NCBI GenBank assembly: GCA_016929195.1 | Contig: JAFGJG010000039.1 | Location: 1-39,102 of the forward strand | Source: Thermoleophilaceae bacterium | GTDB taxonomy: Bacteria; Actinomycetota; Thermoleophilia; Solirubrobacterales; Thermoleophilaceae | Direction: 5' to 3' | DNA: 39,102 bases | Part shown: positions 1 through 39,102 of the stretch, one piece after another | How positions within the stretch are numbered: the first letter of the stretch is position 1 | How the letters are laid out: each line of letters opens with the position of its first letter | Made by a program: the position numbers and the translations under genes | Notes under the pieces: model-generated | Seen by the model: only the letters and a program-made list of their open reading frames with translations | Databases searched by the model: none | Told to the model about the DNA's origin: nothing

Positions 1-1
1 G

Positions 2-634
2 GACGCCGCCACGGTCGCGAAGCTGAGGAAGCCCACACGCGCGGCCTGGGCCGTCAACCAGCTCGCGCGGTCGGACCGGTCAGTGCTCCGCAAGGTGCTG
101 CGGGCCGGCGAGCGGCTCCGCAAGGCGCAGGAACGAGCGCTGAAGGGCGGCTCCGGAAGCGCCCTGCGCAAGGCCGGCGCCGAGGAGCGCGAGGCCGTGG
201 CCGCCGCCGTCGAGCGTGCGGCCGAGCTGCTCGGCGACCAGGCCAGCGGTGCCACACTCGAGCGGGTGCGGAGCTCGCTCCAGGCGGCCGCCCGCGACGA
301 GAGCGTGCGCGGCGAGGTCGAGGCCGGCCGGCTGACCGCGGATCACGAGCCGGTGGGGCTCGGCGCCTTCGAGGCGGCGGCCGCCGCGCCGGCGCCGTCG
401 CGTCGGGTGCGCGAGAAGGGCCCCGACGCGGCCACCCGGCGGCGCCGGCGCGATGCGAAGGTGGCCGCGCGCGAGGCGAACCGCCGGCTCGACGCAGCGC
501 GCCGCGAGCTGGAGCGCCGCGCCGACGCGGCGACCCGCGCCCAGACGCGCCTGAAGCAGGCCCAGGCTGACGCGGACGCGGCGGCGTCCGAGGCGGCGAA
601 GGCCGACGCCGAGCTGGAGCAGGCGCTCCGCTAG
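2..634 (+). CDS. Conserved actinobacterial coiled-coil hypothetical protein (5' end missing)
   Basis: The open frame runs in from the left edge, so the true start lies outside the window; codons before the first internal GTG at 83 still read as protein (LRKPTRAAWAVNQLARSD). About 210 residues are visible. The protein is rich in Ala, Arg and Glu, with long heptad-like stretches near the middle and a clear C-terminal coiled coil (residues about 150-210, repeated A-x-x-A/E-x-E blocks). The N-terminal motif with an invariant-looking TRAAWAVNQLAR is one I associate with uncharacterised high-GC actinobacterial proteins; no enzymatic motif is visible. It stops four bases before the next gene, so the two are probably co-transcribed. 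Function unknown. Confidence 0.8.
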   Translation, partial: DAATVAKLRKPTRAAWAVNQLARSDRSVLRKVLRAGERLRKAQERALKGGSGSALRKAGAEEREAVAAAVERAAELLGDQASGATLERVRSSLQAAARDESVRGEVEAGRLTADHEPVGLGAFEAAAAAPAPSRRVREKGPDAATRRRRRDAKVAAREANRRLDAARRELERRADAATRAQTRLKQAQADADAAASEAAKADAELEQALR

Positions 635-638
635 CGGC

Positions 639-1067
639 GTGTCTGACGCAGACTCAGTCCGCGGCCTCTGGGCCGACGAGCCCGTCGACCTCGTCGTGCT
701 CTTCCAGGGCGGCTCCTCTGCCCTCGACGACCTGGCCGCGGTGCTTGACCCGGACACGGAGATCGCGTTCCGCCCGCTCGAGCCCGGAGACCGGGACCCC
801 GGCCTGCGCGGCGCGGACGGCCTGGCCCAGGGCTGGATCGACTGGCTCGAGCCATACGCGAGCTACCTCCTCGAGATCGAGGACTTCGTGGACGGCCCCA
901 AGGGGGTGTACATGCCCGCCCGGGTCCGCGCCCGCACTCGCCGGGGCGGCGTCGAGGTCGCGCACGAGCCGGCCGCCGTGTGCACGCTGCGCGACGGCCG
1001 GGTCGCGCGGCTCTTCTTCTACCTGGACCGTTCCGAAGCCCGCATCGCCGCCGGTCTGGACGAATGA
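639..1067 (+). CDS. SnoaL-like / NTF2-fold protein
   Basis: A 142-residue protein starting at GTG 639, only four bases after the preceding stop, hence probably translated from the same message. The pattern fits the SnoaL-like NTF2-fold superfamily: an N-terminal helical part, a central GxDGLxxGWxDWLEPY segment, and a C-terminal strand pair ending in CTLRDGRVARLFFYLDR, which closely resembles the WTLRDGRIIRLSVHTDR end of another small protein at 8035-8433. NTF2-fold proteins include polyketide cyclases, isomerases and binding proteins; there is nothing here that fixes a substrate. The fold assignment is fairly safe, the role is not known. Confidence 0.8.
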   Translation: MSDADSVRGLWADEPVDLVVLFQGGSSALDDLAAVLDPDTEIAFRPLEPGDRDPGLRGADGLAQGWIDWLEPYASYLLEIEDFVDGPKGVYMPARVRARTRRGGVEVAHEPAAVCTLRDGRVARLFFYLDRSEARIAAGLDE

Positions 1068-1125
1068 TCTAGTCCAAAGGACCGACGCGCCGGAATCCGT
1101 TGCACGGGGTCGATGAGGCAAAACG

Positions 1126-1329
1126 ATGCGCTCCATCCAGGAGACCAGCCACGAGGTGCGCGCCGAGTGCGACTCGTGCGGCGCCGAGCAGACGCTCCGC
1201 CGCTTCGTCAGCCGCCCCGCGGTGGGCGGCGAGCGGGTGGAGCCGGCCGTGGGCCAGTGGATCCAGTGCCGCGTGTGCGGTGACTGGAGCCCCTTCGAGC
1301 GCGGCGACCGCGCTCCCGCGCTGGCCTGA
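1126..1329 (+). CDS. Small zinc-ribbon protein
   Basis: A 67-residue protein from ATG 1126. It contains two CxxC knuckles, CDSC near residue 16 and CRVC near residue 49, separated by about 30 residues, the usual layout of a single zinc ribbon. The rest is polar with a GGERVEPAVGQW segment between the knuckles. Such small ribbons are common in actinobacteria and may bind nucleic acid or a protein partner. It is a stand-alone gene 58 bases after the SnoaL-like gene and 64 before a lipoprotein gene. Only metal binding is supported by sequence. Confidence 0.65.
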   Translation: MRSIQETSHEVRAECDSCGAEQTLRRFVSRPAVGGERVEPAVGQWIQCRVCGDWSPFERGDRAPALA

Positions 1330-1356
1330 CTCCACCTCGGGGTCGGCAGCATGTGG

Positions 1357-1386
1357 TTGACCCGCCCCCCGGCGCGGGTGTAAGAC
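1357..1386 (+). promoter_or_regulatory. Candidate promoter for the beta-helix lipoprotein, suggesting a leaderless mRNA
   Basis: TTGACC at 1357-1362 and TAAGAC at 1381-1386 are separated by 18 bases. The expected start of transcription, about seven bases after the second box, coincides with the GTG at 1394, and there is no Shine-Dalgarno sequence. The -35 box is good; the -10 box is weak. Confidence 0.4.
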
Positions 1387-1393
1387 ACGCTGA

Positions 1394-2671
1394 GTGTCCC
1401 GTCCTTACACCGTCGCGGCCCTCGCCGCCGTCGCCCTGATGGCCTCCGGCTGTGCGGTCGGTACAACCGGCTTCCCGGACGCGGTGGCGGTCGACAGCGC
1501 CCGCGTGCTCGGCGAGGCGGCCAGCTCGTCCGGCGGGTCCGCGTCCTACTGGGTCGAGTACGGATCGACCCCCGCCTATGGCTCGAAGACCGCGGCGGAG
1601 ACGGCGTCCGTCACGCAGGGAACGCCGCTCGACGTGACGGTCACCGTAGCGGGCCTCGCGCGCGACACCGCCTACCACTACCGGCTCTGCGCGCGCGACT
1701 CGCAGGGCGGCGCGTGCGGCGCCGACCGGACGCTGCGCACGCAGGACGTGGCCTGCGGCCAGACCGTGACGGAGGATGTGAGGCTCACCGGAGACCTCGA
1801 CTGCGACTTCGACCCCCTGGGCCCGGTCGAGAGCCCGAACGGGCTCGTCGTGGGCGCGGACGGCATCGACGTCGACCTCGGTGGCCACGGCATCGGCGGC
1901 GGCGTCAACGTGGGCGGCTCCGGCGTGCGCGGAATCGACAACACCGGAGGCTTCGACAACGTGACGATCCGCAACGGCGGCGTCGGCGGCTGGGGAGTCG
2001 GCGTCGAGCTCGAAGGTGCCACCGGCAACGTCCTGCGGCGCTTCGACGCCCAGGGCAGCCCCACCGGAATGCGAATCGCCGGCGGGGCCTTCAACGCCGT
2101 GCACGGAGGAGCGCTCGCCGGAAGGCTCAACGGCCTGCTCGTGGCGAGCAGCCCCGGGACGACCGTGGACGCGGCGGCCGTGGACGGTGCCTTCGGAACG
2201 GGTCTCTCGATCGCCGGGGACTCCGTCCGCGTCTCCGATTCCCGGATCGGGACCTCCGTGGGTTACGCGCTCGAGATCAGCGGCGCGGGGAACTCCGTAC
2301 TCCACAGCGAGGTGGGTGCCCGGCCCGGGTTCTTCGGCCCGTTCGGCGGCATCCTCGTGGGGGGCGGGACGGAGAACCGGCTGATCGGCAACACGGTCAC
2401 CGGCGTCGACGCGCCCGTCGCGGGCGAGGAGGGCGACGGGATCCGCGTCGCCGCGACGGCGGCTGGGACGACCATCCGGCTCAACGTCGCGAGCGACAAC
2501 CAGGGTGACGGGATCGACGTCGACGACGCGACGGCGCGGCTCGGCGGCAACGTCGCGAACTCGAACACCGACCTGGGCATCGAGGCCGCGGCGGGTGTGA
2601 CCGACCTCGGCGGCAACGCGGCGAGCGGGAACGGCAACCCGCTCCAGTGCTTGAACGTCTTCTGCCGCTGA
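1394..2671 (+). CDS. Lipoprotein with Ig/fibronectin-like domain and right-handed parallel beta-helix
   Basis: A 425-residue exported lipoprotein from GTG 1394. The N-terminus is a signal peptide ending in a lipobox (MASGC, Cys20). Residues about 25-115 form a fibronectin III/Ig-like domain with the ending YHYRLCARD...C that is also found in the lipoproteins at 4295 and 8455. Residues about 120-420 are a repetitive Gly/Asn/Val-rich region with short repeats such as GIDNTGG, NVTIRNGG, GNVLRRF and NRLIGNTVTG, typical of a pectate-lyase-like parallel beta-helix (NosD/PbH1 repeats). The fold is used by surface polysaccharide lyases and adhesins; I see no catalytic signature, so a substrate cannot be named. 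It is convergent with the hydrolase gene at 2696, with 24 bases between. Confidence 0.85.
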   Translation: MSRPYTVAALAAVALMASGCAVGTTGFPDAVAVDSARVLGEAASSSGGSASYWVEYGSTPAYGSKTAAETASVTQGTPLDVTVTVAGLARDTAYHYRLCARDSQGGACGADRTLRTQDVACGQTVTEDVRLTGDLDCDFDPLGPVESPNGLVVGADGIDVDLGGHGIGGGVNVGGSGVRGIDNTGGFDNVTIRNGGVGGWGVGVELEGATGNVLRRFDAQGSPTGMRIAGGAFNAVHGGALAGRLNGLLVASSPGTTVDAAAVDGAFGTGLSIAGDSVRVSDSRIGTSVGYALEISGAGNSVLHSEVGARPGFFGPFGGILVGGGTENRLIGNTVTGVDAPVAGEEGDGIRVAATAAGTTIRLNVASDNQGDGIDVDDATARLGGNVANSNTDLGIEAAAGVTDLGGNAASGNGNPLQCLNVFCR

Positions 2672-2695
2672 CTTCGGCCGGCGCCCGTTGCGGGT

Positions 2696-4225
2696 CTAGG
2701 GCCGCCTGACGACCACGGTGGCCCGGCCGCGGCCGTAGCCACGCCGGCTCACGCGAGCCGGGTACCGGCCGGCATCGGCGAGCCGCAGGGTCACGGCTGC
2801 GCGTCCCCGCCGGCCGGTCAGGAGCGTGCGACCCGCGAACCAGACGGTGGCCCGCTGGAGTGGCCGGCGGCGCGTCCCGCGTCCCACCGTCGCGTGGAAC
2901 ATGTACCGTCGGCTCGCCCCCGCGACGGCGCGCCGGGGGTCCGCCCTCAAACGGATGGGCGGCCCGCATGCGGGACCGCGAAGAAGCCGGAGCGGAACGG
3001 CCGCGGCCATCGCTCGGTAGCCGGCGTCGCTCGGGTGGAGCTTGTCGCCCCCGTCGAAGGCGGGCAGGAGGCGGTCGGGGTCGGCGGGGTCCCGGAGGGC
3101 CGCGTGAAAGTCCACCACGCCGTCGCCCGGGGTGGCGCGGCGAATCCAGGCATTGATCTTGTTTCGCTCCGCGATCGCCGGCGGGGACCCGTGGAGCCCG
3201 ACCGGGGACACGCCCTTGGCCGGCAGCTGGGTCCCGACGATGACCCTGATTCCGGCCGCGTGCAGGCGGGACACCAGTCGCCTGAGCCCCGCCACCACGG
3301 GACTGGCCTTGGCAAGCGCAGCGGGGTCGAAGGAGTGCCCGATGTCGTTGGTGCCCTCCATCAGGATCACGTCCGTCACACCCGCTTGGTCGATGACGTC
3401 GTCTTCGACCCGCTCGAGGGCGGGCGGCCCGCCCCATGGCGCGCCTGATGGGCTGAGCACGCGATTGCTCCCGATCCCGGCGTTCTGCACCGACAACCGC
3501 GGACGCCCGCGCGCGGCCAGCCGGCGAGCCAGGAAATCGGGATAGCGAGCGTTGGCCCCGGGCGTGCTCAGAACGCCGTCGGTGATGGAGTCGCCGATCG
3601 TGACCACCGCCCCCACGCGCTTGGAGGCGCGCACCTCCACATCGGTGAGGAAGGGCCGGGTGCCGATCGGGCGGGTGAACGCCGACGCCGACTCGTCTGC
3701 GCTGTGATCACCGGCGCCGGCCGCCGTCGTGTAGGAGAACTGCTGCCCGAACAGGTGCTCGGTCACCGGGCCGCTCGCGCCCCGCACGTGAAAGCTCACG
3801 GCCAGGTCGGTGAAAGCGCGGAAGTGGAGCCGAACGCTGTCGCTCACCACCTCCTGCCCCGGTGGCACCACCGCCTGCGGGCGCCCATGGAAGCGGAGCC
3901 GCCGGAGCGTCCCGGGAGTCAGGGCCGCGCCCTCCTCATGTAGCCCGACGGAGGCCGAGGCGAACGTAACGGGCCGTGTGCCGAAACGGTTCGAGAGGCG
4001 TATCCGGACCAACCGCCCACCCAGCGTCGGCTCGACGATCAGCCGCACCGACTGATCGGTCAGGCCGGGGGTCGTCGCCCACCCCGGGCTGGCCGCCCAC
4101 ACCCCGACCCAATGACGGCCCGCGCACGGCTCGGCGGCTGAGGCCTGCGCCGGACTCCCGGCGGTGAGCCCGGCAAGCAGAAGTGCGACCGCCGGCAGGT
4201 GCCGACATCTCATCGTGGGTTTCAT
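2696..4225 (-). CDS. Secreted SGNH/GDSL-family hydrolase
   Basis: A 509-residue protein with a Sec signal peptide (hydrophobic VALLLAGLTAG, probable cleavage after ASA around residue 30). After a beta-rich N-terminal domain (about 35-200) comes an SGNH hydrolase core: block I IGDSITDG with the nucleophile Ser near residue 211, block III GTNDI near 290, and block V DKLHPSDAGY with the catalytic Asp and His near 395. The C-terminal ~80 residues are an Arg-rich Ig-like module. The domain order resembles secreted actinobacterial SGNH hydrolases acting on esters of lipids or polysaccharides. Start ATG 4223-4225 is used; ATG at 4211-4213 (Met5) is equally possible. The gene is divergent from the lipoprotein at 4295. 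Confidence 0.9.
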   Translation of the reverse strand: MKPTMRCRHLPAVALLLAGLTAGSPAQASAAEPCAGRHWVGVWAASPGWATTPGLTDQSVRLIVEPTLGGRLVRIRLSNRFGTRPVTFASASVGLHEEGAALTPGTLRRLRFHGRPQAVVPPGQEVVSDSVRLHFRAFTDLAVSFHVRGASGPVTEHLFGQQFSYTTAAGAGDHSADESASAFTRPIGTRPFLTDVEVRASKRVGAVVTIGDSITDGVLSTPGANARYPDFLARRLAARGRPRLSVQNAGIGSNRVLSPSGAPWGGPPALERVEDDVIDQAGVTDVILMEGTNDIGHSFDPAALAKASPVVAGLRRLVSRLHAAGIRVIVGTQLPAKGVSPVGLHGSPPAIAERNKINAWIRRATPGDGVVDFHAALRDPADPDRLLPAFDGGDKLHPSDAGYRAMAAAVPLRLLRGPACGPPIRLRADPRRAVAGASRRYMFHATVGRGTRRRPLQRATVWFAGRTLLTGRRGRAAVTLRLADAGRYPARVSRRGYGRGRATVVVRRP

Positions 4226-4280
4226 GGCTGGGCCAGTTCAGGACACGGGCGTTCGAGCGACGGACACTAGACAGGCGGGG

Positions 4281-4286
4281 TAGGGT
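4281..4286 (+). promoter_or_regulatory. Candidate -10 box for the lipoprotein at 4295
   Basis: TAGGGT lies eight bases before the GTG at 4295, the spacing expected for a transcript that starts at or next to the start codon. No convincing -35 hexamer is seen at 17-18 bases upstream, and there is no ribosome binding site. Confidence 0.3.
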
Positions 4287-4294
4287 CGGCCGAG

Positions 4295-4918
4295 GTGGCC
4301 CGGTCGCTCCTAGCCCTCTGCACCGCCCTCGTCTTCGCGGGCTCGGGCTGTGCGATCGGCCTCGGCGCACCCGCGTCCGAGGTCACGGCGAACAGCGCGC
4401 TGCTGAACGGGCACGTCCGCTCATCGACCGGCGGGCCGGGTTCGTACCACCTCGAGTTCGGCAAGCTGGGGAGCCCGCTCCAGAAGCGGGCGGTGCATCC
4501 GATCGACCTCGAGGCGAACGTGTCGCAACCTGTCTCGGAGCCGGTCGACGGCCTCGAGTTCGGCACGATCTACAGCTACCGCGTGTGCGCCGAGGACGGT
4601 CAGAACGCCGGCAGCCCGATCTGCAGTCAGCGCCAGCATTTCCCAACGGCCGGCGTGAGGCTCAGAGCCGATCTGGACTGCACCTTCTACCCGCCGTACA
4701 ACTTCCCGACCGCGCGGCTGGTCGCCCCTCCCGGCGACTACGAGTTCACGTGGACGGGCCCGGGAGAGGGCCGTACGGACACGGTCACCGTCGGATCCTT
4801 CGGGTTCCTCAGCATCTCGTTCCCCCGGGAGACCACGGGTCTCTGGACCTTCACCGCGGAGGTGCAGGGCGAGACCCTGACCGCGTCAGTCGTGGCCGAC
4901 TGCGCGTCGCCTTCCTGA
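4295..4918 (+). CDS. Fibronectin-like lipoprotein
   Basis: A 207-residue exported lipoprotein from GTG 4295. The signal peptide ends in the lipobox AGSGC (Cys19). Residues about 25-115 repeat the domain of the lipoprotein at 1394: a SALLNGHVRSS-type first strand, SYHLEFG in the middle, and YSYRVCAED followed by a second Cys. The remaining ~90 residues are a second beta-sandwich-like segment (GDYEFTWTGPGEG, LWTFTAEVQGETL) that looks like an Ig-type domain. There is no catalytic signature; a binding or structural role at the cell surface is an inference. It lies 48-60 bases before the hydrolase lipoprotein gene that follows on the same strand. Confidence 0.8.
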   Translation: MARSLLALCTALVFAGSGCAIGLGAPASEVTANSALLNGHVRSSTGGPGSYHLEFGKLGSPLQKRAVHPIDLEANVSQPVSEPVDGLEFGTIYSYRVCAEDGQNAGSPICSQRQHFPTAGVRLRADLDCTFYPPYNFPTARLVAPPGDYEFTWTGPGEGRTDTVTVGSFGFLSISFPRETTGLWTFTAEVQGETLTASVVADCASPS

Positions 4919-4944
4919 CCAGCAACTTCCGTCACCCCGCGGGG

Positions 4945-4974
4945 TTGACACGGGCACCAGCCCCCGGTGAGGAG
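4945..4974 (+). promoter_or_regulatory. TTGACA box and Shine-Dalgarno before the alpha/beta-hydrolase
   Basis: A perfect TTGACA sits at 4945-4950, and GAGGAG (4969-4974) ends four bases before ATG 4979, so it is a good ribosome binding site for that codon rather than for the in-frame GTG at 4967. No TATAAT-like box is seen at the right distance, so the -35 call is tentative and the ribosome binding site is the safer element. Confidence 0.4.
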
Positions 4975-4978
4975 ATCC

Positions 4979-5869
4979 ATGCCGAACACAGGACGCCGGA
5001 CCCGCCGCCCCATCCTGCTCCTCCTCGCGCTCCTCGCGATCGCCGCGACTGCCGGCTGCACCCTGCCGCGCCCGGCGAGCGAGTCGCCTCTGCGCTACCT
5101 CGATCCGGTGTTCCCGAACCTGACGGTCACCAGGGACATCACCTACGGCAACGCCCCCGGCATCAACGGAACCCCGGAGGACCTAAAGCTCGACCTCTAC
5201 CAGCCCACCGGCGACACCGTGACGAAGCGGCCCGCGCTCCTCTGGATCCACGGTGGCGGCTTCACTCAGGGCGACAAGAGCGGCGTGGCGGGCAACGCGG
5301 CGTTCTTCGCGCGCCTGGGTTACGTCGTCGCTGCGATCAACTACCGGCTCCTCTCGCCCGTCGGCTGCGGCGGCAACCCCGACCCCACCCCGACCTGCCG
5401 CGACGCGGCCCTGGGGGCCCAGCATGACGCCCAGGCCGCGGTTCGCTGGCTCCGGAAGAACGCCTCCACCCACAGGATCGACACCGACCGGATCGCGTCG
5501 GGCGGCGGCTCGGCGGGCGCCGTCACCTCGCTGCTCGTCGACTGGCGCCCCGAGGACCCGGGTACGAGCGGCAACCCTGGCTTCCCGTCGAGCATCAGGG
5601 CGGCGGTCTCGGTCTCGGGCGGCACGCCGACGAACGAGTGGATCGACAGCGGCGACGGGCCCGCGATCTTCTTCCACGGCACCGCGGACCGCACCGTGCC
5701 CTACACCTGGGCGGTGCAGAACGCGGGCGCCATGTTCAACCTGGGCATCCTCACGGTGCTCGAGCCGTTCGAGGGCGCCGGCCACGGCATCGGGCAGCCG
5801 GCCGTGATCCACGAGCAGGCGAGCTACTTCCTGTGGCGTGCGCTCGATCTGAGCACCGCGGCCAAGTGA
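4979..5869 (+). CDS. Lipoprotein alpha/beta-hydrolase (carboxylesterase-like)
   Basis: A 296-residue lipoprotein. The N-terminus has an Arg-rich n-region, a hydrophobic LLLLALLAIAA segment and a lipobox TAGC. The hydrolase core shows WIHGGG (oxyanion hole, near residue 90), GGGSAGA with the nucleophile Ser near 177, GTADRTVPY with the acid Asp, and GAGHGIG with the His, so the triad is complete. The spacing fits the hormone-sensitive-lipase/carboxylesterase type (BD-FAE like) that deacylates esters on polysaccharides or small molecules. ATG 4979 is chosen over GTG 4967 because a GAGGAG ribosome binding site lies between them. It is convergent with the GGDEF-EAL gene, 24 bases apart. The substrate is unknown. 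Confidence 0.88.
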   Translation: MPNTGRRTRRPILLLLALLAIAATAGCTLPRPASESPLRYLDPVFPNLTVTRDITYGNAPGINGTPEDLKLDLYQPTGDTVTKRPALLWIHGGGFTQGDKSGVAGNAAFFARLGYVVAAINYRLLSPVGCGGNPDPTPTCRDAALGAQHDAQAAVRWLRKNASTHRIDTDRIASGGGSAGAVTSLLVDWRPEDPGTSGNPGFPSSIRAAVSVSGGTPTNEWIDSGDGPAIFFHGTADRTVPYTWAVQNAGAMFNLGILTVLEPFEGAGHGIGQPAVIHEQASYFLWRALDLSTAAK

Positions 5870-5893
5870 GCCGCCCTCCTCGCACCCAGCGAT

Positions 5894-7912
5894 CTATCTC
5901 TGCGGCGTGATGTGATCGCGGGGGATCGCGAATTGCTCTTTCGGAGTCATCGCGGCTCGACCGGGACGGTTCGCGAGCCAGATCCGGAAGTCGTCCGGGG
6001 GCAACGGCGGGCTGATGTAGTAGCCCTGGGCCTGATGGCATCCGTAGCTGCACAGCAGCTCCCACGCTGCCTGGGTCTCGACTCCCTCGGCGACGACGTG
6101 TAGGTCCAGGTTGCGAGCCAGCTCGACCGTTGAGCGGACGATCGTGGCGTCGCCTTCGTCCGTGTCGATGTTCTTGATGAAGGAACGGTCGATCTTGATC
6201 TCCTGGACGTTCAGCCGCTTGAGGTAGGAGAGCGAGGAGTAGCCGGTGCCGAAGTCGTCGAGCGAGAGGGTGGTTCCGAGGGCGCTGAGGGCGGCGATGA
6301 TCCGGCTCGCGTGGGCGGGGTCGGCCATGATCAGGGTCTCCGTGATCTCGAGTCTCAGTCGGTCGGCGGGGAGACGGTGCTTGCCGAGCAGGTCGGCGAC
6401 CGTGGCCGGCAGGGTGTCGTCGGCGAGGTTCGTCTGTGAGAGATTGACCGCGACCGACAGGTCCAGGCCGTCCGCCCGCCAGCCTGCGCATTGTGAGATG
6501 GCCTTGTCCAGGACGGTCTCGGTCAGGCGAGGCATCAAGCCGAGCTGCTCTGCGATCGGGAGGAACTCGTCTGGCGGGACGAGCCCACGGATGGGGTGTG
6601 CCCAGCGCACGAGCGCCTCGACGCTGCGGACAGCGCCCGTCTTGAGGTCGGCCTTCGGCTGGTAGTGGACCGTCAGCCGGTCGTCCTCCAGCGCGGAGCG
6701 CAGCTCGGCCCCGAGCTCGAGCTTGGCTCGCGACGTGGCGTCGCGTTCGGGGGCATACAGGAGGTGGCTCGTCCGCTCGGCCTTCGCCCGGTACATCGCG
6801 ACATCGGCGTGCCTCACGAGCGTTTCGCCGTCTCGTCCGTGGTCGGGACAGATCGCGATGCCGATGCTGGCCCCGACCTGGAGCGCCAAGCCGTGGAAAT
6901 CGAACGGTCGGTCGAGTGCGTCCGCGATGCGCTCGGCCAGGCCGCAGACCGTGTCTGCGTCGAGCAGGGACCCCGAGCCGACCACGAGCGCGAACTCATC
7001 TCCTCCGATCCGCGTCAGCACGTCTCGGTCACGGAGCGCGCCCTGGAGGCGAGGCCCGACCATCTGGAGAACCTCGTCGCCGGCCTGGTGCCCGAGCGTG
7101 TCATTGATCTCCTTGAATTGGTTCAGGTCGATGACGAGGACCGCCATCCGAAAGCCTCGCTTCAGGGCGACCGCCACCTCTTCATCCAGGCAGTGCAGGA
7201 AGTGGCGGCGGTTCGCCAGCCCGGTGAGCTCGTCATGGTTGGCGTCGTGCTCACGCTGCCGGGCAAGGTCATCGGTCAGGCGTACCCGCCGCTCGAGTTC
7301 CTCCTGACGTACGGTGCCCGCCAGCGCCTGCTGGCGCTTCCGGTAGAACAGAATCAGCAGCGCGATCACTGCCAACGTCGCGCCGGCCAGGATCAGCCGA
7401 GAGGTCGTGGCCGCCCTCGAGTCGATCGAGCGAGCCTCGCGCGAGAGCCGCCCGGCCGTTGCGCTCAGCTGACGGCGCAACCGCGCGAAGGCCGGGTCCA
7501 CCTCCTGCTCGTCGACCTCACGCGCCGCGGCAGGGCGCGGCCGGCTGGGCGACAGCAGCGCGTACTCTCGCTCGAGCGCGTCCACATAGCGCTCGAACGA
7601 GGCGCCCAGGTCGCCGTCAGCAGTCGAGCCCAGAGACGCGATCTCCGTTCGCGCGCGGCTGATTACCCGCTGCGTCTCGTTGCTTCCCTCCACATCCACG
7701 CGGCCCTCGCTGATCGCACGCCACTCCAGCCCGTCGAGTCTGTTCGCCTGCGCCCCGAGGTGGGCAAGCGTCAGCCGCACATCGCTCATGCGTGTCGCTT
7801 CGTCGCGAAAATGCGTCACCAACGCGCCGGCGAGCAGTGCAACGAAGACCGCCGCGAAGAGCGGAACCAGAGGCAGCACCGTGCCTCGTAACTGACGACG
7901 ACCACTATTCAC
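5894..7912 (-). CDS. Membrane GGDEF-EAL cyclic-di-GMP synthase/phosphodiesterase
   Basis: A 672-residue protein from GTG 7912. Two membrane segments (about 11-33 and 172-192) enclose a ~135-residue extracytoplasmic helical sensor region. After a linker comes a GGDEF domain (about 220-375) with intact GGDEF near 306 and, five residues upstream, RDRD, an RxxD product-inhibition site. The EAL domain (about 395-655) keeps EAL (SVEALVRW near 433), NLSQTNL, ETLIMAD, DDFGTGYSSLSYLKRL, KIDRSFI and the VAEGVET motif, so all metal and catalytic positions I can check are present. Both activities are therefore possible, with net direction set by the sensor. It is monocistronic, with no ribosome binding site visible at the GTG. 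Confidence 0.95.
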   Translation of the reverse strand: MNSGRRQLRGTVLPLVPLFAAVFVALLAGALVTHFRDEATRMSDVRLTLAHLGAQANRLDGLEWRAISEGRVDVEGSNETQRVISRARTEIASLGSTADGDLGASFERYVDALEREYALLSPSRPRPAAAREVDEQEVDPAFARLRRQLSATAGRLSREARSIDSRAATTSRLILAGATLAVIALLILFYRKRQQALAGTVRQEELERRVRLTDDLARQREHDANHDELTGLANRRHFLHCLDEEVAVALKRGFRMAVLVIDLNQFKEINDTLGHQAGDEVLQMVGPRLQGALRDRDVLTRIGGDEFALVVGSGSLLDADTVCGLAERIADALDRPFDFHGLALQVGASIGIAICPDHGRDGETLVRHADVAMYRAKAERTSHLLYAPERDATSRAKLELGAELRSALEDDRLTVHYQPKADLKTGAVRSVEALVRWAHPIRGLVPPDEFLPIAEQLGLMPRLTETVLDKAISQCAGWRADGLDLSVAVNLSQTNLADDTLPATVADLLGKHRLPADRLRLEITETLIMADPAHASRIIAALSALGTTLSLDDFGTGYSSLSYLKRLNVQEIKIDRSFIKNIDTDEGDATIVRSTVELARNLDLHVVAEGVETQAAWELLCSYGCHQAQGYYISPPLPPDDFRIWLANRPGRAAMTPKEQFAIPRDHITPQR

Positions 7913-8034
7913 GACGTGTAGAGACGGCTTTCAAGCCCTATCGGCGATCGAGCGTCTCCCCGAGAGTCGATCAGCGCCAGGCAATGCGGCGTGCATCCGT
8001 GCTCGCTTGCCGGCAGGGCACCCGAGCGTGATGT

Positions 8035-8433
8035 CTACGCCAACAGCCCTGCGACTTCGAGGGATCGGTCCCGGTCGGTGTGGACCGAGAGGCGGATGAT
8101 CCTCCCGTCGCGAAGGGTCCAGACGTGGAAGAAGCTGTTCCAGACCTCGGCGTCCGTCCCCCGCATGCGCCCGCCGTCGCGGACGGCGACGACGACCCGC
8201 CCCTCGTCGGCGTGGATCACTTCCTCGATCTCGACGTGGTAGCCGTCGAACGTCTCCCAGTACTCACGCATGGCCGCCAGCGCAGCGTCATGGCCGAGGA
8301 CATCGGCCAGGTCCGGCCAGAGCTCCGTGTTGTCGAACTCGTAGTCCGGGTCGAACAGCTCCCGGGGTGTCTCGAGGCGGGTGGTCACCCCTTCGTAGAC
8401 CCGGCGGATCGTCTCCAGGCTCTCATGCGACAT
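8035..8433 (-). CDS. SnoaL-like / NTF2-fold protein
   Basis: A 132-residue protein from ATG 8433. The N-terminal ESLETIRRVYEG helix, the FDPDYEF strand, AALAAMREYWETFDGY helix and the long curved-sheet end (EVIHADEGRVVVAVRDGG, WTLRDGRIIRLSVHTDR) are characteristic of SnoaL-like ketosteroid-isomerase-type NTF2 folds. It resembles the protein at 639-1067 mainly in the last strand pair. The start lies 21 bases after the stop of the lipoprotein gene on the same strand, so the two may be one transcript. No substrate can be inferred. Confidence 0.85.
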   Translation of the reverse strand: MSHESLETIRRVYEGVTTRLETPRELFDPDYEFDNTELWPDLADVLGHDAALAAMREYWETFDGYHVEIEEVIHADEGRVVVAVRDGGRMRGTDAEVWNSFFHVWTLRDGRIIRLSVHTDRDRSLEVAGLLA

Positions 8434-8454
8434 CGCGGGCCTGGGCGGGGTCGG

Positions 8455-9264
8455 TCAGCCCGAGTTCGTGGGGATGCTCGACGCCGCGTCGTCGACGATG
8501 AAGTCGGCGTTCGGGTCGATCAGGGTGCTCTGGCTGGCGAAGCTCGCGGTGCCGCAGTTCGGCGGCGCCGATCCGGCGGTCTCCACCTCGTGGTAGGTGT
8601 CTTCGTGGGCTCGGCCGTCCACGACCGTGATCAGGAACGTCGCGTTCGCGTCCGGCGCGCCGCTCTGCGTCCACTTGCCGACCGCACCGACGGCGGCGCG
8701 CGAGCCGCCGACGGCCAGGCAGGTGACGAACCCGCTGAACACTCGCGGCGGGTCTGGGGAGCTGCTCGAGCTCCTGTGCCAACTCACGGAGCCGCGCGGG
8801 CTCCCACCGTCCGGCGCGCTCTTGGCGTCGACGTCCAGGCGCGAGCAGCAGCCGGCCCAGAACCCGCCGCGCAGCGCATCCTCGACCGGAGCCGCCGTCG
8901 TGAACGTGCGGGTCTGGGCGCACACCTCGGGTCCGCTGCTGCCCTCTGGATCGACGTCCCGGTCCCAGCCACAGAGCCTGAAGGAGTACGAGCTGGCCGC
9001 CGCGAGGCCCGTGACCCTCGCGCTGACCGGCCCGCTCGCTCCGGCGGGCACGTCGTAGCCCCCGGCCCTCGAGGGATCGCGCTCCGAGCCGGTCAGCCAG
9101 TACTGGAAGTAGGCATGCGCGGGGCCGTTGTTGGCGGTCCCGCGCGCGTTGAGGGTCGCCGAGCTGATGCCCACGTCGGTGGCGGGCTCGGTCGAGCCGT
9201 AGCAGCCCGCCAGTGCGACCGCGGAGATCGCCAGCAACGGGATTGCGCGAAATGCGCTGCCCAA
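8455..9264 (-). CDS. Fibronectin-like lipoprotein (start moved to TTG 9264)
   Basis: An exported lipoprotein of about 269 residues with lipobox ALAGC. An in-frame GTG at 9285 would give seven extra residues, but a good -10 box (TATGAT, 9273-9278) lies inside that extension, so a transcript from it would begin near 9266 and the TTG at 9264 would be the first codon; this gives a compact signal peptide MGSAFRAIPLLAISAVALAGC-type. Residues after the Cys repeat the domain seen at 1394 and 4295 (SATLNARGT, YFQYW, YSFRLCGWD...C). The C-terminal half has a second domain with four cysteines (GCCSR, VTCLAV, PNCGT) and a Ser-rich linker. Role unknown. Confidence 0.8.
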   Translation of the reverse strand: MGSAFRAIPLLAISAVALAGCYGSTEPATDVGISSATLNARGTANNGPAHAYFQYWLTGSERDPSRAGGYDVPAGASGPVSARVTGLAAASSYSFRLCGWDRDVDPEGSSGPEVCAQTRTFTTAAPVEDALRGGFWAGCCSRLDVDAKSAPDGGSPRGSVSWHRSSSSSPDPPRVFSGFVTCLAVGGSRAAVGAVGKWTQSGAPDANATFLITVVDGRAHEDTYHEVETAGSAPPNCGTASFASQSTLIDPNADFIVDDAASSIPTNSG

Positions 9265-9272
9265 AGTGGGGC

Positions 9273-9302
9273 GATCATATGCCACCTCGTCGGAGCGCTC
9301 AA
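9273..9302 (-). promoter_or_regulatory. Promoter of the lipoprotein gene at 8455-9264
   Basis: On the minus strand TTGAGC (9302-9297) and TATGAT (9278-9273) are 18 bases apart, matching the housekeeping consensus at four and five of six positions. The predicted transcription start near 9266 is within two bases of the TTG start, so the message would be essentially leaderless. Confidence 0.55.
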
Positions 9303-9351
9303 CGTATGACGAATGGCCCCGTGTCGGGCCCGGCCAAGCACCTGCACCACC

Positions 9352-9552
9352 TCACCGCGTTCCTTGGAAGCGCCCCATCGCCCGGGCGACACGGACTCCG
9401 ACCGCCATGGAAATCGCGATGAATCCGATCCCGAGCACCCACCGGCCCACGTCGTCGACGACAGCCTCTCCGATGAAGTTGCATTCGCCGGGGTCGCACT
9501 CGGTGCCGCCCAGATAGAAGAGCGCCAGGAGGAGAAGCGAGCGAGGGAGAGC
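9352..9552 (-). CDS. Small two-segment membrane protein, start unresolved (possible frameshift)
   Basis: This stretch has no other gene, but one minus-strand frame reads as a convincing protein of up to about 66 residues ending at TGA 9352-9354: a hydrophobic SLLLLALFYLGG, a two-cysteine loop TECDPGECNF, then WVLGIGFIAISMAVGV and a basic tail VRVARAMGRFQGTR. Codon third positions are strongly G/C as in real genes here. The frame stays open upstream to about 9640 but contains no ATG, GTG or TTG; the only candidate is CTG 9526-9528. A GTG at 9552-9554 in the neighbouring frame would give a sensible start (MLSLAR...) if one base were inserted near 9535, so a frameshift mutation or sequence error is likely. 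Function unknown. Confidence 0.45.
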   Translation of the reverse strand, partial: ALPRSLLLLALFYLGGTECDPGECNFIGEAVVDDVGRWVLGIGFIAISMAVGVRVARAMGRFQGTR

Positions 9553-9641
9553 ACTCGGCGGTCCTGTGACCGCTCCTCTTTCCGGCGTTCCACAGGGTCT
9601 GAGCCGCTCAGGGAATCCGGGGAGCGGCCGACTAGACCACC

Positions 9642-10124
9642 ATGGGTAGCTACTTTCTGATGAGCGTCGGCACGAGCGAAGACCCGCTTCCAGCTGATTG
9701 GTACCGGGGGGGCGCCTCGTGGCGGGAGAAGTACGGCGAGGCGATCATGTGGCACTCGCGCCCGCGAGTCGGACCAGGCGACCGAATTGTGACCTACGCC
9801 GCCGGCTCCGCTGCCCAGTTCAGGACGGGCAGGATCTTCTGCGTGGTCGACGTGGTGACCGAGCCAGAGCCCAGCGGGCACTCCCGCTGGCCGTGGCAGG
9901 TCACCACCCGGATGCTCGTGCCCGGACCGCGTTTGCCGAGTTGTCCCACCGTCGATGACATCGACGTGCAGGTCAGATCGCTGCGCTTCCACAAGTCGAT
10001 CAGCGTCGAGCAGGGGCGGGAAGCCGAGCTGCTGATCGCGCGGGCGGCGGATCGCACAGGATCGCTGGGCCACTGCTACAACGGCCCTCCACCGCCGCCG
10101 GGATTCGAGCCCGGACAGAGCTAG
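9642..10124 (+). CDS. EVE/PUA-like domain protein
   Basis: A 160-residue protein from ATG 9642. The pattern GDRIVTYAAGSAAQFRTGRIFCVVDVV followed by a WPWQV strand and a late helix (SVEQGREAELLIARA) resembles the EVE branch of the PUA-like superfamily, small domains thought to bind modified bases in DNA or RNA. I cannot confirm the aromatic cage residues by eye. The last residues (PPPPPGFEPGQS) are probably a disordered tail. It stands alone, divergent from the small membrane frame at 9352-9552. Family assignment is tentative, the gene itself is secure. Confidence 0.7.
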   Translation: MGSYFLMSVGTSEDPLPADWYRGGASWREKYGEAIMWHSRPRVGPGDRIVTYAAGSAAQFRTGRIFCVVDVVTEPEPSGHSRWPWQVTTRMLVPGPRLPSCPTVDDIDVQVRSLRFHKSISVEQGREAELLIARAADRTGSLGHCYNGPPPPPGFEPGQS

Positions 10125-10224
10125 AGAGCGGTCCCCTACCTCAAGCCCCCGGGTCCGCCCTTCCCTCGAATCCGCGCTATCCGGGCCGCCCAATTTCTCG
10201 CTCGGCATCAAGCCGGCACCGGCG

Positions 10225-10626
10225 CTAGATGTAGTACATCTGCGCGCCGGCCGCCTGGGCCTCGCGCTCGGCCAGCTCGGCGATGGTGGTGCCGGCCAGC
10301 ACGCTGCGCACGGCGTCCACGGCCTCGGTCCAGATCGGGCCGGACTCGGCGGCGTCGGAGCCCAGCTCGCCCTCGAGCAGCTCGACGACCTCGAGCACGG
10401 TGATCTCGGAGGGTGAGCGGGCGAAGTTGTAGCCGCCCTTGACACCGCGCTGGCTCTGCAGGATCCCGGCGCGGCGCAGCGTGGCGAAAAGGCCCTCGAG
10501 GAACTGGACCGGAATGTCGCGGGCCCTCGCGATCTCCCCGATCGGCACAGGCGCGCTGCGGCCGCGACGTGCGAGCTCGGCCAGTGCACGGACCGCATAC
10601 GGGGACTTCGTGGTGATGACCAGCAC
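10225..10626 (-). CDS. Rrf2-family transcriptional regulator without Fe-S cysteines
   Basis: A 133-residue protein from GTG 10626. The N-terminus TTKSPYAVRALAELARR and the winged helix-turn-helix (IGEIARARDIPVQFLEGLFATLRRAGILQSQRGVKGGYNFAR) are diagnostic of the Rrf2 family, which includes IscR, NsrR and CymR. The protein has no cysteine at all, so it cannot hold the 2Fe-2S cluster of IscR/NsrR; it is more like CymR-type members that respond through a partner or small molecule. Its start is only 19 bases from the divergent VanZ gene, so the two share an extremely short control region. No cysteine or Fe-S cluster genes are nearby. The target is unknown. Confidence 0.9.
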   Translation of the reverse strand: MLVITTKSPYAVRALAELARRGRSAPVPIGEIARARDIPVQFLEGLFATLRRAGILQSQRGVKGGYNFARSPSEITVLEVVELLEGELGSDAAESGPIWTEAVDAVRSVLAGTTIAELAEREAQAAGAQMYYI

Positions 10627-10645
10627 CTGCGCCCCACTCTACGGT

Positions 10646-11032
10646 ATGCGCATGTCCGTCCAGCGGGGCCTGGGTCTGTGGCTGCCGCCGCTCGCCCTGA
10701 TGGGGCTCATCTACTTCCTGTCGGCCCAGCCGGACCTCAGCTCGGGTCTCGGCGGGTGGGACCTGCTCCTCCGGAAGATCGTCCACTTCGCGACCTACGG
10801 GCTGCTCTGCCTCCTGCTGTGGCGACCGCTGCTAACGGTCACGACGCCGCAGCGCGCGATCCTCGCGGCGCTCGTGATCGCTTCCATCTACGCCGCGAGC
10901 GACGAGTGGCATCAGACCTTCGTCGAGGGTCGTCACGGCACGCCGGTCGACTGGCTCATCGACACCGCGGGCGCGGGTCTGGTGGCGCTCCGGCTGCGGG
11001 CGGCCGAGGCGCGGCGGGGGGTCTCCGCGTGA
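10646..11032 (+). CDS. VanZ-like membrane protein
   Basis: A 128-residue protein from ATG 10646 (ATG 10652 is an alternative). Membrane segments are seen at about 9-26, 43-62, 69-88 and 103-120. The family signature is clear: FLSAQPDLS after the first segment, KIVHFATYGLLCLLLWR, and the SDEWHQTFVEGRHGTPVDWLIDTAGAGLVAL block. VanZ-like proteins are integral membrane proteins; the founding member confers low-level teicoplanin resistance, but most, like this one, have no known role. Its stop codon overlaps the start of the histidine kinase gene (TGATG), so the two are translationally coupled. Confidence 0.9.
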   Translation: MRMSVQRGLGLWLPPLALMGLIYFLSAQPDLSSGLGGWDLLLRKIVHFATYGLLCLLLWRPLLTVTTPQRAILAALVIASIYAASDEWHQTFVEGRHGTPVDWLIDTAGAGLVALRLRAAEARRGVSA

Positions 11033-12192
11033 TGGCGCGCCGCGCGTCGATCGGCTCGATCCCGCCGGTGCTCGTCTTCGCGGGCGCGCGCGTGGCGCTG
11101 TCGGTTGCCGGTCTCATCGCAGTTGTGGCCACCCAGTACGACGGCTGGGAGAACACGGCGCTCGTGATCGGCGGGCTGGTCGTGCCGTGGTCGCTCGGCG
11201 TGCTTCTGGTTGCGACGCGCAACGAGCCGGCCGCGCTCGGGCCGGTCGTCATGGCCGGCGACCTGCTCGTCCTGCTCGCCGTCGAGCTCGTGACGCCGGA
11301 CGCCTCACGCGGGGTGCGCTCCGCGGCGACCTTCCTGGTGGCCGCGCACGCCCACTTCCAGGGGCCGCGCCGAGGGGTGATCCTGGCCGTCGTCTGGGTC
11401 GCCGTGCTGGTCGCGGGGTCGGCGATCCGCGGTGGGTCATCGCTCGACTCGCACGTCGTCGCCTTCCACGACACCCTGTTCGCGCTCGCCACGATCTCGA
11501 CGGGCCTGGTGGTCGGCCGGCTCCGCACGGCGGAGACCGCCTCGCGACTGCTCGCGCGCGACCTCTCGCGCCACACGATGCGCGAAGAGGCCGAGGTCCG
11601 CCGCCGTGTGGCGCAGTCGATCCACGACGGTCCCGTCCAGGACCTGATCGGCCTCGACATGATCCTCTCGACGCTCGGGCGCGAGCTCGAGGCGGGGACG
11701 GTCGACGGTCGCGCGCGCGACCTTCTCGGCGACGCGCGCGAGCTGACCACGCGCAACGTCCAGGCCCTCCGCGACGAGATGGTCGACCTCGGCCCCTACG
11801 GCTTCCGCGAGGTCACCCTCGCGTCCGCCATCGAGGGATCGGTGCCGGCCTGGTCGCGGCGCTACGGCGTGGACGTGAAGCTCGACCTCGAGAACGACGT
11901 GCTCCCGGAGCAGGTGGCCGGTGAGCTCTTCCGGATCTCCCAGGAGGCGGTGATCAACGCCGGGCGCCACGCGGACGCCTCGACGGTCACGGTCACGCTG
12001 CGTCGCCAGACGGGTGGAGTCGAGCTGACCGTCGCCGACGACGGCAGCGGCTTCGAGCAGAGGGGCCCGAGGCCCGGCCACCTCGGCCTCGCCGGCATGC
12101 GCGAGCGCGCGGAGCTGCTCGGCGGGCGGCTCGACATCGCATCCTCGCCGCGGGGGACCGTCGTGACCGCTCGCGTCCCGCTGGCGGGTTAG
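11032..12192 (+). CDS. Orphan NarL/DesK-type sensor histidine kinase
   Basis: A 386-residue kinase from ATG 11032, overlapping the VanZ stop. About five hydrophobic segments in residues 10-170 form a MASE-like membrane input. The HisKA_3 dimerisation domain starts near 190 with RRRVAQSIHDGPVQDLIGLDMIL, the phospho-accepting His being near residue 197. The HATPase domain has EAVINAGRHADAS (N box), VADDGSGF (G1) and GHLGLAGMRERAELLGG (G2), and ends at RVPLAG. Kinases of this class normally pair with a LuxR-type response regulator, but none with a receiver domain is adjacent. The stop overlaps by three bases the convergent stop of the decarboxylase gene. Confidence 0.93.
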   Translation: MARRASIGSIPPVLVFAGARVALSVAGLIAVVATQYDGWENTALVIGGLVVPWSLGVLLVATRNEPAALGPVVMAGDLLVLLAVELVTPDASRGVRSAATFLVAAHAHFQGPRRGVILAVVWVAVLVAGSAIRGGSSLDSHVVAFHDTLFALATISTGLVVGRLRTAETASRLLARDLSRHTMREEAEVRRRVAQSIHDGPVQDLIGLDMILSTLGRELEAGTVDGRARDLLGDARELTTRNVQALRDEMVDLGPYGFREVTLASAIEGSVPAWSRRYGVDVKLDLENDVLPEQVAGELFRISQEAVINAGRHADASTVTVTLRRQTGGVELTVADDGSGFEQRGPRPGHLGLAGMRERAELLGGRLDIASSPRGTVVTARVPLAG

Positions 12193-13787
12193 GCCAGCGC
12201 CATGCCCGGCGCCACGCGGGCCTCGACCAGCGCCGGGCCCTCGGCGGCCAGCGTCTCCGAGAGAGCCGTGTGCAGCTCGTCGGGTGAGCCCGCCCTGCGC
12301 GACGGCACGCCGTAGCCCGCGGCCACGGCCGCCACGTCCAGCGCCGGCAGGTCGAGGCCGGGCGCACCGGTCACTGACTCGAGCGACGCGAACCACTTGA
12401 GGATCGCGTACTCCTCGTTGCGGAGGACGAGGAACTTCACAGGCACGCGATACGCGGCCGCGGTCCAGAACGCCTGGATCGCGTACTGCGCCGAGCCCTC
12501 CCCCAGCACGCAGACGACCTGACGCTCGGGCTGCGCGAGCTGCACCCCGATGGCGGCCGCCAGGCCGAAGCCGAGCCCGCCGCCGGCGCCGAAGAAGTAG
12601 CTGCCGGGCTGCGACAGCCGCAGGCGGTTGCGCACGGCGATGGTGCTGGAGGGCGACTCGAGCACCACGATTCCGCCCTCTGGGAAGAGCTCGGCCAGGA
12701 CGGCCACGGCGGCGGACGCGCTCATCGGATCCGATACCTCGGGCGGGTCCGGCTCGGGGCGCCGCGGCGGCTCGTCCGCGTCCGACTCGCCGAGCTCCGC
12801 CAGCAGCGCCTCGAGGGCGAGCACGGGGTCGCCCACCAGGGCGTCGCCCATCGGCGCGCGCGCCGCCTCGTCGGGGTCGCTCGTGACCGCGGCGAGCGAG
12901 GTGCCGTCCGCGAGCGGCGGGCCGGGAATGTTCGGGTAGTACGGGAAGACCGAGGACCCCGCGACGAGCACGAGATCGTGGCCGGCGAGCGTCTCTGCCA
13001 GCGGCCCGACGGCGGGGGGCAGCAGTCCCTGGAACGCCGGATGTGCCTCGGGGAACCCGAGGCGGCCGCCGCCGGTGGCCGGGGTCGCCCAGACCGGCAG
13101 CCGGCGAAGCTCGGCGAGGGCGACGGCCGCCGCGTACCCGCGCTCCGAGTCGAGCTCCGGGCCGGCGACCAGCACCGGTGCGCGCGCGGACGCGAGGCGC
13201 TCCGCCAGCGCGCGGAGCTCCTCCGGTGCCGGGACCGCTCGGCCCGCGACGCTGCGAGCCAGCTGGTGCGGCGTGGCGACCGGGTCCGCCTCGGCGTCCC
13301 AGTCGTCCATCGGCACCGACACGAAGACGGGGCCGCGCGGCGGCAGCGACGCCAGATGAGCGCCCCGCGCAAGCGCGTGCGGGACGTCCTGCGCCCGCGG
13401 CGGCTCGTAGCTCCACTTGACAAGCGGATGCGGCATGCGCGTGGCGTCCCGGTTCGTGAGGTTCGCCTGCAGCGTCATCAGCGAGCGCGCCTGCTGGCCG
13501 GCGGTCACGAGCAGCGGCGTCTTGTTCGCCTGCGCGTTGAAGATCGCGCCCATCCCGTTGCCCACGCCCGGCGCCGTGTGGAGGTTCACGAGCGCGGTCC
13601 GTCCGCTCGCCTGGGCGAAGCCGTCCGCCATGCCGACCGCCACGGTCTCGTGGAGGCCGAGCACGTAGCGGAAATCGTCGGGGAAGTCGGCGAGCATCGG
13701 CAGCTCGGTCGAGCCCGGGTTGCCGAACACGGTCGTCATCCCCTGCCCGCGCAGGAGGTCCAGCGTCACTTCGCGCACGCTCGCCAT
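12189..13787 (-). CDS. Benzoylformate-decarboxylase-like ThDP enzyme
   Basis: A 532-residue thiamine-diphosphate enzyme. Start ATG 13787 is chosen because it gives MASVREVTLDLLRGQG, matching the N-terminus of Pseudomonas benzoylformate decarboxylase; ATG 13802 would add five residues. It is collinear with that enzyme: NPGSTELP (active Ser), LGLHETVAVGMADGFAQAS (the Glu that activates ThDP), NLHTAPGVGNGMGA (active His), PHPLVKWSYEP, and the ThDP/Mg motif GEGSAQYAIQAFWTAAAYRVP followed by N. Two differences are notable: the second active-site His (FRYHQYDPG in the known enzyme) reads FPYYPNIPG, and the metal motif is GEGS rather than GDGS. A 2-keto-acid decarboxylase or carboligase is likely; the exact substrate is not. 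No mandelate-pathway genes are adjacent. Confidence 0.88.
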   Translation of the reverse strand: MASVREVTLDLLRGQGMTTVFGNPGSTELPMLADFPDDFRYVLGLHETVAVGMADGFAQASGRTALVNLHTAPGVGNGMGAIFNAQANKTPLLVTAGQQARSLMTLQANLTNRDATRMPHPLVKWSYEPPRAQDVPHALARGAHLASLPPRGPVFVSVPMDDWDAEADPVATPHQLARSVAGRAVPAPEELRALAERLASARAPVLVAGPELDSERGYAAAVALAELRRLPVWATPATGGGRLGFPEAHPAFQGLLPPAVGPLAETLAGHDLVLVAGSSVFPYYPNIPGPPLADGTSLAAVTSDPDEAARAPMGDALVGDPVLALEALLAELGESDADEPPRRPEPDPPEVSDPMSASAAVAVLAELFPEGGIVVLESPSSTIAVRNRLRLSQPGSYFFGAGGGLGFGLAAAIGVQLAQPERQVVCVLGEGSAQYAIQAFWTAAAYRVPVKFLVLRNEEYAILKWFASLESVTGAPGLDLPALDVAAVAAGYGVPSRRAGSPDELHTALSETLAAEGPALVEARVAPGMALA

Positions 13788-13814
13788 CGAGCGCGCCAGC
13801 ATTTCACAGCGGGG

Positions 13815-14891
13815 TTAGATCCAGCCGCGCTCGGTGGCGATCAGGACCGCCTGCGCGCGGTCCACCGCGCCGAGCTTCGAGTAGGTGTTGTGGAGGTGCG
13901 TGCGGACCGTGCTCGTGGAGAGCTCCAGCTCCTGGGCGATCTGCTTGTAGACCTTGCCCTCGGCCAGCCGCTTGAGCACCTCGACCTCGCGGCCCGACAG
14001 CGGGCACGGGTCCACGTGCCGCTTGGCGATCGTGCCGCCCTGCGGGAGCTCGTACATGACCGAGCGGAGCTGGGCGGTCGACAGGCCGCAGGCCTGGGCC
14101 GCGTTCAGCAGCTGGCTCGGGGACACGGCCTGCGCGTGCGCGTAGTGGGCGAGCATGTCGGCCAGCCGCACCATCGCGGCCTCACCCTCGGCGTCGTCCG
14201 CGTGGTGGCGCTCGATCGCCACGGCCAGCCGGTTCGGAAGTCCCCACCGGCGCGCGAGCACGCCGCCCACGAGCGCGTGGTCCACGCCGAGCTCGAGCCG
14301 CTCGCGGCGGATCCGCGCCTCGGGGGTCGTGGCCTCGCCGTGGATCTGCTCGGGGTACGCCGGGTAGGCGTGCGACAGCACGAGCTTCCCGATGTCGTGG
14401 AGGAGCGCGCTGCAGAGGAGCTCGTCGCGGTCCTCGTAGTCGACCTCGCGGGCGAGCCGGTCGGCGGCCGCCTGGGTCGCGACGGCGTGCAGGCGGAAGC
14501 GCTCCGGCATCAGGTCCCAGCCTGGAGTGCGCTCGAAGAAGTCGAAGGTGGCGGCCCGCGCGGCGAGCGCCTCGACGCCGTCCGGCGTGAGCACCTCGAC
14601 GGCGTCCGGGATGGTGGCGATCTTGCCCTTCTTGCGCTGGACGGTCCGGTTGGCGATCCGGAGCACCGTGATCACGAGCGCGACGTCCGACTCGACGGCG
14701 GCCACGACCTCGCCGACCGATGCGTGGTCCTCCCGCACCACCCGCAGCACGCGGTTGCGCGACTCGGCTAGCGCGGGGAAGGCCTCGAGCGCCTCGAAGG
14801 CGACCGTCAGCCTACGTCCATGCCCCTCGTCGGAGCGCGGCGCGGCGGAAGTGTCGGGACTGCTCGGCGGCGATATGGGAACAGCTCGCAC
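13815..14891 (-). CDS. HDOD-domain LuxR-type transcriptional regulator
   Basis: A 358-residue protein from GTG 14891. Residues about 30-240 are an HDOD domain (FEALEAFPALAES, SDVALVITVLRIAN, LCSALLHDIGKLVLSHAYP, HALVGGVLARRWGLP, VAIERHH) with the HD pair retained. Residues about 295-358 are a LuxR/NarL helix-turn-helix: CPLSGREVEVLKRLAEGKVYKQIAQELELSTS-like, then HLHNTYSKLGAVDRAQAVLIATERGWI. HDOD domains are signalling modules, and fusion to a LuxR output makes this a one-component regulator rather than a classic receiver-type partner for the kinase at 11032. The gene stops 27 bases after the decarboxylase start (13787) on the same strand, so it is the upstream member of a likely two-gene transcript. 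Confidence 0.9.
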   Translation of the reverse strand: MRAVPISPPSSPDTSAAPRSDEGHGRRLTVAFEALEAFPALAESRNRVLRVVREDHASVGEVVAAVESDVALVITVLRIANRTVQRKKGKIATIPDAVEVLTPDGVEALAARAATFDFFERTPGWDLMPERFRLHAVATQAAADRLAREVDYEDRDELLCSALLHDIGKLVLSHAYPAYPEQIHGEATTPEARIRRERLELGVDHALVGGVLARRWGLPNRLAVAIERHHADDAEGEAAMVRLADMLAHYAHAQAVSPSQLLNAAQACGLSTAQLRSVMYELPQGGTIAKRHVDPCPLSGREVEVLKRLAEGKVYKQIAQELELSTSTVRTHLHNTYSKLGAVDRAQAVLIATERGWI

Positions 14892-14985
14892 TCTTCAGCG
14901 TCCTGCCTAGAGCTCGATTTACGGGTCGGTCCTTCGTCCTCCCCGCTATCGGCAGGCCACGGTCAAAGGTTGAGTCTGCGAGGCG

Positions 14986-16251
14986 CTATGCGCTCGGCGC
15001 GCCGGCCCTCTGCAGAGCCGTTTCCACGCGCTGGAGCGTCTCGTCGCGGCCCAGCGCGGCGACCGACTCGAAGATGCCCGGGGACACCGTCGTGCCGCTG
15101 ATCGCCACCCGCACCGGCTGGAAGACGTCCTTAGGCTTGACCCCGAGCCGCTCGACCACCGCGCGGAGCGCGGCCTCCACGCCCGCGGCGTCGAACGGCT
15201 CGACCGCGGCGAGCGCGTCGCGTGCGGCGCGGAGGTGCTCGGGGCCGCCGTTCGTCATCACCTTCTCCCAGGCCTTCTCGTCGACCGGCTGCGGCTCCAC
15301 GAGGAAGCCGGCGAGCGGCCAGAAGTCGGCGAGCGTCTGCAGCTTCTCCTGGCTGATCGCCACGGCCTCCTCCGGCACATCGCGCCCGACCCGCCGCTCG
15401 ATCCGCTCGCGCAGGTCAGGAACCGGCAGCTCGCGCATGTAGCGGCCGTTCATCCAGCGGAGCTTCTGCTCGTCGAAGACCGCCGGGCTGCGCGACACGC
15501 GCCCGAGGTCGAACGCGCTCACGAGATCGTCCGTCGAGAAGAACGTGGTCGACTCCGGGTCGCCCCAGCCGAGCAGCGCGATGTAGTTGCGGACCGCCTC
15601 CGGCAGGTAGCCGGTCTCGCGGAGCTCCTGGACGGAGGCGGCTCCATGTCGCTTGGAGAGCTTCTTCCCGTCGGGGCCGTGAAGCAGCGGCAGGTGGGCG
15701 TAGACCGGCCGCCCGGCGCCGAGGGCGTCGAGCATCAGGGCCTGGCGCGGCGTGTTCGAGAGGTGGTCGTCACCGCGGATCACGTGGGTGACGCCCATGT
15801 CGCGGTCGTCGACCGCCACGGCGAGGTTGTAGAGCGGCGTGCCGTCGGAGCGCTGGATCACGAAGTCCTGGAGCGCGCCGAGCGGAAAGCGCACCTCGCC
15901 GCGGATCACGTCGTCGATGGCGATCTCACCCTCGTCCGGCACCCGGAAGCGGATCGCCCCATCGTCCTCGTACGCGTGGCCGGAGTCCACGAGCTGCCGC
16001 ACGGCGTCCGCGTGCTCGGGGCCGCGCTCTGCCTGGGAGAACGGCCCCTCGTCCCAGTCGAGCTCGAGCCAGCGCAGGGCATCGAGGATCTGCTCGACGT
16101 TCTCCGGCGTGGAGCGCTCGCGGTCGGTGTCCTCGATGCGGAGGACCAGCGAGCCGCCCGACCCGCGGGCGGCAAGCCAGTTGTACAGTGCGGTCCGCGC
16201 CCCGCCGATGTGGAGCATCCCCGTGGGGGAAGGCGCGAAGCGGACCCTCAT
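14986..16251 (-). CDS. gltX: Glutamyl-tRNA synthetase, compact form
   Basis: A 421-residue class I synthetase that attaches glutamate to tRNA(Glu). The N-terminus RFAPSPTGMLHIGGART carries the HIGH signature, RIEDTDRERS is the conserved second motif, and KKLSKRHGAASV is KMSKS. VIRGDDHLSNTPRQ and LPLLHGPDGKKLSK complete the catalytic core; the C-terminal anticodon-binding part ends in the usual PVRVAISGTTVSPGIFESVAALGR. It is about 50 residues shorter than typical GluRS. The shortfall lies around residue 95, where SGHAYEDDGAIRFRVPDEG bridges a region that usually holds a 25-45 residue insert. ATG 16249-16251 is divergent from nfo with only 24 bases between. Confidence 0.95.
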   Translation of the reverse strand: MRVRFAPSPTGMLHIGGARTALYNWLAARGSGGSLVLRIEDTDRERSTPENVEQILDALRWLELDWDEGPFSQAERGPEHADAVRQLVDSGHAYEDDGAIRFRVPDEGEIAIDDVIRGEVRFPLGALQDFVIQRSDGTPLYNLAVAVDDRDMGVTHVIRGDDHLSNTPRQALMLDALGAGRPVYAHLPLLHGPDGKKLSKRHGAASVQELRETGYLPEAVRNYIALLGWGDPESTTFFSTDDLVSAFDLGRVSRSPAVFDEQKLRWMNGRYMRELPVPDLRERIERRVGRDVPEEAVAISQEKLQTLADFWPLAGFLVEPQPVDEKAWEKVMTNGGPEHLRAARDALAAVEPFDAAGVEAALRAVVERLGVKPKDVFQPVRVAISGTTVSPGIFESVAALGRDETLQRVETALQRAGAPSA

Positions 16252-16275
16252 CTTCTCGTCTGAAGTGATCTCTCG

Positions 16276-17151
16276 ATGCTAATCGGCGCCCACGTCTCGA
16301 CGGCGGGCGGGCTGGTCGCGGCGCACGAGCGCGGCCGCGAGCGGCGCTGCGACGCCATCCAGGTCTTCAACCAGTCGCCGCGCATGTGGCGACCCACGCG
16401 CTGGAAGGACGACGACATCGCCGAGTTCCGCGAGCTGATGGACGGAGGCCCCATCAGGTCGGTCGTGATCCACGCCGTGTACCTGATCAACTGCGCGAGC
16501 GAGGATCGGGAGCTGCGCTCGAAGTCGCTCGCCTCGCTGGTCCACGCGCTGCGGATGGGCGACGAGATCGGCGCCGACGGGGTCGTCGTGCATCCCGGCT
16601 CCGCGCTCAAGAGCGACAAGGGCAAGGCGATCGAGCGGGCCGCCAAGGTGATCGCGGAGGCGCTCGAGGAGTCCGGGCGCTGCCGCCTGCTGCTCGAGGA
16701 CACCGCGGGCGCCGGCTCCACGCTCGGCCGGAGCTTCGAGGAGCTGGCCCAGCTCGTTGAGCAGGCCGGCGGCTCGAAGCGGCTCGGCATCTGCCTCGAC
16801 TCCTGCCACCTGTTCGCGAGCGGCTTCGACGTGCGGACCGCCGACGGGTTGAAGTCGGTCCTCGACAAGGGCCTCCGGACGGTCGGGCGCGGGCGCCTGC
16901 GCTGCCTGCACGTGAACGACTCCAAGACGAAGCTGGGCTCGAACAGCGACCGCCACGCCCCGCTCGGCACCGGCGAGCTGGGCGCCCGCGGCTGCGCCGC
17001 CTTCCTATCCGAGCCGCGCTTCGAGAAGCTCCCGATCTTCTTCGAGGGACCCGGCTTCGCCGGCGAGGCACCCGCTGCCGAGGACGTGCGGCGAATGCGC
17101 GAGCTGCGCCGCAACGGGCTGCGCTCCCGCAGGCGCCGCGCGAAGGCCTAG
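16276..17151 (+). CDS. nfo: Endonuclease IV (AP endonuclease)
   Basis: A 291-residue apurinic/apyrimidinic endonuclease that nicks DNA 5' of abasic sites in base excision repair. It is a TIM barrel with three metal ions, and all ligands can be placed: His in VIHAVYLIN, His in VVVHPGS, Glu in LLLEDTAGAGS, Asp and His in CLDSCHLFASG, His in CLHVNDSK, Asp and His in SDRHAPLG, and Glu in FFEGPG, where most family members have ETP. The N-terminus MLIGAHVSTAGGL and the DAIQVFNQSPRMW strand are typical. The C-terminus is a short basic tail (RSRRRRAKA). It starts 24 bases from gltX on the other strand, and the following region holds a strong hairpin. Confidence 0.95.
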   Translation: MLIGAHVSTAGGLVAAHERGRERRCDAIQVFNQSPRMWRPTRWKDDDIAEFRELMDGGPIRSVVIHAVYLINCASEDRELRSKSLASLVHALRMGDEIGADGVVVHPGSALKSDKGKAIERAAKVIAEALEESGRCRLLLEDTAGAGSTLGRSFEELAQLVEQAGGSKRLGICLDSCHLFASGFDVRTADGLKSVLDKGLRTVGRGRLRCLHVNDSKTKLGSNSDRHAPLGTGELGARGCAAFLSEPRFEKLPIFFEGPGFAGEAPAAEDVRRMRELRRNGLRSRRRRAKA

Positions 17152-17194
17152 TCGCTCACCCGGGCGCACTCCTCCTCGTCGCGGCGAACTGTGA

Positions 17195-17225
17195 CGTCTC
17201 GCGCCCGACAGGTGGGCGCGAGACG
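17195..17225. terminator. Hairpin between convergent genes, likely bidirectional terminator
   Basis: A perfect 12-base-pair stem (17195-17206 with 17214-17225) encloses a 7-base loop. It lies between the stop of nfo (17151, plus) and the stop of the cysteine-rich gene (17237, minus). There is no T-run on either side, as is common for terminator-like hairpins in high-GC actinobacteria. Confidence 0.65.
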
Positions 17226-17236
17226 GCTCGGTTCGG

Positions 17237-17620
17237 CTAGAGGCGGTCGCGCAGGTCGAACTCGTCCGCGACCGGGACCTCGAAGAAGTCCGGGTTCACG
17301 CAGTCGAACGCCTCGCTGTAGCCGTCGTAGGCCCGCTCGACGCTCGCGCGGCACTGGGGCAGCGCCAGGCCGCTCATCTTGACTCCGCCGAAGCCCTGGC
17401 GGGTGCGCTCGGCCTGCTCGAACATCTCCACGTCGATCTCGCCGCGGAAGACCTTGTTCATGCAGCCCATGAAGCGGCGGCCGCTCTCCTCGTCGTCGTA
17501 GAGGTAGAGGAACTTGCAGCCCGACTCGATGCATCCCGACGGGTGGACGACGCGGTCGCAGAACGCGCAGCACTGACGACACTCGTGGAGCTCCGCGGTA
17601 GGCGTCGGTAGTGACTGCAC
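17237..17620 (-). CDS. Cysteine-rich conserved hypothetical protein
   Basis: A 127-residue protein from GTG 17620. The N-terminal half holds a dense Cys cluster, ECRQCCAFCDRVVHPSGC followed by ESGC, then GCMNKVF, and further single Cys residues in LPQCRAS and DCVNPDFF: nine in all. The spacing CxxCCxxC and the invariant-looking GCIESGCKFLY segment suggest a metal or Fe-S site, but no characterised family is recognised. I have the impression of similar proteins in actinobacteria, which is recollection, not a search. It is separated from dnaE downstream by only 27 bases on the same strand and may depend on dnaE transcription from upstream. Confidence 0.75.
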   Translation of the reverse strand: MQSLPTPTAELHECRQCCAFCDRVVHPSGCIESGCKFLYLYDDEESGRRFMGCMNKVFRGEIDVEMFEQAERTRQGFGGVKMSGLALPQCRASVERAYDGYSEAFDCVNPDFFEVPVADEFDLRDRL

Positions 17621-17647
17621 CCGGCCAGTGTAGAGAGACTCAGGGGG

Positions 17648-20600
17648 TCAGGCGACCACGCGCGCGGCCCCGTGCAGAGCGCCCAACTCGCTTCTGCAGG
17701 CGCTGTCCGCGGACACTCTGAAGTCGTCTCCGAGGAGGAGCCGGCGCTCCCCCACGGCGAGCAGGAGCTCGTGGTCGCCGGGGTGGTGCGTGACCACCTC
17801 GCGCAGGTCCACGAGGAACCCTTCGGGGACACCCGGCGACACGTGCAGCGTGAGCCGCCGCAGCACCGGCCCGGCGGCCAGCTCGGCCGCCGCCACCTCC
17901 ACCTCCTCGGGTGTCGGCTCGAACGCCTCGACCTCCTGCGCCACGAGCTTGGTCTCCCCCGCCTCCTTGTGGTCCACGCGACCGCGCACCAGCACGACGC
18001 GGTCCACATCCACCTGGCCCTCGTTCTTCGCGTACGCCGAGTTGAAGACGAGCAGCTCGACCTGGCCCTCGAGGTCGTCGAGCGTGGCGAACATCATCGG
18101 CTCGCCCTTCTTCGTGCGGATCCGCTTGCACTCGCTGATCATCCCGCCGACCGTGACCCACTCGCCGTCCTTCTTCTGCCCGATCTCGGCGAGCGAGCAG
18201 TCGACCTTCGCGCGGAGCGCCGGGCGCACCTCCTTGAGCGGGTGGCTCGAAAGGAAGAGCCCGAGCGTCTCCTTCTCCCACCCGTTCAGCACCTGGCGCT
18301 CGTCCGGGAGCGGCGGGACCGGCAGGTCGTGGTGGGCGGCGCCGCCGCCGTCGGAGTCGCCCAGGTCGAAGAACGAGCCCTGGCCGAGCTGCGCGTCCTG
18401 CTGGGCCTGCGCCCCGGCGGCCTGTGCCCGCGCCATCACCTCCATGATCCCCGTGCGGGTGCCGGGCAGCGACTCGAGCGCCCCGCACTTCACCAGCGAC
18501 TCGATCGCCTTCTTGTTCACCGCGCGGCAGTCCACCCGCCGGCAGAAGTCCCAGATGGACGTGAACGGGCCGCCCTCCTCACGGGCGCGCAGGATCGCCG
18601 CGACGGCCTGGGAGCCCACGTTCTTCACCGCGTCGAGACCGAAGCGGATGTTGCCCTCGACGACCTTGAAGTCGTGGCCCGACTGGTTGACGTCGGGCGG
18701 CAGCACCTCGATGCCCATGTCCTCGCAGCGGGCGACGAAGAACGGCACCTTGTCCTTCGTGGACATGACCGAGCTGATCAGCGCAGCCATGTACTCGGCG
18801 GGGTAGTTCGCCTTCAGCCAGGCGGTGCGGTACGAGATCAGCCCGTAGCAGGCCGCGTGCGAGCGGTTGAACGAATAGTCCGCCGCGGCCTCGTTGACCG
18901 ACCAGAGCTCCTGGATGACCGTCTCGGACGTGCCCGTGCCGCGCGCGCCGTCCACGAAGCGGTCCTTCAGCGCCGCCATGCGGTCGCGCTGCTTCTTGCC
19001 GATCGCCTTGCGCAGGTCGTCGGCCTCGGGGCCGGAGAAGCCGGCGATCGCCTTGGCGATCTGCATCGACTGCTCCTGGTAGAGGATCACCCCGTAGCTC
19101 GACTCGGTTATGGACCGGAGCCGCTCGTCCGGATAGGTGACCGCCTCGGGGTTGCGCTTGTTCCGCGCGTACACGTCGATGTAGCGCATCGCGCCCGGCC
19201 GGTAGAGCGCGTTCAGCGCGACGAGGTCGTTGAACTCGGTCGGCTTGACCTTGCGGAGCGCCTCCTGCATGCCGTCGGACTCGAACTGGAACACGCCGAC
19301 CGAGTCGCCCCGCTGGAGCATCTCGTAGGTCTTCGGGTCGTCGAGCGGGAGCGCTGCCATGTCCGGCCGCGAGCCGGTGGACTCCTCGATGATGTCGAGC
19401 GCCGCCTCGATCACGTCGAGGTTCCGCAGGCCGAGGAAGTCCATCTTCAGCAGGCCGATCTCCTCGATCGGCTTCATCGAGTACTGCGTGACCGTCCGGT
19501 AGGAGCGCTCGCCGTCGGGCGTGACCGCGCCGCGGTCCTCGGCGAGCTGGAGCGGCACGATGTCCGTGAGCGGGCGGTCCGCGATCACCACGGCGGCGGC
19601 ATGGATCGACGAGTTCCGGACGATGCCCTCGAGCCCCTTGGCCGTCTCGATCACCTGGCGCGCCTCGGGCTCCGTGTCGTAGACCCGGCGCAGCTCCGGC
19701 TCCTCGGCGAGGTACTCGTCGAACGTCTTCGAGCGCCCCATGACCGGCTCGGGGATCAGCTTCGCGAGGCGGTCCCCGGTGCCGTAGTCGAAGCCCAGCA
19801 CGCGCGCGGCGTCGCGCGTGGCGGCGCGCGGGAACATCCGGCCGAACGTGACGATCTGCGCGACCGACTCGCGCCCGTACTTGCCGGCGACGTACTGGAT
19901 GACGCGCTCGCGGCCCTTCACCGAGAAGTCGATGTCGATGTCCGGCATCGAGATGCGCTCGGCGTTCAGGAAGCGCTCGAAGAGCAGGTCGTACTCGAGC
20001 GGGTCCACGTCCGTGATCCGCAGCGAGTACGAGACGATCGAGCCGGCGGCGGACCCGCGGCCCGGGCCGACCGCGATCCCGCTGTCCTTCGCGAACTTGA
20101 CGAAGTCCCAGACGATCAGGAAGTAGGCGGCGAAGCCCATCTTCTCGATCACGTCGAGCTCCATCTCGAGCCGCTCCACGGCCGCCGCCGGGGGCGGGTC
20201 GCCGTAGCGGACGCGGAGGCCCTCGTGGGCGAGCCGGCGCAGGTACTCCCCCTCCGGCTCGCCGTCCGGCGTCTCGAAGCGCGGGATGAGCATCTTCCCG
20301 AGCTCGATCTCCACCTCGCAGCGCTCGGCGATCTCAACCGAGGTCGGGACCGCCTCGGGCCAGGGCGCGAACGCCTCCGCCATCTCGGCCGTGTCCTTCA
20401 GGTAGAACTCGTTCGTGTCGAAGCTCAGCTTCGGCTCGGCGAGCGTGCTCTTCGTCTGGACGCAGAGGAGCGCCCGGTGATGGTCGAAGTCGTCGCGGCC
20501 CAGGTAGTGGACGTCCGCCGTGCCGACGACGGGGCGCCCGACCTCACGCGCGATCCGCGCGATCTCCTCGTTGGCCTTGTTCTGCTCGGCGATGCCGTTG

Positions 20601-21121
20601 CGCTGGAGCTCGAAGTAGACGTCCTCCGGGCCGAACACCTGGATCAGGTCGTCCGCGTGCGCGCGGGCGTCCTCGGGCGCCCCCTCCACGATCCGCCGGC
20701 AGAAGCGCGACTGGAGGCAACCGGTCAGGGCGATCACGCCGGCCGAGTGGCGCGAGAGCAGTTCCATGTCCACGTTGGCCTTGCCGCGGCGGTACCCCTC
20801 GAGGTATCCGGCGGAGCTGAGCTTCACGAGGTTGCGGAAGCCCTCGTCGCTCTGGGCGAGCAGCGTCAGGTGGTTGCGCTCGTAGCGGACGGCCTCCGAC
20901 CTGATGTCGTCGACCAGGTACGCCTCGACGCCGATGATCGGCTTGATCCCGTGCTTCTTGCAGGCCTTGTAGTGCTCGATGGCGCCGTTCATGACGCCGT
21001 GGTCGGTCAGTCCGAGCGCGGGCTGGCCGAAGGACGCCGCGCGCTCGGCCAGAGCGTCGATGCGGCAGGCGCCGTCGAGGACCGAGTACTCCGAATGGAC
21101 ATGCAGGTGGACCGCCGTCAC
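17648..21121 (-). CDS. dnaE: DNA polymerase III alpha subunit (DnaE1 type)
   Basis: An 1157-residue replicative polymerase from GTG 21121. The N-terminal PHP domain (about 1-270) keeps every metal ligand of the mycobacterial DnaE1 proofreading nuclease that I can place: HLHVH, LDG, TDHG, GVEAY, RNHLTLL, TGC and ADVHY. The polymerase core has GPGRGSAAGSIVSY, the catalytic PDIDIDFS acidic triad, and the fingers, followed by helix-hairpin-helix (VDCRAVNKKAIESLVKCGA) and an OB fold near the end (VTVGGMISECKRIRTKKG, FATLDDLEGQVELLVFNSAY). It probably proofreads through its own PHP site rather than a DnaQ partner. The only promoter-like element is a TATATT box a few bases upstream. Confidence 0.97.
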   Translation of the reverse strand: MTAVHLHVHSEYSVLDGACRIDALAERAASFGQPALGLTDHGVMNGAIEHYKACKKHGIKPIIGVEAYLVDDIRSEAVRYERNHLTLLAQSDEGFRNLVKLSSAGYLEGYRRGKANVDMELLSRHSAGVIALTGCLQSRFCRRIVEGAPEDARAHADDLIQVFGPEDVYFELQRNGIAEQNKANEEIARIAREVGRPVVGTADVHYLGRDDFDHHRALLCVQTKSTLAEPKLSFDTNEFYLKDTAEMAEAFAPWPEAVPTSVEIAERCEVEIELGKMLIPRFETPDGEPEGEYLRRLAHEGLRVRYGDPPPAAAVERLEMELDVIEKMGFAAYFLIVWDFVKFAKDSGIAVGPGRGSAAGSIVSYSLRITDVDPLEYDLLFERFLNAERISMPDIDIDFSVKGRERVIQYVAGKYGRESVAQIVTFGRMFPRAATRDAARVLGFDYGTGDRLAKLIPEPVMGRSKTFDEYLAEEPELRRVYDTEPEARQVIETAKGLEGIVRNSSIHAAAVVIADRPLTDIVPLQLAEDRGAVTPDGERSYRTVTQYSMKPIEEIGLLKMDFLGLRNLDVIEAALDIIEESTGSRPDMAALPLDDPKTYEMLQRGDSVGVFQFESDGMQEALRKVKPTEFNDLVALNALYRPGAMRYIDVYARNKRNPEAVTYPDERLRSITESSYGVILYQEQSMQIAKAIAGFSGPEADDLRKAIGKKQRDRMAALKDRFVDGARGTGTSETVIQELWSVNEAAADYSFNRSHAACYGLISYRTAWLKANYPAEYMAALISSVMSTKDKVPFFVARCEDMGIEVLPPDVNQSGHDFKVVEGNIRFGLDAVKNVGSQAVAAILRAREEGGPFTSIWDFCRRVDCRAVNKKAIESLVKCGALESLPGTRTGIMEVMARAQAAGAQAQQDAQLGQGSFFDLGDSDGGGAAHHDLPVPPLPDERQVLNGWEKETLGLFLSSHPLKEVRPALRAKVDCSLAEIGQKKDGEWVTVGGMISECKRIRTKKGEPMMFATLDDLEGQVELLVFNSAYAKNEGQVDVDRVVLVRGRVDHKEAGETKLVAQEVEAFEPTPEEVEVAAAELAAGPVLRRLTLHVSPGVPEGFLVDLREVVTHHPGDHELLLAVGERRLLLGDDFRVSADSACRSELGALHGAARVVA

Positions 21122-21130
21122 GGGGTCCCG

Positions 21131-21136
21131 AATATA
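21131..21136 (-). promoter_or_regulatory. Candidate -10 box of dnaE
   Basis: TATATT on the minus strand lies nine bases before the GTG at 21121, which predicts a leader of zero to three bases. No -35 match is visible and there is no ribosome binding site, so this suggests a nearly leaderless dnaE transcript. Confidence 0.35.
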
Positions 21137-21196
21137 GGGTCGGGACCGGACCGCTCCCGGGGGTGGCTCCGCTAGTTGCGGAGTGTTCCGCGGGGG

Positions 21197-21364
21197 CTAC
21201 TCGCCGTCGTTCGCCTTGGCGGCGAGGATGCCGCCGACGAGCACGAGCGCGATGATGGCCAGGGCGCCGAGCTTGACGCGGTTCTGGGCCATCTTGCGCT
21301 TCGCGACGCGGGTGCCGATCTGCCACACGACCCAGCCGATCACCGTATATCCGCGCGTGTTCAT
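21197..21364 (-). CDS. 55-aa membrane protein coupled to argG
   Basis: A 55-residue protein from ATG 21362-21364, overlapping the argG stop by four bases (ATGA), so it is translated by coupling. The sequence has a hydrophobic N-terminal GYTVIGWVVWQIGTRVAKR, a basic loop KRKMAQNRVK, and a membrane segment LGALAIIALVLVGGILAAK, with a short acidic end. This is the usual look of a small single- or double-pass inner-membrane protein. It has no recognisable family. The position at the end of an arginine operon is the only hint of role, and it need not be functional. Confidence 0.75.
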   Translation of the reverse strand: MNTRGYTVIGWVVWQIGTRVAKRKMAQNRVKLGALAIIALVLVGGILAAKANDGE

Positions 21365-22635
21365 TCGCTCTCCTGTTCCCGGTTCCGGATCTTGTAAGCC
21401 ATGCGCGACTGGAGGCTCCAGAGCTCGATGAACCCCGGGCTCGCCTGCTGGGAGAAGAGGCCGCCCGACTCGCCGAAGCCCGCCAGGGCCTGGTCGTAGA
21501 GCGCGTTCGGCGAGCGTCGCGCCACCGCGCGCGCCGAGCCCTTGTAGAGCCGCATCGTGATCGAGCCGGTCACATGCTCGTTCACCGCGTCCATGTACGC
21601 GTTCAGGTCCGAGAGGAGCGGCTCGTGCCAGAGGCCCGCGTAGACCAGGAACGCCCAGTGGTTGTCCAGCGCCGGCTTGAAGTTGTTCTGGTGGATCGTG
21701 CCGACGAGCTTCTCGAGCTCCTTGTGCGCCGGCAGGATCACGGCCGCGGCGGGGACCTCGTACAGGTCGCGCACCTTGAGGCCGACGATCCGGTCCTCCA
21801 CGTGGTCGACGATCCCCACCCCGTGGCGGGCCCCGATCTCGCCGACGCGCTCGAGCAGCTCGACGAGGCCCAGCCGCTCGCCGTCCACCGCCACCGGGCG
21901 CCCGCGCTCGAACTCGATGACCAGGTCCTGCGGCACGTCGGGCGCGTCCTCGGGGAGCGTGACGAGCTGGAAGACGTCGTCGCGAGGGGGCTCCTCGAGG
22001 TCCTCGATCGGGCCGCCCTCGGACGAGCGGCCCCAGATGTTGTCGTCGATCGAGTACGGCGGCGCCTCGGTCCCCCCCTTGACTGGGATCCCGTGCTCGC
22101 GCGCGTACTCGATCTCCTCCTCGCGGCCCATCTGCCACCCACGCACCGGGGCGATGATCTTCATCTCGGGCGCCAGCGTCAGCACCGTCGACTCGATCCG
22201 CACCTGGTCGTTGCCCTTGCCGGTGCAGCCGTGGGCGATCGTGTCGCAGCCCGACTCGCGCGCCTTCTCCACGGCGAGCTTCGCGATCAGCGGCCGGCCG
22301 AGCGCCGTGAACAGCGGATAGCCGCCCCCGTAGAGCGCGTTCGCCTTGATGGCGGGCGCCACGTACTCGTCCGCGAACTCCTCGCGCGCGTCCACGATGT
22401 AGCACTCGAGGGCGCCGAGCTGGAGCGCCTTCCCGCGGACCACGTCGAAGTCCTCGCCCGGCTGGCCGAGGTTGACGGTCAGCGCCACGACCTCGGCCTC
22501 GTACTCGTCCTGGATCCACTTGAGCATCACGCTCGTGTCGAGCCCGCCCGAGTAGAGCAGGAGGACGCGCCCGACCTCGCCGGGCTCGGCCTCGTAGGAG
22601 CCGACCGCGCGCAGCTGCGTGTGCTCTTCGCTCAT
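21361..22635 (-). CDS. argG: Argininosuccinate synthase
   Basis: A 424-residue enzyme that condenses citrulline and aspartate using ATP in arginine synthesis. The ATP-binding P-loop LLLYSGGLDTSVMLKWI lies near residue 28; ALTVNLGQPGEDFDVVRGKA, the ATP/citrulline region AHGCTGKGNDQVR and GTEAPPYSIDDNIWGRS are clear, as is the late SITMRLYKGSARAVARRSPNALY. Start ATG 22635 gives the leading MSEEHTQLRAVGSYEAEP extension of about 20 residues; a GTG four codons upstream is possible. No ribosome binding site is evident. It lies 13 bases after the cyclotransferase-like gene and four bases overlap the 55-aa gene that follows. No argH is in the window. Confidence 0.97.
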   Translation of the reverse strand: MSEEHTQLRAVGSYEAEPGEVGRVLLLYSGGLDTSVMLKWIQDEYEAEVVALTVNLGQPGEDFDVVRGKALQLGALECYIVDAREEFADEYVAPAIKANALYGGGYPLFTALGRPLIAKLAVEKARESGCDTIAHGCTGKGNDQVRIESTVLTLAPEMKIIAPVRGWQMGREEEIEYAREHGIPVKGGTEAPPYSIDDNIWGRSSEGGPIEDLEEPPRDDVFQLVTLPEDAPDVPQDLVIEFERGRPVAVDGERLGLVELLERVGEIGARHGVGIVDHVEDRIVGLKVRDLYEVPAAAVILPAHKELEKLVGTIHQNNFKPALDNHWAFLVYAGLWHEPLLSDLNAYMDAVNEHVTGSITMRLYKGSARAVARRSPNALYDQALAGFGESGGLFSQQASPGFIELWSLQSRMAYKIRNREQESE

Positions 22636-22648
22636 CGGGCCGGGCACG

Positions 22649-23110
22649 CTATCCGTTGCGGAAGCGGCCGGCTCGGCCGGCTGCGCACCGATCCCATCCG
22701 CGCAGCACCGAGTCCAGGACCGCGAGCCATTCGGCCGGCAGGCCGCGCTCGCGCGCGCCGGCGAGCACCAGGGCCGCGTAGTCCGGCGTGGCCGGCGGCG
22801 CATCGCGCTCCTTGTCGATGACCTCGTAGGTCTGGGCGGCGAGGCGCTCGCCGCCCCGCTCCACCTCCACGCGCACGCGCCGGTACGCCAGGCCGGCGCC
22901 CTCCTTGCGGTCGAGCGCGGCCATGAGCGGCTCGTCGACCTCGTACAGGGCACCCCACACTCGCTCGCCGAGCGCAGGGACGACGTCCACGACCCCTCCG
23001 CCCCAGCGGATCGAACGGCGGTTCAGCTCGAGGCGGTGGTCGGGCAGCACGGCGGGGCCGACGAAGCCGCCGTCCAGCGCGAGGTTGCTGCCGTAGGCGA
23101 ACAGCAGCAC
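22649..23110 (-). CDS. Gamma-glutamylcyclotransferase-like protein
   Basis: A 153-residue protein from GTG 23110, one base after the argD stop. The N-terminal LLFAYGSNLAL is the substrate-binding loop of the GGCT/AIG2 family, and LDRKEGAGLAYRRVRVEV carries the catalytic-position Glu. Family members open gamma-glutamyl amines or dipeptides to pyroglutamate; bacterial ones vary in substrate. The gene sits in the slot where most actinobacterial arginine operons carry argF (ornithine carbamoyltransferase), but it is unrelated to it. A link to arginine or glutamate metabolism is suggested by position only. Confidence 0.85.
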   Translation of the reverse strand: MLLFAYGSNLALDGGFVGPAVLPDHRLELNRRSIRWGGGVVDVVPALGERVWGALYEVDEPLMAALDRKEGAGLAYRRVRVEVERGGERLAAQTYEVIDKERDAPPATPDYAALVLAGARERGLPAEWLAVLDSVLRGWDRCAAGRAGRFRNG

Positions 23111-23111
23111 G

Positions 23112-24248
23112 TCAGCCCACCAGCGCGCCGATCCGGCGCACCGCCTCGTCCACCTCGCCGGCGGACACGTTGAGCGGCGGCAGCAGGCGCACGGTGTCCG
23201 GCCCGGTCGCGTTCAGCACGAGCCGCTGCTCGAGCAGCGCGCGGCGGACGAGGTCCGGGGCATCCGGTGCGCGGAACGCCAGCATCAGCCCGAGCCCGCG
23301 CACGTCCAGCCCGAGGCCGCGCAGGCCCGCGGCGAGCCGCTCTCCGCTCTCCCGCACGCCCGCGAGGAACGCCTCGTCGTCGATCGTGTCGAGCACGGCC
23401 GCGGCGGCGGCGCAGACGACCGGGCCGCCCGCGAACGTCGACCCGTGGTCGCCCGGCTGGAGCACGTCGGCGTGCGCGGGCGCGGCCACGCAGGCGCCGA
23501 TCGGGAGGCCGCCGCCCAGACCCTTCGCGACCGTCATCACGTCGGGCTCCACGCCGAGCTGCTGCCACGCCCAGAGCGTGCCGGTGCGGCCCATCCCGCA
23601 CTGGATCTCGTCGAGGATCAGCAGCGCGTCGTGCGCGTCGCAGGCCTCGCGCGCCGCGTGCAGGAGCTCCGGGTCGACCGGGTGGATGCCGCCCTCCCCC
23701 TGCACGGGCTCGATGATGACGGCGGCCACGTCGTCGCCGACCTCGACCGGGCCGCCGCGCGGCGCGACCGAGAAGCCCGGCACGAGCGGCGCGAACGGCG
23801 CCTGCTTCGTCTCCTGCGGAGTGGCGGACAGGGCGCCCATCGTGCGGCCGTGGAACGCGCCCTCGATCGTGACGAAGCGCCCGCCGGGCTTGCGGCGCCG
23901 GGCCAGCTTGATGGCGCACTCGATCGCCTCGGCCCCCGAGTTGCAGAAGAAGACCTTGCCGCCGAGCGACGAGCCCGCGAGACGCTGCGCCAGCCGCATC
24001 GACGGCTCGGTGTAGAAGAGGTTGCCCACGTGGTCGAGCCGCCCGGCCTGCTCGCGCACGGCCGCGACGACGCGCGGGTGGCAGTGGCCCAGCTGGGTGA
24101 CCGAGATGCCGCTCAGGAAGTCGAGGTACTCGTTGCCGTCCGAGTCCCAGAGGCGCGTGCCCTCCCCGCGCACGAACTCGACCGGCTGACGGGCGTAGGT
24201 GCCCATCACGGCCTCCCGCTCGAGCTCGAGGAGCGTCTCTAGGGCCAC
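23112..24248 (-). CDS. argD: Acetylornithine aminotransferase
   Basis: A 378-residue class III PLP transaminase that makes N-acetylornithine from N-acetylglutamate semialdehyde. Start GTG 24246-24248, which overlaps the argB stop by ten bases, is preferred because it restores the LEREAVMGTYARQPVEFVRGEG N-terminus; ATG 24206 (364 residues) is an alternative. Core motifs: FFCNSGAEAIECAIKLAR (cofactor phosphate), GAFHGRTMGALSAT, VIIEPVQGEGGIHPV, LILDEIQCGMGRTG with the PLP-ring Asp, and TVAKGLGGGLPIGA with the Schiff-base Lys. It lies between argB and the cyclotransferase-like gene. Confidence 0.95.
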   Translation of the reverse strand: MALETLLELEREAVMGTYARQPVEFVRGEGTRLWDSDGNEYLDFLSGISVTQLGHCHPRVVAAVREQAGRLDHVGNLFYTEPSMRLAQRLAGSSLGGKVFFCNSGAEAIECAIKLARRRKPGGRFVTIEGAFHGRTMGALSATPQETKQAPFAPLVPGFSVAPRGGPVEVGDDVAAVIIEPVQGEGGIHPVDPELLHAAREACDAHDALLILDEIQCGMGRTGTLWAWQQLGVEPDVMTVAKGLGGGLPIGACVAAPAHADVLQPGDHGSTFAGGPVVCAAAAAVLDTIDDEAFLAGVRESGERLAAGLRGLGLDVRGLGLMLAFRAPDAPDLVRRALLEQRLVLNATGPDTVRLLPPLNVSAGEVDEAVRRIGALVG

Positions 24249-25075
24249 AGCTTGGTCCCGCTGCCCTCGTTCGTGAACAGCTCGAGCAGCAGCGAGTGCG
24301 GCTGGCGCCCGTCCAGGATGTGTGCGTTGTCCACACCCGCGTCGAGCGCGTGGAGGCACGCCTCGAGCTTCGGCCGCATCCCCCCGCTCACCTCGGGCAG
24401 CCGCTCCCGCACCTCGGCCGCCGTCGCCTCCGAGATGCGGGTGGCCGGGTCGGCCGGGTCGGAGCGCCAGCCCTCCACGTCGGTCAGGAACACGACCTTG
24501 AACGCTCCGAGCGCCTCGGCCACGGAGGCGGCCGCGGCGTCGGCGTTCACGTTGTAGGAACGGCCCTCGCGGTCGGCGCCCACGGACGCCACCACCGGGA
24601 TGTAGTCCTCGGCGATGTGGTTGAGCACGTTCGCGTCCACCCGCTCGATGTCGCCGACCATGCCCACGTCCGTCTCGCCCACCCGCTTGCGGACCGTGAA
24701 GAGCCGCCCGTCGTCCCCGCAGAGCCCGACCGCCGGCTGCCCGTGACGGTTGATGCGCAGCACGATGTCCTTGTTCTGCTTCCCGACCAGCACCATCTTC
24801 GCCACCTCGACCGTGGCCTCGTCGGACACGCGCAGGCCGTCCACGAACCGGACCTCCATGCCCAGCCGCTCCATGTAGTGCGTGATGTCGGGGCCACCGC
24901 CGTGCACCACGACCGGGTTCATCCCCACGTACTTGAGGAGCACCACGTCGCGCGCGAAGTCCTCCTTCAGCGACGCGTCCGTCATCGCGGCGCCGCCGTA
25001 CTTGATGACGACCGTCCTGCCGTGGAACTCCCGGATGTACGGGAGCGCCTCGAGCAGGGTTGCTACATCCCTCAT
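24239..25075 (-). CDS. argB: Acetylglutamate kinase
   Basis: A 278-residue kinase that phosphorylates N-acetylglutamate with ATP. ATG 25073-25075 overlaps the argJ stop (ATGA). Motifs of the amino-acid kinase fold are complete: VVIKYGGAAM near the start, VVVHGGGPDITHYMERLG, RVSDEATVEVAKMVL, YNVNADAAAASVAEALGAFKVVFLTDVEG, and VSGGMRPKLEACLHALDAGVDNAHILDGR. The N-terminal helix (MRDVATLLEALPYIREF) that mediates feedback inhibition by arginine in hexameric enzymes is present in similar form, so arginine control is plausible. It sits between argJ and argD in an operon. Confidence 0.96.
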   Translation of the reverse strand: MRDVATLLEALPYIREFHGRTVVIKYGGAAMTDASLKEDFARDVVLLKYVGMNPVVVHGGGPDITHYMERLGMEVRFVDGLRVSDEATVEVAKMVLVGKQNKDIVLRINRHGQPAVGLCGDDGRLFTVRKRVGETDVGMVGDIERVDANVLNHIAEDYIPVVASVGADREGRSYNVNADAAAASVAEALGAFKVVFLTDVEGWRSDPADPATRISEATAAEVRERLPEVSGGMRPKLEACLHALDAGVDNAHILDGRQPHSLLLELFTNEGSGTKLWP

Positions 25076-26313
25076 GACGTGTAGCTCGCGTTCAGTCGCA
25101 CGTAGCCCTCCGACAGGTCGCTGAAGAACACCTCGGTCTCGCCGCCCTCGCCCGGCACCGTCAGGATCAGCTCCACCTCCGGCTGCGAGAAGGCCCGCTC
25201 GAGCTGGGCGAGCGCCTCGGCGTCGATGTCCACCGCGTCGCCGGCCGAGACGAGCTGCCGCCCCTCGATCTCGAGGTCGGCGACGAACGCCTCGTCCTGC
25301 GGCCAGACCTGCCCGGCCGCCTGGAGCACTCGGCCGAAGTTGGGATCGGCGCCGTTGATCGCGGTCTTCACGAGCGGCGAGTTCGCCACCGCCCGCGCCA
25401 CCGGCTCCACGATGTCGTGGCGCCCGCGCACGACCACGCGCCCGACGCGCTCGGCCCCCTCGCCGTCGCGCACGATCTCGAGCGCCAGCTGGCGCATCAG
25501 GGCGTCGAGCGCCTCGCCGAGGGCGACCTCGTCGGGGGTCTCCGGGCGCACGGCCACGCCGGACCCGCCGCCGGCCTGGACCACGACGGTGTCGCTCGTG
25601 GACAGCTGCCCGTCCACGCTGATCCGGTCGAACGAGCGCTTCACGCAGACGCCGGTGAGGAGCTCGGCCGTCTCGGGCTCGAGCGAGGCGTCGGTCTGCA
25701 CGAAGCAGAACATCGTCGCGTAGCGCGGCGAGATCATCCCGGCGCCCTTCGCCTGCGCCGACAGCGTGACGGTGCCCGACGGGAGCTCCACCGCCAGGCA
25801 GGCGCGCTTGGGCCAGCGGTCGCTGGTCACGATCGCCTCCGAGAAGCTGCGGGCGTCGCCGCCCAGCGCGCCGCACGCCGAGCGCAGTCCGGCGAGCACC
25901 GGCTCGCGCGGAAGCTCGGTGCCGATCACGCCGGTGGACGCGACCGCCACCTGGTCCGGCTCCACCCCGAGCGCCTCGGCCACCGCGGCCTGCTGTGCCA
26001 GTGCCGTCTCGTACCCGCGCCGGCCGTCGCCCACGTTCGAGTGGGCGGCGTTCGCGGCCACCGCGCGAAAGCCCCCGGTGCGCGACCCCCGCGACACCAC
26101 CACGGGCGCCCCCACGCGCGCGTTCGAGGTGAAGCGGGCGGCCGAGACCGTGTCCGGAGCGTCGCTCACGAGCACGCCCACGTCGAGCCCCGCGGGCTTG
26201 AGGCCCGCGGCCACGCCGGCGGCCCGGAAGCCCTGCGGCAGTCCGGTGGGCTCGAGCTCGGTCACGTGTGCCGGGCGCTCGACCCAGCGCGAGCGGAAGA
26301 ACGTGTCGCTCAC
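25072..26313 (-). CDS. argJ: Ornithine acetyltransferase / glutamate N-acetyltransferase
   Basis: A 413-residue self-processing enzyme that recycles the acetyl group from acetylornithine to glutamate. The cleavage site is KGAGMISPRYATMF, with the conserved Ala-Thr where the Thr becomes the nucleophile. ASTGVIG (oxyanion hole) is intact, as are NSPLVKTAINGADPNFGR and the C-terminal FFSDLSEGYVRLNASYTS. Where most homologues read NSGNANAxTG, this one reads NAAHSNVGDGRRG, a local divergence. GTG 26313 overlaps the argC stop by four bases, and its own stop overlaps argB. Confidence 0.95.
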   Translation of the reverse strand: MSDTFFRSRWVERPAHVTELEPTGLPQGFRAAGVAAGLKPAGLDVGVLVSDAPDTVSAARFTSNARVGAPVVVSRGSRTGGFRAVAANAAHSNVGDGRRGYETALAQQAAVAEALGVEPDQVAVASTGVIGTELPREPVLAGLRSACGALGGDARSFSEAIVTSDRWPKRACLAVELPSGTVTLSAQAKGAGMISPRYATMFCFVQTDASLEPETAELLTGVCVKRSFDRISVDGQLSTSDTVVVQAGGGSGVAVRPETPDEVALGEALDALMRQLALEIVRDGEGAERVGRVVVRGRHDIVEPVARAVANSPLVKTAINGADPNFGRVLQAAGQVWPQDEAFVADLEIEGRQLVSAGDAVDIDAEALAQLERAFSQPEVELILTVPGEGGETEVFFSDLSEGYVRLNASYTS

Positions 26314-27290
26314 TCGAGCCCCTCCGTCTCGGGGAGGCCCAGCATCAGGTTCAGGTCCTGCACGGCCTGCCCGGCCGCTCCCTTCCAGAGGTTGTCGATC
26401 GCGGCGAAGGCGATCGTGCGGTCGCCGACGACGGTCACGTGCACCCGGCAGCGGTTCGTGTCCTGGACGTGGCGCGTGTGCGGCGCCGAGTCCACGACGT
26501 CGATGAACGGCTCCGCCGCGTATGCATCGCGGTAGAGCGCGACGGCCTCGTCCTTCGTCAGCCCGGGCACGGTCAGGTAGCAGCTCGCGAGGATCCCCTG
26601 GTCGAGCGGCACGAGGTGGGTGAGGAAGCTGAAGCGGCCGGGGCCGAGCTCCTGCTCGATCTCCGCGCTGTGGCGGTGGCCCTCGACCTTGTAGGCGTTC
26701 ACGTTCTCCGCGGCCGACGAGTAGTGCGTCTCCTCCGTCGCCTCGCGGCCGGCCCCCGACACGCCCGCCTTGATGTCGAAGACCGCGTCCTCGATCCGGC
26801 CGCGGAGCGGCAGCGTGGCGAGCAGCGCGGCGGTGGAGTTGCAGCCGGGCCCGGCCACGAGCGACGCCGCCGCGATCTCGTCGCGATGCGCCTCCGGCAG
26901 GCCGTAGACGGCCTCGCCCAGCAGCTCGGGCGCCTCGTGGGCCTGGTACCAGCGCTCGTAGGCCGCCTGGTCGAGCCGGAAGTCGGCGGACAGGTCCACG
27001 ACCTTGAGGCCGCGCTCGCGCAGCTGCCTGACCGCCAGCGCGGCGGTCTTGTGCGGGTAGGCCACGAGCGCCGCGCCGGCACGCTCGGCCACCGCGTCCG
27101 CGTCGAACTCCTCGAGCACCTGCGGCACCGCGTAGCGCGGGTAGAGCTCGTCATGGCGCCGCCCCGCCTCGGCGCGGGCCGTGGCGACCGTCAGCTCTAG
27201 CGACGGGTGCCGGTGGACGATGCGGGCGCAGAGCGCGCCGCCGAAGCCGGTGGCGCCGAGCACGGCCACGCGCGTGCCGCCGTCAGGCAC
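26310..27290 (-). CDS. argC: N-acetyl-gamma-glutamyl-phosphate reductase
   Basis: A 326-residue reductase acting on acetylglutamyl phosphate with NADPH. GTG 27288-27290 has a G-rich ribosome binding site (GGGAGGGGGG, four bases upstream) that lies inside the end of pheT, and overlaps the pheT stop by eight bases. N-terminal VAVLGATGFGG is the NADP-binding loop, VDLSADFRL is conserved, and the catalytic Cys is in AGPGCNSTAALLATLPL, which is the GPGCN(S/A)T form rather than the common NPGCYPT. HRHSAEIEQELG holds the catalytic His region, and VHVTVVGDRTIAFAAIDNLWKGAAGQAVQ the C-terminal part. Confidence 0.95.
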   Translation of the reverse strand: MPDGGTRVAVLGATGFGGALCARIVHRHPSLELTVATARAEAGRRHDELYPRYAVPQVLEEFDADAVAERAGAALVAYPHKTAALAVRQLRERGLKVVDLSADFRLDQAAYERWYQAHEAPELLGEAVYGLPEAHRDEIAAASLVAGPGCNSTAALLATLPLRGRIEDAVFDIKAGVSGAGREATEETHYSSAAENVNAYKVEGHRHSAEIEQELGPGRFSFLTHLVPLDQGILASCYLTVPGLTKDEAVALYRDAYAAEPFIDVVDSAPHTRHVQDTNRCRVHVTVVGDRTIAFAAIDNLWKGAAGQAVQDLNLMLGLPETEGLE

Positions 27291-29691
27291 GGAGCCCCCC
27301 TCCCAGCTTCTCGACCTCGCGCTCGATCGCGGCGCGCCGCTCAGCCACCTCCTCGTCGGTGAGGGTCCGGTCGGGCGCCCGGAACTCCAGCCGGAGCGCG
27401 AGCGACTTCCGGCCCCCACCCACCTGCTCGCCCCGGTAGAGGTCGAAGACCGCCAGCGACTCGAGCAGGTCGCCGCCGCCCGCGCGCACCGCCGCCTCCA
27501 CACCGGACGCGGGCACGTCGTCGGGCACCACCACGGCGATGTCCTGCCGGACCGCGGGCACGCTCGTCACGTCGCGGTAGACGTCGTCGGCCCCCTTCTC
27601 CAGGGCGTCGAGGTCGAGCTCGAGGACCGCCACGGGGCGCTCGAGCTCCCACGCGCCGGCCACCTCCGGGTGGAGCTCGCCGACGAACCCGAGCTCACGG
27701 TCGCCGGCGTGGACGGACGCCTGCCGGCCCGGGTGAAGGAACGGGTGCTCGGACGGCTCCGCGCGCCAGTCGGCTCCCGCCGTGGCCAGCAGGACCTCCA
27801 CCAGCGCGCGCGCCGAGTAGAAGTCGGCCGCCAGCTCGGGAGTCCTCCAGCCGCCCCGGCGCCCAACCGTCATCAGCGCCGCCAGGTGGTGGCTCTCCTC
27901 CGCGGGCGTCACCCCGCCCGGCGACTCCGCCGGCGCGGCGTCGAGCGCGCCCGCGGCCCGGAACGCGCGCGCCGACTCGAACAGGCCGAGCTCGTCGCGC
28001 CCGTGGGCGGTGTTGTGTGCCGCGGCGTCGAGCAGGCCCGGCAGCAGCAGCGGGCGCATGACGCTCTGCTCCTCGCTCAGCGGGTTGTCGAGCCGCAGCG
28101 GCGACGCGTCCTGCCGCAGCCGCTCCAGGGCGCGCGGCGAGGTGAACGAGTACGAGACCGTCTCGCTCAGGCCGCGGTCGCGCAGCACGTCCTCCAGGCG
28201 CCGCCTGAGCCGCTGTGCACCCGTCAGCCGCCCGACCGCGGCGCGCCGGGCGGGCAGCGTCGTGGGCAGCTTGTCGAGCCCGTGCACGCGCGCGACCTCC
28301 TCGATCAGGTCCACCTCGCGCCGCACGTCGCTGTCGCGCCACGGGGGCACGACCCAGCCGTCGCCGGAGGGCTCGAAGCCCAGCCGGCCGAGGATCTCGC
28401 CGACGCGCTCGGGATCGATCCGCTCGCCCAGCAGGCGCTCGATGCGCTCCTGCCGGAGCGGGACCGTCCGCGGCTCCCGCGGCTCGGGGTACTCGTCGAG
28501 CGTGCCGGGCACCAGGCGGGCGCCGGCCAGCTCGACCATCAGCCGGGCCGCGAGCCGCTGCGCGGCGATCGCCTGCTCCGGGTGGAGCTGCTTCTCGAAC
28601 CGGGCCGACGCCTCCGAGCGAAGGCCGAGCGCCTTCGACGTCCGCATGATGTTCGGCCCGACCCACGTGGCGGCCTCCATCAGCACCCGCGTGGTCGAGT
28701 CGGACACCTCCGAGATCTGGCCGCCCATCACGCCCGCGATCCCGCTCGGGCCCTCGGCGTCGCAGACGAGCGCCATCTCGGGCGTGAACGTCCGCTCAAC
28801 GTCGTCCAGCGTGGTCATCCGCTCGCCGTCCCGGGCCCTCCGGACGACGATCCGGCCGCCGCGCACGCGGTCGAGGTCGAAGGCGTGGAGCGGCTGGCCC
28901 GTCGTGAGCATCACGTAGTTGGTGATGTCCACGACGTTCGAGATCGGGCGCTGCCCGGCCGCGAGCAGCCGCTGCTTCAGCCAGAGCGGCGACGGGCCGA
29001 TCTTCACGTCCTCGAACACCCGGGCGGTGAACCGCAGGCAGATCTCCGGGTCGATCTCGATCGAGGCGTGGTCGCCCGCCTGATCGCCGCCCGAGGCCTC
29101 GGCGTCCTCGGCGGCCGGGTCGGGCGCGAGCTCCGCCCCGGTGACGGCGTGCAGGTCGCGCGCGACGCCGTAGACGCTCATCACGTCCGGCCGGTTGGGC
29201 GTGACCTCGAGCTCGAGCACCTCGTCGGCGATCGGCAGGTGACCGGCCAGCGGCTCGCCGGGGGCGGCGCCGTCGTCCAGGACCATGATCCCGGCGTGGC
29301 CGGTGCCGATGCCCACCTCGTCCTCGGCGAGGATCATCCCGCTCGACCTGACGCCGCGGAGCTTGGCCTCGCCGAGCTTCGTGCCGTCCGGCATGACGGC
29401 CCCCGGCAGCGCGACGGCGACCGTCTGGCCGGCCGCCACGTTCGGGGCGCCGCAGACGATCGTGCGCGCCTCGCCGGAGCCGTCGTCCACCGCGCAGACG
29501 CTGAGCCTGTCCGCGTTGGGATGCTTCTCGGCCTCGAGCACTCGGCCGATCACGAAACCCGCCGGGTCGCCGACGCCTGAGCGGTCGAGGCGCTCCAGCT
29601 TGTCGCCGGACATCGTGAGGGCGTCAGCGATCTCCTCGGCGCTCGTGCCGGGGTCGCAGTAGGACCGGAGCCAGGCGACGGGGACCTTCAC
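27283..29691 (-). CDS. pheT: Phenylalanyl-tRNA synthetase beta subunit
   Basis: An 802-residue subunit of the (alpha-beta)2 PheRS, which charges tRNA(Phe). The N-terminal WLRSYCDPG, a tRNA-binding/OB domain (VIGRVLEAEKHPNADRL, CGAPNVAAGQ), the B3/B4 editing domain (DVMSVYGVARDLHAVTG and following), B5 (RVRGGRIVVRRARDGE), the catalytic-like core, and a ferredoxin-fold anticodon-binding domain at the C-terminus (LELDLDALEKGADDVYRDV, LRLEFRAPDRTLTDEEV) are all present. GTG 29691 overlaps the pheS stop by four bases. The last codons overlap the argC start. Confidence 0.96.
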   Translation of the reverse strand: MKVPVAWLRSYCDPGTSAEEIADALTMSGDKLERLDRSGVGDPAGFVIGRVLEAEKHPNADRLSVCAVDDGSGEARTIVCGAPNVAAGQTVAVALPGAVMPDGTKLGEAKLRGVRSSGMILAEDEVGIGTGHAGIMVLDDGAAPGEPLAGHLPIADEVLELEVTPNRPDVMSVYGVARDLHAVTGAELAPDPAAEDAEASGGDQAGDHASIEIDPEICLRFTARVFEDVKIGPSPLWLKQRLLAAGQRPISNVVDITNYVMLTTGQPLHAFDLDRVRGGRIVVRRARDGERMTTLDDVERTFTPEMALVCDAEGPSGIAGVMGGQISEVSDSTTRVLMEAATWVGPNIMRTSKALGLRSEASARFEKQLHPEQAIAAQRLAARLMVELAGARLVPGTLDEYPEPREPRTVPLRQERIERLLGERIDPERVGEILGRLGFEPSGDGWVVPPWRDSDVRREVDLIEEVARVHGLDKLPTTLPARRAAVGRLTGAQRLRRRLEDVLRDRGLSETVSYSFTSPRALERLRQDASPLRLDNPLSEEQSVMRPLLLPGLLDAAAHNTAHGRDELGLFESARAFRAAGALDAAPAESPGGVTPAEESHHLAALMTVGRRGGWRTPELAADFYSARALVEVLLATAGADWRAEPSEHPFLHPGRQASVHAGDRELGFVGELHPEVAGAWELERPVAVLELDLDALEKGADDVYRDVTSVPAVRQDIAVVVPDDVPASGVEAAVRAGGGDLLESLAVFDLYRGEQVGGGRKSLALRLEFRAPDRTLTDEEVAERRAAIEREVEKLGGGLRA

Positions 29692-30755
29692 GGGCCCGCT
29701 CCGAACTGGTCCAGGAGGCGCAGGTCGTTCTCGAACAGCATGCGGAGGTCCGGGACCTGGTGCACGAGCATCGCGATCCGCTCGATGCCCATCCCGAACG
29801 CGAAGCCCTGGACGCGGTCCGGGTCGTAGCCCTTACCGGCCACGTAGCCGAGCACGTTCGGGTCCACCATCCCCGAGCCGAGGATCTCGATCCAGCCCTC
29901 GCCGCGGCAGGTGGGGCAGCGCTCGTCCCCCACGCGCCCGGTGCCCGAGCAGCGGAAGCAGGAGACGTCGACCTCGACGCTCGGCTCGGTGAACGGGAAG
30001 TAGCCGGGGCGCAGCCGCACCTCGGTCGTCTCGCCGAACATCTGGCGCGCGAACGCGAGCAGCACGCCCTGGAGGTCGGCCAGCGTGATGTCCACGTCGA
30101 TCGCGAGCCCCTCCAGCTGGTGGAACATCGGCACGTGGGTGGCGTCCGGCGTGTCCGGGCGGTACACGCGCCCGGGGACCACGATGTAGATCGGGGGCTC
30201 CTGGAGCTCCATCGCGCGCACCTGCATCGGCGAGGTGTGCGTCCGGAGCAGCACGCGCTCGCCGAGGTAGAAGGTGTCCTGCGGCAGCCGCGCCGGGTGT
30301 TCCGGCGGGTGGTTCAGGGCGGTGAAGTTGTAGTACTCGTACTCGATCTCCGGGCCCTCCAGGACGGAGAAGCCGAGGCCCACGAAGATGTCCTCCATCC
30401 GGCGCCGGATCTGCGAGATCAGGTGGAGGTGGCCGAGCGGCTGCGGCGGGTCCCCGGGCAGCGTCACGTCGATGCTGTCCTCCGCCAGCCGGCGCTGAAG
30501 CTCCGCGGAGCCGAGCTCCGTGTCGCGCCGCTCGATCAGCGCCTCGAGCGCCTTGCGCACCGCGTTGGCGCCCTGGCCCACCGGCCCGCGCTCGTCGGGC
30601 GGAAGCTCGCCGATCGAGCGGAGCACCTGCGTCAGGGCCGACCTGCGCCCCAGGTAGCGGACCCGCAGGTCCTCGAGCTCGGCGGCCGTGCCGGCGGCGC
30701 CGATCGCCTCCTCAGCCTCGCGCCGGAGCTCCTCGAGGTTTGGGCGCTCAGGCAT
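29688..30755 (-). CDS. pheS: Phenylalanyl-tRNA synthetase alpha subunit
   Basis: A 355-residue class II catalytic subunit from ATG 30755, overlapping the upstream methyltransferase stop by eight bases. The N-terminal coiled coil (about 1-85) contacts tRNA. Motif 2-type MFHQLEGLAIDVDITLADLQG, LRPGYFPFTEPSVEVDVSC and motif 3 GFAFGMGIERIAML are complete. Between them lies a four-Cys segment, CFRCSGTGRVGDERCPTC and RGEGW, of two CxxC pairs spaced like a DnaJ-type zinc loop; a shorter form of this element exists in some bacterial PheS. It is co-transcribed with pheT. Confidence 0.96.
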   Translation of the reverse strand: MPERPNLEELRREAEEAIGAAGTAAELEDLRVRYLGRRSALTQVLRSIGELPPDERGPVGQGANAVRKALEALIERRDTELGSAELQRRLAEDSIDVTLPGDPPQPLGHLHLISQIRRRMEDIFVGLGFSVLEGPEIEYEYYNFTALNHPPEHPARLPQDTFYLGERVLLRTHTSPMQVRAMELQEPPIYIVVPGRVYRPDTPDATHVPMFHQLEGLAIDVDITLADLQGVLLAFARQMFGETTEVRLRPGYFPFTEPSVEVDVSCFRCSGTGRVGDERCPTCRGEGWIEILGSGMVDPNVLGYVAGKGYDPDRVQGFAFGMGIERIAMLVHQVPDLRMLFENDLRLLDQFGAGP

Positions 30756-31446
30756 CGGCGGCCATCCTATTGGCGAGCTCGTACAGCGCCACGGTCGCGG
30801 CCATGGCCACGTTGAGCGACTCCGGGCCGTCGTCGCGGAGCGGGATCCGGGCACGGATCGAGGCGCGCTCGAGCAGCTCGCCCGGCAGCCCCTCCCGCTC
30901 CGCCCCGAGACAGACGACGACCGGGCCGGGGCCCGGATCCACGCCGGCCAGCGCGGTCTCGGCCCGCGGGTCGAGCGCGACGAGCGTGCCCTCGAGGGAC
31001 GCCGGCTCCGCGCGGCCCGGTGGCCGCGCGAAGAGGGATCCCATGCCGGCCCGCACCGCCTTCGGCGAGTATGGGTCGGCGCAGCCGGGGCCGAGCAGCA
31101 CGGGACCGTCGGCGAGCCCGTGAGCGGCCCTCAGGATCGTCCCCACGTTCCCGGGGTCGTCCACGGCGTGCAGGTACGTGGACAGCCGGCCGCCCGGCGC
31201 CGACCAGCGCCTCCGGTAGACGCCGATCACGCGCGTGCCGGAGCCCAGGGTGCTGACCTCGTCGAGCAGGTCGCGCTCGACGTCCTCGCCGGCGCGCAGG
31301 AGCACCTCGGGCTCCCAGCCCGCCGCCGCGGCCGCGTCCAACAGGTCCTCGCCCTCCGCCGCGAACAGGTCGAGACGCTCCCGCCAGCGCCGGTCATGGA
31401 GCTTGCGGATCGTCTTGAGCTGCTCGTTGTGCGGGGAAGTGATCAT
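30748..31446 (-). CDS. TrmH/SpoU-family RNA methyltransferase
   Basis: A 232-residue SAM-dependent 2'-O-ribose methyltransferase (SPOUT). The N-terminal substrate-binding domain begins with ITSPHNEQLKTIRKLHDRRWRER, the usual start of the group. The three SpoU motifs are complete: DPGNVGTILRAA, LGAEREGLP and ESLNVAMAATVALYELA, and the last forms the trefoil-knot cofactor site. The position rplT-methyltransferase-pheST is a conserved gene order and favours 23S rRNA as target, but the nucleotide cannot be named. ATG 31446 has no ribosome binding site; it is preceded directly by the T-run of a terminator. Confidence 0.93.
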   Translation of the reverse strand: MITSPHNEQLKTIRKLHDRRWRERLDLFAAEGEDLLDAAAAAGWEPEVLLRAGEDVERDLLDEVSTLGSGTRVIGVYRRRWSAPGGRLSTYLHAVDDPGNVGTILRAAHGLADGPVLLGPGCADPYSPKAVRAGMGSLFARPPGRAEPASLEGTLVALDPRAETALAGVDPGPGPVVVCLGAEREGLPGELLERASIRARIPLRDDGPESLNVAMAATVALYELANRMAADA

Positions 31447-31451
31447 GAACG

Positions 31452-31476
31452 AAAAAGGGCGCCTCGCTGGGCGCCC
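31452..31476 (-). terminator. Rho-independent terminator after rplT
   Basis: Read on the minus strand, GGGCGCC (31476-31470) pairs with GGCGCCC (31463-31457) around a six-base loop and is followed by a run of five T (31456-31452). It lies 28 bases after the rplT stop and its T-run ends six bases before the methyltransferase ATG. The infC-rpmI-rplT transcript should end here, with the downstream operon receiving only read-through or a promoter I cannot see. Confidence 0.8.
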
Positions 31477-31504
31477 GGGAAGTGAGTTTGCGGCTCCACC
31501 TCAA

Positions 31505-31864
31505 TCAGGCAGCGGCCGCCTCCCGGGCGAGCTCGGCAAAGCGTCGGAAGGTCTCCGGGTCGCGGACGGCCATGTCGGCGAGAACCTTGCGGTCGAGCTC
31601 CACGCCCGCCCGGCCGAGGCCGTGCATGAACTGCGAGTACGTCATGCCCTCCTGGCGCGCCGCGGCGTTGATGCGGGTGATCCAGAGCCGCCGGAAGTCG
31701 CGCTTCCGGGTCCGGCGGTGCGCATACGAGTAGGAGTCGGCCTTGAGCAGGGCCTCCTTCGCCCGCTTGTAGCTCGACTTCGCCTGACCGCGGTAACCCT
31801 TGGTGCGGTCGAGGGTGGCGCGCCGCTTCTTGCGCGCGTGGACTGAGCGCTTGACGCGGCTCAC
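31505..31864 (-). CDS. rplT: 50S ribosomal protein L20
   Basis: A 119-residue protein of the large ribosomal subunit that binds 23S rRNA early in assembly. The basic N-terminal arm (RVKRSVHARKKRRATLDRTKGYRG) and the globular part (RDFRRLWITRINAAARQEGMTYSQFMHGL) are typical. GTG 31864 overlaps the rpmI stop by four bases. In other bacteria L20 also represses its own operon by binding a leader RNA; no such leader is recognised upstream of infC here. Confidence 0.98.
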   Translation of the reverse strand: MSRVKRSVHARKKRRATLDRTKGYRGQAKSSYKRAKEALLKADSYSYAHRRTRKRDFRRLWITRINAAARQEGMTYSQFMHGLGRAGVELDRKVLADMAVRDPETFRRFAELAREAAAA

Positions 31865-32055
31865 TTGTGCAGGAGCTCCCTGACGCGCTTCTCGTCCGAC
31901 TTGGCGACCTCGACGGGTCGGCCGAGCCGGCGCTTGCGCTTCTGGTCCTTCTTGCCCAGGTTGTGGCTCGTGAAGGAGTGCCGCGCGCGGAGCTTGCCCT
32001 TGGCGGTCTTGCGAAAGCGCTTCTTGGCGCCGGAATGCGTCTTCATCTTGGGCAT
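31861..32055 (-). CDS. rpmI: 50S ribosomal protein L35
   Basis: A 64-residue basic ribosomal protein from ATG 32055. MPKMKTHSGAKKRFRKTAKGKL, RHSFTSHNLGKK and RLGRPVEV are characteristic. It follows infC by 48 bases and overlaps rplT by four, the standard infC-rpmI-rplT order. There is no clear ribosome binding site; the 48-base spacer can form only a short GGGC/GCCC stem next to the start. Confidence 0.98.
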   Translation of the reverse strand: MPKMKTHSGAKKRFRKTAKGKLRARHSFTSHNLGKKDQKRKRRLGRPVEVAKSDEKRVRELLHK

Positions 32056-32103
32056 GGGCAGCGCCCTATTGAAGCAGACGCCGCGCGGCCCGCAGGGAGC
32101 GCG

Positions 32104-32679
32104 CTAGCCGGCGGCTACGGCCGGCTCGGGATTCTTCTTGTTCGGCGCGAGCAGCATCGTCATGTTGCGCCCGTCCTGCTGGGGCGACTGCTCGACCGTG
32201 CCCAGCTCCGCCACGTCCTCGGCCAGTCGCATCAGCAGCGCCTCGCCGCGCTCGGGGTGGGTCTGCTCGCGCCCGCGGAACATGATCGTGACCTTCACGC
32301 GGTCGTCGCCCTTGAGAAACCGGACCACGTGGTTCTTCTTGGTCTCGTAGTCGTTGTTGGCGATCTTCGGCCGCAGCTTGATCTCGCGGACGTTCACCTG
32401 CTTCTGGTGACGGCGCGCCTGCTTGGCCTTCTGCTCCTGCTCGTACTTGTACTTCGAGTAGTCGAGCACGCGGCAGACCGGCGGGCGGGCCTCCGGGGCG
32501 ACCTCCACGAGGTCCAGGTCGCGCTCCTGCGCGTACTTCAGCGCCTGAGCCGTGTCCACGACGCCGATCTGGTTGCCGTCCGCCCCGACCAACCGCACCT
32601 GCGGGACCCTGATCCGCTCGTTGATGCGGGTCTCGTCGCGCTCCGGGGGGCGCCGATCGAACTTACGCGGGATCGGCAC
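32104..32679 (-). CDS. infC: Translation initiation factor IF-3
   Basis: A 191-residue factor that binds the 30S subunit and checks start-codon pairing. The N-terminal domain begins [14 protein letters not shown], the linker is [24 protein letters not shown], and the C-terminal domain has [44 protein letters not shown], followed by an Ala/Pro tail. The annotated start is GTG 32679. IF-3 genes often use a rare start codon (AUU) to allow self-regulation; I do not see such a codon at a suitable position with a ribosome binding site, so GTG is used with caution. It heads the infC-rpmI-rplT transcript. Confidence 0.96.
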
Positions 32680-32792
32680 TAGTTACGGGACCAGCTGGAC
32701 GTCAAAGGCGGGCGTCAGTCGGGGAGAGGATGGGCACTGGGCGCGTCAGGGGCGATCTGTGCGCGGAGATTCTGTGCCCGTCATTCGCGGCG

Positions 32793-32798
32793 AGTATA
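32793..32798 (-). promoter_or_regulatory. Candidate -10 box of the infC operon
   Basis: TATACT on the minus strand lies in the 128-base gap between thrS and infC, 10 bases past the thrS stop, and matches TATAAT at five positions. No -35 box is recognised. It predicts a leader of roughly 105-110 bases before the infC start, long enough for regulatory structure, though none is obvious. Confidence 0.4.
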
Positions 32799-32807
32799 GC
32801 GGCGATC

Positions 32808-34748
32808 CTAGGCTCGCCGCGCGATTTCCGCGGCGAGCTTCTCGGCCAGCTCGGACACCGCCATCGCGCCGATGTCCCCCTCCCGGTGGCGGCGAACCGC
32901 GACCCTGCCCGCGTCCTCCTCCTTGTCCCCCACCACGAGCATGAAGGGGACCTTCTGGAGCTCGGCGTCGCGGATCTTGCGGCCCACCGACTCGGTGCGG
33001 TCGTCCAGCTCCACGCGCACGCCGCTCGCGGCGAGCTCGTTCGCGACCAGGCGGGCGTACGGCACGTGGCGGTCCGCGATCGGCAGCGCGATCGCCTGGA
33101 CGGGCGCCAGCCAGAGCGGCAGCTCGCCGGCGTAGTGCTCGATGAGGATGCCGATGAAGCGCTCGAACGAGCCCATCAGCGCCCGGTGGATCATCGCCGG
33201 GCGGTGCTCGGCGTTGTCCGCGCCCGTGTAGGTGAGCTCGAACTGCTCCGGCATGTAGTAGTCGAGCTGGACGGTGCCGAGCTGCCACGAGCGGCCGATG
33301 GTGTCGGTCATGTGGAGGTCGATCTTCGGCCCGTAGAACGCGCCGTCGCCCTCGTTCAGGTCGTACTCGAGCCCGCGGCTCTCGAGCGCGCCCTGAAGGA
33401 CGGCCTCCGCCTTGTCCCACATCTCCTCGGTGCCCACGCGCTTCTCCGGCCGGGTCGAGAGCTCGAGCCGCGGCTTGAAGCCGAACTGGTCGTAGATGTG
33501 GAAGCCGAAGTCGAGGCAGCGGAGAACCTCGTCCTCGATCTGCTCCTCGGTGCAGAACACGTGGGCGTCGTCCTGGGTGATGTGGCGCACCCGCAGCAGG
33601 CCGTGGAGGGTGCCGCTCGGCTCGTGCCGGTGGACGAGGCCCTGCTCGGCGAAGCGGATCGGCAGGTCGCGGTACGAGCGCGCCTCGCGCAGGTAGATCT
33701 GGCAGTGCGCGGGGCAGTTCATCGGCTTCAGGCCCATGGGCTGGTCCTCGATGTCCGTGAAGTACATGTTGTCGCGGTACACGTGCCAGTGCCCGGACTT
33801 CTTCCAGAGCTCGACGTCGTAGAGGATCGGGGTGCGCACCTCGGTGTAGCCGCGGTCCACGTTCGTGCTGCGCCAGAGCGTGGTCAGCTCGTTCCAGACG
33901 TGCGTGCCCTTGGGGAGCCAGAACGGCATCCCGGGCGCGACGTCCGAGAGCATGAACAGGCCCAGCTCCCGGCCGAGCTTGCGGTGGTCGCGCGCCCGCG
34001 CCTCCTCGAGCCGGCGCAGGTACTCCTCGAGGTCGTCCTTCGACAGGAACGCGGTCCCGTAGATGCGGGTGAGCATCTGGCGGCTCGCGTCGCCGCGCCA
34101 GTAGGCGCCTGCGACCGACGTGAGCTTGAAGGCGCCGATGCGCTTCGTGCTCGGTGAGTGCGGCCCGCGGCAGAGGTCCGTGAAGGGGCCGTTGCGGTAG
34201 AGCGAGACGGACTCGATGCCCTCGTCCCTGACGAGGTCCTCGATCAGCTCGACCTTGTAGTCCTGGCCCTCGGCCCGGAAGCGCTCGATCGCCTCGGCCA
34301 CCGGCAGTTCGGAGCGCTCGAACCGCTCGTCGGCCTTGATGTGCTCGCGCATCTTCTGCTCGATGCGCTCGAGGTCGTCGGACGAGACGGTCACGCCCTC
34401 CGGGAAGTCGAAGTCGTAGTAGAAGCCGTCGTCGATCGGGGGGCCGATCGAGACCTTCACGCCCGGGTAGAGCTCTGTCACCGCAGTGGCCAGCACGTGG
34501 GCCGCGTCGTGGCGGATCAGCCAGAGCGGGCCCATGCCGTCCTCGGGGGACTTGCCCGTGACGATCTCGATGCTCGCGCCGTCCGGCAGCGGCGCCGAGA
34601 GGTCGCGCAGCTCGCCGGTGCCGTTCTCGCTCACGCGGATCCCGAGCGCGGCGCGCGCGAGGCCCTCGCCGATGGCGCGGGCGGCGTCGGCGCCGGTGGC
34701 GCCGTCGGGCAGCTCGAGCGGGCTGCCGTCGGGGAGCTGGATCTTCAC
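32808..34748 (-). CDS. thrS: Threonyl-tRNA synthetase
   Basis: A 646-residue class II synthetase. The N-terminal TGS domain (about 1-62) and the editing domain (about 70-225, HDAAHVLATAV, GFYYDFDF, CRGPHSPST) precede the catalytic core. The zinc ligands that sense threonine are placed in MNCPAHC near 343, DDAHVF near 393 and IHRALMGS near 520, and motifs RHEPSGTLHGLLRVR and GSFERFIGILIEHY are complete. The C-terminal anticodon-binding domain ends in LAEKLAAEIARRA. GTG 34748 lies 22 bases after the glycosyltransferase gene, so both may share a promoter. No T-box leader is seen, as expected outside Firmicutes-like groups. Confidence 0.97.
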   Translation of the reverse strand: MKIQLPDGSPLELPDGATGADAARAIGEGLARAALGIRVSENGTGELRDLSAPLPDGASIEIVTGKSPEDGMGPLWLIRHDAAHVLATAVTELYPGVKVSIGPPIDDGFYYDFDFPEGVTVSSDDLERIEQKMREHIKADERFERSELPVAEAIERFRAEGQDYKVELIEDLVRDEGIESVSLYRNGPFTDLCRGPHSPSTKRIGAFKLTSVAGAYWRGDASRQMLTRIYGTAFLSKDDLEEYLRRLEEARARDHRKLGRELGLFMLSDVAPGMPFWLPKGTHVWNELTTLWRSTNVDRGYTEVRTPILYDVELWKKSGHWHVYRDNMYFTDIEDQPMGLKPMNCPAHCQIYLREARSYRDLPIRFAEQGLVHRHEPSGTLHGLLRVRHITQDDAHVFCTEEQIEDEVLRCLDFGFHIYDQFGFKPRLELSTRPEKRVGTEEMWDKAEAVLQGALESRGLEYDLNEGDGAFYGPKIDLHMTDTIGRSWQLGTVQLDYYMPEQFELTYTGADNAEHRPAMIHRALMGSFERFIGILIEHYAGELPLWLAPVQAIALPIADRHVPYARLVANELAASGVRVELDDRTESVGRKIRDAELQKVPFMLVVGDKEEDAGRVAVRRHREGDIGAMAVSELAEKLAAEIARRA

Positions 34749-34770
34749 GGGTGCCCCACGGTACCGACCG

Positions 34771-35997
34771 TCAGAGCAGCTCCGCGAGCAGGCGCAGCTC
34801 GCGCTCGGCGGCGGCGGTCACGAGGAACCGCTCGCGGACGCGCTCACGACCCGCTCGTCCCATCTCCACGGCCAGGCCGGGATCGCGGACGAGGTCGACC
34901 AGCCGGGCCGCGGCGGCCTCGATGTCGTCCGTGAGGAAGCCGTCCACGCCGTTGCGAACCGCGAGCGGCAGCCCGCCGCCGGTCCCCCCGACCACCGGCG
35001 TCCGCTTCCAGAGCGCCTCGCAGGGACCGAGGTCGAAGCCCTCCGACAGCGAGCGCTCGAGCGCCACCCGCGCGAGGTGCTGGAGCGCGCCCACCTCGAG
35101 GCCGCCCAGGGACTCGTACGAGGTCAGGAGCACGACGCCGGGCGCGTCGCCCACGAAGTCGGAGACCTCCTTGGCCGCCTGCCACGCCTCGCTTGCGGCC
35201 GCGTCGAGCCGGGCGGCGAGCACGAGCTGGAGGTCAGGCTCGAACTCGCGCGCCAGCCGGAAGCACTCGATCGTCGAGTGCGGGTCGTCCCAGCGGTCGA
35301 GCTCGAGGAGGTGGAGGCAGAACGGGTGGTCGAGATCCACGCCGAGCGGCCGCACGACGCGTCCCGGCAGGCGTGGCTCGACCTCGATGTTGCGCGAGTC
35401 GAGCGGGTCGATGCCCGGCGGCGCGGCGCGGCCCTCCACGCCGGCCGGCAGGAAGGACTCGTCGGGCGCGAGCACGAGGTCGCAGCCGTCCGCCAGGTCC
35501 CGAACCAGGTCGAGCGCGGCGGGCTCGGCCGCCGCCGCGTTCACGTGGCAGTGCCAAACCAGCCTGGCTCCCGCCAGCCCCGCGGCGAGCGGCAGCGCGC
35601 CCGGGTCGTGGAGGACGACCACGTCGTGGGCGTCCCCCAGCCCCTCCGCCACCCGCGCGCACGCGTCCGCGTATGCGCGCCATTGCTCGCTCGTGATGGC
35701 GCTCTCGCCGCCCCGGACGCCGGTGTGGAGCGCGCCGGCCACGCCCCGCAGCTCCGGGTCCCCGAACAGCACGCGCCACTCGACCTGCGCCCCCGCGCCC
35801 GCCTGGAGCGGAAGCAGGCCGCCGAGCTGCTCCGGCAGGCGCCCGCGCGCCCCGGACACGGTCACGTGGAGGACGCGTGCGCCCCGGACGGCGCTCCCGG
35901 CCTCGAGGACCCCCTCCACGGCCCGGCCGCCGGCGGCAGGCGCGTAGTCCCCGGGCGGCCGCGGAGCCACCGCCATCGGCTGGAGGTCCGCGCCCAT
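34771..35997 (-). CDS. GT4 glycosyltransferase of the trehalose-synthase (TreT) type
   Basis: A protein of about 408 residues. It is a GT-B retaining glycosyltransferase. VWHCHVNAA, APPGIDPLDSRN, the mid-domain LELDRWDDPHSTIECF and LSEGFDLGPCEALWKRTPVVGGTGGG (with the family E-x7-E pair) match TreT (trehalose glycosyltransferring synthase), which joins NDP-glucose and glucose, rather than lipid or wall GTs. The family likeness is clear at the binding signature APPxIDPL; substrate is not proved. ATG 35997 is used; GTG 36045 would add 16 residues. The gene heads the run that leads to thrS, and a CRP-like palindrome lies about 70 bases upstream, which would suit a carbon-responsive gene. Confidence 0.8.
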   Translation of the reverse strand: MGADLQPMAVAPRPPGDYAPAAGGRAVEGVLEAGSAVRGARVLHVTVSGARGRLPEQLGGLLPLQAGAGAQVEWRVLFGDPELRGVAGALHTGVRGGESAITSEQWRAYADACARVAEGLGDAHDVVVLHDPGALPLAAGLAGARLVWHCHVNAAAAEPAALDLVRDLADGCDLVLAPDESFLPAGVEGRAAPPGIDPLDSRNIEVEPRLPGRVVRPLGVDLDHPFCLHLLELDRWDDPHSTIECFRLAREFEPDLQLVLAARLDAAASEAWQAAKEVSDFVGDAPGVVLLTSYESLGGLEVGALQHLARVALERSLSEGFDLGPCEALWKRTPVVGGTGGGLPLAVRNGVDGFLTDDIEAAAARLVDLVRDPGLAVEMGRAGRERVRERFLVTAAAERELRLLAELL

Positions 35998-36068
35998 TGG
36001 CGGCAGCGTACTTCCGGCCAGCGCTGCCGGGCGAGCGGCCGCCACGTGGCAAACGTCACGCGCTCCGC

Positions 36069-36088
36069 AGTGTGAGCCACGTCACACT
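36069..36088. promoter_or_regulatory. CRP-like palindromic operator
   Basis: AGTGTGA, a six-base spacer and TCACACT form a perfect 7+7 inverted repeat, whose core TGTGA-N6-TCACA is identical to the binding consensus of the CRP family (including actinobacterial GlxR/Crp). It lies between the TreT-like gene (minus) and the transposase gene (plus). Its centre is about 40 bases upstream of the predicted transposase start, close to the position of a class II site. Confidence 0.55.
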
Positions 36089-36105
36089 TATGTCTTCAAG
36101 GTATG

Positions 36106-36111
36106 TATACT
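36106..36111 (+). promoter_or_regulatory. Candidate -10 box of the transposase gene
   Basis: TATACT matches TATAAT at five of six positions and ends six bases before ATG 36118. It lies downstream of the ATG at 36103, so a transcript from this box could not use that codon; it would begin at or next to ATG 36118 and be leaderless. GTCACA at 36081-36086 is a weak -35 at 19 bases. Confidence 0.45.
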
Positions 36112-36117
36112 GTGGGC

Positions 36118-37053
36118 ATGGCCGCGAACGACAGAAACAACCCGATCCGCCAACAGTCGTCCGACTCGGACTACTCGCTGATCGAGTTCATGAAGAACTA
36201 CCCCGACGACGCGGCCTGCCTCGACGCCCTCTGGCGCGAGCGCTTCGCCCCTGACGGCCACACGGCCGACTGTCCCCGCTGCGAGAAGCCCCGGCGCTTC
36301 CACCGCACCAAGACCAGGGCGTCGTACACCTGCGATTCCTGCGGCCTTCATATCCACCCCATGAAGGGGACGATCTTCCAGAAGTCCACTACGTCCCTCC
36401 ATCTGTGGTTCTACGCGATGTACCTCGTCGCCAGCACTCGCTGCGGCATCTCCGCGAAGCAGCTTGAGCGCGAGCTGGGCGTGACCTACAAGACCGCCCA
36501 CCGGATGATGAAGCTGATCCGCACCGACCTCATGAAGGACGACGGCGACGAGCCGCTTTCCGGCGATGTGGAGATTGACGAGACCTCCTGGGGAGGCCGG
36601 CCGCGCAACAAGCACAGGACCCGCGCGGAGGCTGCTGCGTTCCGTGAGGCCAAGCCGACGATCCTCGGAATGGTCGAGCGCGGCGGGCGTCTACGGCTCC
36701 GGGTGATCCCGTCGCGCCGTGGTCCCGCCCTTAGTAGAACCGTGAAGGCCAACGTCAACCCGGCGTCGATGATCTTCACCGACGACTGGCAGGCGTACAA
36801 GCCGCTGCGCTACGACTTCCTGGGCCACCGGGTCATCAACCACTCCCGGGGCATGTACGTCGATGGCGACACCCACACGAACACGATTGAAGGCGTCTTC
36901 GGAAACCTGAAGACCGGGATGCGCGGGGCGTACAAGAAGGTGTCGCCGCGCTACCTCCAGTCCTACCTGGACGAATTCGCGTGGCGCTACAACGCCCGCC
37001 ATGAGCCTGGGGCGATGTTCTCCCAGCTGCTCGCGCGAGCCTCGCGCAGCTAG
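36118..37053 (+). mobile_element. IS1595-family transposase gene
   Basis: A 311-residue DDE-type transposase (start ATG 36118 chosen from the -10 box; ATG 36103 would add five residues). Residues about 50-75 form a zinc ribbon, CPRCEKPRRFHRTKTRASYTCDSCG-type, then MKGTIFQKSTTSLHLWFYAMYL, the helix-turn-helix-like ISAKQLERELGVTYKTAHRMM, the first catalytic Asp in DVEIDETSWGG, the second in IFTDDWQAYK, and the last acidic/Asn block HTNTIEGVFGNLKTGMRGAY with YLDEFAWRYNAR. This is the ISXO2-like pattern of IS1595. The frame is intact. I could not find convincing terminal inverted repeats or a target duplication, so the element's ends are not defined. Confidence 0.85.
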
Positions 37054-37081
37054 GTCTCGGCGCCAGCCGCGTCCAGGTCTC

Positions 37082-37103
37082 CTTGCCAACCTAGGTAAGC
37101 AAG
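37082..37103. repeat. 22-base imperfect palindrome behind the transposase
   Basis: CTTGC, two bases, ACCTAGGT, two bases, GCAAG: 9 of 11 positions pair, with a perfect 8-base centre ACCTAGGT. It begins 29 bases after the transposase stop. It could be a transposon-end or regulatory element, or a weak terminator; it has no T-run. Confidence 0.5.
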
Positions 37104-37178
37104 ATGGCTCTCACGCGGACCCGCCCAAACCGCTCTAGAAAGCGGCATGCGGGGTCTAGATTGCGTCCAGCTACCGTC

Positions 37179-37218
37179 CGTATCATCATACGAACAGTCT
37201 GTCCTGCCGACCCTGTTC
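37179..37218. repeat. Two inverted repeats before the DUF3467 gene
   Basis: CGTAT/ATACG with a four-base loop (37179-37192) is followed directly by GAACAG (37192-37197) and CTGTTC (37213-37218), the latter ending four bases before the ATG at 37223. Paired repeats in this place suit an operator for an autoregulated toxin-antitoxin operon. Spacing of the second repeat does not fit a known SOS box. Confidence 0.35.
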
Positions 37219-37222
37219 TTAG

Positions 37223-37501
37223 ATGACCCCTCTGGAGCGACCAAATCCTGACGAGGATGTCCCTCGCGTCTACGTCAACGCGGTCAACCTGCAGGGGGGC
37301 CTGTACGACGTGACCCTGGATCTTGCGCACCGCGTCGGGAACGAGGATGTCGCCTGGACGATGCGCGTCACGATGAGCTGGGAGCACGCCCGGGCACTGG
37401 CGGATGCCCTCAGTGAGGCGACGACTGAGTACCAGGCCGACATCGGCGAAGTTCGTGATGTCGAGCGGGCCGCTGCACGGCTGCTTGGGGAGGAAGGATG
37501 A
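37223..37501 (+). CDS. DUF3467-like protein
   Basis: A 92-residue protein from ATG 37223. RVYVNAVNLQGGLYDVTLDLAHRV, followed by a second strand MRVTMSWEHARALADALSEATTEYQADIGEV, matches the DUF3467 pattern (a V-x-M/S-x-x-HAKAL helix after a Y-N-V strand). The role of the family is unknown. Its stop overlaps the start of the next gene by four bases (ATGA), and a GGAAGG ribosome binding site lies before that start, so the two are coupled. Confidence 0.7.
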   Translation: MTPLERPNPDEDVPRVYVNAVNLQGGLYDVTLDLAHRVGNEDVAWTMRVTMSWEHARALADALSEATTEYQADIGEVRDVERAAARLLGEEG

Positions 37502-37749
37502 CCCCGGTGACCAACGCACGCCCTCGAGGTGCGAGCCGGACCATCGGCGCGGCGGAAACGACGATAATTACGAGCAGCACCGTAGAGGGCTGGACCGAAA
37601 CAGTCGCAATCATTGGCGACCAGCCCTTCATGCAGGAAATAAAGAGAAGCCTGGAAGAGATCGACAGTGGCGAGCGGCTCTACTCCTTCGAAGAGATCTT
37701 CGGCGAGCCGCCGAGCCTCAGCGACGACGCGGACGACGACGAAGACTGA
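37498..37749 (+). CDS. Probable antitoxin
   Basis: An 83-residue protein from ATG 37498. The first half has a beta-like TIITSSTVEGWTETVAIIGD stretch; the second half has a helix EIKRSLEEIDSGERLYSFEEIFGEPP, which resembles the toxin-binding part of RelB/Phd-type antitoxins, and an acidic tail DDADDDED. The next gene downstream encodes a RelE/ParE-fold toxin, which supports the call. The tail is encoded by the same bases as the N-terminal extension of the toxin. Function is inferred from position and shape. Confidence 0.65.
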   Translation: MTPVTNARPRGASRTIGAAETTIITSSTVEGWTETVAIIGDQPFMQEIKRSLEEIDSGERLYSFEEIFGEPPSLSDDADDDED

Positions 37750-38080
37750 CCGAGTCCCGGTCCGCTTCACGCCTACTGCCAAGACCCATGCAAAGGGCCT
37801 TCCACAGCTGAAGGCGCGAATAGGGAACCGAGTGCTCGCCTTGGAGCAGCCGGGAGCTGCCTCCCAGCTCGGAATTCAGTTGACAGGCCCCCTCAAGCGC
37901 TGCCGTAGGGTCAAGCTCGGGTCGGCCTATCGGATGGTCTACAAGGTGCGTGAGACCGACGTCGTGATCGTCGCTATTGGGCTCAGGAAAGACGAGCAGG
38001 TTTACGCGGATGCCCTCAAAGCTCTGGCTGAGGTGACTTCCGTGCCGCCTGGCAACGGCGGCAAGCGTCCTAGCCCTTAG
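37667..38080 (+). CDS. RelE/ParE-type toxin with nested start
   Basis: A 137-residue protein. The domain from about residue 31 (PVRFTPTAKTHAKGL, LALEQPGAASQLGIQLTGPL, RRVKLGSAYRMVYKVRETDVVIVAIGLRKDEQVYADAL) fits the RelE/ParE fold: basic strand, Y-R-x-V-Y and a late VVIVAIGxRxD. In this frame the only start codon before the domain is GTG 37667, which is 83 bases inside the antitoxin gene and has a well-placed ribosome binding site GGAAGAGA (37653-37660, six-base spacer). The resulting N-terminal ~29 residues are Ser/Thr/Arg-rich and are not part of the family. No other ATG, GTG or TTG is available nearby. Confidence 0.7.
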   Translation: MASGSTPSKRSSASRRASATTRTTTKTDRVPVRFTPTAKTHAKGLPQLKARIGNRVLALEQPGAASQLGIQLTGPLKRCRRVKLGSAYRMVYKVRETDVVIVAIGLRKDEQVYADALKALAEVTSVPPGNGGKRPSP

Positions 38081-38225
38081 CGGGCTTCGGGCGAGCGGCC
38101 CGCTTCAAGAGCTGGTCTATCTCGCTGCGCTTCGGCACCGGAATCTCGACGGGCTCGTAGGGCTTCCCGGTCTTAGGGTCGATGCCCTTCGGCTGGGTCG
38201 GCTGTGTGGGCTTTTCTCCTGCCAT
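38070..38225 (-). CDS. 51-aa conserved-looking small protein
   Basis: A minus-strand frame from ATG 38223-38225 to TAG 38070-38072, overlapping the toxin stop by 11 bases. It encodes MAGEKPTQPTQPKGIDPKTGK, then PYEPVEIPVPKRSEIDQLLKRA and a basic tail. The Pro-rich start and the GIDPKTGKPYEP and VPKRSEID segments look selected rather than random, and I recall similar short proteins near mobile DNA, but no family name can be given. No ribosome binding site is visible. It is divergent from the gene at 38248. Confidence 0.5.
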   Translation of the reverse strand: MAGEKPTQPTQPKGIDPKTGKPYEPVEIPVPKRSEIDQLLKRAARPKPAKG

Positions 38226-38247
38226 CAGCAAGTGAGAGGGTAGCCCT

Positions 38248-39102
38248 GTGGGACGGGCATCGCTAGAGGGCGTGGAGTTGAAGCTAGAGCGGGCGAAGGA
38301 TCACTTCCACACGCTCAGCGAATCCATAACCACGTTCCTTCGCGACCCAAAGACGTACTCCACCGTCTTTCAGACCAACAAGGAACGCCGGCCAGTCCTT
38401 GTGATGGAGGACATCAAGGACCCGAGCCCAGAGTGGGATGTCTTCATAGGCGACTGCGTCCACAATCTGCATTCGGCGCTGGACCATCTCGCCTTCCAGC
38501 TCATGGTCGGCAACACCCCGCCGCTCCGGCAGCGCGAATTCATTACCTCCTCTGCATTCCCGATCTTCCTCAGCGGCCCAAGGTTCGCGAAGCTTCGAAG
38601 CAAGGGGCCGAAACGAGGACAGCCGACCCCGGACAGCGGGCTTCACAAGATCCTGGGGGTCTCCGCCACGGCTCGGACAATCATCGAGCGGTTGCAGCCG
38701 TACCACCGCAGGAAGAACCCCGGCACGCGCAGCCTCTGGGAGCTTCAGGAACTGTCGAATGCCAATAAGCACCGCCTCTTCCCTCTCGTCTACTCCTCGT
38801 TTGAACTCGGGCAGTTCGAGATCCTCGGAAGCGTGCCGTTCGCACTTCACAACTTCGAATCCACTCCGGGGCGACTCAAGCGAAACGCAGTAATCGCTCG
38901 ATGGGCCTACGTCACCGTCCCGACACCCATATCCATGAAGGTGAACGCCGAGCTGGTGACCGACATAACGTTCAACAAGGGTCCGCGGACGCCCTACCCC
39001 GTGCGCGGAAGATCCGTCCTCGCCACCCTCCACGGCATCATGCGGTTCATCGCGGCTGAAGTGGTACCGCCCCTCGCCGACGACCTGGGCGTCCCATTCA
39101 AC
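38248..39102 (+). CDS. Conserved hypothetical protein (3' end outside window)
   Basis: An open frame from GTG 38248 to the right edge, 285 residues visible. GAGAGGG lies seven bases before the GTG, a good ribosome binding site. The protein has VFIGDCVHNLHSALDHLAFQL near residue 70, a motif I associate with a family of uncharacterised bacterial proteins, then LWELQELSNANKHRLFPLV, and a late VNAELVTDITFNKGP strand region. The rest is an alpha/beta mixture without a known catalytic signature. Its codon usage is less GC-extreme than the housekeeping genes (many ATA, AAT, CTT and GAA codons), consistent with recent transfer. Function unknown. Confidence 0.75.
   Translation, partial: MGRASLEGVELKLERAKDHFHTLSESITTFLRDPKTYSTVFQTNKERRPVLVMEDIKDPSPEWDVFIGDCVHNLHSALDHLAFQLMVGNTPPLRQREFITSSAFPIFLSGPRFAKLRSKGPKRGQPTPDSGLHKILGVSATARTIIERLQPYHRRKNPGTRSLWELQELSNANKHRLFPLVYSSFELGQFEILGSVPFALHNFESTPGRLKRNAVIARWAYVTVPTPISMKVNAELVTDITFNKGPRTPYPVRGRSVLATLHGIMRFIAAEVVPPLADDLGVPFN

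Follow-up and report, generated by a model that had tools for sequence, protein, structure and literature searches.

An IS1595-family element probably inserted into and rebuilt a CRP-type operator, and its relatives recur at such sites

Results

The window, meaning the whole stretch of DNA that was analyzed (39,102 bases), is the entire contig C48 of a 193-contig draft genome (G000). Its end at 39102 falls within a run of plus-strand open reading frame (ORF). The features relevant to this study are the following:

32808–34748, minus strand: thrS, the synteny anchor on the treT side, whose orthologues were used in tblastn
34771–36045, minus strand: treT-like glycosyltransferase gene (TreT_GT1 domain), start at ATG 35997 or GTG 36045; its promoter region contains the operator
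36069–36088, no strand: 20-base palindrome AGTGTGA-GCCACG-TCACACT, a hybrid of host operator (to 36082) and element tip (from 36083)
36071–36086, no strand: exact CRP-type core TGTGA-N6-TCACA
36075–36082, no strand: 8-bp target-site duplication AGCCACGT, repeated at the opposite end of the element, on C77
36083–36107, plus strand: left terminal inverted repeat CACACTTATGTCTTCAAGGTATGTA, the CACAC tip of which equals a CRP half-site
36106–36111, plus strand: −10-like hexamer TATACT, 6 nt before the ATG; the operator occupies the −35 place, with no recognizable −35
36118–37053, plus strand: transposase of the IS1595 family (DDE_Tnp_IS1595), probably with a leaderless mRNA
37223–37501, plus strand: passenger gene, DUF3467, with a homologue within the complete element of G092
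37498–37749, plus strand: small 83-aa ORF ahead of the ParE-like gene, matching no family in the Pfam scan
37667–38080, plus strand: ParE-like toxin passenger, Pfam match spanning aa 32–109
38248–39102, plus strand: passenger ORF running off the contig, with homologues within the complete elements of G010, G018, and G080

The palindrome is centered at 36078.5, which is 39.5 bases from the transposase ATG (36118) and about 81 bases from the treT-like ATG (35997), for which the upstream GTG at 36045 is a possible alternative. These values agree with the first-pass annotation, which had described a palindrome with an exact CRP core roughly 40 bases before a transposase start and 80 before a TreT-like ATG; the domains found in the two neighbors match it as well. 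The transposase gives a Pfam match to PF12762 at E 2.6e-37, and its N-terminal zinc ribbon (PF12760) scores 24.7 bits, just under the cutoff of 25.4. An Rfam scan of the window returned 0 matches.

The IS1595-family element starts at 36083 and passes the contig end; it is at least 3.2 kb long and has passenger genes. Its continuation beyond 39102 is supported by the homologues of the DUF3467 gene and of the last ORF inside complete elements elsewhere. Because the Pfam match leaves out the first residues of the ParE-like ORF, its true start is probably later than 37667. By its position alone, the 83-aa ORF is a possible antitoxin, and 37498–38080 would then form a possible toxin–antitoxin passenger pair; the G092 element has a PIN-domain gene instead.

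TGTGA-N6-TCACA has a single exact match in the window and none in 100 dinucleotide-preserving shuffles of it. The 20-base form, with up to one mismatch, was likewise matched in 0 of 100 shuffles, and on these two counts a chance match was rejected as the origin of the palindrome. When one mismatch was allowed, the 16-base form appeared at least once in 25 of 100 shuffles, so that exactness is the standout feature. Among relatives, the exact pattern is present in 52 of 61 genomes and the reversed control pattern in 1 of 61. G048 has four identical copies of TGTGACAAAGATCACA in about 1 kb (C10:74805–75828), probably a repeat. The window's own genome contains three exact sites. Two of them, one in the window and one at the left-hand end of contig C77, share all 16 bases. 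The third, TGTGATGTAGTTCACA (G000 C192:1813–1828; L003 1500–1515), adjoins, on the upstream side, a gene that by eye resembles a TetR-type regulator.

Absence of a CRP-family regulator had been named as a refuting finding in the first-pass annotation, and such a regulator is present: the genome encodes a CRP/GlxR-like protein and cyclase domains (eight matches). The CRP-like protein, on contig C171, has 230 aa with cNMP_binding and HTH_Crp_2 domains; among solved structures, CRP/FNR proteins such as GlxR-type 4byy and 3d0s of M. tuberculosis are the closest to it in sequence. In E. coli CRP, R, E, and R at corresponding places of the recognition helix contact TGTGA; here the helix reads SRESASR, with the R-E-R residues conserved. 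A second, weaker match to a CRP/FNR-type HTH is located at C73. A close CRP homologue was found at E 1e-20 in 10 of 11 genomes searched, the exception being G083, which is 84% complete. The CRP consensus stated in two sources is TGTGA-N6-TCACA or close to it (PMC4005916, PMC4117774).

The other end of the element, on contig C77, reads GACATAAGTGTG-AGCCACGT-CACAGTCGG, with host CACAG outside the duplication. GACATAAGTGTG, which precedes the palindrome there, is the inverted counterpart of CACACTTATGTC, which follows it in the window, and the similarity extends inward. The order at the left junction is host GTGTG, duplication AGCCACGT, and element CACACTTATG; at the right junction it is element CATAAGTGTG, duplication AGCCACGT, and host CACAGTCGG. 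Terminal inverted repeats and an 8-bp target duplication, as expected of an IS1595-family element, are present. An untouched host operator is ruled out, since the bases from 36083 onward are the element tip. Host and element both contribute to the palindrome: the left half and core derive from an older operator, and the right half, CACAC, is the element tip.

The right end on C77 adjoins an rpf-like gene (PF06737), followed by MBL-fold, aminotransferase, and phosphate-transporter (PiT) genes. Two copies of a repeat of about 45 bases, AAGTGTCCTGACTA..GGTTGCAGAGCAACCACAGGGCAGGACGCTT, lie behind the rpf-like gene (L002 832–880 and 964–1010). In G018 and G014, thrS and the treT-like, rpf-like, MBL-fold, aminotransferase, and transporter genes are contiguous in that order, and the element is absent. 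From this intact gene order, we infer that C48 and C77, two contigs without overlap, are neighbors parted by the element.

The element-free treT/rpf locus carries the exact palindrome TGTGACCCATCTCACA in G018 and CGTGACGCACGTCACA, with one mismatch, in G014; the half-sites are kept, and the cores have changed. A second locus, between MMPL and TetR genes, provides a similar comparison. G024 has an uninterrupted exact site there, TGTGACGTCGCTCACA, a site that the element occupies in G018 and G003. Judging from these orthologous element-free loci, the CRP-type operator predates the element. A purely element origin of the palindrome is rejected, because the core varies between elements, being the duplication of each, and because element-free loci have the palindrome. 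As a second refuting finding, the first-pass annotation had named presence of the palindrome at all element copies and nowhere else. The palindrome is present at both element ends and in the relatives, but also at element-free orthologous loci, so that the refutation fails in that form.

Relatives of the transposase were collected from three sources: 232 genomes of the order (26 matching at E 1e-60), a scan of genome contigs (31 loci), and viral contigs (4 loci); the genomes are all drafts, and the sample sizes are small. At about 70% identity or above, relatives share the end type and the palindrome geometry. Searching 20 loci for inverted repeats with an 8-bp duplication gave 7 complete clade elements, all in GTG-N8-CAC. 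Together with our own element and those of G006, G185, and L167, they make up the 11 elements with both junctions. In G000, G006, and G185, the element ends are on separate contigs, and in G185 they are paired by the duplication alone.

The outer flanks are GTG-N8-CAC in 10 of these 11 elements. The original site was GTGA-N6-TCAC in 6 and exactly TGTGA-N6-TCACA in 4 (G000, G006, G003, and G018). The exception is L167, a complete clade member located in GGCGG-ACGATTCT-GCCCT, with no GTG/CAC. Among the ten GTG-N8-CAC targets, A precedes the core in 7 and T follows it in 9; the targets in G083, G192, and G185 each lack one A/T position of the CRP consensus, and that in G092 lacks the A. For background, ten sequences with 171,463 positions contain 81 occurrences of GTG-N8-CAC, an overstated value as the elements are included. 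As a control, 51 loci of other IS1595 clades yielded 12 elements with an exact duplication and inverted repeats, and 0 of the 12 are in GTG-N8-CAC.

Three of these 12 distant elements are situated in the center of other palindromes, with 4/4 outer symmetry (L119 and L126, about 5930–5965; L121, about 1820–1856). The palindromes, GTGA-CTAAATAG-TCAC, GTGA-CTAGATGG-TCAC, and GTCA-ACGTAGGT-TGAC, may be operators of other regulators.

The transposases with these ends form one clade, with tree support of 100/100. A phylum-wide sample of 396 genomes, searched at E 1e-120, returned our own member and none further, and a class-wide search of 399 genomes for the end pattern gave 7 with a match. Two cases were left out of the counts: a single end in G022, CGTG-ACGAACGT-CACGC, with no transposase nearby, and a clade transposase without a recognizable end (G079 C56).

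The treT/rpf operator is occupied in two genera, in G000 and G006, in opposite orientations. The element of our own genome has its left end toward treT and its right end toward rpf, an arrangement that is reversed in G006. The opposite orientations therefore indicate independent insertions, the same orthologous operator having been hit twice. The duplications also differ (AGCCACGT versus AGCTCGGT), and the tree, whose inner branches are weakly supported, does not pair the two transposases as sisters. The insertions in G003 and G018, which share locus and orientation and have sister transposases with different duplications, may be one shared ancestral event. Going by the junctions, CRP-type operators are the specific and repeated targets of the clade to which the element belongs.

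Flanking genes were called by a simple codon-position rule and then scanned with Pfam. The targets lie beside rpf-like genes in G000, G006, and G083, DPBB-domain cell-wall genes in G192 and G185, and MMPL genes in G003 and G018; neighbors of the remaining targets include formyltransferase, HD-domain, or DXP-synthase genes. Thus, 5 of 10 targets have a neighbor of the rpf-like or DPBB type. In M. tuberculosis, CRP (Rv3676) controls rpfA, a resuscitation-promoting-factor gene, according to the cited accounts of its regulon (PMC4117774, PMC4005916). The first-pass annotation had suggested that, through the CRP-type site, the treT-like gene or transposition might be linked to a carbon/cAMP regulator. 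Both the host-operator and the element readings hold, the carbon/trehalose link is weak, and a regulon link to rpf-type (resuscitation-factor-like) cell-wall genes is better supported.

A −10 hexamer, TATACT or TATAAT, lies 6–7 bases before the transposase ATG and is constant in the 9 of 11 members that the search pattern scored; G080 and L167, missed by the pattern, show the same −10 and spacing by eye. If transcription begins at the A of the ATG, the operator center is at −39.5 or −40.5 in the same 9 members. In class II CRP-activated promoters, the site is centered near −41.5. The rebuilt left operator, about 40 bp before the probably leaderless transposase start, would have near class II geometry, and this geometry may point to activation.

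The element end of the clade has no −35. The same place is TTGACA in sister elements and TTGACT or TTGACA in distant ones. On the simplest reading, the clade would have exchanged its −35 for a CRP half-site that the target completes, and the transposase promoter would thereby be CRP-activated. The sister clade (L146, L151–L156, and L143) carries TGTCAA-N5-TTGACA, with a variable core, just upstream of its transposases, with TTGACA serving as the −35; this palindrome may be either target or element sequence. Right ends and duplications were not found for these 8 loci in three attempts plus pairwise comparison.

Discussion

We propose, with a probability of about 0.8, that an IS1595-family element of a clade specific for CRP-type operators has split and rebuilt a pre-existing operator of this kind. 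A CRP-type operator, TGTGAGCCACGTCACA, would have lain between the divergent treT-like and rpf-like genes. The element would have inserted at its center, duplicating the 8 bp AGCCACGT, and its CACAC inverted-repeat tips would have taken the place of the separated half-sites, leaving a full operator to each host gene. The element would at the same time gain an operator for itself, some 40 bp ahead of the leaderless start of its transposase. CRP would bind the rebuilt sites, and the left one would activate the transposase promoter in class II fashion. The transposase may read the target DNA itself or follow bound CRP. The sequences compared show the duplication, an operator that was there beforehand, the rebuilt palindromes, and the repeated targeting. 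From the same sequences, we would infer CRP binding at the rebuilt sites, CRP-driven expression, and CRP-guided targeting.

It is very improbable that the entire palindrome is the element's own, be it a long inverted repeat or a regulatory site inside the element, and unrelated to a host operator. Its presence at both element ends and in relatives would fit such an origin; against this, the N6 core is different in every element and identical at both ends of each, as a target duplication would be, the palindrome is present at element-free orthologous loci, and L167 has the element tip without the outer half. A chance sequence, or the site of another regulator with the same half-site (an FNR/CRP paralogue or TetR-type repressor), is unlikely, if less so. 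The operator is recognized here by its sequence, and the weaker HTH match at C73 could point to a second regulator. However, the shuffles gave 0/100, half-sites are conserved in orthologues with diverged cores, the pattern is enriched over its reverse in relatives, and the R-E-R contact residues persist in the CRP homologue.

The strongest competitor, to which we give somewhat less than an even chance, is that the transposase itself recognizes TGTG-N8-CACA, which resembles its own ends, that CRP operators become targets merely by containing this sequence, and that CRP takes no part in transposition or transposase expression. The element tip has the same sequence as the target half, 4 of 10 targets depart from the CRP consensus at A/T positions while all ten keep GTG-N8-CAC, and some distant IS1595 elements (3 of 12, with 4/4 outer symmetry) are also in palindrome centers. 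Direct recognition of this kind is harder to reconcile with the preference for the flanking A (7/10) and T (9/10) in GC-rich genomes, with the location of half of the targets beside rpf-type or DPBB cell-wall genes, and with the replacement of the −35 of sister elements by the half-site. A wider reading, that this clade hunts the CRP regulon, is tentative. The transposase would be directed to CRP operators, perhaps by the bound protein, the operator would be rebuilt on both sides so that host regulation is kept, and the element would use one operator as its own class II activator site, its movement following the cAMP state. Similar hunting of other operators by related clades is possible: TGTCAA-N5-TTGACA adjoins the sister clade, and among the distant elements 3 of 12 are centered in palindromes.

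The DDE_Tnp_IS1595 domain, terminal inverted repeats, and passenger genes liken the element to the IS1595 family (ISXO2-like transposase), and the 8-bp direct repeats ascribed to the IS1016 subgroup of that family are found in it as well (PMC12561309). The family description in that source gives A/T-rich duplications and lists no palindromic target, whereas the target here is an operator rebuilt by the tips (PMC12561309). Within the open-access literature, we found no description of an operator-targeting IS1595 element whose tips rebuild the operator.

The ISAjo2-type "dif site hunters" of the IS1202 family likewise have a fixed position and target, at the site of a host DNA-binding protein, and their authors suggest transposase contact with bound XerC (PMC10132070). 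As described there, these elements differ in having another transposase family, a 5-bp duplication, and insertion in a single orientation, 5 bp to the side of the XerC site, and their target is a recombination site, in contrast to the center of a transcription operator (PMC10132070). Our element is distinct from the IS1202 type, with an IS1595-type transposase and a different target sequence.

IS5 at the E. coli glpFK promoter also brings an insertion sequence and CRP together at one promoter; in that report, however, operator-bound CRP blocks insertion and IS5 enters a CTAA site, whereas here the operator is the target (PMC5493358). The system of CRP and rpfA in M. tuberculosis resembles ours in its actinobacterial CRP, similar consensus, and rpf gene, the operator here lying between rpf-like and treT-like genes (PMC4117774, PMC4005916). 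It differs in that the present host belongs, by sequence kinship, to another class of Actinomycetota, and in that the system is known here only from sequence.

Conclusions

Insertion sequences usually damage the promoters that they enter. The present element appears to choose the site of a global regulator, leaving a working copy on each side and using one itself. If true, this would be a low-cost way of living in promoters, with transposition tied to a host signal. For bacteria without a known regulon, the element would also serve to mark CRP sites naturally, and the question of whether a transposase may follow a bound transcription factor would become directly testable.
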